Assembly: GCF_002222615.2 (NCBI RefSeq)
Contig: NZ_CP022412.2
Location: 992,001-1,056,000, forward strand
DNA length: 64,000 nucleotides
DNA from: Bacteroides caccae
GTDB taxonomy: Bacteria; Bacteroidota; Bacteroidia; Bacteroidales; Bacteroidaceae
Direction: 5' to 3'
The notes under the pieces were generated by a model. The model saw only the letters and a program-made list of their open reading frames with translations. It was not told where the DNA came from and did no database searches. A program made the position numbers and the translations under genes. Below are positions 1 through 64,000 of the stretch, one piece after another (positions within the stretch are counted from its first letter, which is position 1; each line of letters opens with the position of its first letter).

Positions 1-1737
1 GTTAAGCAATTCTCCCGCAATGTTTCCGAGTGTCCTCGCTGGAACGATGTCCTGGCCGATGTTTATAATGTTGAAGGAAACGTTTGGATGCAGTTGAACC
101 GTCCCGATTCTGCCATACTTGATTATCAAAAGGCGTATGCATATCGTCTGAAAGGAAAGCGCCTGCACCTTCTTCCCGACATTTGTATCAATATGGCTGA
201 CGCCTGCCTGCATCGCAGTGACTTGGCGCACACTGCCTCTTATTACCGCCGCGCCTTGTTTCTCTGCGATTCTCTGAGATTGTCCGAACATACGAAATTC
301 CCTGTCTATTACGGTTTGGGACAAACTTATATGGACTTGCGCGACTTCGATTTGTCCAACCATTATTATGAGCTGGCAGGAAAATTCTTTGACGAAATGA
401 ATGTGGGAGAACGTTGGACCTATCTCAACAATCGCGGAAATCATTATTATTACAGGAAGAATTATCAGGAAGCATTGAACTATATGCGCAGAGCCAATGC
501 CTTAGTCTCCGCCCACCCCCAAATGGTGTTTGAACAGAACTTTATCAAAGTAAACCTGGGAGAATTATACTTGTTGACCAATAACTTGGATTCAGCACAG
601 ATATGCTTGGACGAGAGTTATCGTTTCTTTTCGGAAATTCAGCATAACTCGGCTGTATACTATATCGAAACTCAAATGATTGAACTGGCGTTACAGAAAG
701 GAAATATGGCGCTAGCTCATAAAATGATAGAACGTACCGCTCCTGTGGGACATCTTGATGCCAATATGCTGACAATACGCAACCAATATCTCCAGCATTA
801 CTTCGAGCGTGCCGGCGACTACCGCCGTGCTTATGAATATTTGAAGCGTGACTGTCGTCTGGATGATTCTATCCGTAGCGAACGGGTACAGACACGTGTC
901 GCAGAACTGGATATGCGCTATCGTCAGGACACTATTGTATTGCGGAAAGAAATGCAGATTCAACGGCAGGCAGGTGAAGTGAAAGCTTTGAAGTTGAGCG
1001 TTTATATATGGGTACTTGTTTGTGTGCTGCTAGTTGCAGGAACAGGCGGTATCATCTGGTATATGCGGAAGAAAAGAGAATTTCTTCGTGAACGCTTTTT
1101 CCGGCAAATCAACCGTGTCCGCATGGAGAACCTGCGGAGCCGGATTTCCCCCCATTTCACTTTCAATGTATTGGGACGTGAGATTAATCAGTTCACGGGG
1201 TCGGAAGATGTGAAGAATAACCTGTTGGAGCTGGTTAAATATCTCCGACGCAGTCTTGAACTGACGGAAAAACTAAGTGTTTCCTTACAAGACGAGCTGG
1301 ATTTTGTACGTTCGTATATTAATCTCGAAAGAGGACGCGTCGGCGAAGATTTTACGGCAACGGTTACAGTGGAGGAAGGACTGGATGCAAGTCGTGTGAT
1401 GATTCCTTCGATGATTATACAAATACCGGTTGAGAATGCAATCAAGCATGGACTGGTTGGGAAAGATGGTGAAAAGGAGTTGACGATACATGTCTCTCAT
1501 GAAAAGAATGGTATCTGTATTACGATTTGTGATAACGGCCGCGGGTATCTTCCGCACGTAACTTCGGCAACACGGGGAACGGGTACCGGACTGAAGGTGT
1601 TGTATCAGACCATTCAACTGCTGAATACGAAAAACAAGAGTGACAAAATACGTTTTGAAATAACCAATAGAAACAGTGGACAGACCGGTACATTAGTTTC
1701 GGTATATATCCCGTTTCGTTTTTCTTATGATTTATGA
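1..1737 (+). CDS. LytS-type sensor histidine kinase with TPR-like sensor region (5' end outside window)
   Basis: The reading frame is open from base 1, so the gene starts upstream; the first ATG inside the window, at 88, is internal. The first two thirds are helical and rich in Tyr and Ala pairs, typical of tetratricopeptide repeats. A single membrane segment follows (about 1000-1065, ending in WYMRKKREF). The kinase core has an H-box variant (RISPHFTFNVLG) like that of LytS/YehU kinases, an N-box (PVENAIKHGL), and G-boxes (DNGRG, GTGTGLKVL). The TPR part probably lies in the periplasm and the kinase in the cytoplasm. The stop overlaps the start of the response regulator gene by four bases, so the two are translationally coupled and form a two-component pair. 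The signal is unknown. Confidence 0.9.
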   Translation, partial: VKQFSRNVSECPRWNDVLADVYNVEGNVWMQLNRPDSAILDYQKAYAYRLKGKRLHLLPDICINMADACLHRSDLAHTASYYRRALFLCDSLRLSEHTKFPVYYGLGQTYMDLRDFDLSNHYYELAGKFFDEMNVGERWTYLNNRGNHYYYRKNYQEALNYMRRANALVSAHPQMVFEQNFIKVNLGELYLLTNNLDSAQICLDESYRFFSEIQHNSAVYYIETQMIELALQKGNMALAHKMIERTAPVGHLDANMLTIRNQYLQHYFERAGDYRRAYEYLKRDCRLDDSIRSERVQTRVAELDMRYRQDTIVLRKEMQIQRQAGEVKALKLSVYIWVLVCVLLVAGTGGIIWYMRKKREFLRERFFRQINRVRMENLRSRISPHFTFNVLGREINQFTGSEDVKNNLLELVKYLRRSLELTEKLSVSLQDELDFVRSYINLERGRVGEDFTATVTVEEGLDASRVMIPSMIIQIPVENAIKHGLVGKDGEKELTIHVSHEKNGICITICDNGRGYLPHVTSATRGTGTGLKVLYQTIQLLNTKNKSDKIRFEITNRNSGQTGTLVSVYIPFRFSYDL

Positions 1738-2510
1738 TGGATACAGAAGAAAAGTACAAAGTGGTCATCATTGATGACGAACGTTCTGCAAGTGACGCTT
1801 TGCGCCGTGAACTGGAGCCTTATCGTGAATTTGAGATAAAGGGAATTGCAAGCAGTGGTGCAAAAGGGAAAAAGATGATTATGGAGTTGCATCCGGATTT
1901 ACTCTTTCTTGATGTGGAGCTTCCGGATATATTGGGGCTTAATTTGCTAAGTGAGATAAAGGATGATGTATTGTGGGATATGAAGGTTGTGTTCTATACG
2001 TCCTATGATAAATATCTGCTTCAGGCTTTGCGTGAGTCGGCTTTTGATTTCTTGTTGAAACCTTTTAGCGCGGAAGACTTGAAAGTTGTCATAGACCGTT
2101 ATCGGAAAGCGGTGCGTTCTGCTGTAGTGGTGCCTCCCTCTTTTGCTTCTTCTATTATAGCTCTGATGCCGCAACAGGGAATGTTTATGATTAGCACGGT
2201 GACAGGATTCAAGCTCTTACGGCTGGAAGAAATCGGATTTTTTGAATATTTGAAAGATAAACGTCAATGGCAGGTGGTTCTGTTTAATCAAACCCGGTTG
2301 AACCTGAAACGGAACACGAAAGCGGAGGATATCGTCAGTTATTCGCAGGCTTTCGTACAAATCAGTCAATCGGCCATTGTGAATGTAAATTATCTGGCTA
2401 TGATCGATGGAAAGTGTTGCCAACTTTATCCGCCTTTCCACGATAAAGGTGATCTGGTCATTTCCAGAAGCTATCTGAAAGAATTGCAGGAACGGTTTTA
2501 TGTCTTGTGA
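1734..2510 (+). CDS. LytTR-family response regulator
   Basis: A 258-residue two-domain regulator. The receiver domain (about 8-125) has the acidic pair DDE at 14-16, the phosphoacceptor Asp60 in FLDVELP and the conserved Lys in LLKPF. The C-terminal part (about 150-255) has the LytTR DNA-binding layout, with the EIGFFEYLKDKRQW strand region and the QISQSAIVNVNYL segment. The ATG at 1734 overlaps the kinase stop (ATGA); the second ATG at 1737 could also be used. Such regulators usually bind direct repeats upstream of a few targets; no target is evident here. A hairpin terminator follows at 2537. Confidence 0.93.
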   Translation: MMDTEEKYKVVIIDDERSASDALRRELEPYREFEIKGIASSGAKGKKMIMELHPDLLFLDVELPDILGLNLLSEIKDDVLWDMKVVFYTSYDKYLLQALRESAFDFLLKPFSAEDLKVVIDRYRKAVRSAVVVPPSFASSIIALMPQQGMFMISTVTGFKLLRLEEIGFFEYLKDKRQWQVVLFNQTRLNLKRNTKAEDIVSYSQAFVQISQSAIVNVNYLAMIDGKCCQLYPPFHDKGDLVISRSYLKELQERFYVL

Positions 2511-2536
2511 TACAGCCTACGGTTATATAAAGTGAA

Positions 2537-2573
2537 AACGCCTCTTCTTCATCAGGAGCGGCGTTCTCTTTTG
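2537..2573 (+). terminator. Rho-independent terminator after the LytTR regulator
   Basis: The arms AACGCC (2537-2542) and GGCGTT (2560-2565) pair, with partial pairing inside the loop, and are followed by CTCTTTT. It lies 27 bases after the regulator stop and ends the two-component operon. Confidence 0.7.
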
Positions 2574-2603
2574 TTAGAATATTAGAATGAGAGAGAGTTT
2601 TTG

Positions 2604-2999
2604 TTACATATTTGTATTATCCATTGTTACAGTCATCTCGGGTACCAGTACATAAGCACGCTTTTTAGCGTTCCATTTATAGTAATTGGTAGTGACGGTC
2701 TTGCCTTCATAAATATAGTTGATACGCAAATTCTTTACCCATTCGTCCTTGTTGCTGTCCCATTTGAGGGCTTCGCTTTCGGTCATGCGTTTATTGTCGT
2801 CGTACTTATAATTGTACTTCATATAGTTGGCAAGTGTATTTCCGTCCATTTTGTAAACGGTCTGGCCTACTGTCATGCCATTTTCTTCTATCGGATTGTA
2901 AATCAACTGACCGTCGTTGTTACGTGCGGAAGCGGTGAAAGATGCAATAAGAAGAGCAGCGGATAAAACGAACATTTTTAAGGATACTTTTGCTTTCAT
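2604..2999 (-). CDS. DUF3836 family secreted protein
   Basis: A 131-residue protein with a clear Sec signal peptide (MKAKVSLKMFVLSAALLIAS, cleavage near TASA). The mature part is about 105 residues, rich in Tyr, Lys and Asn, with repeated short beta-like segments (VYKMDGNTLANYMKYNYKYDDN, in two pieces). This matches DUF3836, a Bacteroides family of small exported proteins of unknown function that often occurs in many copies per genome. It is alone on the minus strand, between the two-component operon and polA. A CAAACTTA element at 3059-3066 (TAAGTTTG on the coding strand) may be its -7 box, but no matching -33 box was found. No function can be given. Confidence 0.8.
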   Translation of the reverse strand: MKAKVSLKMFVLSAALLIASFTASARNNDGQLIYNPIEENGMTVGQTVYKMDGNTLANYMKYNYKYDDNKRMTESEALKWDSNKDEWVKNLRINYIYEGKTVTTNYYKWNAKKRAYVLVPEMTVTMDNTNM

Positions 3000-3164
3000 G
3001 GCTATTTTAGTTTTAAGTTATACTTTCATTTGTCTACTGATGTACCAGTTTTACGCTGCAAACTTACATATTAATTTGATATTTATGCATTTTGGGGAGT
3101 GAAATATTATCAAATTGTCAAGCATGGGTGCTGGTAGTAGTTTGCTTTTTGCCAAGATTAGTGA

Positions 3165-3198
3165 CAAAAAAATATCCGGCAGTCAATCTGCCGGATAT
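3165..3198 (-). terminator. Rho-independent terminator of polA
   Basis: A perfect 11-bp stem (ATATCCGGCAG at 3172-3182, CTGCCGGATAT at 3188-3198) with a 5-base loop is followed on the minus strand by a T run (complement of the A run at 3165-3172). It lies 66 bases past the polA stop. Confidence 0.93.
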
Positions 3199-3263
3199 AG
3201 AACGAATCACTTCGTTTAAAAAGAAATCTTTTTTCTAGCTTTCGGATAGCGAGTTAAATAATG

Positions 3264-6113
3264 TTAGTGAGCTTCGAGCCAGTTCTTGCCCCACCCGCAA
3301 TCAGCTTTCAGAGGTACATGCATACGGTATGCGTGTTCCATTTCTTCGATAACAATTTCTTCTACACGTTCTTTTTCTTCAACGGGAACACTGAAGTTCA
3401 ATTCGTCATGTACTTGCAGGATCATTTTGGCTTGTATTCCTTCCGTTTGGAAACGTTGATAGATACGTGCCATAGCCACCTTGATAATATCTGCCGCACT
3501 TCCCTGGATAGGTGCGTTAATGGCATTCCGTTCCGCATATCCGCGTACAACGGCGTTTCGTGAGTTGATGTCCGGCAAGAAGCGTTTCCGGTGGAAAATA
3601 GTCTCCACATAGCCTTTTTCTTGTGCAACCTGGATACTTTTATCCATATAAGCCTTCACTCCCGGATAGGTTTCGAAATAGCCGTCGATAAGTTCTTTGG
3701 CTTCTTTCCGTTCTACGTTCATCCGTTCGGCGAGGCCGAATACGGATATACCATAGATAATGCCGAAATTGGCAGTTTTGGCTTTGCGACGCATATCGGA
3801 GCCTACATCTTGCAAGTCAATCTTATAAATCTTTGCGGCGGTGGCAGCGTGGATGTCATGGTTGCTGAGGAAAGCGTCGATCATGTTCTTATCCTCGCTC
3901 AGATGCGCCATGATGCGCAATTCAATCTGTGAGTAGTCCGCAGAGAAGAAAAGGCAGCCTTCATCGGGGATGAATGCTTTGCGGATTTCTTTTCCGTTCT
4001 CGTCGCGGATCGGGATATTTTGTAGGTTCGGATTGCTTGAACTAAGACGTCCCGTGGCGGTAACGGTTTGGTTGAAAGAAGTATGTACCCGTCCTGTACG
4101 CGGATTGATGAGTTGGGGGAGTGCATCGATGTATGTTCCCAATAACTTTTTCAGTCCCCGGTGTTCTAATATCTTTTCTACCACAGGATGTTTGTGGCGA
4201 AGGCTTTCGAGCACCTCTTCCGAAGTGACGTATTGCCCGGTTTTAGTCTTTTTTGCCTTCTCTACAATTCTTAATTTATCAAACAGCACCTCACCGACTT
4301 GCTTCGGTGAAGCAATATTGAACGTTTCACCTGCCAGCTCGTAAATTTCCTTTTCGATATTCTCCATTTGTGCCGTAAAGTGGGCGGAAGATTGTTTCAG
4401 CGCTTCCGTATCCAGCAGCACACCGTTGCGTTCGATATTAACCAGTACCGGAACAAGCGGCATTTCTATATCATAGAACAGCCGCTCGGCGTCATTCTCC
4501 TTTAATTCCTTTTCCAGAACGTTTTTCAGTTTCAGGGTTACGTCCGCATCTTCGCAGGCGTAACGATAAACGTCTTTCGGGGCGAGGTCGCGCATATTTT
4601 TCTGGTTCTTCCCTTTCGGACCAATCAGTTCATCAATATGGATTGTCTGATAACGTAGATAGATTTCGGCAAGATAATCCATTCCGTGACGGAGTTCAGG
4701 TTGAAGAACATAATGGGCGATCATTGTATCGAACAACGGGCCTTTTACTTGCACTCCATAATTTTGAAGAACGATCATATCATACTTGATATTCTGTCCG
4801 ACCTTCAATGAGTTTTCATTTTCAAATACCGGGCGGAACTCATTGACGATTTTTAACGCTTCTTCCTGATCGGCGGGGACCGGGACATAAAAAGCTTCAT
4901 TTTCGGCAATGGAAAAACTCATTCCGACCAATTCGGCGTCCATTGGTTCGGTTCCGGTAGTTTCCGTATCTAGCGAAAGAATTTTTGATGTAAGTAACTT
5001 TTGAATAATTTTTGTTCTTTTCTCTTCTGTATCAATAAGTTGGTAGTCACAATTGAGCGTTTCTAACGTCGCTAGATTTGAATTTTTAGCTTCGCCCGGC
5101 TCGTTGCCCGTAAAATTCGCAAATAAATCGCCTTGCACGGCTCCGCCTTCCTCGGGAAAAAGTGGGAGAGGGGCGAGGTTACTTTTTTCTGCTGCCGTTT
5201 TGTTTCCGGTTGGAGTTGTTATTCCGTTTCCGGCATTCTCTTTTTTCAGAACGCGATCGATCAGTGTCCGGAATTCCAGTTCCTCGAAAATCTGTCGGAG
5301 CGAATCTTCGTCTGCCTGCTCACGAACGAGCGAATCCATATCGAGTTGGATAGGCACGTCGATTTTGATAGTCGCGAGGAATTTTGAGAAAGTAATCATT
5401 TCCCGATTCGTTTCCACTTTTGTTTTCAGTGCTCCCTTGAGTTGGTCGGTATGTTCCAGAAGATTCTCAATGCTTCCGAATTCGGCTATCAGTTTTTGAG
5501 CTGTCTTTTCTCCTACTCCGGGGCAGCCGGGGATATTGTCCGAAGAATCTCCCATTAGGCCGAGCATATCGATGACTTGTGCCGGTGACTGAATATCGAA
5601 TTTGGCTTTCACCTCATCGACACCCATTACTTCAAAACCTCCCGTATGTTTGGGGCGGTACATGAATACCTTGTCGCTTACTAATTGTCCGTAATCTTTG
5701 TCCGGGGTCATCATATAAGTAATAATCCCTTGGCGTCCGGCTTCGGTAGCGAGTGTTCCTATCACGTCGTCAGCCTCGTAGCCTGCCACTTCCAGAATAG
5801 GGATACGGTAGGCACGGATGATTTCTTTTATAATAGGTACGGAAAGACGGATTGCTTCCGGAGTTTCTTCACGCTGTGCTTTATATTGTTCGAAAGCCTC
5901 GTGGCGGAAGGTAGGGCCGGCCGGGTCGAAAGCCACTCCTATATGAGTGGGATTCTCCTTCTTCAATACTTCTTCGAGGGTATTGACAAACCCTAGAATA
6001 GCTGAAGTGTTGAATCCTTTTGAGTTGATTCGGGGATTCTTAATAAAGGCATAATAAGCCCGGTATATCAGTGCATAAGCGTCTAAAAGAAATAATTTAT
6101 TGTCTGACTCCAT
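3264..6113 (-). CDS. polA: DNA polymerase I
   Basis: A full-length 949-residue family A polymerase for gap filling, repair and Okazaki fragment maturation. The N-terminal 5' nuclease (about 1-290) has the YEADDVIGTLA and GDSSDNIPG metal-site segments. The 3'-5' proofreading domain (about 370-560) keeps the DxE motif (DTET at 382-385), so it should be active, unlike several Gram-positive PolA proteins. The polymerase domain has motif A (DYSQIELR, 726-733), motif B (RRKAKTANFGIIYG, 775-788) and motif C (QVHDEL, 900-905). The frame extends upstream to 6146, but the ATG at 6113 gives the usual MESDNKLFLLDAYALIYRA start. The linker at about 290-360 is acidic and low in complexity. Confidence 0.98.
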   Translation of the reverse strand: MESDNKLFLLDAYALIYRAYYAFIKNPRINSKGFNTSAILGFVNTLEEVLKKENPTHIGVAFDPAGPTFRHEAFEQYKAQREETPEAIRLSVPIIKEIIRAYRIPILEVAGYEADDVIGTLATEAGRQGIITYMMTPDKDYGQLVSDKVFMYRPKHTGGFEVMGVDEVKAKFDIQSPAQVIDMLGLMGDSSDNIPGCPGVGEKTAQKLIAEFGSIENLLEHTDQLKGALKTKVETNREMITFSKFLATIKIDVPIQLDMDSLVREQADEDSLRQIFEELEFRTLIDRVLKKENAGNGITTPTGNKTAAEKSNLAPLPLFPEEGGAVQGDLFANFTGNEPGEAKNSNLATLETLNCDYQLIDTEEKRTKIIQKLLTSKILSLDTETTGTEPMDAELVGMSFSIAENEAFYVPVPADQEEALKIVNEFRPVFENENSLKVGQNIKYDMIVLQNYGVQVKGPLFDTMIAHYVLQPELRHGMDYLAEIYLRYQTIHIDELIGPKGKNQKNMRDLAPKDVYRYACEDADVTLKLKNVLEKELKENDAERLFYDIEMPLVPVLVNIERNGVLLDTEALKQSSAHFTAQMENIEKEIYELAGETFNIASPKQVGEVLFDKLRIVEKAKKTKTGQYVTSEEVLESLRHKHPVVEKILEHRGLKKLLGTYIDALPQLINPRTGRVHTSFNQTVTATGRLSSSNPNLQNIPIRDENGKEIRKAFIPDEGCLFFSADYSQIELRIMAHLSEDKNMIDAFLSNHDIHAATAAKIYKIDLQDVGSDMRRKAKTANFGIIYGISVFGLAERMNVERKEAKELIDGYFETYPGVKAYMDKSIQVAQEKGYVETIFHRKRFLPDINSRNAVVRGYAERNAINAPIQGSAADIIKVAMARIYQRFQTEGIQAKMILQVHDELNFSVPVEEKERVEEIVIEEMEHAYRMHVPLKADCGWGKNWLEAH

Positions 6114-6200
6114 AGATTTTATTAATTTTTCATGGTAAAAGTACAAAAAAATACCGTATTAAGCGTTTTATTATTACTTTTGTGCTCAAATTGTGCATGA

Positions 6201-7175
6201 ATGGACAGCATCTCTATTATCAGAACACCGATTGAAAGCGAACTTGAGGCTTTCAAAGAACTTTATGATAGTTCTCTTTCCAGTTCGAATACACTGCTTG
6301 ATAGCGTAGTAGCTCATATACGCCAGCGCAGTGGAAAGATGATGCGTCCTATTCTCGTCTTGTTGGTAGCACGCCTTTATGGCGTCGTGTCTCCTGCCAC
6401 TCTTCATGCGGCGGTATCTCTGGAACTTCTTCATAATGCCAGTTTGGTGCATGACGACGTAGTGGACGAAAGTACCGAACGCCGTGGGCAACTCTCGGTG
6501 AATGCTATCTTTAATAATAAGGTAGCCGTACTGACGGGGGATTATCTTCTGGCAACAAGCCTGGTGCATGCCGAGCTGACGAACAGTCATCAGATTATCC
6601 GGCTGGTATCTTCATTGGGGCAGGATCTTGCCGACGGCGAGTTGCTCCAGCTCTCAAATGTAAGTAATCATAGCTTTTCGGAGACAGTTTATTTCGATGT
6701 GATTCGTAAGAAAACTGCGGCCCTATTCGCTGCCTGTACGGCGGCGGCGGCTTACTCGGTAGGAGTGAGTGAGGAAGAAGTGAAATTAGCCCGCTTGTTG
6801 GGTGAATATATCGGTATCTGTTTTCAGATTAAGGATGATATTTTCGACTATTTCGACAGCAAGGAAATCGGTAAGCCGACAGGGAACGATATGCTTGAAG
6901 GCAAACTGACACTCCCTGTCTTGTATGCACTTAATAGAGCGAATGACAATCAGGCTACTGAAATTGCTCTCAAAGTGAAAGAGGGTACGGCTACTCTCGA
7001 TGAAATAGCTCGTCTGATCGCATTTACCAAGGAAAACGGTGGTATTGAATATGCTGTCCGGACGATGAACGCATATAAGCAAAAAGCCTTTGGGCTGTTG
7101 GCCTCTCTGCCGGATTCTGCTATCTGCGTGGCTCTCCGGTCTTATCTGGATTACGTTGTAGATCGCGAAAAATAG
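6201..7175 (+). CDS. Polyprenyl diphosphate synthase (trans, IspB/HepT-like)
   Basis: A 324-residue trans-isoprenyl diphosphate synthase that extends an allylic diphosphate with isopentenyl diphosphate to make the side chain of menaquinone. Both Asp-rich motifs are present: the first in LVHDDVVDESTERRG (FARM region) and the second in QIKDDIFDYF (SARM). KMMRP near residue 48 binds the diphosphate. Chain length cannot be read safely from sequence. The gene is divergent from polA, with 87 bases between the two starts; TACTTTTG at 6175-6182 fits a Bacteroides -7 box. It is the only plus-strand gene in this block. Confidence 0.93.
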   Translation: MDSISIIRTPIESELEAFKELYDSSLSSSNTLLDSVVAHIRQRSGKMMRPILVLLVARLYGVVSPATLHAAVSLELLHNASLVHDDVVDESTERRGQLSVNAIFNNKVAVLTGDYLLATSLVHAELTNSHQIIRLVSSLGQDLADGELLQLSNVSNHSFSETVYFDVIRKKTAALFAACTAAAAYSVGVSEEEVKLARLLGEYIGICFQIKDDIFDYFDSKEIGKPTGNDMLEGKLTLPVLYALNRANDNQATEIALKVKEGTATLDEIARLIAFTKENGGIEYAVRTMNAYKQKAFGLLASLPDSAICVALRSYLDYVVDREK

Positions 7176-7178
7176 CGG

Positions 7179-7856
7179 TTATCGATGTTTGTTCAAAAGT
7201 AAATAGCACGATAATAAACGGTCCCAATCTTCTATTTTCTCTGATTGCATTGCTCGCCCGAGGAGGAAACTCTTGTCTATTTCTTCCGGCGAACGGAGTA
7301 TTTCGGAGCATAGTATTCCTGCCTGCTCAATATGTTCCCATGCTTGTCCTTTGGTGATATATCCGATTTCATAAGCCGCACGTGCCAGGTTGACCAACAT
7401 CCCCATATCCCATGCGTCAATTCCTCTTTCCAAGTCATTTATCCATATAATCGGGTCTCTTCTTTCCTCTGTATATTTTACGAATCTGTATAAATTGTTT
7501 CCCTGCCGGACGAAACGTTCCACTCCGAAAAAGCGTTTATGTATGATTGTTTCAAATTCGTTGATATTGTCTGACGAGAGCAGGTAGGGGAGCATGATCT
7601 GATAGGGAACCCTGTCTCCTTCATTAGTCAGGAATTGTAATAGTCCGTTGGTTGATTCGGTGTCAACGCAGTGAAATTCTTCAGACAGCAGTCGGGTTAA
7701 CTTTTGCGGGTGAACTCCTGTTTCTATTGAGTTGAGATAAAAACCTTTTAACGCAGCTTCCATATAGCCAATGCGCAACCCTAGCTTTCTTTTCGTCCCG
7801 AGGACTAGATTTAGCGGATTGCGGTTTATTCTTAAGGCTTGAATGTGTGCTTCCAT
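7179..7856 (-). CDS. DUF1266 domain-containing protein
   Basis: A protein of about 225 residues whose C-terminal half has the DUF1266 signature: a Trp-Asp start (GIDAWDMGMLVNLARAAYEIG), then YITKGQAWEHI and a SFLLGRAMQS-like end. No signal peptide or membrane segment is seen, so it is probably cytoplasmic. The frame is open to 7883, but the ATG at 7856 (MEAHIQALRI) is preferred. The stop lies three bases from the stop of the convergent polyprenyl synthase gene, so the two share an end. The function of the family is unknown. Confidence 0.72.
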   Translation of the reverse strand: MEAHIQALRINRNPLNLVLGTKRKLGLRIGYMEAALKGFYLNSIETGVHPQKLTRLLSEEFHCVDTESTNGLLQFLTNEGDRVPYQIMLPYLLSSDNINEFETIIHKRFFGVERFVRQGNNLYRFVKYTEERRDPIIWINDLERGIDAWDMGMLVNLARAAYEIGYITKGQAWEHIEQAGILCSEILRSPEEIDKSFLLGRAMQSEKIEDWDRLLSCYLLLNKHR

Positions 7857-7890
7857 TTTTATACTCTTATGATTAAAGTTCACTGAAAAA

Positions 7891-8075
7891 GCGTGGGGAC
7901 TGTTGCTATATATTTTCCTGAGGCTTCGGCAAGCCGTTATGAATTATACACAAGCAACAGTCCCACGCTCCGTTCGCTATATAACAACAGTATATACATG
8001 AAAGTGCGTGAGACCCGTTTGCTTATTACCATTCATAACTTTGAATTTTGCCGAATTCCAGGAATTTGGTAATAA
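7891..8075. repeat. Nested inverted repeats in a 404-bp gene-free stretch
   Basis: The stretch 7857-8260 has no gene. It holds GCGTGGGGACTGTTGCT (7891-7907) facing AGCAACAGTCCCACGC (7953-7968), one unpaired G apart, with a perfect inner hairpin GGCTT-CGGC-AAGCC (7922-7935). A second unit pairs TTATTACCA (8023-8031) with TGGTAATAA (8067-8075). The two units also share complementary blocks: CCTG, TTCGGCAA and GTTATGAA in the first face TTCATAAC, TTGCCGAA and CCAGG in the second. The remainder up to the deoC terminator is AT-rich with no other clear signal. Confidence 0.75.
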
Positions 8076-8182
8076 ATGAAACGTTCTCTGGTTCAATTAT
8101 TTAGCTAGATATCCACAGCCAAATCTGAGACAAAGATAATGATTTTTGCGGATTGCTTGATAACTATCTTTAGTTTTTCTTA

Positions 8183-8230
8183 AATAAAAAATACCGCATC
8201 GGTTCTCGTTTTGCGGAGAGCCGTGCGGTA
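8183..8230 (-). terminator. Rho-independent terminator after deoC
   Basis: TACCGCA (8192-8198) pairs with TGCGGTA (8224-8230), with more pairing inside (GGTTCTC with GAGAGCC). On the minus strand it is followed by a run of T (complement of the A run at about 8186-8191). It ends the dtd-mazG-deoC operon. Confidence 0.85.
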
Positions 8231-8260
8231 AGGCATATTTGATTGCTTATGTAGCCTTTC

Positions 8261-9163
8261 CTAGAAGAATTTTATTTCTTCTCCCTTGATATCAGAGAGT
8301 AGGAGATTTGCCAGGCGGCTTGTTCCCAAGCGGAATAACCGGTTGTCCAGCCATTCTTCACCCAATACTTCTTTCACAATAGTGTAATAAATAATTGCGT
8401 CATTGACTGTATTGATTCCTCCTGCCGGTTTGAAGCCAATCTTGTTTCCTGTCTTCTGATAGTATTCCTTGATAGCTTCACACATCACATAAGCAGCTTC
8501 CGGAGTAGCTGCAGGCTGCTGTTTTCCGGTCGATGTTTTGATGAAATCCGCACCTGAATACATGGATAGGATAGAGGCTTTTTTGATGTTGGAAGCGCTC
8601 TTTAGTGCACCCGTTTCGAGGATTACCTTGAGGTGGCGTTCCTTACAGACTTCCTTCAACTCCTGTATTTCCTCACACATTGCTTCGTAGTCGCCACTCA
8701 GGAACCTGCCTATGGAGATTACAATATCTATTTCGTCTGCGCCGTCTGCAATGGCCAGTGCAGTTTCCGCTACTTTTACTTCGGTAAATGTTTGAGAAGA
8801 AGGGAATCCTCCTGATACACAGGCGATATTCACTCCGTCTACCTCCAGCGTATTCTTGACGATAGCTGCAAAGTTGGGATACACGCAGATCGCAGCTACA
8901 TTTTTCAAGTCAGGAAATTCATCATCGAACTGGTTTACTTTTTCAGTAAATCGCATAACGCTTTCATCGCTATCCGTACTGTTCAGTGTAGTCAGGTCAA
9001 TGCACGTGAACAGGAATTTCTTGACTTCTTCCGTGTTGTTCTCCGGCACTTTCTTTTCAATCAGGTCAGCTACGCGAGCCTGAATATCTGCATCGCTCAG
9101 ATGTGTATTATACTTCGCCAGAGCGGCATCGTACTTGTTGGACAGTGAATTATTCTCCTCCAT
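8261..9163 (-). CDS. deoC: Deoxyribose-phosphate aldolase
   Basis: A 300-residue class I aldolase that splits 2-deoxyribose-5-phosphate into glyceraldehyde-3-phosphate and acetaldehyde in deoxynucleoside breakdown. The Schiff-base lysine is in GADFIKTSTGKQ, and the second active-site lysine in IGFKPAGGI. The strand VILETGALKS is also typical. It is longer than the E. coli enzyme because of about 40 extra N-terminal residues. The start overlaps the end of the MazG-like gene by 14 bases, so it is the last gene of a three-gene operon with dtd. Confidence 0.95.
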   Translation of the reverse strand: MEENNSLSNKYDAALAKYNTHLSDADIQARVADLIEKKVPENNTEEVKKFLFTCIDLTTLNSTDSDESVMRFTEKVNQFDDEFPDLKNVAAICVYPNFAAIVKNTLEVDGVNIACVSGGFPSSQTFTEVKVAETALAIADGADEIDIVISIGRFLSGDYEAMCEEIQELKEVCKERHLKVILETGALKSASNIKKASILSMYSGADFIKTSTGKQQPAATPEAAYVMCEAIKEYYQKTGNKIGFKPAGGINTVNDAIIYYTIVKEVLGEEWLDNRLFRLGTSRLANLLLSDIKGEEIKFF

Positions 9164-9488
9164 GATCGTTCAGTTTTGGGTTATTGATATGTCTTTTGCT
9201 ATCTCGTTTCGTTTTCTTTTCCATACTCTTTTGAAGGGCGGCAGTGACGTCTACGCCTGTCTGGTTGGCGATGCATAGGAGCACCCACAGAACGTCTGCT
9301 ATTTCTTCTTCGATATTGTCTTTCTCACCTTCCTTGAAGGATTGGTCACCGTATTTGCGGGCCATGACGCGGGCCAGTTCCCCGACTTCTTCCGTCAGTA
9401 CTGCCATATTGGTCAATTCGCTGAAATAGCGGACGCCGTATGTCTTTACCCATTGGTCTACCTGTTTTTGAGCTTCTTCCAGGGTCAT
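9150..9488 (-). CDS. MazG-like nucleotide pyrophosphohydrolase
   Basis: A 112-residue all-alpha NTP pyrophosphohydrolase. The metal-binding pattern of the MazG/dUTPase superfamily is present: EEVGELARVMAR in the first helix and EEEIADVLWVLLCIAN in the second (EExxE then ExxD). The short length fits the single-domain group rather than full MazG. The likely role is cleansing of non-standard or excess nucleoside triphosphates; the substrate is unknown. It lies 26 bases downstream of dtd and overlaps deoC, so the operon joins tRNA proofreading and nucleotide clean-up. Confidence 0.88.
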   Translation of the reverse strand: MTLEEAQKQVDQWVKTYGVRYFSELTNMAVLTEEVGELARVMARKYGDQSFKEGEKDNIEEEIADVLWVLLCIANQTGVDVTAALQKSMEKKTKRDSKRHINNPKLNDHGGE

Positions 9489-9514
9489 AGTTCTTTTATT
9501 ATAAGTTGTTTACG

Positions 9515-9967
9515 TTATTCTTTGTTTTTCGTATCCATGCATATAGTAACAGGTCCGTCGTTCAAAAGTTCAACTTTCATGTCTGCACCGAAGGTACCCG
9601 TACCGATTTCTTTGCCCAATGCGGCAGTCAAATCTTTGCAGAACTTCTCATAGAGTGGGACCGATATTTCCGGCTTTGCAGCTTTGATATAAGAAGGACG
9701 GTTCCCTTTTTTGGTGGAAGCATGTAAAGTGAACTGGCTGATAACCAGAATTTCTCCTCCGTCTTCCAGTATGGATTTGTTCATTACGCCATTCTCATCG
9801 TCGAAAATGCGCAGATTTACTATCTTCTTGCAGAGCCAGTCAATGTCTTCCTGCCCATCGGCTTCCTCAATGCCGACTAATATCAGCATTCCTTTTCCGA
9901 TAGCTGATTTGCAGTGTCCCTCAATGGTCACTGATGCATGGCTTACCCGTTGTATAACTATTCGCAT
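9515..9967 (-). CDS. dtd: D-aminoacyl-tRNA deacylase
   Basis: A 150-residue enzyme that removes D-amino acids mischarged on tRNA. The N-terminus MRIVIQRVSHASVTIEG is the family start. The SQFTLHAST motif and the GPVT segment (LLNDGPVTICMDT) form the active site that excludes L-amino acids. The length equals the family norm. It is the first gene of the dtd-mazG-deoC operon, 134 bases after the uvrC stop. Confidence 0.97.
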   Translation of the reverse strand: MRIVIQRVSHASVTIEGHCKSAIGKGMLILVGIEEADGQEDIDWLCKKIVNLRIFDDENGVMNKSILEDGGEILVISQFTLHASTKKGNRPSYIKAAKPEISVPLYEKFCKDLTAALGKEIGTGTFGADMKVELLNDGPVTICMDTKNKE

Positions 9968-10101
9968 TGCTATTTATTCTATTTCGTGATTATGAAAGGC
10001 AAATTTACGAATTTCGAAAGAGAAAACGATGTATTGGGAGGAAAATATTATCGAAGAAGAACGTGTTACTGCCTCTTGAAACCTTCTACTTTTAGCCTCT
10101 G

Positions 10102-11931
10102 TTATTCATTATTCAATCCTTCCTTCACCGTCTTGGCCTTCGCTTCCCCAATAATAGCGCTGATGTCCTCTAGCGACGCCTCTTTTATCCGCTTTACACT
10201 CTTAAATTCTTTCAAAAGAGCTGTTTTAGTCTTTTCCCCGATGCCTTTGATGCTATCCAATGCAGATGCAACCTGTCTTTTGCTACGTTTGTCGCGATGA
10301 AAACTAATCGCAAAGCGGTGTACTTCATCCTGTATTTGTGTCAGCAACCGGAACAGGGGAGTGTGTTGTTTGATCCCGATAGTTTGCGGAGGAAACCCGA
10401 ATAGCAATTCAGACGTGCGGTGGCGATTGTCTTTAGCCAATCCGGCAATAGGGATATTCAACCCTAGTTCGTCCTCAATGACCTCTCTGACGACCTCCAT
10501 TTGCCCTTTCCCACCGTCGGTAATGATCAGGTCGGGCAACGGCGAACTTTCTTCTATTGCGCGCTGATAACGCCTTTTTACGACTTCTTTCATCGAAGCA
10601 TAATCATCAGGCCCCACTACTGTCTTTATATTGTATTTCCGGTAATCTTTCTTCGAAGGTTTGGCCTTTTTGAATACCACGCAAGCTGCCACTGCGTCCG
10701 ATCCCTGTATGTTCGAGTTATCAAAACATTCAATCTGCAAGGGCGGTCTCTCCAAATGCAGTTCTTGCTGTATTTCTTTCATCAGGCGCATACTTCTCTG
10801 TTCAGGATTCAGTTTCTCCGCCTGTTTCATGCGGTCGGCCTTGTATTGCTTCACGTTCAGGATAGAAAGATCCAGCAATTTCTTCTTATCACCCCGTTGG
10901 GGAACGGTGAAAACGACATTATTTAATTCCAGGTCAAGTTCGAAGGGGACGATAATCTCCCGTGACCGGCTTTTATAACGTTCTCTCATTTCGATAATGC
11001 CGAGCGTCAGCAATTCCTCCTTGGATTCATTCAACTTCTTTTTATATTCGAAAGTAAATGCCTGGTTGATTGCTCCGTTTGTGATATGCAGATAATTGAT
11101 AAATGCGGAATTGCTGTCATCCTCCTCGATCGAAAAGACATCTATATTATGTAGTACGGCGCTTACCACTTCTGATTTGGAACGGTAGTTCTCTATCAAA
11201 AGATATTTCTCTTTAATCTTCTGTGCTTCCTCAAACTTCATTTCACCGGCCAAAGTCTGCATCTTCTCCAGTAGCATACGACTAATTTCCTGCGTATTCC
11301 CTTTTAGAATCTCTTTGATTTCATCGATGTTTTTTAGATATTCTTCTTGTGACTGAAGCCCGATGCAGGGTCCTGCACAGTTCTTTATATGATATTCGAG
11401 GCATACATTGAACTTCCCGGCCCGTATGTTCTCCGGAGTGAGGTTTAAAGAACAGGTACGTAACGGATATAAATGCTTTATCAAGTCCAGCACTGCATAC
11501 ATCGAGGGGATATGGCTGTACGGACCATAATAAGATGAGCCGTTTCTGATAATCTTCCGGGTTCTGAATATCCTGGGAAAATATTCGTTCTGTACACAGA
11601 TCGAAGGGTAAGTCTTGTCATCCTTTAATAAGACGTTATAACGCGGCTTATATTTCTTGATCAGATTATTTTCCAATAGCAGTGCATCTTCCTCTGTGTT
11701 CACCACGATATACCGTATATCAGCTATCTTGCTTACCAATACCCGTGTCTTTCCCGGCTCGTGTTCTTTGCTGAAATAAGAGTATACCCTTTTCTTCAGG
11801 TTTTTAGCCTTTCCAACGTATATAATCGTTCCTTCCGCATTCAGGTACTGGTAGATTCCCGGCTTTTCAGGAAGGTTTGCCACGATTCCTTTCAAGTATT
11901 TATTGGTTTTGTTTTCCGCTTCTGTATTCAT
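10102..11931 (-). CDS. uvrC: UvrABC system protein C (excinuclease subunit)
   Basis: A 609-residue dual-incision nuclease of nucleotide excision repair. Domains in order: GIY-YIG nuclease for the 3' cut (PGIYQYLNAEGTIIYVGKAKNLKKRV), a Cys-rich part, a UVR motif (MKFEEAQKIKEKY) that binds UvrB, the RNase H-like 5' nuclease domain (ECFDNSNIQGSDAVAACVVF, LIITDGGKGQ), and C-terminal helix-hairpin-helix motifs (ALDSIKGIGEKTKTALL). The frame is open to 12000, but the ATG at 11931 (MNTEAENKTN) is chosen because a full promoter lies just upstream at 11988-12017. Confidence 0.97.
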   Translation of the reverse strand: MNTEAENKTNKYLKGIVANLPEKPGIYQYLNAEGTIIYVGKAKNLKKRVYSYFSKEHEPGKTRVLVSKIADIRYIVVNTEEDALLLENNLIKKYKPRYNVLLKDDKTYPSICVQNEYFPRIFRTRKIIRNGSSYYGPYSHIPSMYAVLDLIKHLYPLRTCSLNLTPENIRAGKFNVCLEYHIKNCAGPCIGLQSQEEYLKNIDEIKEILKGNTQEISRMLLEKMQTLAGEMKFEEAQKIKEKYLLIENYRSKSEVVSAVLHNIDVFSIEEDDSNSAFINYLHITNGAINQAFTFEYKKKLNESKEELLTLGIIEMRERYKSRSREIIVPFELDLELNNVVFTVPQRGDKKKLLDLSILNVKQYKADRMKQAEKLNPEQRSMRLMKEIQQELHLERPPLQIECFDNSNIQGSDAVAACVVFKKAKPSKKDYRKYNIKTVVGPDDYASMKEVVKRRYQRAIEESSPLPDLIITDGGKGQMEVVREVIEDELGLNIPIAGLAKDNRHRTSELLFGFPPQTIGIKQHTPLFRLLTQIQDEVHRFAISFHRDKRSKRQVASALDSIKGIGEKTKTALLKEFKSVKRIKEASLEDISAIIGEAKAKTVKEGLNNE

Positions 11932-11954
11932 AATCTTTAGGGATGAAATAGCTA

Positions 11955-11986
11955 AAATGAAAAAGGGCGTAGTATCACTACGCCCT
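11955..11986 (-). terminator. Hairpin terminator of apt, within the uvrC leader
   Basis: A perfect 10-bp stem (AGGGCGTAGT at 11964-11973, ACTACGCCCT at 11977-11986) with a 3-base loop is followed by TTTTTCATTTT on the minus strand. It starts 20 bases past the apt stop and two bases below the uvrC -7 box. Confidence 0.85.
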
Positions 11987-11987
11987 G

Positions 11988-12017
11988 CAAATATAAACAA
12001 ATCCTTTATAAAGTCAA
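11988..12017 (-). promoter_or_regulatory. Bacteroides-type promoter for uvrC
   Basis: On the minus strand TTG (complement of CAA at 12015-12017), a 19-base spacer, then TATATTTG (complement of 11988-11995) match the Bacteroides consensus TTTG-N19-21-TAnnTTTG. It overlaps the end of the apt coding region. Transcription would begin inside the apt terminator stem. Confidence 0.7.
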
Positions 12018-12530
12018 TACGGATTCTACTTCTACATCATCTCCGAATACTGATTTTCCGTTGAGGTCTTTCAGTTCGATGATAAAGTTGATATATACTT
12101 TCTTCGGTTTCAATTTCTTCACCAGTTCGCAGGCTGCTTTCATTGTTCCGCCCGTTGCCAGTAAGTCGTCATGCAGCAGTACTACATCGTTTTCATCCAA
12201 TGCATCTTTGTGAATCTGCACTGTGTCTTTTCCGTATTCTTTGTCATAGCTTTCTTCAATAGTTTCTGCGGGAAGTTTTCCGGGTTTACGGATAGGGATG
12301 AAGCCAGCATTGAGTCGGGTAGCCAGAATCGGTCCCATGATGAATCCTCTTGATTCTATACCTACAACTTTGGTGATACCTTTATCCTTATACATCTCGT
12401 ACATAACGTCCGATAATTCTTGCAAGCACCACGGATCTTTGAACAATGTGGTTACATCGTAAAACAGGATTCCCGGAATCGGAAAGTCGGGAATTTCCCG
12501 GATACTTTTAATTAGCGTTTCTTTGCTCAT
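12006..12530 (-). CDS. apt: Adenine phosphoribosyltransferase
   Basis: A 174-residue purine salvage enzyme that converts adenine and PRPP to AMP. The PRPP loop is present as VVLLHDDLLATGGTMKAA, and GIESRGFIMGPILA is the family N-terminal signature. The ATG at 12530 (MSKETLIKSI) is chosen over the in-frame ATG two codons upstream because it matches the family start. It lies 56 bases downstream of mnmG; the gap holds the parS site. A terminator follows at 11955-11986. Confidence 0.97.
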   Translation of the reverse strand: MSKETLIKSIREIPDFPIPGILFYDVTTLFKDPWCLQELSDVMYEMYKDKGITKVVGIESRGFIMGPILATRLNAGFIPIRKPGKLPAETIEESYDKEYGKDTVQIHKDALDENDVVLLHDDLLATGGTMKAACELVKKLKPKKVYINFIIELKDLNGKSVFGDDVEVESVLTL

Positions 12531-12563
12531 AATCATTGATTTATCTCGTTTCTTTAAATGCTT

Positions 12564-12579
12564 TGTTTCACGTGAAACG
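12564..12579. other. parS-like ParB binding site
   Basis: TGTTTCACGTGAAACG matches the chromosomal parS consensus TGTTTCACGTGAAACA at 15 of 16 positions and contains a perfect 14-bp palindrome (GTTTCACGTGAAAC, 12565-12578). It lies in the 56-bp gap between mnmG and apt. ParB loads at such sites and spreads to recruit SMC. The parA and parB genes are not in this window. Confidence 0.8.
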
Positions 12580-12586
12580 TTGCCGC

Positions 12587-14473
12587 TTACCGGCCCGAAA
12601 GTACCAGCAACACGTTGATGTCGCTTGGCGATACTCCCGGAATCCGGCTCGCTTGGGCAATGGTCTCCGGATCTATTTTAGTCAGCTTTTGGCGAGCTTC
12701 GGTGGATAGGGACTGGATAGAAGAATAGTCAAACTTACCTTTTATCTTTATACTTTCCAGGCGTGCCAGCTTTTCTGCTATCATTCGCTCTCTGTCAATA
12801 TAACCTTGATATTTGATTAAGATTTCGGCAGCTTCCAAAATTTCTTCTTTACGGTCTTGGTTGGCACTTGTTACTTTTTCCAGTTCCCGTTGAAATGCCG
12901 GAATGTGTTCGGCTATGTTCTCTATCGTCACCTGCGGACGGTTCAATATTTCAATTAATTTGCAACCTTGACGTAGGGGAGTTGTTCCTATCTTTTCGAG
13001 CGCATCATTAATTAGTGCCGGTTTCATCGAATAATTTCGTGCGAAAGAAATAATCTGTTCCACAGCTTCCTTTTTGCTTTTCATCAACCGATAACGGTCT
13101 TCCTTGGCTAATCCGAGTTTGTATGCCCGTTCGGTAAGTCTCATGTCTGCATCGTCCATACGGAGCAGAATCCTGTATTCTGCGCGTGAAGTAAACATCC
13201 GGTAAGGTTCGTCAACTCCCTTGGTAACTAAATCGTCGATTAATACGCCGATATATGCTTCATCGCGTGCCAACGTAAATTCTTCTCCACCATGGCAATT
13301 AATGTGTGCATTGATTCCGGCTATTGCTCCTTGTCCTCCGGCCTCTTCGTAGCCGGTGGTTCCGTTTACTTGTCCGGCAAAGAACAAGTTTTTAATAACT
13401 TTCGATTCCAGCGTATGTTTTAATTGTGTCGGATCGAAGTAGTCATATTCAATTGCATATCCCGGACGATAAATAACCAAGTCTTTGAAAGCGGGAATCT
13501 TTTTCAAGGCAGCAATCTGTATATCCATTGGAAGCGAAGAGGAGAATCCATTGAGGTATAATTCCTGTGTCGTTTCTCCTTCCGGTTCGAGGAAAAGCTG
13601 ATGCTGGTCTTTGTCGGGGAAAGTCACAATCTTGGTCTCTATGCTGGGGCAATAGCGTGGGCCGATACTTTGAATTTGTCCGTTGAAAAGGGGAGAGTCC
13701 GGCAATCCATCACGTAAAATCCGATGTACTTCTTCATTTGTATAGCATGTCCAGCATTGGAGTTGTTTCAAATGACGTGTACTTGTATTCATGAAAGAGA
13801 ACTTGTGGAAGTCACATTCTCCGTCTTGCGTTTCCATTTGGTCGAAGTGCACGCTGCGTGCGTCGATACGTACCGGAGTTCCGGTCTTCATTCTTCCGTA
13901 AGTAATCCCATGGCGGGCGATAGATTCGGTCAGTTGATAGGAAGCCGGTTCGGCCATTCTTCCGCCTGGTAGTTGGTGGCGTCCTACGTGCATCAGTCCG
14001 TTGAGGAAAGTTCCCGCAGTCAGTACGATGCACTTTGCTTTGAAAGTAACTCCCCAGACGGTGACGAGTCCTGTCACCTCTCCGTTTTCAACGAGAAGTT
14101 CGCATACAGTATCTTGCCAAATATGAAGGTTGGGGGTGTTTTCCAGTCTCTCGCGCCATGACCAGATAAACTTGGCGCGGTCGCATTGGGCACGAGGACT
14201 CCACATGGCGGGGCCTTTTGAACGGTTTAAGATTCGGAACTGAATAGCTGTTTCATCTGTCACCAATCCCATTTGTCCACCCAGTGCATCTATCTCACGT
14301 ACTATTTGTCCTTTGGCGATTCCTCCTACGGCCGGGTTGCAACTCATCTGTCCAATCTTGTTCATGTCCATTGTGATGAGACAAGTCTTGGAACCTAAAT
14401 TTGCTGCTGCGGCTGCTGCTTCACAGCCTGCATGTCCGGCACCGATTACGATAACGTCGTACTTAAAATCCAT
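12587..14473 (-). CDS. mnmG: tRNA uridine-5-carboxymethylaminomethyl modification enzyme MnmG (GidA)
   Basis: A 628-residue FAD enzyme that works with MnmE to modify U34 of certain tRNAs. The Rossmann dinucleotide site VIGAGHAGCEAAAAAA is at the N-terminus. GGIAKGQIVREIDALGG, the PGYAIEYDYFDP segment and NGTTGYEEAGGQG are family signatures, and the C-terminal helical domain (SRIPGVSPSDINVLL) binds MnmE and tRNA. The ATG at 14473 (MDFKYDVIVIG) is preferred over 14503. A CAAAGTTA element at 14511-14518 (TAACTTTG on the coding strand) may be the -7 box. Confidence 0.98.
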   Translation of the reverse strand: MDFKYDVIVIGAGHAGCEAAAAAANLGSKTCLITMDMNKIGQMSCNPAVGGIAKGQIVREIDALGGQMGLVTDETAIQFRILNRSKGPAMWSPRAQCDRAKFIWSWRERLENTPNLHIWQDTVCELLVENGEVTGLVTVWGVTFKAKCIVLTAGTFLNGLMHVGRHQLPGGRMAEPASYQLTESIARHGITYGRMKTGTPVRIDARSVHFDQMETQDGECDFHKFSFMNTSTRHLKQLQCWTCYTNEEVHRILRDGLPDSPLFNGQIQSIGPRYCPSIETKIVTFPDKDQHQLFLEPEGETTQELYLNGFSSSLPMDIQIAALKKIPAFKDLVIYRPGYAIEYDYFDPTQLKHTLESKVIKNLFFAGQVNGTTGYEEAGGQGAIAGINAHINCHGGEEFTLARDEAYIGVLIDDLVTKGVDEPYRMFTSRAEYRILLRMDDADMRLTERAYKLGLAKEDRYRLMKSKKEAVEQIISFARNYSMKPALINDALEKIGTTPLRQGCKLIEILNRPQVTIENIAEHIPAFQRELEKVTSANQDRKEEILEAAEILIKYQGYIDRERMIAEKLARLESIKIKGKFDYSSIQSLSTEARQKLTKIDPETIAQASRIPGVSPSDINVLLVLSGR

Positions 14474-14910
14474 TCCTATCTTATTTATTATCAAACGCTG
14501 CAAAGTTACGGAAAAGTTGCGAGACTTGTATCTTTCAGTTGTTTTTGCTTCCGAAAATTCGGGGGAGTGTCCGGAATGGTTCGAAAAATCGCCGTAATTT
14601 TGGAGTTTAAATATACAGAATGTCTACAATCTTATCTCTTATTTATTGCTTTGTACTTGCTTTTTGGAACGGAATGCTGGAATTTTGCATATTTAATCTT
14701 TTATTTGCTGTCTTTTTGTAAGTAGAAAAATGGGCGGTTCCTCTGATGAAATAGAAGTGAAAAGAGAAGATCTGTCCGTGATTCCATGCATTTGAATAAT
14801 GAATGTCCTTATTACACCTAATCGTTCCTTGTTTTCTTGATATAAATCAAAAAAATAGGGGAAAATATGTTTTTTAGCATACTAACTATTGTTGTTTTCT
14901 AAAACAGCTA

Positions 14911-14918
14911 TACCTTTG
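14911..14918 (+). promoter_or_regulatory. Bacteroides-type promoter in the 1.24-kb non-coding region
   Basis: TACCTTTG (14911-14918) fits the -7 consensus TAnnTTTG. TTG at 14889-14891 lies exactly 19 bases upstream. No open reading frame follows, but a hairpin terminator lies at 15129-15153, which suggests a non-coding transcript. The stretch before it (14474-14888) shows no gene or clear signal apart from the possible mnmG -7 box. Confidence 0.6.
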
Positions 14919-14924
14919 CAGCGT

Positions 14925-15153
14925 AGTTGTGAAACTACTAAGATTTTAGGTATTAGAACAAGGTAATATTAAAGGATATTAGTTTATAAAATTAAGGTAT
15001 TGGATTTTAAGATTAGTTTTTAGGAAAAAGGTTGTTTTGACTAGGTATTAGTAAAAAGTAGTTTTCAGGAAACGAGTAAATGAATGATGAAAAAGAAGAA
15101 TCCCATTTATGGGGATTCTTTAATGGTGGAGCGGAATAATTCGCTCTTTTTTT
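14925..15153 (+). ncRNA. Candidate small non-coding RNA
   Basis: Bounded by a promoter (14889-14918) and a terminator (15129-15153), giving a transcript of about 230 bases without a credible open reading frame. The 5' end can form a hairpin (GTAGTT at 14923-14928 with AACTAC at 14933-14938). The body is very AT-rich and holds AGGTATTAG twice (14948-14956 and 15043-15051) plus variants AGGTATTGG and GGATATTAG. A second hairpin (AAGAATCCC with GGGATTCTT, about 15096-15121) precedes the terminator. The start is estimated from the promoter. It was not matched to a named RNA family. Confidence 0.45.
15129..15153 (+). terminator. Rho-independent terminator of the candidate RNA
   Basis: GAGCG (15129-15133) pairs with CGCTC (15142-15146), directly followed by seven T (15147-15153). 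Confidence 0.7.
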
Positions 15154-15210
15154 GTACCCCTATATCGCTGTATGCTATAAGCATGGAGTTGTTCCTATTG
15201 GAGCATTTAA

Positions 15211-15337
15211 GTTTCTGCAAGGGAAACAGTAGTTTCTCCGGCTTGAAACTTTAGTTCCAACGGTGCGAAACTAGAGTTTCTAAGCCTTGAAACTTTGGTT
15301 TCCATTACTTGAAACTATTTGTTTCTCGGCGTGAAAC
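15211..15337. repeat. 22-bp-period palindromic repeat array (GAAAC/GTTTC type)
   Basis: GAAAC starts at 15223, 15245, 15267, 15289, 15311 and 15333, an exact 22-base step. In each unit the facing arm GTTTC follows after 4 bases (GTTCC in the second unit; 5 bases in the fifth), and then about 8 variable bases lead to the next unit. An extra GTTTC lies at 15211. The gaps differ between units, so the palindrome and the period are what is kept. It is intergenic. Confidence 0.9.
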
Positions 15338-15438
15338 ACCTGCTGCCAAGGTATAATCTGTTGGCCCTGTCTAAGGGATATATTTTTTAGTAGGTGGATA
15401 CCGGCTGGTTTTATATACTAATTTGTTTGAAAATGGTT

Positions 15439-15538
15439 GGTGATAGGTGATAGGTTGGGTGATAGGTTAGGAAACAACCTATCACCGTCGGAAAGTACGA
15501 TGAATAAACGGTTTGCTTGATGTCGGTGATAGGTGATA
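15439..15538. repeat. GGTGATAGG direct and inverted repeat cluster
   Basis: GGTGATAGG occurs at 15439, 15446 and 15458 and again at 15525, followed by an overlapping GGTGATAG. GGTGATAGGTT (15458-15468) forms a perfect 11-bp hairpin with AACCTATCACC (15476-15486). The same central arm can instead pair with the downstream copy (CCTATCACCG at 15478-15487 with CGGTGATAGG at 15524-15533). The rest of the region up to 15715 holds only a lone TATATTTG (15627-15634) that may be the -7 box of the sigma factor gene. Confidence 0.85.
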
Positions 15539-15715
15539 GATGATATTGTGTTTTTTATATAGAGAAAGAACGTTTTTATTTTCTATTTTGTAGGCTACTT
15601 AAAGTCTGTGTTTTTGAAAAAAACAATATATTTGCATTCGTAAATATCGATATAGTAAGTGGTTATAGCGATTTCTACGAATTCTGTATTCTTTTTTGAT
15701 GAGTAGAGTGACAAT

Positions 15716-16282
15716 ATGAGTGATAGAATTGACACCATAGTAGCAGGAGTTAACCGGAAGGATGAAAAGACGTGGGGCGATTTCTACGATCGTTTTTATG
15801 CTGCTCTATGTGTTTATGTTTCCAAGATATTGCCAATTCCCGATGCAGTTGAAGATTTGGTACAGGAAGTCTTTATTTCCGTATGGGAGGGTAAGCGTAC
15901 CTTCTCTGATATTAAAGAGCTTACCAATTATCTTTATCGTGCCTGTTATAATAATACCTTATTATATATACGCAATAATCAGATTCATGATAGTATTCTA
16001 AGTTCCCTTGCTGAAGAATGTCGGCAAGACGAGGATATGATTTATGCATTGACAGTGAAAGAAGAGATCATCCGTCAGTTGTATTTCCATATTGAAGAAC
16101 TTCCGCCTGAGCAACGCCGGATCATTCTGTTGAGAATCGAAGGGTATACTTGGGAAGAAATAGCGGAACGTCTGGAAATAAGTATCAATACCGTTAAAAC
16201 TCAAAAGAGCCGTAGCTATAAATTTCTTCGTGAAAAGCTGGGAGACTCTATTCATTCTATAATTCTCTGTTTATTTTTCTAA
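15716..16282 (+). CDS. ECF-type RNA polymerase sigma factor (Bacteroides SusCD-linked group)
   Basis: A 188-residue sigma factor with region 2 (about 20-90; DAVEDLVQEVFISVWE is the -10 recognition helix region) and region 4 (about 125-180; EELPPEQRRIILLRIEGYTWEEIAERLEIS with helix-turn-helix INTVKTQKSRSYKFLREKL). Upstream of a FecR gene and a SusC with a signalling domain, it is the output of a trans-envelope relay. In related Bacteroides loci the sigma factor is held by FecR and turns on the neighbouring susC operon when substrate binds SusC. The start at ATG 15716 gives the usual family length. Confidence 0.94.
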   Translation: MSDRIDTIVAGVNRKDEKTWGDFYDRFYAALCVYVSKILPIPDAVEDLVQEVFISVWEGKRTFSDIKELTNYLYRACYNNTLLYIRNNQIHDSILSSLAEECRQDEDMIYALTVKEEIIRQLYFHIEELPPEQRRIILLRIEGYTWEEIAERLEISINTVKTQKSRSYKFLREKLGDSIHSIILCLFF

Positions 16283-16530
16283 AAAGAAATAAAGTCAATT
16301 TGATACTTCTTTGTCTTTTTATTGATTGATTAAGATTTGTTTTCTTTGTTAAATGTAACCGTATTTCTTCATTTTGATAGCATAATGCTATATCTTTCTC
16401 TTTAAAATCCCTCGTTGGATATTCCTTCTCCAAAAAAAGATCATCTTTTTGTCACCCTTTTCTATGAGTTATGTATAGTTATAATAAAACAAGGATGAAA
16501 TTGCAATTTAATTAAAAAATAGATAATAAG

Positions 16531-17733
16531 ATGAATAAGTTCGAAAATATATATCAAGATGCTGCTTTAATGAGAAAGTTTCTTTTGGGAGAAGCGAATG
16601 AAGCAGAACGGAAAGAGCTTGAAAAACGATTGGCGGAATGCCCGGACTTAAAGAAAGTGTATGAGCAGTTGCAGAATGGTGAAACATTGAAGGCTGCGTT
16701 TGGAGAATATAAAGATTATTCATCAAAGAAAGCTTATCAATCTTTCCTTCAGAAAATCGGACGAATGGAGAAGAAGGAACGTAAGCCTTCTATTTCCCGG
16801 GTTTGGTGGTATGCTGCTGCGGCTGTCATAGTTCTGGCTGTCGGCCTTTCATTCTATATGTCGAATTTCTATTCGGCAGTAGAGGAGAAGAGAGTTCTTA
16901 TTCAGCCGGGTACACAACAGGCACAGTTAACGTTACCTGACGGTAGCATTATTGATGTGGATAAAAAAGAAGTGAATGTGGTAGTAGATGGCGTTCAAGT
17001 AAAATATAAGAAAGGAGTACTGTCTTATCAACCAACCGTTACAACACAACATGAGGAAGAAAGTACCGAAGAAAAACCGGTTAAATCCAATGAGTTGGTT
17101 ATACCGCGTGGGGGTGAAAATACCGTAATCCTGGCGGATGGAACTACTGTTCATTTGAATGCCGGCTCCAAACTAACTTATCCGGTACGTTTTGCAGGTA
17201 AGCGGAGAGTTGTGGCATTGGAAGGCGAGGCCTATTTTGATGTCGTGAAAGACGAAACACGGCCATTCATCGTGCAGACTCATCTTGGAGAGGTAACTGT
17301 GCTTGGTACTGCCTTCAATATCAATGCTTATACCGATGCGTCTGTTTACACAACGTTGGTACACGGAAAAGTACAGTTCTCTTCATCAAGCATCGGAACT
17401 ATTATTCTTTCGCCGGGGGAGCAGGCTGTGGTTTCTGCCAACGGTTCGGAAAAACGTATGGTAGATCTGGATGAATATGTCGGTTGGGTAGACGGGAGGT
17501 ATGTCTTTAATAACCGCCCTTTAGGAGAGATAATGCAGACATTCGAACGTTGGTACGACATACAGGTTTATTATGAGACTCCCCATTTGCGTGACATTAC
17601 TTATAGTGGTAGTTTGAAACGCTATGGAACAATAAATTCATTCCTGGATGCACTGGAACTGACAGGAGATCTGACTTATAAAATCAGTGGAAGGAACATA
17701 TTGATATATGATAAGGTAGAAGAATTGGAATAA
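16531..17733 (+). CDS. FecR-family anti-sigma factor
   Basis: A 400-residue inner-membrane protein. The N-terminal cytoplasmic part (about 1-88) begins with a helical region (AALMRKFLLGEANEAERKELEKRL) that would bind the sigma factor. One membrane segment follows (about 92-112, VWWYAAAAVIVLAVGLSFYM). The periplasmic FecR domain (about 185-285; RGGENTVILADGTTVHLNAG, EGEAYFDVVKD, VLGTAFNINAY) and a C-terminal DUF4974-like domain (about 320-395; NNRPLGEIMQTFERWYDI) complete it. It lies 248 bases after the sigma gene and 48 bases before susC. It should pass the SusC signal to the sigma factor. Confidence 0.95.
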   Translation: MNKFENIYQDAALMRKFLLGEANEAERKELEKRLAECPDLKKVYEQLQNGETLKAAFGEYKDYSSKKAYQSFLQKIGRMEKKERKPSISRVWWYAAAAVIVLAVGLSFYMSNFYSAVEEKRVLIQPGTQQAQLTLPDGSIIDVDKKEVNVVVDGVQVKYKKGVLSYQPTVTTQHEEESTEEKPVKSNELVIPRGGENTVILADGTTVHLNAGSKLTYPVRFAGKRRVVALEGEAYFDVVKDETRPFIVQTHLGEVTVLGTAFNINAYTDASVYTTLVHGKVQFSSSSIGTIILSPGEQAVVSANGSEKRMVDLDEYVGWVDGRYVFNNRPLGEIMQTFERWYDIQVYYETPHLRDITYSGSLKRYGTINSFLDALELTGDLTYKISGRNILIYDKVEELE

Positions 17734-17781
17734 TATAGAATAGTTAGAATATTAGGTACACAAAAGTTTAATCATTAATTT

Positions 17782-20700
17782 ATGAGAGAAAAACGATGGC
17801 TGCTATGTTTTCTAGTGGCAATGTGCTGCACGTTTAGTGCATGGGCTTTACCGTCACAAGACAAGACGGTAACTTTGAAACTGCACAATGTCTCTATCGA
17901 GACTGTTTTGGATGCAGTGAAGAAACAAACAGGTGTGAATATGTTGTATAATTCACAAATGTTCAAAGGAGTGCCTCCGGTGTCGATTGATGCGAAAAAT
18001 GAGAAATGGGAGATCGCACTTAAGTTGATTCTTAATCCTCAGGGATTTGATTATGTGGTGAAGGACGGCATTGTGGTGATTCGCAAAATGCAGGCGGAAA
18101 AACGGGAAAACCGTATTCGCGGTATGGTTGTTGATTCGAATAGAGATCCGATTCCCGGAGCCAGTATTATTGTGAAAGGTACTCGTACAGGTACTTCAAC
18201 AAACATTGAAGGTGAGTTTACGCTGGATGTGAAAAATGACAAAGTGACTTTGGAGGTCTCTTTTATCGGAATGAAAAAACAAACACTTCAGGTGGATGCT
18301 ACCCGTAAGAAGATGCTTGAAATAACTATGGTGGACGATGTGAAAACATTGGAGGATGTAGTCGTTACGGGATACAGTAATGTTCGTAAATCCAGCTTTA
18401 CGGGTAGTTCTACGCAAATAACAGGTGATGAATTGCGCAAGGTGTCACAGACGAATGTACTTGACGCCATGCAGTCGTTTGATCCTTCTTTCCGCTTGAT
18501 GACTAATACGCAGTTTGGCTCCGATCCTAATGCGTTGCCTGAAATGTATATTCGCGGACGTTCGGGGGTAGGTGTCAGAGATTTGGACAAGAATCAACTG
18601 TCTAAATCGAATCTGGAGAATAATCCGAATCTTCCTACATTTATTATGGATGGATTTGAGGTTAGCATTGAAAAGGTATATGACTTGGATCCTAGCCGTA
18701 TAGAGAGTATGACTATCCTTAAAGATGCTGCCGCTACGGCTATTTACGGTTCGCGTGCCGCTAACGGTGTAGTGGTAATTACTACTGTTGCTCCAAAACC
18801 GGGCGAAGTTCGTGTTTCTTACAATTTCACCGGTACATTGGAAATGCCCGATTTGCGCGATTATAGTTTGGCAAACGCTTCGCAGAAACTGGAAATGGAA
18901 CGTCTTGCCGGACTTTTTGAGAATACTGATTTTGGAACTGAAATCTATGATTACAACCGGAAATTTGCTGAGATTCAACGTGGTGTAGATACCGATTGGA
19001 TGGTATTGCCTCTGCGAAATGCATTCGATCATAAACACAGTCTTTTCATAGAAGGAGGTACGCAAAATCTGCGTTGGGGTGTAGATGCATCTTATAATGG
19101 AGCGAACGGTGTGATGAAAGGTTCTGGCCGTGATCGTTACAGTGTTGGTTTTTCTTTGGATTATCGAATGAAGTCTTTGCAAGTGAAGAACACTGTATCG
19201 TTTACTCATTCCAAATCAAAAGAGTCGCCTTATGGTTCTTTTAGTGATTATACTATTTTGCAGCCGTATGATACACCTTATAATGATAATGGTACATTGA
19301 AAGAAAATTTAAAATTTTCGCAAGTTAGTGGCGGACGCGTGGCTAAAAACCCGTTATATGAAGCGACTCTTGGCAATTATACTTGGAGTGCTTATGATGA
19401 AGTATCCAATAATTTGAGCTTAAATTGGTATCTGACTGATTATTGGACCGTCAGGGGGCAATTCAGCGTGAACCGCAAGTATTCTAACGGAGAACGGTTC
19501 ATTGATCCGTTATCTTCAAAAACAACAGCTTCCCCTCGTGACGGTGGTCATAATTTGGGTGACCTCTATGTAGATAATGGAAACAATTTGAGTTGGAATG
19601 CAAATGCGGCTTTATATTATACACGCTCTTTCAATAAACATAATTTGAATTTGTCTGTGGCTTGGGAAGCATCTTCCGGCTCATCAGATGCGACAAGTGC
19701 TCATTATCGTGGATTCCCGAACGGACAATTTCATTCGCCGAATTATGCAGCCGAGATATATGAAAAGCCGTCGCGTACCGAAGGAACCTCACGTATGGTT
19801 AGTACGTGGGCTACCGGAAACTATACATGGAACGATATCTATTTAGCTGATTTTTCCGTTCGTTTTGACGGTTCATCTGATTTTGGTTCCAAACAGCGCT
19901 GGGCACCTTTCTTCTCAGGAGGTTTGGGAGTGAACATTCATAATTATGAATTCCTAAAAGGTAATGAGATAGTCAATAAATTGAAGGTACGCGCATCGTA
20001 TGGCCGGACTGGTAAGGCTAGTTTCCCGTCTTATGCTGCTACAACCATGTATGAGGCGCTTTTTGATGAATGGTATGCAACAGGCTTTGGCGCAGTGCTA
20101 AAAGCTTTAGGAAATAACAACTTGAGTTGGGAAAAGACTGATAAGTTTAATGTAGGTATTGAAATGCAATTTCTGAATCGGCGCTTAACAGTAGATGCGG
20201 ATTATTACCATGATAAGACCATTGATTTAGTGAACGATGTCAGTTTGTCTCAAACTTCAGGTTTCTCTAGTTATAAAGACAATATGGGCGAAGTGTTGAA
20301 TCAGGGATTTGAGTTGCAGGTGCGTGGTGAAGTATTTCGTAATCGTGACTGGTTGGTAGCTCTGTGGGGAAATATGGCACACAATAAAAATAAGATTGTG
20401 AAAATATCAGATTCACAACGTGCCTATAATCTACGTGTAGAACAATTTTATCAGAATTCTGCGAATGAAGAGTATGGTCGCTATAATGCTCAATATGCAG
20501 TACCTATATCTCAATATGAGGAAGGACAGTCACTTACTTCCATTTGGGCTGTGAAGTCTTTGGGTATTGATCCCACTACGGGTAAGGAAATATTCCTGAA
20601 TCGTGATGGTAGCGTGTCCGATACTTGGAATGCCACTCAGGAAGTGGTTGTTGGTAATACAGAACCTAAATTCAACGGTTCTGTTGGGTTTAATCTTGCC

Positions 20701-21123
20701 TATAAAGCATGGAGCTTGTTTGCGGCTTTCCAATACGAATGGGGCGGACAGGAGTATAATCAGACTTTGGTGGATCGGGTAGAAAACGCCAGAATACAAT
20801 ATCAAAATGTAGACTTGCGTGTGTTGACCGACAGATGGAAACAACCGGGAGATATTGCTCAGTTTAAAGATATTAAAAACGCTGATAATGTCACCATGCC
20901 GACTTCACGCTTCGTTCAGGACAAGGCTTATCTGCGCTTGAGTGCATTGACTTTGAGCTATGATTTTAATCGGGAGTGGATAAAGAAACATTTGGGGATG
21001 AATATGCTTCGATTGGAAGCAAGTACACGCGATTTTATTAACTGGAATTCTATCCGTCAAGAGCGAGGCTTAAGCTATCCGAAGTCATGGACGGTCGATT
21101 TCTCTATTAAAGCACAATTCTAA
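17782..21123 (+). CDS. SusC/RagA-family TonB-linked outer-membrane transporter with signalling (STN) domain
   Basis: A 1113-residue transporter. It has a signal peptide (REKRWLLCFLVAMCCTFSAWA), then an STN domain (about 30-100; LKLHNVSIETVLDAVKKQTG) of the type that talks to FecR, a carboxypeptidase-like CarbD domain (about 110-195; IRGMVVDSNRDPIPGASIIVKG), a plug (about 205-340; the LKDAAATAIYGSRAANGVVVIT signature spans about 312-333), and a 22-strand barrel ending in VDFSIKAQF, with a terminal Phe as required for outer-membrane insertion. It forms a lidded pair with the SusD gene 10 bases downstream. The substrate is probably peptide, given the three S9 peptidases in the operon; this is inference. 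Confidence 0.97.
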   Translation: MREKRWLLCFLVAMCCTFSAWALPSQDKTVTLKLHNVSIETVLDAVKKQTGVNMLYNSQMFKGVPPVSIDAKNEKWEIALKLILNPQGFDYVVKDGIVVIRKMQAEKRENRIRGMVVDSNRDPIPGASIIVKGTRTGTSTNIEGEFTLDVKNDKVTLEVSFIGMKKQTLQVDATRKKMLEITMVDDVKTLEDVVVTGYSNVRKSSFTGSSTQITGDELRKVSQTNVLDAMQSFDPSFRLMTNTQFGSDPNALPEMYIRGRSGVGVRDLDKNQLSKSNLENNPNLPTFIMDGFEVSIEKVYDLDPSRIESMTILKDAAATAIYGSRAANGVVVITTVAPKPGEVRVSYNFTGTLEMPDLRDYSLANASQKLEMERLAGLFENTDFGTEIYDYNRKFAEIQRGVDTDWMVLPLRNAFDHKHSLFIEGGTQNLRWGVDASYNGANGVMKGSGRDRYSVGFSLDYRMKSLQVKNTVSFTHSKSKESPYGSFSDYTILQPYDTPYNDNGTLKENLKFSQVSGGRVAKNPLYEATLGNYTWSAYDEVSNNLSLNWYLTDYWTVRGQFSVNRKYSNGERFIDPLSSKTTASPRDGGHNLGDLYVDNGNNLSWNANAALYYTRSFNKHNLNLSVAWEASSGSSDATSAHYRGFPNGQFHSPNYAAEIYEKPSRTEGTSRMVSTWATGNYTWNDIYLADFSVRFDGSSDFGSKQRWAPFFSGGLGVNIHNYEFLKGNEIVNKLKVRASYGRTGKASFPSYAATTMYEALFDEWYATGFGAVLKALGNNNLSWEKTDKFNVGIEMQFLNRRLTVDADYYHDKTIDLVNDVSLSQTSGFSSYKDNMGEVLNQGFELQVRGEVFRNRDWLVALWGNMAHNKNKIVKISDSQRAYNLRVEQFYQNSANEEYGRYNAQYAVPISQYEEGQSLTSIWAVKSLGIDPTTGKEIFLNRDGSVSDTWNATQEVVVGNTEPKFNGSVGFNLAYKAWSLFAAFQYEWGGQEYNQTLVDRVENARIQYQNVDLRVLTDRWKQPGDIAQFKDIKNADNVTMPTSRFVQDKAYLRLSALTLSYDFNREWIKKHLGMNMLRLEASTRDFINWNSIRQERGLSYPKSWTVDFSIKAQF

Positions 21124-21133
21124 GTATACCATT

Positions 21134-22648
21134 ATGATACAAAAAATATATACTACGTTTATTTCTTTTGCGTTTGCAGCCTTGACACTTTCTTCGTGTT
21201 CAGATTGGCTGGACCTTTATCCTTCCGACGAGATAAAGGAGGAATACTTGTTTTCTTCCGGTGATGGTTTTCGTACAGCGACGAATGGTATTTATCGGAA
21301 AATGGCCACTTTCGATTTGTATGGAAGTAACCTTACTTGGGGAATTCTGGATGCTTGGGCCCAGGCTTATTACATAGAGCAAGCTCCAAGTATAGCTGGT
21401 GGAACCCCCATGAGAAAGATAGCAGAGCTTGCTTTTAAAAATACCGAATTGGTTCCTGTTACTGATGCAATGTGGAAAGCCGCTTGGAATGTGGTTGCCA
21501 ATTGTAATGAATTGGCTCAGCAAGCGGTTCAAGCTGACCCTAATCTTTTTTATGGACTTGACAGTGAACGCCAGATGATTTTGGGAGAAGCTATTGGATT
21601 GCGTGCATTTGTGCAATTTGATTTGCTTCGTATTTATGCTCCGTCTCCTTCATCTGTTGGTTTTAGAGAAGATAACCGTACTTTTATTCCTTATGTCAAT
21701 GTTTATCCCAGTTATATTAACGATCATCAGACGGTTAATTATTGCTTGGAACAGATTATTGCTGATTTGAAGGAAGCACAGCGTATATTGGAGGAAGTTG
21801 ATAAAGAATCCAAGATGAATGCAAACTCTAGATTTAACATCAATGAAGTCTCTCAAAGCCAGTTTGCAGGATCTAGAGGATATCGTTTGAATTATTATGC
21901 GGTAACAGCAGAATTAGCTCGTGTTTATTTGTATGCAGGAAAGAATGCGGAAGCTTATGCAGAAGCCAAAAAAATCATTGATGAAGAAAGTGAAACAGGT
22001 TATTTTAAAGCATCAACCAGTTCATCAGGTTTCAGGAATGGAAATATGAAGATGTATAATGATATTATTTTTGGGCTTTATTCCCCCAAGGAATTAGTGG
22101 AATGGGATCAGGAAATAAATCATGGTTCCGACGGCTCTAGTGAGGAACATTATCTGTGTCTTGATAGCGAGGTGGCAAAAGAATTATATGGAGATGAAAA
22201 GGACAGTGATTGGCGGTTTAAGTATCAACTGGAAGAAATGTATTATGGATATTATTATCGTACTTTGAAATATTACAAACAGACGGAGAGTACTACTGTC
22301 GGAATAACAAATAATCAGACAATTCCTATGATACGTATGTCTGAAGTGTATTACATTGCCGCTGAAGCAATTTTTGATACTAATCCCCAAGAAGCGCAGG
22401 GGTATTTGGAATTGGTGAAGAAAGGAAGAGGAGTATCAAAGAAGTTTGATAATGTCACAAATAAGTCAGAGTTTATAAACTTGCTGGTAAATGATGCCCG
22501 TCGTGAGTTCTTAGGTGAAGGACAGATTTTCTATATGTATAAACGGTTGAATCGGACGATGCCTGCCAGTTCTTATTATAGTAATCCCGTGTTACCAACT
22601 GACGAAAATATGATATTACCTAAGCCCGATTCGGAGTCAAACATTTAA
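21134..22648 (+). CDS. SusD/RagB-family substrate-binding lipoprotein
   Basis: A 504-residue surface lipoprotein. The signal peptide ends in a lipobox (LTLSSC), followed by SDWLDLYPSDEIKEEYLF, the usual SusD N-terminus. The helical TPR-like core includes NCNELAQQAV, GLRAFVQFDLLRIYAPSP and the C-terminal RREFLGEGQIFYMYKRLNR signature. It forms the lid of the SusC barrel encoded 10 bases upstream and sets substrate choice. It is a little shorter than many glycan-binding SusD proteins. No glycan-binding preference can be read. Confidence 0.96.
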   Translation: MIQKIYTTFISFAFAALTLSSCSDWLDLYPSDEIKEEYLFSSGDGFRTATNGIYRKMATFDLYGSNLTWGILDAWAQAYYIEQAPSIAGGTPMRKIAELAFKNTELVPVTDAMWKAAWNVVANCNELAQQAVQADPNLFYGLDSERQMILGEAIGLRAFVQFDLLRIYAPSPSSVGFREDNRTFIPYVNVYPSYINDHQTVNYCLEQIIADLKEAQRILEEVDKESKMNANSRFNINEVSQSQFAGSRGYRLNYYAVTAELARVYLYAGKNAEAYAEAKKIIDEESETGYFKASTSSSGFRNGNMKMYNDIIFGLYSPKELVEWDQEINHGSDGSSEEHYLCLDSEVAKELYGDEKDSDWRFKYQLEEMYYGYYYRTLKYYKQTESTTVGITNNQTIPMIRMSEVYYIAAEAIFDTNPQEAQGYLELVKKGRGVSKKFDNVTNKSEFINLLVNDARREFLGEGQIFYMYKRLNRTMPASSYYSNPVLPTDENMILPKPDSESNI

Positions 22649-22689
22649 GTGTGATACTATTTTAGAATAACTACTTAAAAGAAACGAAA

Positions 22690-23448
22690 ATGAAGAAAAG
22701 ATATGCTATATGGGGAGTGTTGTTTTGCAGCGTATGTCTGATGCTCGCTTCATGTGAAGAGAAGGGATTGTTGGTCAGCAGCAACGACACAGCCTATTTA
22801 AAATTCGTTAACGATATGACTAAGGATACTACTACAGTATCTTTTAAAATGTATAATGAAGGTGAGGATGCTGAGATACCGATAGAGGTTTCTGTTTATG
22901 GGCAGATGCAGGATGAAGATTTACATTTCAATGTAATTGCAGATGTCGAACGTACTACTTTGCCGGCTAATTTGTATGTATTGCCTGCAGATTGTAAGAT
23001 TAGAAAAGGATTGCTTACGGATACTATTTATGTAACATTGAAGAATGATCCGATATTGAGGGCAGAAACGAAGATATTAGCGTTACAGGTTGTAGAAGCA
23101 AATACTGTGAAACAAGGTGATTATTTGTATTCGCGTGCTCTCATTTCTGTCACCGATCGTTTGTTTAAACCCGATTGGTGGTCGGTAAACGATGCTGGGA
23201 CGGAGGAAAACCCAGGAAATTCGGTTGATTGGTATTATTTAGGTGAGTACTCAGAAAAAAAGTATCAGATGTTTTTGGACGAGTTGAAAAAGGATGATAT
23301 AGTGTTTGATGGAAAGAATAAGCAAGTGTTGCGTAAGTATTCATTGAGATTGAAGAATACCTTGAAGCAGATGAACGCAGGAAAGGATATGGAAGATTGG
23401 GTGAAAGATGAGAATGATAATGTGATTACTGTGGAAGTGGCAGGGTAA
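22690..23448 (+). CDS. DUF4843 domain lipoprotein
   Basis: A 252-residue lipoprotein with signal peptide and lipobox (VCLMLASC, followed by EEKG). The N-terminal domain has TAYLKFVNDMTKDTTTVSFKMYNEGEDAE in two parts, typical of DUF4843, a family regularly placed right after susD. Its position is that of the SusE/SusF-like surface proteins, so it may help bind substrate at the cell surface. The gene lies 41 bases after susD and 18 bases before the next lipoprotein gene, within the same operon. Confidence 0.85.
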   Translation: MKKRYAIWGVLFCSVCLMLASCEEKGLLVSSNDTAYLKFVNDMTKDTTTVSFKMYNEGEDAEIPIEVSVYGQMQDEDLHFNVIADVERTTLPANLYVLPADCKIRKGLLTDTIYVTLKNDPILRAETKILALQVVEANTVKQGDYLYSRALISVTDRLFKPDWWSVNDAGTEENPGNSVDWYYLGEYSEKKYQMFLDELKKDDIVFDGKNKQVLRKYSLRLKNTLKQMNAGKDMEDWVKDENDNVITVEVAG

Positions 23449-23466
23449 ATTATAAAATTGCAAAGT

Positions 23467-25173
23467 ATGAGAAAATTAGGAATATATGCAGTGATAGTAG
23501 TTTTAGTTGGAGTTGTTTCCAGTTGTTTGGATGATGATAACAACTATAACTACAAGCAGATAAATGAAATGCAAGGTGGTGCGCTCAATTTTGAGAACTT
23601 TAATTTGGATTATAGTGTGATAGAAGGAGAAGAATTGGTATTGGCACCTACATTTAAGTTTACAATAGATAGTATTACACCGGATGTTAGCTATGAATGG
23701 TATGTAGATAAGAAGTTGCAGACAGGCGAAACTGGTCCCACTTATACATTTAAAGCCGAAAAGAGTGGCACATATCAAGTGACATTTGCGGTAACAGATA
23801 ATAAGACGGGGGTTCAGTTCGGAAAATCCACAACCATTAATGTGAGATCTATCTATCAGCGTGGCTGGGTGATTTTGTCGGATGATGGCGGGCGATCTGT
23901 GCTCCATTTCATTGTGCCCACAACACAACGTTATCAGGTAACGTATGGTGGAGAGACGTTCACTCGCGATTCGTTGGTCTATCATATAGTGAAACGTGAT
24001 ATTATCTCCAATCTTGGCTCAAATCCGAAAGGGTTAATGAACAATATTGGTGAAATGGATTATAATAGCGAATATGGGATTAGCGTGTATGACGAGTTGG
24101 TGGTGAAGCAAGATCGTTGGGTCGAACTTAATGGTAATACGTTGGAACGTGAGGTATATACGGATGAAGAATTTCATGGAGATATTCCTGCTGATTTTTC
24201 TCCGGTAGAAGCTGCTATGACTTTTTCATCCAAAGCGCTACTAGACGAGAATGGATTGATTTATTGGGAAAAAAAGGCGGATGTGACGGATTTCCATGCA
24301 GGTACTTATATGCCCATAGGATTAAATAATAATACCCGGTTCAGTCGTTTATTCCAAGCCTACAAGTTTAATGATTATATTACAGATGTGATGCTTGCAC
24401 TGACGGAAGAAGATAATTCATTGGTTGGAATCTTGGATATGGGATATGCTACTAGTGGTACAGTAATTACTGAAAATTCCAGCTATACAAGTGGAAATAT
24501 GTATAATATCACTGATCCGAGTGGCGAAGATCATTTTTCGAATATAGAGAAGACTGTGGTGGATGCATTACCTGCTCCGTATAACTCTGGAAATGATATA
24601 ACAGAGTCTGAACCATATTGGACTGTTCTGCTGAAAGATGAAGCGACATCGGTGTATGAATTACGTTATTTCGGATTGGAGGCTGAAAGAAGGTATGTTG
24701 GCTGTCTGGAAGGTTGGTATTACGAGGCCTCTTTGGGTGTTATCAATGATTATCGTGGTATGGCTAATTTTGGAAACAAGCGTTATGTAGTCATTGCCAG
24801 CGGAAATCAACTTTATTATTATCAATATGGATGGGATGCTTATGGAGATGTGGAATATAGAGGTGAATTGATGCCATTGGGGGAACCCTTACCTGCGGCT
24901 GTTAAGACATTGTCGGGTATGGATGTAACCACCAACTTATATAAACAGAAGTATCCTTACGCTGGGCAATTAGGCGTTGCTCTGGAAGACGGAAGTTTCT
25001 ATATATTCGGTGTTGTAGAAACAAGATTGGAAGATGGGACGTGTACAGAGGTTTCTCTTAAACAACAATTCCCGAATGAAACTACCTCGGAAGAAAACAA
25101 GAAGTTTGGTAAAATAGTAGATGTCCTTTATAAACTGGGACGCGGTATGGATTATATGTCATTTGCGTTCTAG
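23467..25173 (+). CDS. PKD-like family surface lipoprotein
   Basis: A 568-residue lipoprotein. A TTG at 23458 is in frame, but the ATG at 23467 (MRKLGIYAVIVVL) gives a proper lipoprotein signal (GVVSSC, then LDDDNNYNY). Residues about 40-125 form a PKD-like beta-sandwich (SYEWYVDKKLQTGETGPTY, KSGTYQVTFAVTDNKTG). The remainder is beta-rich with no catalytic motif and contains repeated WxxLLKD or GCLEGWYYE segments. The combination DUF4843 plus PKD-like lipoprotein next to SusCD is common in Bacteroidota. A role as an accessory surface binder is inferred. Confidence 0.82.
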   Translation: MRKLGIYAVIVVLVGVVSSCLDDDNNYNYKQINEMQGGALNFENFNLDYSVIEGEELVLAPTFKFTIDSITPDVSYEWYVDKKLQTGETGPTYTFKAEKSGTYQVTFAVTDNKTGVQFGKSTTINVRSIYQRGWVILSDDGGRSVLHFIVPTTQRYQVTYGGETFTRDSLVYHIVKRDIISNLGSNPKGLMNNIGEMDYNSEYGISVYDELVVKQDRWVELNGNTLEREVYTDEEFHGDIPADFSPVEAAMTFSSKALLDENGLIYWEKKADVTDFHAGTYMPIGLNNNTRFSRLFQAYKFNDYITDVMLALTEEDNSLVGILDMGYATSGTVITENSSYTSGNMYNITDPSGEDHFSNIEKTVVDALPAPYNSGNDITESEPYWTVLLKDEATSVYELRYFGLEAERRYVGCLEGWYYEASLGVINDYRGMANFGNKRYVVIASGNQLYYYQYGWDAYGDVEYRGELMPLGEPLPAAVKTLSGMDVTTNLYKQKYPYAGQLGVALEDGSFYIFGVVETRLEDGTCTEVSLKQQFPNETTSEENKKFGKIVDVLYKLGRGMDYMSFAF

Positions 25174-25213
25174 AAGAGCTTTAAAAGCGTTTTTTTGATA
25201 ATAAATAACCATT

Positions 25214-27568
25214 ATGGTATTAAAACAACTTTTTATTGCCGGCAGCTTGTCTTTTACTCTTGCATTGCAAGGATGGGGACAAGTTCCTGCCGAGCATGAT
25301 ACGGTACAAGCCAATTATGAGTTGGCAGAGAAGTTTCATGAATTTACATTAGGGGGAAAACTGTCTAATAATAGTATGTCCCTTTATCCGCATGAAATCA
25401 ATGATACGGATAATTTCTGGTTTGATTTTACGACTTCGGCAGGTAAACACTACTATTATGTCAACCCCAAGGAGGGAAAGAAGGAGTTACTCTTCGATAA
25501 CGAGGAAATGGCTATGCTGCTTTCCGGTTTAACTCATGAGGTTGTGAATCCGGTAAGGTTGGATTTGTCAGAATTAAAGTTCGCAAAAGATCAAAAGTCA
25601 TTTGTATTCAGTTACAGGTCGAAAAAGTATGATTACAATCGAATTACCCGCAAATTGAAAGAGGTGGAGGAGAAAAAGGCAGATGACAGAGATGCCGAGC
25701 CGATATATTCATGGATGAATTTTTCTCCGGATAAGAAGTACATACTGTATGCGAAAGACCATAACTTGTATGTGAAGGGCAACAAGGCATTGGGAGTAGA
25801 TACTACGGAAGTGCAATTGACTACGGACGGAGTCCCTGATTTTTCGTATGCTCGTGAGGAGGATGCGGGGGAGAATGGTGAAGTTCCTTCTAATGCTCGT
25901 TGGTGTCCTGATAGCCGGCATGCATATATTGTGCTTGATGATAATCGGAAATTGCGTGACTTTTGGGTGATTAATTCGATTTCGGACAAGCCGGAGTTGA
26001 AGAAATATAAGTATGAATTTCCGGGAGATAAATATGTAACCCAGAATGAACTTGTAATCATTGATATTGTAGAACGGACTGCGAGAAAAGCGAAGATACA
26101 AAAGTGGAATGACCAGTATGTGATGCCTTTTAGTGTAACGTCGGATAGCAAGTATGTCTTTTTTGAACGTACCAAACGTACATGGGATGAGGTAGACGTG
26201 TGTTCGGTCAATACCTCTACCTTGGAGGTCAAAGAACTGATTCATGAGGTGGATAAGCCTTATCGTGATCCGCATGCGCGTAGCGTGGAAGTTCTGAATG
26301 ATGGAAAAGATATTCTATTTCGTTCCGAACGTACAGGGTGGGGACACTATTATCATTACGACGGTCAAGGGAACCTGAAAAATGCGATATCTTCAGGACC
26401 GTGGGTAAGCGGACATATTGCCGCTATTGATACGCTGCAACGTACGGTTTATTTTTATGGATATGGAGATGACCCGAAGATCAATCCGTTTTACTATCGT
26501 TTGTATAAGTCCAATATGGATCGTGAGGGAGCAACTCTACTCACTAAAGAAGACGGGCAGCACCGGGTAATCTTTTTGAAGTCTAGGCGCTACTTTATTG
26601 ATACATTCTCAAGAGTCGATATGGAACCGAAGATATTATTGAAGGACAATACCGGCAAGGTGATTATGGAGTTAGCAAAGCCTGATTTAAGTCAGGTATA
26701 TGCCGCCGGTTGGAAGAAGCCGGAAAATTTTGTGGTGAAAGCTGCCGATAATGTTACGGATTTGTATGGAGTGATGTGGAAGCCGTCTAATTTTGATCCG
26801 GAAAAGAAATATCCGATTATTTCGGTTGTTTATCCGGGACCATACTTCGGGTTCGTTCCTACTAACTTTACGTTGGATGATAGCTATTGTACCCGTATGG
26901 CGCAGCTTGGCTTTATTGTAATCACTGTAGGCCATAGGGGAGATACTCCGATGCGTGGAAAGGCATATCACCGTTACGGTTACGGCAATATGCGTGATTA
27001 TCCGTTGGAAGATGATAAGTATGCTATTGAGCAGTTGGCTCAGCGCCACTCGTTTATTGACGGTAAGAAAGTTGGTATCTACGGACATTCCGGTGGCGGA
27101 TTTATGGCTGCGGCTGCTATCTGCACTTATCCGGACTTTTATAAGGCTGCCGTTTCTTGTTCCGGAAACCATGATAATAGTATCTATAACCGTGGTTGGG
27201 GAGAATGTTACAATGGTGTAAGAGAAGTAGAGAAGGTGGTGAAAGACAGTCTGGGTAACGAGACCAAAGAATATGAATACAAGTTTAGAGTAAAGTCGAA
27301 TGCAGAGATAGCCAAGAATCTGAAAGGACACTTGATGCTTGTAACCGGAGATATGGATAAGAACGTGAATCCTGCACATACATACCGTATGGCTCAGGCT
27401 TTGATTGAGGCCGGTAAGGATTTCGATATGCTTGTCATTCCCGGAGCCGGTCATGGATATGGCTCTGCCGATGAGTATTTTGAGAAGAAAATGTACCGTT
27501 TCTTTGCCAAACATTTGCTAGGTGATACCCGTGCAGACTATTGGGGAGATATTAACCGTAGTAAATAA
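25214..27568 (+). CDS. S9 family peptidase, DPP-IV type (first of tandem pair)
   Basis: A 784-residue exported serine peptidase. A signal peptide (FIAGSLSFTLALQGWG) is followed by an eight-bladed propeller (about 40-530) and an alpha/beta-hydrolase domain (about 540-780). The nucleophile is Ser626 in GIYGHSGGGF; the acid is probably Asp in TGDMDKNVNP and the base His in GAGHGYG. The family removes dipeptides, usually after proline or alanine, from oligopeptides. It lies 40 bases after the PKD-like gene and 18 bases before its paralogue. It would act in the periplasm on peptides brought in by the SusCD pair. Confidence 0.94.
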   Translation: MVLKQLFIAGSLSFTLALQGWGQVPAEHDTVQANYELAEKFHEFTLGGKLSNNSMSLYPHEINDTDNFWFDFTTSAGKHYYYVNPKEGKKELLFDNEEMAMLLSGLTHEVVNPVRLDLSELKFAKDQKSFVFSYRSKKYDYNRITRKLKEVEEKKADDRDAEPIYSWMNFSPDKKYILYAKDHNLYVKGNKALGVDTTEVQLTTDGVPDFSYAREEDAGENGEVPSNARWCPDSRHAYIVLDDNRKLRDFWVINSISDKPELKKYKYEFPGDKYVTQNELVIIDIVERTARKAKIQKWNDQYVMPFSVTSDSKYVFFERTKRTWDEVDVCSVNTSTLEVKELIHEVDKPYRDPHARSVEVLNDGKDILFRSERTGWGHYYHYDGQGNLKNAISSGPWVSGHIAAIDTLQRTVYFYGYGDDPKINPFYYRLYKSNMDREGATLLTKEDGQHRVIFLKSRRYFIDTFSRVDMEPKILLKDNTGKVIMELAKPDLSQVYAAGWKKPENFVVKAADNVTDLYGVMWKPSNFDPEKKYPIISVVYPGPYFGFVPTNFTLDDSYCTRMAQLGFIVITVGHRGDTPMRGKAYHRYGYGNMRDYPLEDDKYAIEQLAQRHSFIDGKKVGIYGHSGGGFMAAAAICTYPDFYKAAVSCSGNHDNSIYNRGWGECYNGVREVEKVVKDSLGNETKEYEYKFRVKSNAEIAKNLKGHLMLVTGDMDKNVNPAHTYRMAQALIEAGKDFDMLVIPGAGHGYGSADEYFEKKMYRFFAKHLLGDTRADYWGDINRSK

Positions 27569-27586
27569 GACAATAGATAAGATTTT

Positions 27587-29944
27587 ATGAAAAACTCTCT
27601 CTTTAGATATTTGTGCCTGGCGGTTGCATTAGTATCATGCAACCTTGCCGGTGCGCAACAAAAAGCGAATTATCAGTTAGCGGAAAAGTTCCGTTTGTTG
27701 GAGCAAAATCCTATAGATAAGTATTCTACAGAAGTCAGACCGACGTTTATCAACGATACGGATTGCTTTTATTACTCTTTTACAACACGTGAAGGAAAGA
27801 AATATTATTATGTTAATCCGAAGAAGAAGGAGAAACGATTGTTGTTTGATACGGATGAGTTATTGAGCAAAATTGCAGTATATACCAAGAAAGCCTATTC
27901 TTCGGCAGATCCGCATTTGTCTTTCACATTTATGAAGGACAACGAAACCATTCGTATTGATTTTGACCGCGGACTTTATACATACAATATCCATACAAAA
28001 GAATTGAAGCAACTCGATGAGAAGCCAACGTATAAAACCGGCGACCCGTATTGGATGAAATATTCTCCGGATAGCTTGTATTTTCTTTATGCCAGTAAGG
28101 ATAACTTGTATTTCGTTGGAAACCCGAAAAAGGGACAGGATACAATCCCGGTTCAATTGACGACGGACGGTATGCCGGATTATACATTCAACCGTGAAGA
28201 CGAAGGCAAGATGGAAGGCCGTTTCGGAGCCGAATCGGCTCACTGGATTCCGGGAAGCCACCGTTTCTACGCTGTCCGTGAAGACAACCGGAAAGTCCGT
28301 GACTTGTGGGTTATTAATTCTTTATCCAAGCCTTCTCCTGAACTGATCACTTATAAAGCTGAATTGGCCGGCGATAAAAATGTGACTCAATATGAATTAC
28401 TGTTGGGAGATATAGACAAGCGGGAAGTTAAGAAGGTGGATATCAATCGTTGGCCGGATCAGTATATTGATGTATTGTATGCGTCAAAAGACGGAAAACG
28501 CTTGTACTTCCAACGCTATAACCGTACATGGAACCAGTCGGATATTTGCGAAGTGGATGTAGAGACCGGAAAAGTGCGTGTGGTGATTCATGAAGAAAAC
28601 AAGCCGTATCTCGATTATCAGATGCGTAATGTTTCTTTCCTGAATGACGGAAAAGAAATCCTGTTCCGTTCCGAACGTAACGGTTGGGGACATTATTATC
28701 TGTATGATACAGCAACAGGAAACCTGAAGAATCAACTGACAGACGGTACTTGGGTAGCCGGCCCGGTTGCGCAGATTGATACTGTCGGACGCAAGATGTA
28801 TTTCTATGGTTATGGACGGGAGAAAGGAATTGACCCTTATTACTATATTCTTTATGAAGCTCATTTGGATCGTCCGAATGCACTCCGTCTGTTGACGCCG
28901 GAGAATGCGTCACACGAAGTCAGTATCTCTCCCTCCTGTCGCTATCTGGTAGATTCATATTCTACCGTGTCGCAGGAGCCGGTAAACGTGGTTCGCAACC
29001 GGAATGGGAAGGTAATCATGACATTGGAGAAACCGGACTTGCAACCTGTCTATGAAATGGGCTGGAAAGCTCCGGAACGTTTTAAAGTAAAAGCTGCCGA
29101 CGGAGTAACCGACCTTTATGGTGTGATGTGGAAGCCCGCCGATTTTGATTCGACGAAAGTTTACCCTATTATTTCAAATGTTTATCCGGGGCCGTTCTTC
29201 GAGTACGTGCCGACTCGTTTCACAATAAATGATGTTTATAACACCCGTTTGGCTCAACTGGGATTCATTGTAATTACCGTAGGCCACAGAGGGGGTACTC
29301 CAATGCGTGGAAAGGCTTATCATACCTATGGATACAATAATATGCGCGATTATCCGCTGGCGGATGATAAATATGCTATCGAACAACTGGCTGCCCGTTA
29401 TCCCTTTATAGATGCTACCAAGGTAGGTATTTACGGTCATTCAGGCGGCGGATTTATGTCGGCTGCCGCTATTTGCACTTATCCGGACTTTTATTCGGCT
29501 GCTGTCTCATCGGCCGGTAACCATGACAATCGTATTTACAATAAAGGTTTCGTGGAGATTCATTATGGTGTAGATGAGAAGGTGACAACGACTAAAGACA
29601 GTTTGGGAGTAGAGAGCAAAACGTATAATTATAGTGTACGTGTGCGTCCGAATCAGGAGTTGGCGAAGAATTACAAACATGGATTGCTGCTGTTTACCGG
29701 TGCCATAGACCAGACTGTGAATCCGGCCAATACTTTACGTCTGGTAGATGCATTGATTAAAGCGGATAAGGACTTTGATATGTTTGTGTTACCTAAATGT
29801 ACTCATGGATTCTTCGGTGAGTCCGAGAGCTTTTTTGAGCATAAAATGTGGCGTCATTTTGCACGTCTGTTGTTACATGATAACTCGGCAGACTGTGATA
29901 TTGATTTGAATAAAGATATGATAAAAGATGAAAGGAGAAGATAA
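27587..29944 (+). CDS. S9 family peptidase, DPP-IV type (second of tandem pair)
   Basis: A 785-residue paralogue of the gene just upstream, alike from the N-terminus (ANYQLAEKFRLLEQNP against ANYELAEKFHEFTLGG) to the end. The nucleophile is Ser619 in GIYGHSGGGFMSAAAICTYPDFY, nearly identical in both; the acid is in TGAIDQTVNPAN and the base in KCTHGFFG. Note AIDQ here against DMDK in the partner, and CTHG against GAGHG, changes close to the active site that may shift specificity. The signal sequence LCLAVALVSCNLAGA contains a Cys and could be read as a lipoprotein signal. Confidence 0.93.
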   Translation: MKNSLFRYLCLAVALVSCNLAGAQQKANYQLAEKFRLLEQNPIDKYSTEVRPTFINDTDCFYYSFTTREGKKYYYVNPKKKEKRLLFDTDELLSKIAVYTKKAYSSADPHLSFTFMKDNETIRIDFDRGLYTYNIHTKELKQLDEKPTYKTGDPYWMKYSPDSLYFLYASKDNLYFVGNPKKGQDTIPVQLTTDGMPDYTFNREDEGKMEGRFGAESAHWIPGSHRFYAVREDNRKVRDLWVINSLSKPSPELITYKAELAGDKNVTQYELLLGDIDKREVKKVDINRWPDQYIDVLYASKDGKRLYFQRYNRTWNQSDICEVDVETGKVRVVIHEENKPYLDYQMRNVSFLNDGKEILFRSERNGWGHYYLYDTATGNLKNQLTDGTWVAGPVAQIDTVGRKMYFYGYGREKGIDPYYYILYEAHLDRPNALRLLTPENASHEVSISPSCRYLVDSYSTVSQEPVNVVRNRNGKVIMTLEKPDLQPVYEMGWKAPERFKVKAADGVTDLYGVMWKPADFDSTKVYPIISNVYPGPFFEYVPTRFTINDVYNTRLAQLGFIVITVGHRGGTPMRGKAYHTYGYNNMRDYPLADDKYAIEQLAARYPFIDATKVGIYGHSGGGFMSAAAICTYPDFYSAAVSSAGNHDNRIYNKGFVEIHYGVDEKVTTTKDSLGVESKTYNYSVRVRPNQELAKNYKHGLLLFTGAIDQTVNPANTLRLVDALIKADKDFDMFVLPKCTHGFFGESESFFEHKMWRHFARLLLHDNSADCDIDLNKDMIKDERRR

Positions 29945-29945
29945 A

Positions 29946-32651
29946 ATGAAGCAGACAATAATGGGAATCGGATTAATAGTGGGAGTGTTAGTCGGTTTTG
30001 TCCCGAGTGTCGATGCTCAAACACAGAAGAAGCCGGTTGACATTGAAGCCTGCATGTCGTGGAAGCGTGTTGAATCGCCGGATATCTCCCCAACAGGACG
30101 TTGGGTTACCTACCGGATTGCACCTATGGAGTACAATCCTGAAAACACCGACGCAAAAACTGTACATCTGTTTGATACACGTACCCGCAAGGAGATTCTG
30201 CTGGATGATGTGGAAAACATTGAGTTTTATAATTCGGATCAAGCTCTTTCTTATCAGAAGGCTGACTCTACAGGAAATATGAAGACGATCCTGATGGAAC
30301 TTCCTTCAGGTATCAAGAAAGAATGGAAATATAAGGAATCTTTCCGGCCGGTAAATGGAACTCCTTATTCAGTCTCAGTGACAAACGTTCCGAAAGATAC
30401 GGTCAATCATGTCCCGTCTTTTAATCGTTTGGTGGTTCGTCATCTGAAAACCGGTACTGCTTTTCAGATTGATAGTATTGGCTATTATACCTTATACAAT
30501 GAAGGACGTTCTATCATTTTTGTACGCAGGCAGGCAAAAGGAAACGCATTGTGTTATGGCCCATTGACGGGACCCTATCAGACTATCTATCAGAGTGCTG
30601 TAAAGAAAGAACCTGTTTCTTTCAGTTTGGATACAAAACTGATGACAGGAGAATTCAGTATTAAGGATTCGCTATGGTATAATTTCTCTTTAAAGAAGAA
30701 TACCTGCGATTTGGTCTTCGACCGTAAAGAGGTGATTCTACCGGCAGGAATGGAACTTGCGCGGGCCACTCTGTCGCACAGTCAGAAGTTCCTGACAATG
30801 GAACTCAGACCTTATCAGGAGAAAGTAAATAAAGATAAAAAAGAAGAGGAAGTAAAGCCGGATAAGAGTTTCGAACTGGAGCTGTGGACTTGGGATGAAT
30901 ATGAAGTTCCTACGTTGCAGACTCGTGGTCGTTATTTCCGTCCTCAATATTCAAAATATATCTATGATATTGCTTCCGGAAAATTGACGGAAGTAGCTCC
31001 CGGTCATGCTGATTTGTTGGAACCGGACCGTGCAGAAGAAATACATTATGTGCTTTATACGGACGAAACTCCCTATCGTATGCAGAAAGAATGGCTTAAT
31101 GAAGTGCCGTTTGATATCTATTCTGTGAATGTGCATACAGGAAAAAAGCAATTGGTAGGACGTAGCTATCGGACAAGGCCGAAGTGGTCAATGAACGGTA
31201 AATGGGCTGTGATGTATGATCCTGTTGCACAGGTATGGAATAAGTTTGACGGAACAACGGGTAAGGTTACCGATATTTCAACAGCTATTGGTTATCCGGT
31301 ATTCGAGGAAACTTATGATAAACCGAATCCTGCGCCTGCCTATGGCATTGCAGGTTGGACTGCTGATGGTAATAATGTACTGATTTACGATGCTTATGAC
31401 TGGTGGAAGATAGATTTAACCGGAGAACGTCAGCCGGAATGTTTCACCAAGGGATATGGCCGCAAAAATAAGAGATCTATCCGTAAAATGACCAGCAATA
31501 TTGATAAGGAAGTTTTCAAACCGGACGAGACGGTTGTAGTCAGCGTGTGGGATGAGAATACGATGGATGAAGGCATTTATTCGCTTGACATGAAAGGTCG
31601 TTTGAAGAAGCTTGCGGAAGGTCCTTATATCTATGCGATTCATCGTTTCTCGGATAATCAGAAGTATTGCATCTGGAATCGTCAGAATATGTCAGAATTC
31701 CGTGATCTGTGGTGGAGCAAAGCCGATTTCTCCGATCCGATCCGTATAACGAATGCTAATCCTCAGCAAAGTGAATACAAATGGGGAACTGCAAAGTTGG
31801 TGGAATGGACAAACTATGAGAATAAACCCAATAAGGGAATACTTTATCTGCCGGAAGATTATGATCCTCAAAAAGAATATCCCGTACTGGTACAATTCTA
31901 TGAAACGCATTCAGGTGGATTGAATACTTATCATGCTCCGATGTTGAGCAGCGCAATGGGTGATGTGATGTATTTCGTCAGCAACGGATATATCGTATTC
32001 ATGCCGGATGTGCATTTCACTATAGGAACACCGGGACAGAGTTGTTATGATGCCGTAGTAAGCGGAACCAAATATTTGATAGAGCAGGGGATAGCACATC
32101 CGGGAAAGATAGGTCTGCAAGGACATAGCTGGTCGGGATTCCAAACCAGTTATCTGGTGACTAAAACTGATCTATTTACTTGTGCCAATATTGGTGCTCC
32201 TATCACTGATATGGTGACCGGTTATTTGGGCATTCGTGGTGGAAGCGGTTTACCGCGTTATTTCATGTACGAAGAATGGCAAAGCCGTATGGGAAAGAAT
32301 TTGTGGGAAGCCAAGGACAAATATCTGGCAAACTCCGCTATCATAGAGGCCGATAAAATACATACGCCGTTACTGATCTGGCATAATGACAAAGATGAGG
32401 CTGTGGCTTATGAACAGGGGCGTGCCTTGTATTTGGCTATGCGCCGTTTACAGCGTCCGGCATGGCATCTCAACTACAAAGGTGAAGGACATTTCCTTAG
32501 TAATCAGGCTGCCCAGAAGGACTGGACTATCCGGATGATGCAATTCTTCGACTATTACCTGAAAGGAACAAAAGAACCGCGTTGGATGAAAGAGGGTATT
32601 CATCTGAGAGAACGTGGCATTGACCAAAAATATGATTTACTAGAAAAATAA
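29946..32651 (+). CDS. S9 family prolyl oligopeptidase-like peptidase
   Basis: A 901-residue exported peptidase, longer and distant from the two S9 genes upstream. The frame is open from 29928, overlapping the previous gene, but the ATG at 29946 lies right after the preceding stop with AGGAG about 10 bases upstream and starts a signal peptide (MKQTIMGIGLIVGVLVGFVP). The propeller region includes a charged Lys/Glu stretch (KVNKDKKEEEVKPDKS). The hydrolase domain has the nucleophile Ser728 in LQGHSWSGFQTS, the acid in WHNDKDEAV and the base in GEGHFLS. The HSWSG motif places it with the long S9 peptidases of Bacteroidota. Confidence 0.92.
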   Translation: MKQTIMGIGLIVGVLVGFVPSVDAQTQKKPVDIEACMSWKRVESPDISPTGRWVTYRIAPMEYNPENTDAKTVHLFDTRTRKEILLDDVENIEFYNSDQALSYQKADSTGNMKTILMELPSGIKKEWKYKESFRPVNGTPYSVSVTNVPKDTVNHVPSFNRLVVRHLKTGTAFQIDSIGYYTLYNEGRSIIFVRRQAKGNALCYGPLTGPYQTIYQSAVKKEPVSFSLDTKLMTGEFSIKDSLWYNFSLKKNTCDLVFDRKEVILPAGMELARATLSHSQKFLTMELRPYQEKVNKDKKEEEVKPDKSFELELWTWDEYEVPTLQTRGRYFRPQYSKYIYDIASGKLTEVAPGHADLLEPDRAEEIHYVLYTDETPYRMQKEWLNEVPFDIYSVNVHTGKKQLVGRSYRTRPKWSMNGKWAVMYDPVAQVWNKFDGTTGKVTDISTAIGYPVFEETYDKPNPAPAYGIAGWTADGNNVLIYDAYDWWKIDLTGERQPECFTKGYGRKNKRSIRKMTSNIDKEVFKPDETVVVSVWDENTMDEGIYSLDMKGRLKKLAEGPYIYAIHRFSDNQKYCIWNRQNMSEFRDLWWSKADFSDPIRITNANPQQSEYKWGTAKLVEWTNYENKPNKGILYLPEDYDPQKEYPVLVQFYETHSGGLNTYHAPMLSSAMGDVMYFVSNGYIVFMPDVHFTIGTPGQSCYDAVVSGTKYLIEQGIAHPGKIGLQGHSWSGFQTSYLVTKTDLFTCANIGAPITDMVTGYLGIRGGSGLPRYFMYEEWQSRMGKNLWEAKDKYLANSAIIEADKIHTPLLIWHNDKDEAVAYEQGRALYLAMRRLQRPAWHLNYKGEGHFLSNQAAQKDWTIRMMQFFDYYLKGTKEPRWMKEGIHLRERGIDQKYDLLEK

Positions 32652-32656
32652 ATGAA

Positions 32657-33079
32657 ATGAAGAAACTATTAATGACAGTTATGGCTCTGTCTTGCTTTGC
32701 ATTCAGCAGCTATGGACAGAAGAAGGTGGAGAAACAAATTATAGGTAAATGGTGCAATCCTTATACCTATCAGTCTACCGGTGAACTGAAAGGATTTGAG
32801 TTTAAAAAAGGTGGGAAATGCTCTGCCGTCAATATTCCCTCTTTGGATTTGAAGACTTGGAAGATTGATAAAGATGGCTATTTAATCGTTGAAGGGTTTA
32901 GCAAAGGAGAAGATGGAAAGGTGGAAGTGTATAAGACACGTGAACGTATAGGTTACATAACACCTGATTCATTGGAATTGGTTGCGCAGGACGGACCTCC
33001 ACGGTTGGCTTTCCTGTATCTGAATACCAAGTCTATCAAGAAGTTGGTCACTTCGGAAGTGGCTCCCGACAAGAAGTAA
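32657..33079 (+). CDS. Small exported lipocalin-like protein
   Basis: A 140-residue protein with a signal peptide (KKLLMTVMALSCFAFSSYG). The mature part opens with KQIIGKWCNPYT, the IxGKW motif that starts lipocalin-like domains in Bacteroides, and continues as alternating beta strands (GFEFKKGGKCSAVNI, TWKIDKDGYLIVEG). It is the last gene of the SusCD-S9 operon, five bases after the third peptidase, and precedes a terminator. The function is unknown; it may bind a small ligand. Confidence 0.7.
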   Translation: MKKLLMTVMALSCFAFSSYGQKKVEKQIIGKWCNPYTYQSTGELKGFEFKKGGKCSAVNIPSLDLKTWKIDKDGYLIVEGFSKGEDGKVEVYKTRERIGYITPDSLELVAQDGPPRLAFLYLNTKSIKKLVTSEVAPDKK

Positions 33080-33131
33080 TAAATCTCTCTCTTAAATAAT
33101 TTAATGTTAATTAGCGAAGGCTAATGAGAAT

Positions 33132-33164
33132 GCCCTGTCGTAGTGATTACGATAGGGCGTTTTT
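33132..33164 (+). terminator. Rho-independent terminator of the SusCD-S9 operon
   Basis: GCCCTGTCGTA (33132-33142) pairs with TACGATAGGGC (33148-33158) through 11 positions, one a G-U pair, followed by G and five T. It lies 52 bases after the lipocalin-like gene. Confidence 0.9.
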
Positions 33165-33198
33165 CCATTTATAGAGGATGATTGAGAAAGTCTGGTAT

Positions 33199-33615
33199 TT
33201 AGTGTAGCATTGCCAATGCCTTATTTTCCGCCGCTTCCATAATTTCCCGTTCTCCGGGTCCTTTATCGTTTATACCGCAAAGATGAAGTATCCCGTGAAT
33301 AATGACACGGTGGAGTTCATTGTCATAAGAAGCGCCGAATTGTTCTGCATTGGTGCGTACCGTATCCAAGCTGATGAACAAGTCTCCGGACAGGCGGTCG
33401 CCCTCACAATAGTCGAAAGTAATGATGTCCGTGTAGTAGTCGTGTTGCAGATATTGGCGGTTTACTTCCAGAATTTTTTCATCGGAACAGAAAATATAAG
33501 CGATTTCACCGAGTCTTTTTCCATAGGAAGCAGCTACGGCTTTGATCCATTCCGTAGTCTCGCGTTTCTTGATTTCAGGCATTTTGATGCCTTCTGTTTG
33601 ATAAGTTACAGCCAT
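33199..33615 (-). CDS. ybeY: rRNA maturation factor / endoribonuclease YbeY
   Basis: A 138-residue protein of the UPF0054 family, required for 16S rRNA 3' processing and ribosome quality control. The family motif HGILHLCGIND is present with two of the three zinc histidines. The third histidine of the usual HGxLHLxGYDH pattern is replaced: the sequence reads INDK. The start MAVTYQTEGIKMPEIKKRET is taken from the ATG at 33615; the second Met is 11 codons in. The gene is last in a minus-strand pair, 16 bases after the nucleoside-recognition protein gene, and converges on the S9 operon. Confidence 0.93.
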   Translation of the reverse strand: MAVTYQTEGIKMPEIKKRETTEWIKAVAASYGKRLGEIAYIFCSDEKILEVNRQYLQHDYYTDIITFDYCEGDRLSGDLFISLDTVRTNAEQFGASYDNELHRVIIHGILHLCGINDKGPGEREIMEAAENKALAMLH

Positions 33616-33631
33616 AATTGAATGTTATGAT

Positions 33632-34864
33632 TTAAAAGAAAAATAAATAACTGATTAAGATAGCGGCTATGATACCCGAGAAGTCGGCTATCAGGCCACA
33701 GGTGACGGCGTTGCGGGTCTTGGTGATACCTACGCTGCCGAAGTAAACGGCAAGGATGTAGAATGTGGTATCCGACGCCCCGCGTACCACGCAACTCATG
33801 CGTCCTACAAACGAATCCGGCCCCAGTTCCTTCATTGTATCAATCATCAACCCGTTGGCACCGCTGCCGCTAAGCGATTTCATCAATGCAGTGGGCAGTG
33901 CTCCCACAAAGCTTGTGTCGACTCCGCATAGTCCTACTACGTATCCGATACCTCCCACCAGAAAATCCATGGCTCCCGAAGTACGGAATACCGCAATGCC
34001 TACCAGAAAAGCAACCAGATAAGGAATAATGCGCACAGCTGTCGTAAACCCTTCCTTGGCTCCTTCCACGAAAGAATCATATACGTTAATCTTCTTTCTG
34101 ACACCCGTTAAAATAAACAGGATAATGACACTGAACAGAAGAATATTCGCTATCAGGGTAGAGTAAGTGCCCATATCTTCCCGAGAAACACTCAGGAACA
34201 GGTAAATCAAACCGGAGAAGAAAAGACAGATGATACCCATTAAAATCAGAATGGGCTTATTGATCAGGTTTATCTTCTGGGCGATACTGACTGCTATGAC
34301 CCCGACCAGAGTGGAAATGAAGGTACTTAACAGAATAGGAATAAATACATCCGTAGGCTGGGCAGCTCCCATTTGTGCCCGGTAAACCATGATACTGATC
34401 GGGATGATGATGAGGCCGGAAGTATTAATCACCAGAAACATAATCATCGGATTGGAAGCGGTATCTTTTTTCGGATTCAACTCTTGCAATTCTTTCATCG
34501 CTTTTAGTCCCAACGGGGTGGCGGCATTGTCCAGTCCGAGCATATTGGCGGACATATTCATAAAGATAGAACCTAACACCGGATGTCCTTTAGGTATATC
34601 CGGAAACAATCGGCAGAGTACCGGACTCAGGAAACGTGCCAGAGCATTAATCAGTCCGCTGTTCTCTCCGACTTTCATGATACCCAGCCAGAGGGCCAAT
34701 ACTCCCGTAAGTCCCAACGAGATTTCGAAAGCTGTCTTTGACGAATCGAATGTAGAGTTCATGATAGCCGTAAATATCTCCGTATCTCCCAGGAAAATTA
34801 CTTTTATAAGGGCGATAATAAAGGCGACGACAAAGAATCCTATCCAGATGTAATTTAAAACCAT
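33632..34864 (-). CDS. SpmA/SpmB-type fused membrane protein (nucleoside recognition domains)
   Basis: A 410-residue polytopic membrane protein with about ten hydrophobic segments. The N-terminal half (LTGVLALWLGIMKVGENSGL, NMSANMLGLDNAATPLGLKAM) matches spore maturation protein A and the C-terminal half (FTTAVRIIPYLVAFLVGIAVFRTSGAM, GASDTTFYILAVYFGSVG) matches spore maturation protein B; both carry the gate domain. In non-sporing Bacteroidota the two are commonly fused. The transported or sensed compound is unknown; nucleoside transport is only suggested by family naming. Confidence 0.85.
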   Translation of the reverse strand: MVLNYIWIGFFVVAFIIALIKVIFLGDTEIFTAIMNSTFDSSKTAFEISLGLTGVLALWLGIMKVGENSGLINALARFLSPVLCRLFPDIPKGHPVLGSIFMNMSANMLGLDNAATPLGLKAMKELQELNPKKDTASNPMIMFLVINTSGLIIIPISIMVYRAQMGAAQPTDVFIPILLSTFISTLVGVIAVSIAQKINLINKPILILMGIICLFFSGLIYLFLSVSREDMGTYSTLIANILLFSVIILFILTGVRKKINVYDSFVEGAKEGFTTAVRIIPYLVAFLVGIAVFRTSGAMDFLVGGIGYVVGLCGVDTSFVGALPTALMKSLSGSGANGLMIDTMKELGPDSFVGRMSCVVRGASDTTFYILAVYFGSVGITKTRNAVTCGLIADFSGIIAAILISYLFFF

Positions 34865-34970
34865 AGTTGATAGCGTGTATATAGATGATGCAAAAGTAGT
34901 TATTACGTTTCAAATAAACTAATAACAGGATAAAAGGTTGTCTCCCGACACGTCATAGATGAAGACTTCG

Positions 34971-35075
34971 TTGCACAGACAGTGCTTCCCCGCTGGCACA
35001 ACTGTGCCATCGCAGTGGCACGATAGTGCCAACAGGGTGGCATGGCTGTGCCAATACGTTGGCACAAGGTTGGCC
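34971..35075. repeat. 22-bp-period palindromic repeat array (TGGCAC/GTGCCA type)
   Basis: TGGCAC (TGGCAT in the third unit) starts at 34994, 35016, 35038 and 35060, an exact 22-base step. In the first three units GTGCCA follows after 4 bases and is followed by 6 variable bases; the last unit ends TTGGCC. A decayed unit lies before the first (TTGCAC at 34971, GTGCTT at 34982, the latter exactly 22 bases ahead of the next arm). It fills the 345-bp gap between two divergent genes; the rest holds only the possible ruvB promoter. Confidence 0.92.
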
Positions 35076-35180
35076 CTATATTCTCTTAAATCTTTATAAA
35101 TAGCCTTCCGATAGCTGCCATTCAGAGCGTGCCCGGAGTTTTTATTCGTTTTTCTTGTACTGAAAATGAATGTAAATCTC

Positions 35181-35188
35181 TATCTTTG
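35181..35188 (+). promoter_or_regulatory. Possible -7 element of ruvB
   Basis: TATCTTTG fits the TAnnTTTG consensus and lies 21 bases before the ruvB ATG. The nearest TTG (35155-35157) is 23 bases upstream, slightly longer than the usual spacer. Confidence 0.45.
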
Positions 35189-35209
35189 TCTCCTACTTTC
35201 AAGAAATAA

Positions 35210-36241
35210 ATGGAACAGGAAGATTTTAACATACGCGAACATCAGCTTACTTCAAGGGAACGGGATTTTGAGAATGCACTCCGGCCGTTGAGTTTTGAGG
35301 ACTTTAGCGGACAGGATAAGGTGGTGGAAAACCTTCGCATCTTTGTGAAGGCGGCACGCTTGCGTGGCGAAGCACTCGACCATGTCCTGCTGCACGGACC
35401 TCCCGGATTGGGAAAAACAACGCTTTCAAATATCATTGCCAACGAGTTGGGAGTCGGCTTTAAGGTAACCTCCGGTCCGGTGCTCGATAAACCGGGAGAT
35501 TTGGCAGGTGTGCTGACCAGTCTCGAACCGAATGATGTACTCTTTATTGATGAAATTCATCGCTTGTCGCCCGTGGTGGAAGAATATCTTTATTCTGCCA
35601 TGGAAGACTATCGCATTGATATCATGATTGATAAAGGGCCTTCGGCACGTAGCATCCAGATAGATCTGAATCCTTTCACGCTGGTTGGCGCAACAACACG
35701 CAGCGGTCTGCTGACGGCACCGCTCCGTGCACGTTTCGGAATCAATCTGCATCTGGAATACTATGATGATGATATCTTGAGTAACATTATCCGTCGTTCC
35801 GCTTCCATATTGGATGTGCCTTGCTCGTTGCGTGCGGCAGGAGAGATTGCTTCCCGCAGCCGTGGGACGCCGCGTATTGCCAATGCCTTGCTCCGCCGGG
35901 TGCGCGACTTTGCACAGGTGAAGGGTTCCGGTTCTATTGACACGGAAATAGCCCAGTTTGCACTGGAGGCATTGAATATTGACAAGTACGGTCTGGATGA
36001 GATAGACAACAAGATACTTTGTACGATTATAGACAAGTTTAAGGGCGGTCCTGTGGGAATCACTACCATTGCTACGGCTTTGGGGGAAGATGCGGGGACG
36101 ATTGAGGAAGTTTACGAACCCTTCCTGATAAAAGAAGGATTCATGAAGCGTACTCCTCGCGGACGTGAGGTGACCGAACTTGCCTACAAACATTTGGGAA
36201 GAAGCCTTTATAACAGTCAGAAAACATTGTTTAACGACTGA
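35210..36241 (+). CDS. ruvB: Holliday junction branch migration ATPase RuvB
   Basis: A 343-residue AAA+ motor that drives branch migration with RuvA. Walker A is [13 protein letters not shown], Walker B is [10 protein letters not shown], sensor 1 is in LVGATTRSG, and the arginine region follows in [10 protein letters not shown]. The C-terminal winged helix ([33 protein letters not shown], in parts) binds DNA. The length equals the family norm. A DUF559 nuclease cassette follows within about 40 bases. Confidence 0.98.
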
Positions 36242-36279
36242 TAGTGGGCGGTACCATTTCACCGGAATTGATTAAAGTA

Positions 36280-36346
36280 AAAAGTCGGTAGTATCTCCAT
36301 TCTCCTCCTTCGGGAAGGAGGAGTACCCGTAGGGGGAGGTGGTAGG
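36280..36346 (+). repeat. Left inverted repeat of the DUF559 cassette
   Basis: This 67-bp arm is the exact reverse complement of 36741-36807. It holds a 9-bp hairpin (CTCCTCCTT at 36302-36310, CGGG loop, AAGGAGGAG at 36315-36323) followed by a G-rich tail that ends GGAGGTGGTAGG. Confidence 0.95.
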
Positions 36347-36368
36347 TGAATACATAAAACAATTATCT

Positions 36369-36809
36369 ATGCACGATATAATGAATAAGCCCGAACTAAA
36401 ATCCGTTCGAAAAGATCTAAGAAATATGAGTACTTCTGCCGAAGCCACTCTCTGGAAGTTAATCAAAGGGCAGCAAATAGATGGACTTAAGTTTCGTCGG
36501 CAGCATAGTGTCGGTCCTTATATTTTAGACTTTTATTGCCCGCAATTCCGGCTGGGGATAGAGTTGGACGGTGAAGTACATTCTACTACGGAAGCTATGG
36601 ATTATGCTGATAATCGTGCACGTTTTCTCGTCAATGAGAAAAATATTTGGGTAATACGTTTTGAGAATAGAGTCGTATTTGAGAATCCTACGCGGATTGT
36701 GGAGGAGATTCGGGAGGTTGTGAAAAAAAGGAGAGAAAATCCTACCACCTCCCCCTACGGGTACTCCTCCTTCCCGAAGGAGGAGAATGGAGATACTACC
36801 GACTTTTAA
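36369..36809 (+). CDS. DUF559 endonuclease-like protein (Vsr-like fold)
   Basis: A protein of 146 residues from the ATG at 36369; the frame is open back to a GTG at 36339 inside the left repeat. The DUF559 core is complete: STSAEATLWKLIKGQQIDGLKFRRQ, then GPYILDFYCPQFRLGIELDGEVH with the Asp and Glu expected for a PD-(D/E)XK-type site, then ARFLVNEKNIWVIRFENRVV. The family is related to the Vsr mismatch endonuclease but its role is unknown. The last 22 residues or so (from PTTSPYGYSSFPKEENG) are encoded by the right inverted repeat, and the stop codon begins on its last base. Confidence 0.88.
   Translation: MHDIMNKPELKSVRKDLRNMSTSAEATLWKLIKGQQIDGLKFRRQHSVGPYILDFYCPQFRLGIELDGEVHSTTEAMDYADNRARFLVNEKNIWVIRFENRVVFENPTRIVEEIREVVKKRRENPTTSPYGYSSFPKEENGDTTDF
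36741..36807 (-). repeat. Right inverted repeat of the DUF559 cassette
   Basis: A 67-bp perfect reverse complement of 36280-36346, with the same hairpin at 36764-36785. It doubles as coding sequence for the C-terminus of the nuclease. Confidence 0.95.
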
Positions 36810-36861
36810 TCAATTTTGGTGAAGGTAGTATTATAATATCATTAATCTGATAAAATAGAAC

Positions 36862-38358
36862 ATGGCTGGACTGAAATCATTAGCAAAAGATACTGCGATT
36901 TATGGATTGAGTAGTATTGTCGGTCGATTCCTCAATTATATGCTGGTACCGTTGTACACAGCAGTTTTACCGGCTTCTTCCGGAGGCTATGGAGTAGTAT
37001 CAAATGTCTATGCATTTACAGCTTTGATGCTCGTACTGCTCACGTTCGGTATGGAAACGGGTTTCTTCCGCTTTGCCAATAAATCAGGGGAAGATCCGAT
37101 GAAAGTGTATGCAAACTCTTTGCTTTCAGTAGGCGGGGTATCCTTGATTTTCGTCCTTCTCTGTCTACTGTTCCTGCAACCGATCGCCAATCTGCTGGAT
37201 TATGGCAATCATCCCGAGTTTATAGCGATGATGGCTATGGTGGTGGCTTTGGATTCTTTCCAGTGCATTCCTTTCGCCTACTTACGTTATAAGAAAAGAC
37301 CGATTAAGTTTGCGGCTATTAAATTGCTTTCCATTATCGGTGGAATTGGCTTGAATCTGTTCTTTCTGTTGCTCTGTCCGTGGCTGAATGTTCATTTTCC
37401 GGCAACGGTTTCCTGGTTTTATGATCCGGATTATCTGGTAGGTTATATTTTCATCAGCAATCTGATTATTTCGGCAGTGCAGATGTTCTTCTTTATTCCT
37501 GAATTGAGAGGCTTTGCTTATAAGTTGGACAAGGCACTGCTAAAACGAATGGTAGTATATTCTTTCCCGGTGTTGATTCTGGGGCTGGTCGGTATTCTGA
37601 ATCAGACGGTGGATAAGATGATTTATCCGTTTCTTTTCGAGGATCGTCAGGAAGGACTGGTCCAGTTGGGCATTTATGCGGCTACCAGTAAGATTGCTAT
37701 GGTAATGGCTATGTTTACGCAGGCTTTCCGTTATGCATACGAACCCTTTGTTTTTGGAAAAGACAGAGAAGGGGACAATCGTAAAATGTATGCGGCTGCA
37801 ATGAAATATTTCCTCATCTTCTCATTGTTGGCTTTCCTTGCCGTGATGTTCTATTTGGATTTGTTGCGCTATCTGGTGGCAAGAGGATATTGGGAAGGGT
37901 TGGGAGTAGTGGCTGTTGTGATGCTTGCAGAAATATGTAAGGGAATCTATTTCAATCTTTCCTTTTGGTATAAACTGACGGATGAAACACGTTGGGGGGC
38001 TTATTTCTCACTGATAGGATGTGCCATTATTGTGGTGATGAACATTGTGTTTGTGCCTGTGTATGGTTATATTGCTTCTGCGTGGGCTTCTGTTGCCGGA
38101 TATGGGGTGATTATGCTGTTGTCCTATTGGATGGGACAGAAGAAGTATCCGATTCAGTATGACTTGAAAAGTCTGGGACTTTATATCCTGCTTGCTGCGG
38201 TACTGTATGTGATCGGCGAACAAGTGCCGATTTCTGATCTTGTGCTCCGTCTGGCTTTCCGTACTGTGCTTTTATTGTTGTTTGTAGCATACATCGTCAA
38301 GAAAGATTTGCCGTTAAGTCAGCTACCTGTTATTAATCGATTTATAAAGAAGAAATAA
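36862..38358 (+). CDS. Polysaccharide/lipid-linked oligosaccharide flippase (MATE/Wzx-like)
   Basis: A 498-residue protein with about 14 membrane segments. The start LKSLAKDTAIYGLSSIVGRFLNYMLVPLYT is typical of the polysaccharide biosynthesis export family, as is the YGVVSNVYAF segment. It would move lipid-linked glycan units across the inner membrane. No glycosyltransferases flank it, so it is a stand-alone copy between ruvB and the DUF389 gene. The downstream gene starts three bases after its stop. Confidence 0.88.
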   Translation: MAGLKSLAKDTAIYGLSSIVGRFLNYMLVPLYTAVLPASSGGYGVVSNVYAFTALMLVLLTFGMETGFFRFANKSGEDPMKVYANSLLSVGGVSLIFVLLCLLFLQPIANLLDYGNHPEFIAMMAMVVALDSFQCIPFAYLRYKKRPIKFAAIKLLSIIGGIGLNLFFLLLCPWLNVHFPATVSWFYDPDYLVGYIFISNLIISAVQMFFFIPELRGFAYKLDKALLKRMVVYSFPVLILGLVGILNQTVDKMIYPFLFEDRQEGLVQLGIYAATSKIAMVMAMFTQAFRYAYEPFVFGKDREGDNRKMYAAAMKYFLIFSLLAFLAVMFYLDLLRYLVARGYWEGLGVVAVVMLAEICKGIYFNLSFWYKLTDETRWGAYFSLIGCAIIVVMNIVFVPVYGYIASAWASVAGYGVIMLLSYWMGQKKYPIQYDLKSLGLYILLAAVLYVIGEQVPISDLVLRLAFRTVLLLLFVAYIVKKDLPLSQLPVINRFIKKK

Positions 38359-38361
38359 CTT

Positions 38362-39717
38362 ATGAAGACAGATGAACGTAATAAATTCGCCATAAAGTCC
38401 TTTTTAGGCGAATATCTGGATTTGAGAAAGGATAAGGATAATGAACTGGCAACAGTTGATTCTATCCGTAAAGGTGTGGAGTTCAAGGGGGCGAACCTGT
38501 GGATTCTTATCTTTGCCATTTTCATGGCGTCACTTGGCTTGAATGTGAACTCTACCGCCGTGATCATCGGTGCCATGTTGATTTCTCCGTTGATGGGGCC
38601 TATCATGGGAGTAGGGCTTTCTGTCGGCTTGAACGACTTCGAACTGATGAAACGTTCTTTAAAGAGTTTTCTTATTACGACCGCTTTCAGTGTGACGACG
38701 GCGACAATCTTCTTCCTTCTGGCGCCTATTGCCGGTTCGCAGTCAGAGTTGCTGGCCCGCACATCGCCGACAATTTATGACGTATTCATCGCACTTTTCG
38801 GTGGTCTGGCAGGTGTGGTGGCTCTTTCTACGAAAGAAAAAGGGAACGTGATTCCGGGTGTCGCTATCGCTACGGCATTGATGCCGCCGCTTTGTACGGC
38901 TGGTTACGGGCTGGCTTCCGGTAATCTGATCTATTTTCTGGGAGCCTTTTACCTCTACTTCATAAATTCCGTATTCATTAGCCTCGCAACTTTTATCGGT
39001 GTGCGTGTGATGCATTTCCAGCGGAAAGAGTTCGTTGATAAAAACCGTGAAAAGACGGTGCGTAAATATATCATCCTGATTGTGATTCTGACGATGTGCC
39101 CGGCTGTTTATCTGACATTCGGCATTATCAAAAGTACCTTCTATGAAGCGGCGGCCAACCGGTTTATCAACGAACAGTTGGGATTCGAGAATACGCAAGT
39201 GCTTGATAAAAAGGTCAGCTATGAACATAAGGAAGTCCGTGTTGTCCTGATCGGCTCGGAAGTGCCGGACGCTTCGATCTCCATAGCCCGCAGTAAACTG
39301 AAAGAGTATAAACTTGAAGATACCAAGCTGATAGTATTGCAGGGTATGAACAACGAAGCGGTGGATGTGTCTTCTATCCGTGCCATGGTAATGGAAGACT
39401 TCTACAAGAACAGCGAACAACGGCTTCAGGAACAGAAAGTCAAAATAACTCAACTGGAGACAACTCTCCAACAATATAAATCGTATGATGAAATGAGTCG
39501 TACACTGGTGCCGGAACTGAAGGTGCTTTATCCTTCTATCACTACGCTTTCCATTGCTCACTCGCTCGAAGTACGGGTAGATTCGATGAAAACGGATACG
39601 GTGACGCTGGCTGTCATGAAGTTTGCCAAACATCCGACGAATACGGAGAAAGAGAAAATCAGCGAGTGGCTGAAAGCCCGGGTAGGGGCGAAAAAGTTGA
39701 GGTTGATTACCGAATAA
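38362..39717 (+). CDS. DUF389 (TIGR00341) membrane protein
   Basis: A 451-residue protein with five to six membrane segments in its first half. The DUF389 core is present: NVNSTAVIIGAMLISPLMGPIMGVGL, then GGLAGVVALSTKEKGNVIPGVAIATALMPPLCTAGYGLA. The second half is soluble with a predicted coiled stretch (EQRLQEQKVKITQLETTLQQYKS). The family is membrane-bound and of unknown function. It is probably co-transcribed with the flippase and the S46 peptidase (19-base gap). Confidence 0.88.
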   Translation: MKTDERNKFAIKSFLGEYLDLRKDKDNELATVDSIRKGVEFKGANLWILIFAIFMASLGLNVNSTAVIIGAMLISPLMGPIMGVGLSVGLNDFELMKRSLKSFLITTAFSVTTATIFFLLAPIAGSQSELLARTSPTIYDVFIALFGGLAGVVALSTKEKGNVIPGVAIATALMPPLCTAGYGLASGNLIYFLGAFYLYFINSVFISLATFIGVRVMHFQRKEFVDKNREKTVRKYIILIVILTMCPAVYLTFGIIKSTFYEAAANRFINEQLGFENTQVLDKKVSYEHKEVRVVLIGSEVPDASISIARSKLKEYKLEDTKLIVLQGMNNEAVDVSSIRAMVMEDFYKNSEQRLQEQKVKITQLETTLQQYKSYDEMSRTLVPELKVLYPSITTLSIAHSLEVRVDSMKTDTVTLAVMKFAKHPTNTEKEKISEWLKARVGAKKLRLITE

Positions 39718-39736
39718 AGAATCTAAAAATAATAGC

Positions 39737-41875
39737 ATGAAATTCAGACTGACCGCAGTTATTGTCCTTGCTCTTTGCTTGTCGAATGCTTTTGCCGATG
39801 AGGGAATGTGGCTATTGGGAAATCTTAAGAAGAATAAGCAAACAGACCGGGTAATGAGAGAACTTGGTTTGCAGATGCCTGTAAATAAATTATATAATCC
39901 GAAGAAGCCGTGTCTGGCGGATGCCGTTGTCAGTTTCGGTGGCTTTTGTTCGGGAGTAGTCGTATCGGAAGACGGGTTGGTGTTCACCAATCATCATTGC
40001 GGTTTCAGTAGTATCCAGCAGCATTCTTCGGTAGAACATGATTATCTGAAAGACGGTTTTGTGGCCCGTAGCCTCGAAGAAGAACTGCCGAATCCCGAGT
40101 TATATGTCCGTTTCCTGCTTCGTACGGAAAATGTGACCAAGCGGGTATTGTCTGCCGCCAAACACGCCAAGACGGAATCCGAGCGGCGGGTGGTAGTCGA
40201 TTCTGTGATGAATGTAATCGGGATGGAAGTATCGGAAAAGGACTCCACGTTGACGGGTATTGTTGACGCCTACTATGCGGGAAATGAGTTCTGGCTGTCT
40301 GTTTACCGTGATTATAATGATGTCCGCCTGGTATTTGCTCCCCCTTCCTCTGTCGGTAAGTTCGGGTGGGATACGGACAACTGGATGTGGCCGCGTCATA
40401 CGGGCGATTTCAGCGTATTCCGTATCTATGCGAACACTCAGAACGGTCCGGCGGATTATTCTTCGGACAATGTGCCCTATCATCCCGAATATGTAGCTCC
40501 TGTCTCTTTGGAAGGATATAAGGAAGGCTCTTTCTGTATGACGCTCGGTTATCCGGGGAGTACGGAGCGTTATCTCTCTTCGTATGGCATCGAGGAGATG
40601 ATGAACGGCATCAATCAGGCTATGATTGACGTGCGTGGAGTGAAACAGGCTATCTGGAAGCGGGAAATGGACCGTCGTCCGGACATCCGTATCAAGTATG
40701 CCTCAAAGTACGATGAAAGCTCTAATTACTGGAAGAATAGTATCGGAACCAATAAAGCGATCCAACACCTGAAAGTGCTGGAAAAGAAACGTGCTGCCGA
40801 GGCTGCACTGCGCGAATGGATTCAGGCGCATCCCGAAGAAAGGGAGAAACTTATTCGTTTATTCTCTTCCCTGGAGCTGAATTATGGCAATCGTCGTGAG
40901 ATAAACCGTGCCTTGGCTTATTTCGGTGAAGCATTTATCAATGGTCCTGAATTGGTTCAGCTTGCGCTTGAAATTCTGAACTTCGACTTTGAGGCGGAAG
41001 AAAAGCAAGTGGTAAGCCGTATGAAGAAGCTGTTGGAAAAGTATGACAACCTGGATACTGCCATTGACAAGGAAGTCTTTGCCGCCATGCTGAAAGAGTA
41101 TCAAACGAAAGTGGACAAGAAATATCTTCCCGCTATGTACGATAAGATCGACACGCTCTATAACGGGAATATCCAAGCCTATGTAGACTCCTTGTATGCA
41201 ACATCCAATATAACCTCGCCTAAAGGTTTGAAACGCTTTCTGGAACGGGATACGACGTATAATCTGATTGAAGACCCTGCCGTATCTTTGAGTCTTGACC
41301 TGATTGTGAAATATTATGAGATGAACCAGAGTATTTCCGAAGCTTCCGAGCAGATCGAACAGGGAGAGCGCTTATTCAATGATGCCATGCGCCGTATGTA
41401 TGCCGACCGTAATTTCTATCCCGACGCCAATTCGACCATGCGGCTTAGTTTCGGGACGGTCAGTGGTTATTCTCCTTTCGACGGGGCTACTTACGGCTAT
41501 TATACAACAGTGAAAGGTATCTTTGAGAAGGTAAAAGAGCATGCCGGAGACATTGACTTTGCCGTGCAGCCGGAACTCTTGTCTTTATTATCTTCCCGCG
41601 ACTTCGGCAGGTATGCCAACGAACAGGGAGATATGAATGTCTGCTTTATCTCCAACAATGATATAACAGGAGGAAACTCCGGCAGTGCCATGTTCAACGG
41701 TAAGGGAGAGTTGCTCGGTCTGGCGTTTGACGGCAATTGGGAAGCCATGAGCAGTGATATTGTATTTGAACCCGATTTACAACGATGTATCGGTGTGGAT
41801 GTGCGTTATATGCTCTTTATTATCGAGAAATACGGGAAAGCGGGGAATCTGATAAAAGAATTAAAAATAAGGTGA
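39737..41875 (+). CDS. S46 family dipeptidyl-peptidase, DPP7 type
   Basis: A 712-residue exported chymotrypsin-fold peptidase with a signal peptide (VIVLALCLSNAFA). The catalytic His lies in FTNHHCGF (residues 86-87) and the nucleophile Ser648 in TGGNSGSAMF; the Asp is likely in the NDVRLVF segment. The helical cap domain lies between. The substrate pocket reads FDGNWE with Gly666. In this family Gly at that position marks DPP7 (hydrophobic P1 residues), while Arg (FDRNWE) marks DPP11 (Asp/Glu). The protein therefore should release dipeptides from hydrophobic-type peptides in the periplasm. It may use peptides supplied by loci such as the one at 15716-33079. Confidence 0.93.
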   Translation: MKFRLTAVIVLALCLSNAFADEGMWLLGNLKKNKQTDRVMRELGLQMPVNKLYNPKKPCLADAVVSFGGFCSGVVVSEDGLVFTNHHCGFSSIQQHSSVEHDYLKDGFVARSLEEELPNPELYVRFLLRTENVTKRVLSAAKHAKTESERRVVVDSVMNVIGMEVSEKDSTLTGIVDAYYAGNEFWLSVYRDYNDVRLVFAPPSSVGKFGWDTDNWMWPRHTGDFSVFRIYANTQNGPADYSSDNVPYHPEYVAPVSLEGYKEGSFCMTLGYPGSTERYLSSYGIEEMMNGINQAMIDVRGVKQAIWKREMDRRPDIRIKYASKYDESSNYWKNSIGTNKAIQHLKVLEKKRAAEAALREWIQAHPEEREKLIRLFSSLELNYGNRREINRALAYFGEAFINGPELVQLALEILNFDFEAEEKQVVSRMKKLLEKYDNLDTAIDKEVFAAMLKEYQTKVDKKYLPAMYDKIDTLYNGNIQAYVDSLYATSNITSPKGLKRFLERDTTYNLIEDPAVSLSLDLIVKYYEMNQSISEASEQIEQGERLFNDAMRRMYADRNFYPDANSTMRLSFGTVSGYSPFDGATYGYYTTVKGIFEKVKEHAGDIDFAVQPELLSLLSSRDFGRYANEQGDMNVCFISNNDITGGNSGSAMFNGKGELLGLAFDGNWEAMSSDIVFEPDLQRCIGVDVRYMLFIIEKYGKAGNLIKELKIR

Positions 41876-41896
41876 GTTTGATATAACTTCATTCTC

Positions 41897-41931
41897 ATGC
41901 TTCTCTTTCCTTTCCAAAGGAAGGGAAGCAT
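41897..41931 (+). terminator. Possible terminator hairpin after the S46 peptidase
   Basis: ATGCTTC and TTTCCTTT (41897-41913) face AAAGGAA and GGGAAGCAT with a small mismatch in the stem. There is no strong T tract, so termination is uncertain; it may also act for the convergent helicase gene. Confidence 0.4.
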
Positions 41932-42054
41932 AATCATTAAGTTTATATTGAACTCACCTTATAAAAGGTTATATAAACGTTTTTGGTACAACTTTTTTAA
42001 AGAAGTAACCATTCCCTCAAAAGGGGAATTCTATGGTTTTTGCTTTGAAAGTTT

Positions 42055-43977
42055 TTATTTCTTTGGTTTTCTGCGTGCCCACCCTTCTTCACTGAAGTCT
42101 GGTTCTTTGTCTTTAAAGAATTCCTGCCAGTCGTCTTTCTTTTTTGGACCGCGAGCATCCGAATAGCCTCGTTCTGCACGACTCGGTTTTTCTTTTTTGC
42201 CGGATTTTGGACCTTTGGTAGAAGCATCTTTTGTTTTTCTATCTTTATTGTCGTAGCGTGGAGTACGATCTTCTCCTTTGCCGAATCGTTTTCCGCCTTT
42301 GCGTTCACTTGAACCGTTTTCATGTCCTTTTCCGCCTTCTTCACTAGATACTTCTACTACGACTTTCCGTCCGTTCCATTTCGCACGGCTTAGAGCTTTT
42401 ACGACATTGATAGCCTCTTTTTCGGGAACTTCAAAGAAAGAGAAGTTCTGCATTAAGTCGATACGTCCTAATTCAATGCGTCCACGTGTATTGCTATTCA
42501 GCAAGCCGATGAGGTCACTGGGGAAGAAACTGTCCGTTTTGCCCAAGTTAATGAATAAACGGTTGAAGCCCGGAGCAGCTTTCCGGCTTCTTTTTTCGAA
42601 ACCACCTTCTTTTCGGTCACCTCTTCCGGTACGTTCGCCACGGCTATCGGTCGGTACTTCTATTTCTGCGCGGTTGCGGTAATATTCGGCAAAGCGGTTA
42701 AATTCGTGAGAAACCATTCGTTTAATCAAGTCTTCCTTACTTAACCATTCTAGCTTACGGTAAATATCGGGCATGAATTCAGAAATCTCCTCTTCGTTTA
42801 CTTTTACTTTCTCGAGGTCGTCAATTACTTTAAGTAACTGTTTCTGGCAAATTCCTGCTGCCGTCGGCATTTCTCCGGGAATAAACTTCTTGCCGATAAT
42901 ACGTTCAATTTCACGCATTTTCCCTTTCTCACGCAGGTTGATAATGGCGATAGAAGTACCTGTCTTGCCGGCACGTCCTGTACGTCCGCTACGGTGAGTA
43001 TAGCTTTCCGTATCATCCGGCAATCCGTAATTGATGACGTGTGTCAGGTCGTCCACGTCCAGCCCGCGGGCAGCTACGTCCGTAGCAACGAGCAGTTGCA
43101 GGTTACGGATACGGAATTTCTGCATCACGGCGTCACGTTGTGCCTGTGACAATTCACCGTGCAATGAGTCGGCATTATAACCTTCCTGCATCAGTTTATC
43201 TGCAATTTCTTGTGTTTCCTTACGTGTGCGGCAGAAAATGATACCGTAAATTTGCGGATAATAGTCTACGATACGCTTCAGTGCTTCATACTTATCTTTA
43301 GCATGAACGGTATAGGCAACGTGCTTTACGTTGCTGGTACTTTCATTCTTGCGGCCGATAGTGATTTCTTTAGCGTTGCGCAGATAGTTCTTTGAGATAC
43401 GCGCAATTTCCGGGCTCATTGTTGCAGAGAAAAGCAACGTATTACGTTCTTGGGGAACATCGGCAAGAATAGCATTGATACTATCCGTAAATCCCATATT
43501 CAGCATTTCGTCCGCTTCGTCCATTACCACGTTGCGAATAGTGGACAAGGATACGGTCTTGCGCTCCATTAAGTCCAATAAACGTCCGGGAGTGGCCACG
43601 ATGATATGTACACCGCGTTTCAGGCTGCGTATCTGACTGTCAATAGAAGAACCACCGTATACCGGGAGTACTTTCAGCCCGTCAATGTATTTGGAATAAT
43701 CGTTCAAATCTCCTGCTATCTGGAGACAAAGCTCACGAGTAGGGCAGAGGATAAGCGATTGTGGAATTCTGTTCTTTACGTCAATCTGTTGGAGCAAGGG
43801 CAGGCCGAATGCGGCTGTTTTACCTGTTCCTGTCTGTGCAAGAGCTACTACATCATTATTTTCTCCTAAAAGGTACGGAATCACTTCCTCTTGTACCGGC
43901 ATGGGATTCTCGTATCCCATTTCTTCAATTGCTCTACGTATCTCCGGAGAAACGCCAAGCTCTTCAAATGTCTTCAT
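42055..43977 (-). CDS. deaD: DEAD-box RNA helicase (DeaD/CsdA-like)
   Basis: A 640-residue helicase. Motifs in order: Q motif region (FEELGVSPEIRRAIEEMGYENPMPVQ), motif I (AQTGTGKTAAF), motif II (VMDEADEML), motif III (LFSATMS), motif V (LVATDVAARGLDVDDL) and motif VI (YTHRSGRTGRAGKTG). A DbpA-like RNA-binding domain follows (about 485-555; RLFINLGKTDSFFPSDLIGLL), then a long basic and acidic tail (KEKPSRAERGYSDARGPKKK). It probably acts in ribosome assembly or cold adaptation. CAAAGATA at 44009-44016 (TATCTTTG on the coding strand) may be its -7 box, next to a palindrome at 44023-44039. Confidence 0.95.
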   Translation of the reverse strand: MKTFEELGVSPEIRRAIEEMGYENPMPVQEEVIPYLLGENNDVVALAQTGTGKTAAFGLPLLQQIDVKNRIPQSLILCPTRELCLQIAGDLNDYSKYIDGLKVLPVYGGSSIDSQIRSLKRGVHIIVATPGRLLDLMERKTVSLSTIRNVVMDEADEMLNMGFTDSINAILADVPQERNTLLFSATMSPEIARISKNYLRNAKEITIGRKNESTSNVKHVAYTVHAKDKYEALKRIVDYYPQIYGIIFCRTRKETQEIADKLMQEGYNADSLHGELSQAQRDAVMQKFRIRNLQLLVATDVAARGLDVDDLTHVINYGLPDDTESYTHRSGRTGRAGKTGTSIAIINLREKGKMREIERIIGKKFIPGEMPTAAGICQKQLLKVIDDLEKVKVNEEEISEFMPDIYRKLEWLSKEDLIKRMVSHEFNRFAEYYRNRAEIEVPTDSRGERTGRGDRKEGGFEKRSRKAAPGFNRLFINLGKTDSFFPSDLIGLLNSNTRGRIELGRIDLMQNFSFFEVPEKEAINVVKALSRAKWNGRKVVVEVSSEEGGKGHENGSSERKGGKRFGKGEDRTPRYDNKDRKTKDASTKGPKSGKKEKPSRAERGYSDARGPKKKDDWQEFFKDKEPDFSEEGWARRKPKK

Positions 43978-44022
43978 TAAATCTCTGTATATCTTTTATT
44001 TCGGGTGCAAAGATAGTCAATA

Positions 44023-44039
44023 TAGTTGAATCAACTATC
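44023..44039. promoter_or_regulatory. Palindrome upstream of deaD
   Basis: ATAGTTGA (44023-44030), one base, TCAACTAT (44032-44039) form a perfect 8-bp inverted repeat a few bases upstream of the probable deaD -7 box, covering the -33 region. It could be an operator. Confidence 0.4.
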
Positions 44040-44086
44040 ATTTATCAGTTAATAAAATATTGTACCGCTATTCTATTTCGCGGGTA

Positions 44087-45007
44087 TTATTTATAGCTTT
44101 CCGCAAATTCTACGGATACGGAGTTGCTGAAACTCCGGCAGACTTCTGCGGCAAAGTCTTTTCCGCACTGGATAACCTTATCCCAGGTTGCTTCGTTCAG
44201 GTTGTTCAAATCACGATATCTGACGTCGTATTTAAGTAATCCGTAGATCAGCCCGGCATTGAAGTTGTCACCTGCTCCAATGGTACTGACAGCTTCCAAT
44301 GGTTCTATCGGATAATCTTTATTAACTAAATTTGTACGGAGTGATACTTTTTCTCCTCCCGCAGTACAGATAAACCGAGGACAGTAAAATTTGATTTTAT
44401 CCTTGTATATCTTGTCCGCGTCCTGCATGCCGTACATATAGAAAAAGTCCTCCAATGAGCCTCGTACAATATCCGCATATTCCAAATTCTCGATAATGGT
44501 GGGAGCGAGTTTCATCGCTTCGTTTTTGTGTGAAGAACGGAAGTTGGGGTCATAGTAGATAATAGCTTTTTTCTCGCGCGCCTGGTCGAGCAGTTCGAGA
44601 ATCTTTTCCCGCAATACCGGATTCAAGGCGTAGTAGGAGCCTATCATGACAATGTCGTCTTCTTCCAGTTTTGGGAACAGGACATCGAGACGTTGTTTGG
44701 GGTAATCCTTGTAGAAGATATATTCGGCATCACTTTGCTCATTGAGAAAAGCCAGAGATACCGGTGATTTCCCGTCAGGGAATACATTCACATGGTCGGT
44801 CGGGATATTGTTGTCACGCATGAATTGCAGGATAATGTTTCCCACGCGGTCGTTACCGGTTTCGCTGATGAAACCGACGTTTGCTCCCATCCGGCCTAAG
44901 GATACGATGCCGTTGAATACAGAGCCTCCCGGTACGGCTGCGGAAGGCTGGTCGCCTCGAAAGATGATGTCGAGGATTGTTTCTCCGATACCGATTACTT
45001 TTCGCAT
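44087..45007 (-). CDS. PfkB-family carbohydrate kinase
   Basis: A 306-residue sugar kinase of the ribokinase fold. It has the N-terminal GIGETILDIIF segment, the GGSVFNGIVSLGRMGANVGFI substrate region, and the C-terminal PfkB signature STIGAGDNFNAG with the catalytic Asp. The phosphoryl acceptor cannot be read; fructose and ribose are the commonest in the family. It overlaps the SIS isomerase gene by 13 bases, so isomerase and kinase are made together and may handle one sugar. Confidence 0.88.
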   Translation of the reverse strand: MRKVIGIGETILDIIFRGDQPSAAVPGGSVFNGIVSLGRMGANVGFISETGNDRVGNIILQFMRDNNIPTDHVNVFPDGKSPVSLAFLNEQSDAEYIFYKDYPKQRLDVLFPKLEEDDIVMIGSYYALNPVLREKILELLDQAREKKAIIYYDPNFRSSHKNEAMKLAPTIIENLEYADIVRGSLEDFFYMYGMQDADKIYKDKIKFYCPRFICTAGGEKVSLRTNLVNKDYPIEPLEAVSTIGAGDNFNAGLIYGLLKYDVRYRDLNNLNEATWDKVIQCGKDFAAEVCRSFSNSVSVEFAESYK

Positions 45008-45600
45008 AGTGATCTTGATTTTTCTCCCAGATAACCTCCGTGGTGGCGTTTCGAATATTCGGCAATGGTGAATCCGGTTTCCTTCATGGTCTGTACTACC
45101 AGAATATCACCGATAACAGTCATGGCAGTAGTCGAAGTAGTAGGAGTCATACCCAGCGTACAAACTTCGGCAGGTTTACCGGTACTCAGGCAAACATCCG
45201 ATTCGTGCGCCAACGGACTATCTGGATTTCCCGTGATAACGATAAACTTCAGTTCCGGGTCCAGATTGTGAGCAAGTTGGGTAAGTTCGACGATTTCACG
45301 CGTCTTGCCGGAGTTGGAGATAAGCAGGAGCAAATCATTTTTCTGCAGGATACCCAAGTCACCATGTTGTGCTTCGCTAGGGTGCAGAAATACAGAGGGA
45401 ATACCCGTAGAACAGAAAGTGGTAGCAATGTTCATCGCAATTTGTCCGGCTTTCCCCATACCGGAAGTTACTAGTTTTCCCTTCTTCTGATGTATCTGTT
45501 CAACAATAAGTTGTACTGCTTTCTCATAAGCGTCTGTTACAGGGATATTGAGCACAGCTTGTGCTTCCTGTTGCAAAAGTTGTTTAATGGAGTCTATCAT
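44995..45600 (-). CDS. SIS-domain sugar-phosphate isomerase (KpsF/GutQ-like, no CBS domains)
   Basis: A 201-residue single SIS domain. The motifs LVTSGMGKAGQIAMNIATTF, LLLISNSGKTREIVEL and TPTTSTTAMTVIGDIL match the SIS part of D-arabinose-5-phosphate isomerases, but the two CBS domains of the full KdsD enzymes are missing. It may therefore be an arabinose-5-phosphate isomerase of the short type or act on another ketose phosphate. It is co-transcribed with a LOG-family gene upstream (four bases apart) and a PfkB kinase downstream. Confidence 0.82.
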   Translation of the reverse strand: MIDSIKQLLQQEAQAVLNIPVTDAYEKAVQLIVEQIHQKKGKLVTSGMGKAGQIAMNIATTFCSTGIPSVFLHPSEAQHGDLGILQKNDLLLLISNSGKTREIVELTQLAHNLDPELKFIVITGNPDSPLAHESDVCLSTGKPAEVCTLGMTPTTSTTAMTVIGDILVVQTMKETGFTIAEYSKRHHGGYLGEKSRSLCEK

Positions 45601-45604
45601 ATGA

Positions 45605-46138
45605 TCAGTTTATTTTTTCTTTTAGTTCATCCGGAGTGTTTGCTATTTCGTAATAGGTTGAGAAAGGTTGGCGGGCAAAGCCTTTTTCTTCCAAGGTTTT
45701 GAGTGCTTTCAGCAGCTCGTTGTAGAAACCATATTCGTTATAGAAGATAACTTTCTTGTGGTGGTAGCCAATAGAAGCGGCAGCTATAACGTGGAAAACT
45801 TCGTCGAGTGTGCCTACGCCTCCAGGCAGTGCCACCAATACATCCGACTTTTCCGTCATTATATCTTTGCGGTCGCTCAGGTTGCGGGTATGAATCACCT
45901 CGTCCAGTAGAGAGCTTACTCTACCATTTTCTTCCAGTTTGGTCGGGACTACTCCAATGACCTTACCCCCGTTTTCTTTTACGGTGCGTGCTACGCATTC
46001 CATAAGTCCGAGGTTGGCTCCTCCGTAAATCAACGTTTTGCCTGTCTGTCCTATCCATTCGCCTATTCGGCGAGCACTTTCGAAGTACATTTTGTCAATG
46101 TTTTCAGAGGCAGAACAGAAAATTCCTATCTTTTCCAT
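45605..46138 (-). CDS. LOG-family protein (TIGR00730, nucleoside-5'-monophosphate phosphoribohydrolase type)
   Basis: A 177-residue Rossmann protein from the ATG at 46138 (MEKIGIFCSASENID); the frame is open to 46192 but the family start fits 46138. It has the PGGxGTxxE motif (LPGGVGTLDEVF) and the GGANLGLMECVARTV region. Members cut N6-modified or plain AMP into the base and ribose-5-phosphate. It is first in a three-gene operon with the SIS isomerase and PfkB kinase, and divergent from the M16 peptidase gene. Confidence 0.9.
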   Translation of the reverse strand: MEKIGIFCSASENIDKMYFESARRIGEWIGQTGKTLIYGGANLGLMECVARTVKENGGKVIGVVPTKLEENGRVSSLLDEVIHTRNLSDRKDIMTEKSDVLVALPGGVGTLDEVFHVIAAASIGYHHKKVIFYNEYGFYNELLKALKTLEEKGFARQPFSTYYEIANTPDELKEKIN

Positions 46139-46162
46139 ATACGTTGTAACTGTTATAGTCCA

Positions 46163-46192
46163 CAAATATCTGCAATTTTCTATAAACAGCAA
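46163..46192 (-). promoter_or_regulatory. Probable promoter of the LOG-SIS-PfkB operon
   Basis: On the minus strand TTG (complement of 46190-46192), 19 bases, then GATATTTG (complement of 46163-46170), one mismatch to TAnnTTTG. On the plus strand a possible -7 box TATTTTTG (46205-46212) serves the divergent M16 gene. Confidence 0.5.
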
Positions 46193-46243
46193 TAAGTTTT
46201 ATTGTATTTTTGTGGCATTAATTCAATAAGGAAGTAGAAAACA

Positions 46244-47464
46244 ATGCATTGCAACGAATATACATTACCTAATGGCCTGCGTATTATCCATGAACCGACG
46301 CTTTCAAAAGTAGCTTATTGTGGTTTTGCGATTGATGCCGGCACCCGTGATGAAGCGGCAAATGAACAGGGAATGGCTCATTTTGTAGAACATCTTATTT
46401 TTAAGGGAACGGTGAAACGGAAAGCTTGGCATATTCTCAACCGAATGGAGAATGTAGGCGGTGACCTCAATGCTTATACGAATAAAGAAGAAACGGTTGT
46501 CTATTCCGCCTTCCTGACAGAACATCTGGAACGTGCGCTTGAGCTACTGGGGGATATTGTATTCCATTCTACTTTTCCGCAACATGAGATTGAAAAGGAA
46601 ACAGAAGTGATTATTGACGAAATCCAATCCTATGAAGACAATCCTTCCGAATTGATCTTCGATGATTTTGAAGATATGATATTCCGTAATCATCCGCTGG
46701 GAAGAAACATTCTGGGGAAACCGGAACTTCTGAGGAGTTTTCGCACGGAGGATGTCCTGTCCTTTACCCGTCGGTTCTATCAGCCGGGGAATATGGTATT
46801 TTTCGTTCAAGGACAATATGATTTCAAGAAAATTATCCGTCTGGCAGAAAAATATATGTCGGATATTCCTGCTGTGGAAATTGAGAACCGCCGTACGCCT
46901 CCGCCTCTTTATATTCCTGAACATTTAACGGTAACTAAAGACACACATCAGGCACATGTAATGATTGGTAGCCGTGGATATAATGCATACGACGACAAAC
47001 GTACCGCACTCTATCTGCTGAATAATATCCTCGGCGGTCCTGGAATGAACAGCAAACTGAATGTTTCTCTTCGTGAACGCAGGGGATTGGTTTATAATGT
47101 CGAATCCAATCTGACTTCTTATACCGATACAGGTGCTTTCTGCATCTACTTCGGGACGGATATTGAAGATATGGATACTTGTTTGAAATTGACCTATAAG
47201 GAACTGAAACGAATGCGGGATGTGAAAATGACTTCTTCTCAGTTGGCGGCAGCCAAGAAGCAGTTGATCGGACAAATCGGGGTGGCCTCCGATAATTTTG
47301 AGAATAATGCGTTGGGCATGGCGAAAACTTTCCTGCATTACCATAAGTACGAATCATCCGAGCTTGTCTTTAAACGTATAGAGGCTTTGACTGCAGAGAC
47401 TTTGTTGGAAGTTGCCAATGAGATGTTTGCTGAGGAATATTTGTCAACGCTGATTTACAGGTAG
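46244..47464 (+). CDS. M16 family zinc peptidase
   Basis: A 406-residue peptidase of the mitochondrial-processing-peptidase type. The inverted zinc motif HxxEH is present as HFVEHLIFKG with the downstream Glu in the NKEETVVYS to EKETEVIIDEI region. The second domain carries GPGMNSKLNVSLRERRGLVYNVES, the family's Arg/Tyr signature. There is no signal peptide, so it is probably cytoplasmic. About 400 residues fits a single catalytic unit. The 214 bases that follow, up to the DUF2264 stop, show no clear feature. Confidence 0.92.
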   Translation: MHCNEYTLPNGLRIIHEPTLSKVAYCGFAIDAGTRDEAANEQGMAHFVEHLIFKGTVKRKAWHILNRMENVGGDLNAYTNKEETVVYSAFLTEHLERALELLGDIVFHSTFPQHEIEKETEVIIDEIQSYEDNPSELIFDDFEDMIFRNHPLGRNILGKPELLRSFRTEDVLSFTRRFYQPGNMVFFVQGQYDFKKIIRLAEKYMSDIPAVEIENRRTPPPLYIPEHLTVTKDTHQAHVMIGSRGYNAYDDKRTALYLLNNILGGPGMNSKLNVSLRERRGLVYNVESNLTSYTDTGAFCIYFGTDIEDMDTCLKLTYKELKRMRDVKMTSSQLAAAKKQLIGQIGVASDNFENNALGMAKTFLHYHKYESSELVFKRIEALTAETLLEVANEMFAEEYLSTLIYR

Positions 47465-47678
47465 TATTGTGAGATTGCTATGCAGTAAAAGATAGTGGTA
47501 TACGGATTAAACCATTTGGATCCATCCCCTTGTATTAACTCTATACCGTTATACTAGAGGATAATACAGGAGGATGGTAATTGGTTATTTAATCACAACA
47601 TTTTTATTGTTTATATACAAATTTTCATGCCTTGCTAAGTTATAAAGGTTGGTTTCTGGACCATTTGATAACCCTGTT

Positions 47679-48950
47679 TTAGTATTCCACTTTGTAATCT
47701 TTGTGTAGATGTCCTCCTTTCCAAGCTTTTTTGCTAGTCCAATCTGCGTATGCATCTGTCCAAAACGGATCATCAGCGGGAAGACCGAGAGGTAGAAAAC
47801 TTAAGGTTGCCATATAAAGGCTGCCAGTGGAGGTATAACCATCAGCACATTCTGGCTGATGACCGTTGAAGCCGAGCACTAACCAACCATCCTTATCGAA
47901 GTTCTGATTTCCCTCATACATATTTCGGTGTACGGCAGTCAGGGCGCAACGTACTTGGGCGGGAGAAACGTGTGAGGGCAATTTTTTGCGTAGAGCTACG
48001 TCTGCTAACGATTGGAATGCAGCGGTACGATAAGTAACCGAACGTCCGAAAGCGGGATATGTGCCATCGGGAGCTATCATACGTTCACAAAATTCAGAGT
48101 GGCGTATCATGCGGTTCATAGCTTCGTCTAGCTCCTTCTGACTTGCCCAACGTTTAGGTAAAAGATTTTCCAGCATAGCTACCATCATAGAATGCATCAC
48201 GTAGGCGTTATAATTATCCATACTGAATGATGGACCATCACTATACCAGCCATCGCCTACATACCATTCTTTTACCTTGTTTTTACTTACACGAATACGG
48301 AACTGGTCGTATTGTACACCTTTTCCCAACAGAAATGATTCTGTTAGTCCGGTGAAGAGTAACCAGTTGTTGTAAGCACCAGTACGATCACGTAAGGATT
48401 GGAAGGATTTAATATAGCGTTCTTTTGTAACTTCATCCAATGGTTCCCATAAAGCTTTGGGGGCGCGGAGGAAGGCATGTACCAGATAGGCGGCATCTAC
48501 GATAGGTTGAGCGTGTTTGGTGAAGTTCAGTAAGTCGGGTGATGCAGGATCTACTGCATTTTTTAATCCTTTCAGTACTTCTTCACGCATCTGCTTGCGT
48601 AGTTTGCCTTCTTCTGTATCATCATCGGGGAGTGCTAGCCAAGGGGCAACCCCGGCGAGTGTGCGGCCTACAGCTTCCAGATGTGTCATGTCTTTGTAGC
48701 CTGCTGTTTCACCGCTACGGGTCTCAATGGGCATATTCTGGTGTAGTGTTCCTTCTGCGAGGTTATGGATGACAGGATATGATATTTTCCAAAGTAGCTT
48801 TACCCATATGGCGCGATCTTGGGTGCCAGTGGTTTGAATTTCCGTCATGGGAATATTCTTCTTTCCTTTTTTCTTGTCTTTGGCTTGTACTCCTATTGGC
48901 AGTAGTATTATAGCCGTTAGTAAACAGATTAGATAATTCTTTCTTTTCAT
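47679..48950 (-). CDS. DUF2264 domain-containing exported protein
   Basis: A 423-residue protein with a signal peptide (NYLICLLTAIILLPIGVQA). The DUF2264 signature is present: GAYNNWLLFTGLTESFLL, then DGWYSDGPSFSMDNYNAYVMH and HSEFCERMIAPDGTYPAFGRS. The family is predicted to be an all-helical toroid similar to glycoside hydrolases and lyases and sits in many polysaccharide utilisation loci, with uncertain enzyme activity. It lies 15 bases downstream of the GH88 gene and shares its operon. The two are divergent from susC of locus 2. Confidence 0.85.
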   Translation of the reverse strand: MKRKNYLICLLTAIILLPIGVQAKDKKKGKKNIPMTEIQTTGTQDRAIWVKLLWKISYPVIHNLAEGTLHQNMPIETRSGETAGYKDMTHLEAVGRTLAGVAPWLALPDDDTEEGKLRKQMREEVLKGLKNAVDPASPDLLNFTKHAQPIVDAAYLVHAFLRAPKALWEPLDEVTKERYIKSFQSLRDRTGAYNNWLLFTGLTESFLLGKGVQYDQFRIRVSKNKVKEWYVGDGWYSDGPSFSMDNYNAYVMHSMMVAMLENLLPKRWASQKELDEAMNRMIRHSEFCERMIAPDGTYPAFGRSVTYRTAAFQSLADVALRKKLPSHVSPAQVRCALTAVHRNMYEGNQNFDKDGWLVLGFNGHQPECADGYTSTGSLYMATLSFLPLGLPADDPFWTDAYADWTSKKAWKGGHLHKDYKVEY

Positions 48951-48965
48951 GTTTTTTCCTTTTAT

Positions 48966-50267
48966 TTATAGTGGACTTTTTCCGTCCAGCATTCGGTTAT
49001 AACGATGTAAAGCTTCGATGAAATAGTAGTCGGCATACGTTAGCGGCACATCTATTTCTGAATTGTGAGGTACGGCACCTACACTATGCATCAGTATAAA
49101 GTTTGCATTCTTACCTAGCTCGGCGCGGTAGTTGGTACTACCTAGTGCATGTAGAATCTGTTTGGCACTTTCCAGATATTTCTTGCTTTTGCTACCTTTG
49201 CTATAAGTACTCAGTTCCAGTAATGCCGAAGCTACGCAGGCTGCGGCGGAAGCGTCGCGGTAGTTATTTACCATTTTGCAGGCGTTGGAACGGATACCGG
49301 GTGTGTAACCTTCTTGAAAGGCGTTAAAGTCCCACCAGGCAACCTTGTCGGAAGGAAGGTTGGGATGATCAAGGTAGAAGTCTGCCATCTTTTCTGCAGT
49401 TTTCAAGAAGCGTTTGTCTTTCGTCTCACGGTAACACATGGTAAATCCATAGATTCCCCAAGCTTGTCCACGTGACCAGGCTGAATTATCTGAATATCCC
49501 TGAGAAGTCTCTCCTTTGATGGGCTTGCCTGTTTTTTTATCATAATATATGATGTGGAAGCAACTGTAGTCCTTACGTACTTGATGGTGCATTACTTGTT
49601 CTGCATGTGAAATAGCCACTTTACGAAAACTTTCATCACCCGTCACTTTGGAGGCATGGAATAATAGTTCTAGATTCATCATATTGTCGATGATAACAGG
49701 AAAATCATATACTTTGTCACCGTGCCAACTGCGAAATCCATTCCATGATTGAATGACTTTTGCTTGAGGGCGGAAACGTGTACAGAGTGAACGTGCCGAT
49801 TCTACTAATATGTCCTCATATTCGTCTTTTGGTGCGAAGCGATTGGCATTACCATAGCTGCAATACATCATGAATCCAATATCATGATTGTCTGTGAAGG
49901 TCTTTGCGGGTTCCATTTGATGTGTATAAACTAAGGCAGAGTCTTGCAAAGCTTTGTCGCCTGTGTAGTTTGATAGATACCATAATGTACCAGGGAAAAA
50001 GCCTGCTGTCCAAAGGTAAATACTTCCTTTGCTGGGAGTACCGTCTTTGCGTATACTGTGTGGCATGATAGCTTTTCCATTTTTTCCTTGTGCAGGGGTT
50101 TGCATCATCAAACTATATTGTTTGGTGGCGAATTCCATATTCTCTTTGATAAATGCTTTTTCTGCTTGGGGCGTTTGAGCTTGTGCGGCAGTTAGTGAAT
50201 ATGCCAATGCAGTAAGTACAATCCATCTTTGGGGGATTGCCGGATTCTTCTTTATAAATTTAATCAT
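48966..50267 (-). CDS. Glycoside hydrolase family 88 (unsaturated glucuronyl hydrolase)
   Basis: A 433-residue exported enzyme with a signal peptide (RWIVLTALAYSLTAAQA). The GH88 landmarks are present: NHDIGFMMYCSYGNANR with the first active-site Asp, IDNMMNLELLFHAS with the second, and SAWSRGQAWGIYGFTM. These enzymes hydrate the 4,5-double bond of the uronic acid left by polysaccharide lyases. That fits with the heparinase II/III-like gene in the same locus, which would supply unsaturated ends. TAACTTTG on the minus strand (complement of 50304-50311) is a probable -7 box. Confidence 0.92.
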   Translation of the reverse strand: MIKFIKKNPAIPQRWIVLTALAYSLTAAQAQTPQAEKAFIKENMEFATKQYSLMMQTPAQGKNGKAIMPHSIRKDGTPSKGSIYLWTAGFFPGTLWYLSNYTGDKALQDSALVYTHQMEPAKTFTDNHDIGFMMYCSYGNANRFAPKDEYEDILVESARSLCTRFRPQAKVIQSWNGFRSWHGDKVYDFPVIIDNMMNLELLFHASKVTGDESFRKVAISHAEQVMHHQVRKDYSCFHIIYYDKKTGKPIKGETSQGYSDNSAWSRGQAWGIYGFTMCYRETKDKRFLKTAEKMADFYLDHPNLPSDKVAWWDFNAFQEGYTPGIRSNACKMVNNYRDASAAACVASALLELSTYSKGSKSKKYLESAKQILHALGSTNYRAELGKNANFILMHSVGAVPHNSEIDVPLTYADYYFIEALHRYNRMLDGKSPL

Positions 50268-50303
50268 GTTATTAGATATTATATGTTAGATGTTTTTATG
50301 CTG

Positions 50304-50311
50304 CAAAGTTA
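50304..50311 (-). promoter_or_regulatory. Probable -7 element for GH88-DUF2264
   Basis: TAACTTTG on the minus strand fits TAnnTTTG and lies 37 bases upstream of the GH88 start. A clear -33 partner was not found, which suits a promoter that needs an activator. The rest of the 336-bp divergent region (50268-50603) holds the two short leader frames described separately. Confidence 0.45.
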
Positions 50312-50461
50312 TTCCTATATAAAATAGGTAGGGGGATATTCCGTCCATTCGAAGGGGAGTTTGTGTTTTCACTTTTGTTTTTAACGTTTTGTCCGGTAAG
50401 AAGCTTTTTTAGGAAAGAAATCGTTAATCCTCTCTCTGTTGTGTTAAAATAGATTTTTTTC

Positions 50462-50542
50462 ATGGAGAAGACAAATTCAGTACCTGAAATAGATGAAATA
50501 TCCTCTTTATTTGAATGGAATTATTCACTTTTGTGCCTGTAA
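50462..50542 (+). CDS. Possible short leader peptide ahead of susC
   Basis: An ATG frame of 26 codons (MEKTNSVPEIDEISSLFEWN and six more) ends 35 bases before a second nine-codon frame. It has no recognised family, no strong ribosome binding site, and could be chance. Confidence 0.2.
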   Translation: MEKTNSVPEIDEISSLFEWNYSLLCL

Positions 50543-50577
50543 ATAATTAACCCTTTATCTAAAATAAAACTTTTATT

Positions 50578-50607
50578 ATGAAAACAAAAAACTCTTTATT
50601 ATTATGA
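50578..50607 (+). CDS. Nine-codon upstream frame overlapping the susC start
   Basis: The frame MKTKNSLLL ends with TGA at 50605-50607, overlapping the susC ATG at 50604 (ATGA). The sequence TTTATTATGAAAA occurs around both starts, so the two initiation sites are a direct repeat about 26 bases apart. Translation of the small frame could feed ribosomes into susC. Confidence 0.35.
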   Translation: MKTKNSLLL

Positions 50608-53600
50608 AAAAGAAAAGTGGCATAATTCTTAGTGCGCTTCCTTTGTTGACTTTAGGTCTTTGTTTCATTTCGAATTCTTCATTCGCAAATGGAGTAAATG
50701 GAAATGAGGTGATTTTAGTTAATTCTATGGGAGCACAACAAAAAACGGGCGAAATCCGAGGTGTTGTTTTGGATGGAAAAACGAGTGAACCAGTTATTGG
50801 TGCAGCTGTCAAAGTAAAGGGAACTACTGTTGGTACTACTACTAATCTTGATGGTGAATTTATTTTGAAAGCATCAAAAGGAGATGTGCTTATCATTTCT
50901 TATTTGGGGTATGAGAGCAAAGAAATCAGTATAAGTCATTTGAAGACTTATACAGTTGAGTTGAGTGAAGCTACTGAATCATTGGATGAAGTGGTTGTGA
51001 CTGCTTTTGGCGTAGGACAAAAGAAAGAAAGTTTGGTTGGTGCTGTGACACAGGTGAGACCTGCTGAATTAAAGGTACCTTCTTCTAGTTTGTCTACTTC
51101 ATTTGCCGGACGTCTTTCGGGTGTCATTGCTGTACAACGTAGTGGTGAACCGGGTGCCGATGGGGCCAGTTTCTGGATTCGCGGTAAATCTACCTTTAGT
51201 GGCGCAACTGGTGCACTTATTATTTTGGATGGTGTGGAAATCAGCAGTACTGAATTGAATTCACTCGATGCTGAAGCTATCGAGAGTTTCTCTATCTTGA
51301 AAGATGCTACTGCTACTGCGCTATATGGTACACGCGGCGCCAATGGTGTAATGATTATTACTACCAAAAGTGGTAAAGATCTCGACAAGCCTATTATTAA
51401 CTTTCGCTTAGAGGGAGCCTTGACCTCGCTAACCAAAGTTCCTGAAATGGCTGATGGTGTAACCTATATGGAAGCTTATAATGAAGGAGCCGCTCGCCCC
51501 ACTTCGGCTGCTACTCCCTATAGTAGGGAAAAGATAGAAGGAACACGTGCCGGACTCAATCCCTATCTTTATCCTAATGTAGATTGGTATGATGAGATGT
51601 TCAAAAAAAATGCTTTTGCCCAGCGTGCCAACTTCAATATTCGTGGAGGTAACAAAAAAATGGACTACTTTATGAGTGTGGGTGTGAAACACAGCGATGG
51701 TAACTTGAACTCGTTGAGCGAGAAATATGGTTTCAGCTATAATAATAACATCAATGTAACCAACTACGATTTTATTAATAACTTGAATGTACAAGCGACT
51801 CCTACTACTAAACTGTCATTGGGTTTGAATGCCTCTATTAAAGATTGGAAAGGACCGAATGCTAGTACAAGTTCTTTATTTGCATCTACTATGGAACACA
51901 ATCCTGTAGACTATCCTGTTTCTTTTCCTGCTGGTTATGGATATGATACCGAAGATATTATGTGGGGGGATAAAAGTGGGGGCCCATTTGCTACCGGTGG
52001 ATATATGAATCCTGTAGCTGACTACGTGACCGGATACAAAACAAACCATACCAGTATTATTACTGCCAATTTTAAGTTGCAGCAGGATTTGGGTATGTTT
52101 ATAAAAGGATTGACATTCAATGGATTATTCTCTTACAAAAACCATTCAAGCAGTAATGCCACTCGTGTGAGTGACTATAATGCTTTTGAGGTCGCTTCTC
52201 AAAATGACGAAACCGGTGAATATACTCTTCGTAGAACGGGCAATGAACGTGGTACTGCTATTAAAACCTCGGGCTCGCATAGCGGTAACCGTAAACTCTA
52301 TCTGCAAGCTACTTTAGACTATAAACATACCTTTGGCGGTGTACACGATGTGAATGCCATGTTTTTGTTTAATCGTCAGCAGTACAATACAAATAATGTG
52401 ACTGACCTTTTTTCCTCACTGCCTGAGCGCAAACAGGGTATTGCCGGACGTGTGTCGTATGCTTACGATGGTCGCTATATGGCTGAAGCTAACTTTGGTT
52501 ACAATGGTTCGGAAAACTTTGCATCAGGTAACCGCTATGGTTTCTTCCCATCTATCGCTGTAGGATATAACATATCAAATGAGAAATTTTGGGATAATAT
52601 TCGTCCTGTGATTTCCAACTTAAAACTGCGTGGATCGTGGGGATTGGTAGGTAATGATAATACCGGAGCCGGACGATTTACTTATCTTGAAGATATTGAT
52701 TTGGGTGGTAGTCCTGGATACACTACAGGTGTCGGTGGAAACAGGGTAACTTACAAGGGACCTAAATGGTCTCGTTTCTTTAATCCAAATTTGGGATGGG
52801 AAATAGGAGAAAAGATAAATGTAGGTATTGATCTTCAACTTTATAATAGTTTTAATCTGACAGTCGAAGCATTCAAAGAGACTCGTAGAGACATCTTCTT
52901 GAGTCGAGGTAGTACAATCCCCGATTTCTTGGGTTTGAGCGGAGCAACGGTATATGCTAACTTAGGTAAGATGAAAAATATAGGTATGGATTTGTCGATA
53001 GATTATAACAAACAGGTGAACAAAGATCTTTTTCTCTCTTTCAAGGGAACATTCACCTATGCGCACAATACCATTTTGGAACGAGATGAGCCTCCTTTCC
53101 AAGAATATCCTAACTTGTCATCGGTAGGGCATTCATTAGGGCAATATTTGCTCTATATTGACAACGGATTATTCCCCGATGAAAAGACCATCCATAATAA
53201 CCCCGATCAAAAAGCTTTGGGATACACTCCACAACCTGGGGATATTTGGTATCATAATCTTCCTAACTACCGTGGTGAATATGATAATGTGATTGATGGC
53301 AATGACCGACGTTATGTGGGCAATCCGCAAGACCCGGAAATAGTATATGGTTTTGGTCCTTCTATCAAATTCAAGAAATGGGATTTCTCTTTCTTCTTTC
53401 AAGGAGTAGCTAAGACTTCAATTTTGATGAGTGGTATCCATCCTTTTGGTGAGGCACGTATCCGCGGCTTGTTTAAATACATAGCCGATGACCACTGGAC
53501 TACTGAAAACCAAAATATTGATGCCAAATATCCGCGTTTGACATTGGAAAACAATGGCAATAATACACAAAACTCAACCTATTGGTTACGTAATGGTTCG

Positions 53601-53792
53601 TTTTTGAAACTGAAAAATGCCGAAGTGGGTTATACTTTCAAAGGCTGGCGCTTCTACTTAAGCGGACAGAATCTGTTGACATTTTCCCCTTTCGATTATT
53701 GGGATCCTGAAATGGGGAGCGGTAGTGGTATGAAGTACCCCACTCAACGTATCATCAATTTTGGTATTCAAGTAACCTTTAATAATAAATAA
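50604..53792 (+). CDS. SusC/RagA-family TonB-linked outer-membrane transporter (locus 2)
   Basis: A 1062-residue transporter. After the signal peptide (GIILSALPLLTLGLCFISNSSFA) come a CarbD domain (about 48-125; GEIRGVVLDGKTSEPVIGAAVKVKG), a TonB box and plug (SLDEVVVTAFGVGQKKES, then SILKDATATALYGTRGANGVMIIT) and the barrel ending FGIQVTFNNK. Unlike the SusC at 17782 it has no STN signalling domain, so a FecR/ECF relay is not expected; control by the AraC-type regulator at the right edge is more likely. The SusD partner starts 9 bases after the stop. Confidence 0.96.
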   Translation: MKKKSGIILSALPLLTLGLCFISNSSFANGVNGNEVILVNSMGAQQKTGEIRGVVLDGKTSEPVIGAAVKVKGTTVGTTTNLDGEFILKASKGDVLIISYLGYESKEISISHLKTYTVELSEATESLDEVVVTAFGVGQKKESLVGAVTQVRPAELKVPSSSLSTSFAGRLSGVIAVQRSGEPGADGASFWIRGKSTFSGATGALIILDGVEISSTELNSLDAEAIESFSILKDATATALYGTRGANGVMIITTKSGKDLDKPIINFRLEGALTSLTKVPEMADGVTYMEAYNEGAARPTSAATPYSREKIEGTRAGLNPYLYPNVDWYDEMFKKNAFAQRANFNIRGGNKKMDYFMSVGVKHSDGNLNSLSEKYGFSYNNNINVTNYDFINNLNVQATPTTKLSLGLNASIKDWKGPNASTSSLFASTMEHNPVDYPVSFPAGYGYDTEDIMWGDKSGGPFATGGYMNPVADYVTGYKTNHTSIITANFKLQQDLGMFIKGLTFNGLFSYKNHSSSNATRVSDYNAFEVASQNDETGEYTLRRTGNERGTAIKTSGSHSGNRKLYLQATLDYKHTFGGVHDVNAMFLFNRQQYNTNNVTDLFSSLPERKQGIAGRVSYAYDGRYMAEANFGYNGSENFASGNRYGFFPSIAVGYNISNEKFWDNIRPVISNLKLRGSWGLVGNDNTGAGRFTYLEDIDLGGSPGYTTGVGGNRVTYKGPKWSRFFNPNLGWEIGEKINVGIDLQLYNSFNLTVEAFKETRRDIFLSRGSTIPDFLGLSGATVYANLGKMKNIGMDLSIDYNKQVNKDLFLSFKGTFTYAHNTILERDEPPFQEYPNLSSVGHSLGQYLLYIDNGLFPDEKTIHNNPDQKALGYTPQPGDIWYHNLPNYRGEYDNVIDGNDRRYVGNPQDPEIVYGFGPSIKFKKWDFSFFFQGVAKTSILMSGIHPFGEARIRGLFKYIADDHWTTENQNIDAKYPRLTLENNGNNTQNSTYWLRNGSFLKLKNAEVGYTFKGWRFYLSGQNLLTFSPFDYWDPEMGSGSGMKYPTQRIINFGIQVTFNNK

Positions 53793-53801
53793 GAATTCTA
53801 T

Positions 53802-55736
53802 ATGAAAAAGATAGCAAAATTTTTAATCGTATTGGGAATGATGGGGCAACTTAGTTCTTGCGATTATCTAGACATTGTCCCCGATGAACGTGCACAAGAA
53901 TCGGATACTTGGAAGACGGAAGGTGCGGTAAGAGGATATCTCTATTCTTGTTATGGCTATTTACCGGCTAACAGAACTTTCGGTAACAGTTATTGGCTTG
54001 CGGAAGAACTCACAGCTGTTACCAAAGAATTGTTTACCACTTTCAAATACGGTTATTATAGTCCTGTCAGTTTGGGATTTACTAGTAATACATGGTCTAC
54101 TATTTGGAATGGTATTCATCAATGCTACATGTTCCAAGAAAGCTTGAAACAAGTGTCCAACGAATATGTAACAGACGAAATGAAAAAACAATATTTGGCA
54201 GAGTCTAATTTTTTGATAGCTTATTATCATTTCTTGTCTATGCGTTCGTATGGTCCGACCATGATTATTCGCAGTGTTATAGATTTAGAAACACCCATTA
54301 GTGGTTTTCCCGAACGTAGTAGTATAGACGAAGTAGTGGCCTTTATTAACGAAAAATTGGATGAAGCAATGTCTGAAGGCGGACTACCTACTACATGGAG
54401 TGGAAAAGATTATGGTCGTGCCACACGTCTTGCAGCATTAGCATTGAAATCCAGAGTTTACCTCTATGCTGCTTCACCGCTCTATAATGGAAACACAGAA
54501 ATGTATGCCGATTTCCGTAGTCCGTTAGATGGACGTCAGTTAATAGCTCAAGAGAAAAGTCAAGCAAAATGGGAAATAAGTGCTACCCAAACAAAGTATG
54601 CAATTGATGAAGTGGAAAAAGCTAAATTCCATCTCTATCACGATGCGGATGCCGGTGAACCAAGTGATGCTAAACCGGGACTTCCCAATAAAGCACAACG
54701 AAGATTGAGATATACCAATATCGACAATCAGACAGGGAATAATCCGGAAATTATTTGGGCTGACACACGTAATGATGACTATTATGGAATACAGCGTCGC
54801 TGTCCGCCTCGTCAGACGCTCGGTGGTAAGTTTGCTGGTATCAGTATGACTAACTGTCCTACTTTGCAAACCATTGAAGCATTTTACACTAAAAACGGGC
54901 TTCCAATAAATAAGGATAAAACGTTCGACTATGACGAACGTTATGAATATATTAGTGCTCCGGAAAATTGTGATGGAAACAATTATGAGGATCTTGTGAA
55001 ATATGCTAATTTTACTCCTAGTAGTGATAAGGTAATGCGTCTTTGCACCGATCGTGAGCCCCGATTTTATGCGTGGACTACCTATCATAATGGATATTTT
55101 GAATTTGGTAAATATAACAATGAAGAAATTAGTGCTGATCCGGCTAAGCGTGCTATCAGAATCCATTTGTTGAGAGATGATCCTCATGGTCGTGGTAATC
55201 GTACCGATCAGGAGTATTCTATTTCTGGATTTGGAAATAAAAAGGGTGTTGTACCGTCCGCTGAATGGAATGTAATAGAATATCCATTTCCGTTATTCCG
55301 TCTTGCAGAGCTTTATTTAAACTATGCTGAAGCTTTAGTTGAGTTGGATCGTTTATCCGAAGCTAAAGTATATTTGGATAAAGTACGCGAACGTGCCGGT
55401 ATTCCTAGTGTAGATGAGGCTTGGGATAAGTATTCTACTAATCCTGGTTACCAAAACACTCAAGAGGGGATGCGAGAGATTGTACGTGCAGAACGTATGA
55501 ACGAGTTATATTTAGAAGGTCATAAATTCTTCGATATTCGTCGTTGGAAAATAGCAGAGCAACATTGTGGAATGCCCGATCGCGGACTGAATACTAATGC
55601 TACTAAGGTGGAAGATTTTACTCCGATGGATCTTCCATTACCGCGAAATTTCCATAAGGGACAATATCTAATGCCAATTCCTTATCAGGAAATTAACAAA
55701 TGCCCGCATATTGTGCAAAACCCTTACTATAATTAA
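53802..55736 (+). CDS. SusD/RagB-family substrate-binding lipoprotein (locus 2)
   Basis: A 644-residue lipoprotein with lipobox (GQLSSC, then DYLDIVPDERAQ). The core has ESNFLIAYYHFLSMRSYGP and RATRLAALALKSRVYLYAASPLYNG, and the C-terminal RAERMNELYLEGHKFFDIRRWKIAE signature (in parts). It is larger than the SusD at 21134, which is usual for those that bind bulky polymers. It lids the SusC encoded just upstream. A long hairpin lies after its stop. Confidence 0.95.
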   Translation: MKKIAKFLIVLGMMGQLSSCDYLDIVPDERAQESDTWKTEGAVRGYLYSCYGYLPANRTFGNSYWLAEELTAVTKELFTTFKYGYYSPVSLGFTSNTWSTIWNGIHQCYMFQESLKQVSNEYVTDEMKKQYLAESNFLIAYYHFLSMRSYGPTMIIRSVIDLETPISGFPERSSIDEVVAFINEKLDEAMSEGGLPTTWSGKDYGRATRLAALALKSRVYLYAASPLYNGNTEMYADFRSPLDGRQLIAQEKSQAKWEISATQTKYAIDEVEKAKFHLYHDADAGEPSDAKPGLPNKAQRRLRYTNIDNQTGNNPEIIWADTRNDDYYGIQRRCPPRQTLGGKFAGISMTNCPTLQTIEAFYTKNGLPINKDKTFDYDERYEYISAPENCDGNNYEDLVKYANFTPSSDKVMRLCTDREPRFYAWTTYHNGYFEFGKYNNEEISADPAKRAIRIHLLRDDPHGRGNRTDQEYSISGFGNKKGVVPSAEWNVIEYPFPLFRLAELYLNYAEALVELDRLSEAKVYLDKVRERAGIPSVDEAWDKYSTNPGYQNTQEGMREIVRAERMNELYLEGHKFFDIRRWKIAEQHCGMPDRGLNTNATKVEDFTPMDLPLPRNFHKGQYLMPIPYQEINKCPHIVQNPYYN

Positions 55737-55743
55737 AGAAAAA

Positions 55744-55782
55744 GCTTTCTCTCTCATGTCTATTAGGGATGAGGGGGAAGGC
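55744..55782 (+). promoter_or_regulatory. Intra-operon RNA hairpin between susD and the M60 gene
   Basis: In RNA, 55744-55757 (GCTTTCTCTCTCAT) pairs fully with 55769-55782 (ATGAGGGGGAAGGC) over 14 positions, four of them G-U, around an 11-base loop. No T tract follows, so it is not a standard terminator. It may set mRNA stability between the transport genes and the enzymes. Confidence 0.6.
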
Positions 55783-55816
55783 AAATAAAGTATCTAATAC
55801 AGAAAGAAAATATACT

Positions 55817-58648
55817 ATGAAGAGTAATTTATTAAAAAAAATAGCTGGTTGGGTTATAATGGTGTTCTTTGGGATGACTATATTAACTGGCTGTGACGAT
55901 TATAATTTTGATATACCGCTCACTCCGTTTTTGCTCTTAGACAGCTACAATGTGAACTTTGACCAAAACAGTGGAGAACGGATACTGGAGGTTCGTTGTA
56001 ACGAAGAATGGACTGTAGAATTGAGCAAAGAACTACAAGGCTGGTGTAGTGTGACTCGTAATGAAGATGACAATTTGATTGTAAGTGTTATTTTGAGTGA
56101 AGACAAATATGTGCGTAGAGGTGAATTCTATGTAAAGGCATTTTCTCAAACAGATACTGTACGTGTAGCGCAGTTAGGTTACCAACAAGCTATTTTGGTA
56201 TCTCCTCAGAACATGAATATCGATGCTGCCGGAGATAAAGTATTGGTGGAAGTAACTTCGAATGTAGACTATATTATTACCCTCCCCGATTGGATAATAA
56301 AAGAGACTCAACCTGATACCCGTGCTCCGCAGGAAACTGTTACCAAACAATACCTCTTTAAAATAGAGAGTAACAAGGGAGCAAAACGTATGGGTGAAAT
56401 TGTGTTTGCCGATAGTGATGAAATGTCCGACTTGGAGCCAACCGTTATTAATGTGGTGCAAAAAGGACTGGATGTTTACGAACCTGTTGCACCTGAAGAG
56501 GGCAACGATATTCAACTGTTTCCCAACAGTGCGGAAGGTGATGGTGGTGTGCCCGGTGGAAATTATGATGCAACTTTCGATAATGATTTGACTACCGAAT
56601 GGCAAGCGAATTGGAAAGCTCCAATAGGATTGGTATATCCTCAGTATATTGAATATACTTTTGATGAACCGGTAGATTTGGACTACATCATTTATCATTG
56701 TACCTATTCTGCTAATCGTTTTAAAGATGTGAAGATTGAAGTGTTGACCGATGTTAATAAAACACGTAGTGCAGAATATGTGAAAGTATACGAAGGGACA
56801 TTTGATAACGCCAACTCTACACGTGCAGACTTCAATGCTTCCCAAAGCAATGTGACAAAGGTAAAATTTACTATCAGTACTTGCTATAATATGAGCAAAC
56901 CATTGCGGTGTCAAGAAATGCAGTTCTTCCAAAAAGATCCCAATGCTTTCAAATATGATGAACTGTTTACTGATATCGCTTGCACTGACTTGAAGCCTAC
57001 CGTCACCGAAGAGGATATTTTGAATTGTAAGAGTTCATTTTACAAGACTTTGGCTTGGTTTATGTATAATAATGAGTACCAACGTGAGTTCCGTATTGCC
57101 AACTATAAGGCTTATCCGCATCCTGATATCGATGCTGCTGTTAATAAAACAGCTAAATATAGTTTACTTGATAATCCAACAGGAATCTTTGTTCCTGCCG
57201 GAGAGAACTTGGTAGTAATGGCCGATTTGAATGGATTGGATAAAGTGAATATCCGTGTACAGAATCTCGACAAACCAGGACAAGATGGATTTGGAGGAAC
57301 GGAATATACCATTGTAAACGGTGTTAATACTATTAGCATTAAAGAGAAAGGACTTGTGTATGTGATGTATCACAAAGATGATTATGAAAATGCCCCTGAA
57401 ATCACTCTGCATTTTGCATCGGGTAAGGTAAATGGATATTACGATAGTCAAAATCCAAAACTGAAAGGACGTTGGAAAGAGTTACTCAATAATAGTGTAG
57501 ATACTCACTTTGATGTGATAGGTAAATATGTGCATCTTACGTTTACTACGCGCAGTTTCTTGAATTATACTAAGGATGTAGATAACCTGATTAACCTTTA
57601 TGATGATATGATTTATCGTCAGCAAGAGTTCTTGGGATTGGAAAAGTATGATCGTATGTTTCATAATCGTAGTTATTTCCATGTCCATTATAATAGTGGC
57701 TCATTTATGTATGCTACCGATTATCATACAGCCTACATTGAAAGTAGTTTGAATTATCTGGCTGATGAGACCCAAATGGCGGCCAATTGTTGGGGACCTG
57801 CACACGAATTGGGACATATTCATCAAACTCGTCCGGGATTGAAATGGCATGGCATGACAGAGGTAACAAACAACATTACTGCCATTTATGTACAAACTAA
57901 GGTCTACAACGAGCCGTCACGTTTGACTGTTCAGGATCGTTATGTGTCGGCTTTCAATAGCATTATGGCAGGTCAAAAGGCACATAATGCCGAAAGCGAT
58001 GTATTCAACAAATTAGTTCCGTTCTGGCAATTGGAACTCTACTTTGGCGAAGTGAAAGGAAACACTCCGATGAAACGGACCGATCACGGAGGTTTCTATG
58101 CAGACATCTATGAGAAAGTACGTACCACAGCTAATCCGACAACCGATGGTTTGTGCCAACTCGAATTTGTTTATAATAGTTGCGTATCGGCTGGTATGGA
58201 CTTGACTGGTTTCTTTGAGAAGTGGGGATTCTTATCACCCATCGATATGATGATTGGTGATTATACCAACAAACAATTCACCATCACTGAAACAGAGATA
58301 GCCAATGTAAGAAATCGTATCGTTGCCTTGGGATTACCTAAATGTACAGATGCTGTAGAATATATTGTAGATAACACCGTAGATATCTTCAAGGATAAGA
58401 AGAATGTTATAGCCGGTATAGCTTCATATCAAGAAGAAACCAACGATGAAGGAATCACCACTTCTACTATTACCGTTAATAACTGGCAAAATGTAGTAGC
58501 TTTCGAAGTGCTCAATGCCGACAATAAACTTATTTGTGTATTTGAAGGTAGTAAGAAATCCTATAAGATGAATACTGCTTGGGAAAATGGATATAAGTTG
58601 ATGGCCGTACAATATGATGGTAGTCGTATAGCCGCTTCTATTAAATAA
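55817..58648 (+). CDS. M60-like (enhancin/mucinase type) zinc metallopeptidase lipoprotein with BACON and discoidin-like domains
   Basis: A 943-residue lipoprotein. The frame is open from 55769, but the ATG at 55817 (MKSNLLKKIAGWVIMVFFGM) starts a lipoprotein signal with lipobox (ILTGC). Next come a BACON-type beta-sandwich pair (about 40-210), a discoidin-like domain (about 220-370; YDATFDNDLTTEWQANW) and the peptidase (about 380-800). The zinc site HELGH lies at residues 663-667 with the third ligand Glu in MTEVTNN, the M60 pattern HExxH...E. M60 peptidases cut O-glycosylated mucin-type proteins, and BACON domains may bind them. It is the larger of two M60 genes in the operon. Confidence 0.93.
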   Translation: MKSNLLKKIAGWVIMVFFGMTILTGCDDYNFDIPLTPFLLLDSYNVNFDQNSGERILEVRCNEEWTVELSKELQGWCSVTRNEDDNLIVSVILSEDKYVRRGEFYVKAFSQTDTVRVAQLGYQQAILVSPQNMNIDAAGDKVLVEVTSNVDYIITLPDWIIKETQPDTRAPQETVTKQYLFKIESNKGAKRMGEIVFADSDEMSDLEPTVINVVQKGLDVYEPVAPEEGNDIQLFPNSAEGDGGVPGGNYDATFDNDLTTEWQANWKAPIGLVYPQYIEYTFDEPVDLDYIIYHCTYSANRFKDVKIEVLTDVNKTRSAEYVKVYEGTFDNANSTRADFNASQSNVTKVKFTISTCYNMSKPLRCQEMQFFQKDPNAFKYDELFTDIACTDLKPTVTEEDILNCKSSFYKTLAWFMYNNEYQREFRIANYKAYPHPDIDAAVNKTAKYSLLDNPTGIFVPAGENLVVMADLNGLDKVNIRVQNLDKPGQDGFGGTEYTIVNGVNTISIKEKGLVYVMYHKDDYENAPEITLHFASGKVNGYYDSQNPKLKGRWKELLNNSVDTHFDVIGKYVHLTFTTRSFLNYTKDVDNLINLYDDMIYRQQEFLGLEKYDRMFHNRSYFHVHYNSGSFMYATDYHTAYIESSLNYLADETQMAANCWGPAHELGHIHQTRPGLKWHGMTEVTNNITAIYVQTKVYNEPSRLTVQDRYVSAFNSIMAGQKAHNAESDVFNKLVPFWQLELYFGEVKGNTPMKRTDHGGFYADIYEKVRTTANPTTDGLCQLEFVYNSCVSAGMDLTGFFEKWGFLSPIDMMIGDYTNKQFTITETEIANVRNRIVALGLPKCTDAVEYIVDNTVDIFKDKKNVIAGIASYQEETNDEGITTSTITVNNWQNVVAFEVLNADNKLICVFEGSKKSYKMNTAWENGYKLMAVQYDGSRIAASIK

Positions 58649-58757
58649 AATAGAGGCGCTATTTGAAATGAAGGCTGCTTATTTTAGCACAACCTGTTAG
58701 AATAGGCGGTCTTTTATTTATCTTTGTATATAAATTAATCTTTATTACGTTATAAAT

Positions 58758-60290
58758 ATGAAACAACTTCGCAAGTGGACAGTGGCTGCCTTTTGTAGTT
58801 TGGCGGGGGTACTCTATGCGCAAACACCCTCTTACTCCACCTATCAAGTAAACAAGGACCTTACTAACTTTACTGATTGGACAGCATCATCTCTGTCTAA
58901 GAACTTTAAAGACAAACATTTGAAAGGCATGGAATCCCAGCTAATGAAGCAATTGGCCGAGAAAATGCTGAGAGGTGATTATAACTCGGCCTACTTGTTA
59001 CAGAGTTATAAGCCTATACCCTCAAATAAGGTACTGGAGCAACAACTCAAACTCACCAACGGATACAGTCGTTACGAAAACATTACCGGGGTCTATTTGG
59101 AAGCTGGAGAAAATGTAGTATTGGTGGGTGACCTTCACGGACGCACCGTAGGACTGCTCATTCCAGACTGGATGCGTCAACCGACTCTAGGCTATCAACC
59201 GACAAAAGACCCCGAAGGCTGGGGACTGAAAAAACAAGAGATACTGTTACACGAAGGTGTGAACGTAATCAATGTGAAGAAAGCCGGTAATGTGTATGTA
59301 GACTATTTCGCGGATGACCCCGACACTGCACCGGCAGTTACCATTCACTTTGTAACTGGGAAGGTAAATGGGTACTTTGACGCTACTGTACAGAGTAACG
59401 AAGACTGGAACCGTCTATTAGATAATGCGGTCAGCCCTGTTATGGATGTGAAGGGGAAATATATTCAACTAGCATACCCTGTGGAGCAATTAAAAAAGTT
59501 GACTTATGGCAAAGGCAAGGAACTGGCTGAGAATTATGACAAGGTAATGCAGGTACAATACGATTTCTCGGGTGCCACGAAATATAATCGTATACCAAAG
59601 AAGCGTATTCTGGCGCGTGTCAACTTTAACTATTTTATGTTTCGCGATGGTGACGGTGTAGCTTTTGAGGGTACAGATGGCACTATGAAGGCAGCGATAG
59701 GTCCGGAAGTGACAACTAACTGGGGTATTCATCATGAGATAGGACACGTGATGCAGATGCGTCCTTGGCTTACTTGGGGAGGAATGACAGAAGTGAGTAA
59801 TAATCTTTTCTCCATGTATGGTACTATGAGTTTGGGTGATTCCAGCCGTTTGAGTAAGCGTCATATTTATGAGGTTGCTTTTAGTAAAGTACTTAATGCG
59901 CCAGAAAAGCAGTTTATCATGTGTGTGAAGGATCCTTTCCATAAGTTGATACCCTTCTGGCAAATTCAAATCTATGCCGATAAGATTGGTTATAAGGATT
60001 TCTATGCCGACCTGATGGAGCATTTACGTAACCAACCTCATAAAGGGGCAGGTAATGCATCTATTCATAATATGTATGAATATATTAAGCTTTGCTGTGA
60101 TTTCCTGAAAACAGATCTTACGGACTTTTTCGATGCGTGGGGGTTCTTTCAGACCGGAAAATTTCACGTAGGCGATTATGGTAACTATGATTTTGAGGTC
60201 ACTCCCAAGATGATTGAGGAAACAAAGCACTACATTGCTTCTAAAAACTATCCGAAACCGAGTATGGATGTGACAAAATTGACAGATTAG
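58758..60290 (+). CDS. M60-like zinc metallopeptidase (second copy)
   Basis: A 510-residue exported peptidase with a plain signal peptide (LRKWTVAAFCSLAGVLYA) and no accessory domains. The zinc motif HEIGH lies at residues 326-330 with the third ligand in MTEVSNN, and the flanking DDPDTAPAVTIHFVTGKVNGYFD matches the same region of the larger M60 protein. It is a stand-alone catalytic version of its neighbour, perhaps periplasmic while the other is on the surface. A TATCTTTG element at 58729-58736 may be an internal promoter. Confidence 0.92.
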   Translation: MKQLRKWTVAAFCSLAGVLYAQTPSYSTYQVNKDLTNFTDWTASSLSKNFKDKHLKGMESQLMKQLAEKMLRGDYNSAYLLQSYKPIPSNKVLEQQLKLTNGYSRYENITGVYLEAGENVVLVGDLHGRTVGLLIPDWMRQPTLGYQPTKDPEGWGLKKQEILLHEGVNVINVKKAGNVYVDYFADDPDTAPAVTIHFVTGKVNGYFDATVQSNEDWNRLLDNAVSPVMDVKGKYIQLAYPVEQLKKLTYGKGKELAENYDKVMQVQYDFSGATKYNRIPKKRILARVNFNYFMFRDGDGVAFEGTDGTMKAAIGPEVTTNWGIHHEIGHVMQMRPWLTWGGMTEVSNNLFSMYGTMSLGDSSRLSKRHIYEVAFSKVLNAPEKQFIMCVKDPFHKLIPFWQIQIYADKIGYKDFYADLMEHLRNQPHKGAGNASIHNMYEYIKLCCDFLKTDLTDFFDAWGFFQTGKFHVGDYGNYDFEVTPKMIEETKHYIASKNYPKPSMDVTKLTD

Positions 60291-60342
60291 TTTTTGTATG
60301 ACATAAAAACAATTCACGGGAGTTGCATTTAATTCTTTCAAT

Positions 60343-62184
60343 ATGAGAAATCTATTTTTTAATTCGATTGCAAATATGGGCAGATGCACTGTTGTTGTAT
60401 TCATGTTGCTTTTTGTTTGCAATATGTATGGTCAGCAACGCTTTCTTTCCAATCACCCTCGCTTGCTGTTCACTGGTGCAGAAGAAGCTGCTGTGAAGCA
60501 GTTGATACAAAACAATCGGCTTGCCGGTGAGTTGGCGGAGTTCTTGAAAGCGAAAGCGGATACATTGGTGATTACTCCGCAGAAACCTTATTTAAAGGAT
60601 AAATATGGTAATATATTGTGGACATCCCGATCCTATGTGAACCGCTTGGGTACGCTTGCATTAGCTTACCGTCTTTACGGTGAGCGGAAATACTTGGATG
60701 CCGCCAACGAGGCTTTATTGTGGGTGTGTAACTATCCCGACTGGGATCCACCTCACTATTTGGATACTGCGGAAATGGCAACTGCCGTAGCTATTGCTTA
60801 TGACTGGTTGTATGATGCGCTGCCTACTTCGACTAAAGACTTGGTAAAGAAATGTTTGTACGAACGTGCCATTGTTCGTGTGTTGCGTGAATACGAAAAG
60901 GGTAGCTTGGGAAGTTGGGCGAAACGAGAAACCAATTGGAACGTGGTATGTAACACTGGTATGGTGCTGGCCGCTTTGGGTATTGCAGAAGATTATCCGA
61001 AAGAGGCCGCTGTCATTCTTGATAATGCTGCCAAGTATATGCCCAACTGCCTGAAACATTTTGCTCCGGATGGCGTATGCTATGAGGGCCCTGCTTATTG
61101 GGGATATACTACCAGTTATTTAACTCTCTACCTAAAGGCGGTGGCTGATAATGACAATGGAAAGGGAGGTATAGCACAACTACCCGGCTTGGAGCGCACG
61201 GCGCTTTATCAAAAACGGACACTTACTCCGTCCGGTCGTCTTTTTAATTTCGGTAATGCGGGGGCTGATGCTCAAAATTCTCCGGCATTTTTCTTATTCA
61301 GCCGTATGTATAACCAACCTGAAGTGGCTGAATGGTATCGGGAAAAGTTAAAATTGACCATGCAGGATAATTTACTTCTACATCAGCTTTTCTTTCTGTC
61401 ACTTCCTTGGTTTGACAATGCTTCACCTAAAAAAGTGGAGAAAATACCTGCTTTAGAAATATACCACAACACAATTAATGATATAATAGTTTTCAATGGG
61501 AATAGAAATAAGAAAGGTTCTCTATTTTTGATAGCCAAGGGTGGAGAACCTCGTCAAGCGCATCAACATTTGGATGGAGGTACATTCATTGTTGAAAGCA
61601 ATGGGGTTTGTTGGACAGAGGATCTGGGAGCTGATGATTATGCCCTACCGGGATTTTGGGACGGACGTCCTGACGGACAACGTTGGAAGTATTTCCGTAA
61701 TAACAATTTTTCCCATAATACGTTGAGTATCGACCATAAGATTCAGTATGCCAATGGCGAGGCATTTGTTTGCGAAGAGCATACAGATGCGAAGCAGCCT
61801 TCTGTAAAGCTGGATATGACTACTCTATACAAAGATCAGGCTTCTTCTGTATTCCGCACGTTCAAATTGTTAAATGATTACACAATAGAGATAATGGATG
61901 AAGTGGACTTACTCAGCCCGCAGTCTATAGTCTCATGGATAGCTTCCACCAAGGCACAAGTGGAAGTAAAAGAGAACCGGGTACGCTTGACGCATGAAGG
62001 CAAACATTTTTATATGGAAATCATCGCTCCGGCAGGAGCTACCTTTAAAACTTATCCGGCAAAGAATACCTATAAGGGTGAATATCCCATTGAAGGTTAC
62101 AATATGTTGGAGGCAGAATGTGGATTGGAAGGTGGTAAAGGAAAGGTTGTGGTGCGTATGAGCAGTAAAAGAAATATGAGATAG
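60343..62184 (+). CDS. Heparinase II/III-like polysaccharide lyase
   Basis: A 613-residue exported protein with a signal peptide (CTVVVFMLLFVCNMYG). The N-terminal half is an alpha/alpha toroid (LAYRLYGERKYLDAANEALL, AIAYDWLYDALP, KRETNWNVVCNTG). The C-terminal half is a beta-sandwich with GGEPRQAHQHLDGGTFIVES, the heparinase II/III motif. Enzymes of this class cleave uronic-acid polysaccharides by elimination and leave unsaturated ends, the substrate of GH88. Whether the target is heparan, chondroitin, hyaluronan or an alginate-like chain cannot be told. A DUF4962-type lyase is an alternative name. Confidence 0.78.
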   Translation: MRNLFFNSIANMGRCTVVVFMLLFVCNMYGQQRFLSNHPRLLFTGAEEAAVKQLIQNNRLAGELAEFLKAKADTLVITPQKPYLKDKYGNILWTSRSYVNRLGTLALAYRLYGERKYLDAANEALLWVCNYPDWDPPHYLDTAEMATAVAIAYDWLYDALPTSTKDLVKKCLYERAIVRVLREYEKGSLGSWAKRETNWNVVCNTGMVLAALGIAEDYPKEAAVILDNAAKYMPNCLKHFAPDGVCYEGPAYWGYTTSYLTLYLKAVADNDNGKGGIAQLPGLERTALYQKRTLTPSGRLFNFGNAGADAQNSPAFFLFSRMYNQPEVAEWYREKLKLTMQDNLLLHQLFFLSLPWFDNASPKKVEKIPALEIYHNTINDIIVFNGNRNKKGSLFLIAKGGEPRQAHQHLDGGTFIVESNGVCWTEDLGADDYALPGFWDGRPDGQRWKYFRNNNFSHNTLSIDHKIQYANGEAFVCEEHTDAKQPSVKLDMTTLYKDQASSVFRTFKLLNDYTIEIMDEVDLLSPQSIVSWIASTKAQVEVKENRVRLTHEGKHFYMEIIAPAGATFKTYPAKNTYKGEYPIEGYNMLEAECGLEGGKGKVVVRMSSKRNMR

Positions 62185-62216
62185 CCTACTAAGAATAATT
62201 TAATTAATAATTACGT

Positions 62217-63761
62217 ATGAAAATAACAAATTTTTTAGCATTGGGCATATGCCTCTTGTTTGGTTCATGTACAATGCAGAAATCTACTGTACAAGTCAAC
62301 GACAAGGGTACGGAATGGGAGTGGAATAAAGGAACAATTGTAGTGAAAACTCCCGAACGACCTGCCGGACAAGAGAGTGTCATCGGGTTGGCTCTTCCTA
62401 AGATGGAAGTAGTTCGTGTGGGATTTGTAGGGTTAGGTATGCGTGGGCCGGGTGCTGTGTCACGTTTCACTTACATTCCTGGCACACAGATTGTAGCACT
62501 GTGCGACTATGAAAAGGAGCGTGCTGAGAAGTGTCAAAAGTATCTGAAAGAAGCTTCTTTACCAAAAGCAGCTGTTTACTCGGGTGATAAAGGTTACGAA
62601 GAATTGTGTAAACGCGATGATATTGATCTGGTTTATATTGCAACCGACTGGTTGCATCATTTTCCTGTGGCGAAATGCGCATTGGAGAATGGCAAAAACG
62701 TAGCGATTGAAGTTCCTTCGGCTATGAACCTGAAAGAATGTTGGGAACTGGTTGATCTTAGTGAGAAGAACCGTAAGCACTGCATGATTTTGGAGAACTG
62801 TTGTTATGACTGGTTTGAGATGAATACCTTAAATATGGCACAACATGGAGTGTTTGGTGAGGTAATTCGCGCGCAGGGTGCCTATATTCATAATCTTGCT
62901 CCTTTCTGGAAGCATTATTGGAAGAAAGGTGAGGATGACAAATTGGGCTGGCGTTTGGATTATAATATGCGTCATCGTGGCGATGTATATGCTACTCATG
63001 GTCTTGGTCCGGTGGCGCAGGCCCTCAATATTCATCGTGGTGACCGTATGGAGACTTTAGTAGCAATGGACACCAAATCGGTCGTAGGTAAGGACTTGGT
63101 GAAAGAAAATGCCGATTCTGTTTGTAATAGTTTCCGTAATGGTGACCACACTACTACTTTGATTCGTACCGCTAATGGTAAGGTTATCGAAATCCAGCAT
63201 AACGTGATGACTCCGCAACCCTACAACCGCCTTTATCAACTGACGGGTACTAAGGGTTTTGCCAATAAATATCCTATTCAAGGGTACGCCCTTGATGCAG
63301 AGCAGTTGAAGGCTTCCGGCGTTCAGCCTAAGGTGGACGACTTGAATTCACATGGCTTCATGCCGAGAGAGGAGATGGTAGCTTTAGTAGAGAAGTATCA
63401 ACATCCTATCCTGAAAAAGTATGGTGAGATGGCGAAAGAGGTAGGCGGCCATGGTGGTATGGATTTCATTATGGACAGCCGTTTGGTTTACTGCTTGCAG
63501 AATGGTCTTCCGTTGGATATGGACGTTTATGATTTGGCAGAATGGTGCTGCTTGGCAGAGTTGGGTGAACTCTCTATGGACAATGGTTGTGCTGCTGTTA
63601 CGTTTCCCGATTTTACCCGTGGTGAATGGAATAAGGTGAAAGGATATAGACACGCTTATGCTGCTCCTGCTGACGAGGAAGCAGCGATGGAAAAAGCGAA
63701 GGCTTTCACTAGCAAATTGAAAGAACAAGGCGCCAAAGAATGGGCAGCAACCGAAGAATAA
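62217..63761 (+). CDS. Gfo/Idh/MocA-fold lipoprotein, GH109-like (alpha-N-acetylgalactosaminidase type)
   Basis: A 514-residue protein with a lipoprotein signal (ALGICLLFGSC) and a Rossmann NAD site (VGFVGLGMRGPGAVS). The landmarks of GH109 follow: EVPSAMNLKECWELVDLSEKNRKHCMILENCCYD, in which the EVP and NCCY segments are typical, and the ATHGLGPVAQALNI segment with the His expected at the active site. GH109 uses bound NAD to remove terminal alpha-GalNAc, as found on Tn-antigen mucin. It is exported, unlike most Gfo/Idh dehydrogenases, which supports a hydrolase role. It is the last gene of the operon. Confidence 0.85.
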   Translation: MKITNFLALGICLLFGSCTMQKSTVQVNDKGTEWEWNKGTIVVKTPERPAGQESVIGLALPKMEVVRVGFVGLGMRGPGAVSRFTYIPGTQIVALCDYEKERAEKCQKYLKEASLPKAAVYSGDKGYEELCKRDDIDLVYIATDWLHHFPVAKCALENGKNVAIEVPSAMNLKECWELVDLSEKNRKHCMILENCCYDWFEMNTLNMAQHGVFGEVIRAQGAYIHNLAPFWKHYWKKGEDDKLGWRLDYNMRHRGDVYATHGLGPVAQALNIHRGDRMETLVAMDTKSVVGKDLVKENADSVCNSFRNGDHTTTLIRTANGKVIEIQHNVMTPQPYNRLYQLTGTKGFANKYPIQGYALDAEQLKASGVQPKVDDLNSHGFMPREEMVALVEKYQHPILKKYGEMAKEVGGHGGMDFIMDSRLVYCLQNGLPLDMDVYDLAEWCCLAELGELSMDNGCAAVTFPDFTRGEWNKVKGYRHAYAAPADEEAAMEKAKAFTSKLKEQGAKEWAATEE

Positions 63762-63811
63762 AATAAAATTTAAAAAACATGTAATCAATAGGCTCAGGGT
63801 ATCAAAGAGTG

Positions 63812-63847
63812 AATCCCGTTCAGCAACAATAGCAGAACGGGATTTTT
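63812..63847 (+). terminator. Terminator of locus 2
   Basis: AATCCCGTTC (63812-63821) pairs with GAACGGGATT (63835-63844) over 10 positions and is followed by further T on the plus strand. It separates the operon from the convergent regulator gene. Confidence 0.8.
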
Positions 63848-64000
63848 CACTTTCCTCTGTACTCTTGTGGTGACTGATTGAAACAGGCTTTGAAGCAATG
63901 CCGGAAGTAACGTAGAGAACTGAATCCTGCCTGATAGGCTATTTCCGTGATTTGTAGCTCGGGATGATTTCTCAACAGTTCTGCTGCGTATTTCAGGCGG
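63847..64000 (-). CDS. AraC-type regulator, C-terminal end (gene continues past window)
   Basis: The minus-strand frame runs from the window edge to TGA at 63847-63849. It reads LKYAAELLRNHPELQITEIA, then YQAGFSSLRYFRHCFKACFN and QSPQEYRGK, the second helix-turn-helix of the AraC family. Only about 51 residues are visible. The N-terminus outside the window decides whether it is a plain AraC regulator or a hybrid two-component sensor of the type that controls many SusCD loci. Its place next to locus 2, which lacks a FecR/ECF pair, makes it a good candidate for that locus's regulator. Confidence 0.85.
   Translation of the reverse strand, partial: RLKYAAELLRNHPELQITEIAYQAGFSSLRYFRHCFKACFNQSPQEYRGK

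Follow-up and report, generated by a model that had tools for sequence, protein, structure and literature searches.

DUF559 nuclease genes paired with dispersed hairpin repeats: a possible mobile element of a new kind

Why would a small nuclease gene be enclosed by two long and perfect inverted repeats? This arrangement occurs between ruvB (35210 to 36241, + strand) and a polysaccharide flippase-like gene (36862 to 38358, + strand) in a 64,000-nucleotide stretch of the Bacteroides caccae genome, which we call the window. The original prediction, made from this stretch by itself, was that the gene and its arms may form a minimal mobile element, similar to those of REP-associated transposases, and that the perfect arms indicate recent activity or gene conversion. 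We asked whether the arms and the gene belong together, in this genome and in others, and what kind of element they might form.

A nuclease gene between hairpin-bearing arms

The left arm (36280 to 36346, + strand) and the right arm (36741 to 36807, - strand) are exact inverted copies of each other: in a repeat search they were 100% complementary over 67 nt, with 394 nt between them. The imperfect extension of the arms to about 90 bp, which had also been noted, corresponds to an outer pair of 19-nt repeats that match at 89% (36258 to 36276 on the + strand and 36805 to 36823 on the - strand). A chance inverted repeat is ruled out by the 67-nt perfect arms and by shuffling: when as many as 3 mismatches are allowed, a stretch of 18 bases from the arm has 2 matches in the window versus 0.01 expected.

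Besides being half of a large inverted repeat, each arm contains a small hairpin and, on the gene side, a GGTGGT tag. The hairpin of the left unit was found by folding the strand and has a 9-bp stem (CTCCTCCTT-CGGG-AAGGAGGAG, 36302 to 36323, + strand; letters checked). Its tag (36338 to 36343, + strand) is part of a pattern match at 36304-36343 of the window (G000:C1:1028304-1028343). The right unit is the mirror of the left one, with the hairpin at 36764 to 36785 and the tag at 36744 to 36749 (both on the - strand; the tag reads ACCACC on the + strand).

The open reading frame between the arms (36339 to 36809, + strand, with the stop codon at 36807 to 36809) encodes 156 amino acids when read from a GTG, but the start is likely to be the ATG at 36369 or 36381 rather than the GTG at 36339. 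Pfam assigns the protein to DUF559 (PF04480, E = 1.8e-26), a common family whose function is unknown according to Pfam. It consists of about 130 residues and a disordered tail: residues 141 to 156 are predicted to be disordered, and the final residues are translated from the right arm. A structure comparison, in which we followed the matches to 3hrl, 3r3p, and Vsr, bore out the predicted likeness to Vsr. The fold resembles both Vsr and the homing endonuclease I-Bth0305I, and the protein has a Vsr-like EDxHD catalytic core.

DUF559 is the only ORF that could be named between the arms. As had been expected, the cassette encodes no transposase, so it does not qualify as an insertion sequence. A profile search of the whole genome for the Y1 transposase (PF01797) gave no match, although the profile did find matches in 5 of 14 genomes used as controls, and we therefore dropped the idea that a RAYT elsewhere in the genome is the driver.

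Gene-less copies of the arms in the same genome

A search for the arm without the gene, as had been proposed, succeeded. A 106-base query from the left arm had 67 matches in the 4.57-Mb genome. Together they make up the cassette and 38 other sites, all of them gene-less; this is a lower bound, because 40 of 64 candidates were scored and because a weaker site at 2889906 adds one. Arms that occur nowhere else, which had been named as grounds for giving up the mobile element, are thus ruled out by at least 38 other sites. The genome contains a single copy of DUF559.

Of the 38 sites, 22 contain a non-overlapping pair of matches on opposite strands, 3 contain overlapping matches only, and 13 contain a single match. 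All but one (37/38) fall outside of ORFs of 150 or more amino acids. The 30 best arm matches in the genome, including the cassette's two, are 88 to 100% identical across 60 to 106 bases, and a 24-base core of the arm has 39 matches at up to 3 mismatches, versus none for the reversed control. A typical gene-less pair (L012) folds into one long hairpin (z = -10 relative to shuffles); the folding of a single arm is modest (z = -2.8). By eye, most of the gene-less copies pair two different types of arm, whereas both arms of the cassette belong to a single type.

Hairpin units near DUF559 genes in other phyla

A scan of genome contigs then yielded 79 DUF559 loci, from the best 80 of at least 520 relatives. 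Their record titles name Bacteroidota, Desulfuromonadales/Geobacteraceae, Nitrospirae, Nitrospinota, Acidobacteria, Akkermansiaceae, Marinimicrobia, and others. We described the unit as CCTCCT-N2-10-AGGAGG-N2-30-GGTGGT, which detects just one flavour of unit. Because this pattern was chosen after viewing these loci, the association figures are not independent: a unit lies within 400 bp of DUF559 in 46 of the 79 loci, and on both sides in 25, whereas the counts are 4 and 1 among 250 other small ORFs from these loci; there are 1.19 matches per kb near DUF559 versus 0.019 elsewhere; and the reversed pattern has no matches. By this pattern, the remaining 33 loci lack a unit in the 400-bp range.

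The spacers between hairpin and tag also seem to be structured. The 79 loci have 81 distinct spacers, including 56 with at least 12 bases. A second stem of at least 4 is found in 40 of the 56 (21% in mononucleotide shuffles) and one of at least 7 in 12 of the 56 (0.14% in shuffles), and the pairing is kept across many different sequences. The units tend to be specific to their genomes: in ten hand-picked genomes, 58 of 75 distinct units have their nearest neighbour in the same genome, and the difference between units, within minus between genomes, was 0.155 (the maximum from shuffling was 0.036). At the level of sequence, then, units and DUF559 occur together across phyla, and the units are multi-copy and genome-specific.

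Long arms were a weaker guide. An inverted-repeat score of 20 or more was reached by 17 of 78 multi-phylum loci versus 5 of 790 control windows, by 17 of 30 loci from the family (where short contigs caused the window to be misplaced for two loci, and related loci inflate the null, with a maximum of 507), and by 16 of 29 loci from the genus, our own excluded (where short contigs had this effect for six). As a general test outside the family this score is weak, and the hairpin-plus-tag unit performed better.

Two loci are arranged differently. In L183, DUF559 has twelve pattern matches within 400 bp (counting both strands), which is an array and not a pair. Another genome has two DUF559 genes of equal score and identity about 280 bp apart (G186:C11:29981-30337 and 30615-30971), perhaps from a tandem duplication.

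Distribution of units and DUF559 across genomes

A sample of 296 Bacteroidota genomes, including our own, provides a nearly independent test of the unit pattern. The unit is present in 46 of them, DUF559 in 170, and a strong match to DUF559 (E of 1e-15 or better) in 126. Strong DUF559 is found in 37 of the 46 genomes with any unit, in 19 of the 20 with at least 5 units (p = 4.9e-7, compared with 126/296 overall), and in all 11 with at least 10. Five of the nine unit-bearing genomes without strong DUF559 show one unit match only; the clear exception is G312, with 7 units and no DUF559 match. By our own reading, units adjoin DUF559 in seven genomes among the matches listed (G368, G388, G498, G575, G470, G446, and G555). 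Because the pattern detects one flavour of unit, the 107 genomes with strong DUF559 and fewer than 5 units say little either way.

Within the genus, the hairpin element is present in 19 of 24 genomes with a free-standing DUF559 (an open frame of at most 220 amino acids) versus 33 of 125 others (p = 1.7e-6). Genomes with in-frame DUF559 only show no link (3 of 9). The free-standing gene is absent from 33 of the 52 hairpin-bearing genomes, and thus the hairpins often outlive the gene or lack it.

Cassettes within protein-coding genes

In some relatives, the cassette is read in frame with another gene. L107 is a valyl-tRNA synthetase (ValRS) that matches residues 1 to 204 and 204 to 424 of PDB 1gax, with about 141 extra residues in between. 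The extra residues are DUF559 with both arms translated, and the ends of this cassette are the hairpin units themselves. The arm peptide recurs later in the same protein (residues 608 to 618 of the ORF starting at 784), so gene-less units occur in frame as well. L110 is a leucyl-tRNA synthetase (LeuRS) that is interrupted between residues 237 and 238 of PDB 1h3n; in our judgement this place, in the editing region, is comparable to the one in ValRS. SpoIID is interrupted in the same region in L056, L074, L108, L109, and L112 (Pfam was run on three of the five), and at LeuB, in L052 and L061, the cassette is read in frame just ahead of the start (checked for L061). Pfam, at a threshold of 1e-5, identified no intein domain in eight in-frame relatives. 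We also noticed DUF559 in frame within Type ISP and N6/N4 DNA methyltransferase genes (L236 and L237), whose frames apparently include several translated hairpin units.

Among the best 120 homologues at the ValRS site, 24 have the cassette, 5 have an arm-only scar (P0145, P0167, P0174, P0175, and P0187), and 91 have neither (83 with a 14-residue gap and 8 with an unrelated 31-residue gap). P0132 to P0135 are without the cassette and are 98.3 to 99.1% identical to P0121, which has it; their short linker resembles those of outgroups. One orthologous position thus appears as full cassette, arm-only scar, and empty site, and these would be the expected traces of an element that comes and goes.

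Gain and loss of gene-less elements

Comparisons of flanking regions indicate that sister genomes, too, differ in whether a gene-less element occupies a given site. From 19 flank queries we obtained 15 matches and compared 14 pairs. At three sites with flanks of over 94% identity, the element is in one of the sisters G192 and G159 and absent from the other: 234 versus 0 bp (L245/L286), 214 versus 5 bp (L246/L289), and 208 versus 7 bp (L240/L291). These were the clean cases (3/14). In the remaining pairs, the element is shared by both genomes (L252), its core is shrunken in the other genome (L239), the other genome is without the unit yet the spacer differs too (L249, L244, L242, and L251), or there is no clear present/absent call (L250, L264, L265, L238, and L257). 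No clear target-site duplication was found in the compared present/absent pairs.

Many gene-less copies lie within longer inverted terminal repeats of at least three kinds, and an IS transposase could therefore move them. TIR1 and TIR2 are found mostly in G192, and TIR3 surrounds many of the copies in our genome. Elements with such terminal repeats and a reduced core are found at L264, at L265, and in the window itself, where a short palindromic element (41869 to 41960) has TIR2-kind ends around a CTTTCC-GGAAGG hairpin. Ends of the TIR2 kind enclose DUF559-type hairpin cores in G192.

Comparison with known systems

In REPtrons, REP/REPIN sequences accompany a RAYT (TnpA-REP) gene: short tagged hairpins are repeated many times, mainly between genes and frequently in inverted pairs, and the enzyme gene is flanked by them (available portion of PMC3733652). 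The DUF559 units are likewise multi-copy tagged hairpins, often in inverted pairs and mostly between genes, and DUF559 is flanked by its own units in the window and elsewhere (on both sides in 25/79 loci and on at least one in 46/79). Nevertheless, the enzyme excludes the cassette from the RAYT/REPIN systems, since the RAYT is an HUH Y1 transposase and DUF559 is a Vsr-type (PD-(D/E)XK-like) nuclease. The tags differ too (GGTGGT here versus GTAG in REPs).

With the EDxHD homing endonucleases, such as I-Bth0305I, the system shares the Vsr-like core and, in relatives, full and empty alleles at the ValRS site. By fold and by these allele states it belongs with them, as a putative cutting enzyme. 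Such enzymes are borne by an intron or intein, of which we saw none here, or stand free beside their cut site, and the DUF559 of the window is free-standing. As a difference, the cassette ends are hairpin units of which dozens also occur gene-less. Another is that I-Bth0305I possesses additional DNA-binding regions (available portion of PMC3943268), unlike the short protein of the window.

MITEs resemble the gene-less copies, many of which lie between inverted terminal repeats, but here the core is constant while the terminal repeats vary, and the cassette encodes no transposase. Rickettsia palindromic elements are palindromes inserted in frame within protein-coding genes. The in-frame inserts in ValRS, LeuRS, and SpoIID are similar, although this likeness is confined to the relatives, since the copy in the window is intergenic. 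A further difference is that a nuclease gene can be part of the insert here. To our knowledge, association with hairpins is not a trait of the Vsr very-short-patch repair endonuclease. A literature search, mostly at the level of titles and with few subscription journals covered, found no paper linking DUF559 to hairpin repeats. Pairings of this sort, found in many bacteria and at times in frame within essential genes, point to a type of mobile element that may not have been described before.

A proposed transposase-less mobile system and its alternatives

We estimate a probability of about 60% that the cassette is a single instance of a mobile system that is widespread and has no transposase, composed of a free-standing Vsr/EDxHD-type nuclease and hairpin-plus-tag ends. 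In the best reading, this system is RAYT/REPIN-like in layout and homing-like in its behaviour at ValRS, and the nuclease would take part in movement. It would recognise the hairpin-plus-tag unit and cut at or near it, and repair of the break would insert a copy of a unit pair there, whether the gene comes along or not. Gene-less pairs would then be the non-autonomous form of the cassette, and in our genome the gene copy may be old and held vertically beside ruvB while its hairpins spread. Several results weigh against this reading. One DUF559 gene would have to account for at least 38 gene-less sites; 33 of the 52 hairpin-bearing genomes of the genus have no free-standing DUF559, and G312 has no DUF559 match at all beside its 7 units; 33 of the 79 loci have no unit nearby; many gene-less copies have terminal repeats, no target duplication is clear, and just 3 of 14 pairs are clean; and the gene at the ruvB junction looks inherited and is armless in G157.

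The hairpins might instead be parts of miniature elements moved by IS transposases, with DUF559 caught between two of them or guarding the host from palindromes. The main support for this view is the three types of outer terminal repeat around gene-less copies; the 234-bp indel at L245/L286 takes in the MITE-like TIR1 ends, and similar ends surround the reduced cores described above. We consider it unlikely: the terminal repeats vary between copies while the association of the core with DUF559 stays, the same type of core accompanies DUF559 in other phyla, and in the ValRS of L107 the units form the very ends of the cassette. It is doubtful, too, that DUF559 is an ordinary homing endonuclease with fixed sites only (such as ValRS or the ruvB junction), with the hairpins as its target or border and dispersed by some other cause. 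This account overlaps with the transposase-less mobile system, and it fits the cassettes in 24 of the best 120 ValRS homologues beside empty ones that are 98 to 99% identical, the five hits to one region of SpoIID, the fold match to I-Bth0305I, and the naming of DUF559 as EDxHD (available portion of PMC9403480). But a single-site homer is not sufficient, because the scattered units track DUF559 in the sample of 296 genomes and vary between one genome and the next. Finally, the stems, which are GC-rich and mostly intergenic, could have a terminator or regulatory function on either side of a defence nuclease (PADLOC matches DUF559 weakly, at E = 4e-6, to a methyl-directed restriction enzyme), and the dispersed copies would be unrelated look-alikes. 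This is already hard to hold and highly improbable, given the 88 to 100% identity of the best matches, the inverted pairing of copies, the in-frame coding copies in ValRS and LeuRS, and the scarcity of units near other small ORFs (4/250).

A broader proposal, to which we give slightly less than an even chance, is that DUF559 and the units constitute one very widespread class of mobile element, with neither transposase nor splicing, in which the nuclease cuts units and repair copies them with or without the gene. Because the ends can be read in frame, such an element would survive inside essential genes, for example those for aminoacyl-tRNA synthetases. The ValRS and LeuRS cassettes are cases of nuclease domains that persist within essential enzymes, in ValRS beside near-identical empty alleles. 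If true, the proposal would provide a nuclease-driven counterpart of RAYT/REPIN and a driver for a class of bacterial palindromic repeats that is without one. Some families of such repeats have no known mobiliser (CGTC REPs, in the available portion of PMC3733652). If the pairing is causal, it would bear on the function of DUF559 as well as on those repeats, and a single small protein together with a hairpin oligonucleotide would be enough for a test.

History of the ruvB-flippase junction

At the window junction, the allele states consist of presence or absence among genomes. Of eight further loci from the genus that we inspected, five have DUF559 at this junction (G159, G192, G237, G204, and G157), so the copy in the window is probably old and vertically inherited beside ruvB; RAYT genes also tend to be old. 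In G157 no arms enclose DUF559, and next to it lies a hairpin pair that has no gene. Recent homing of the window copy into this junction is therefore not favoured. Of the original prediction, the tie of a nuclease to its own hairpins, the REP-transposase-like layout, the dispersed gene-less arms, and the empty sites in relatives hold up, but recent movement of this copy is not supported. As for the perfect arms, they may reflect homogenisation rather than recent movement, which agrees with the cassette's two arms being of one type.

The comparison of the junction in relatives that had been suggested also turned up loci without DUF559 (in G162, G171, G151, G164, G167, and more), alongside the five that have kept it. 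These have a short spacer or another ORF instead. In G162, G171, and G151 (L143, L144, and L145), an unrelated ORF that looks hydrolase-like by eye lies in the cassette's place.
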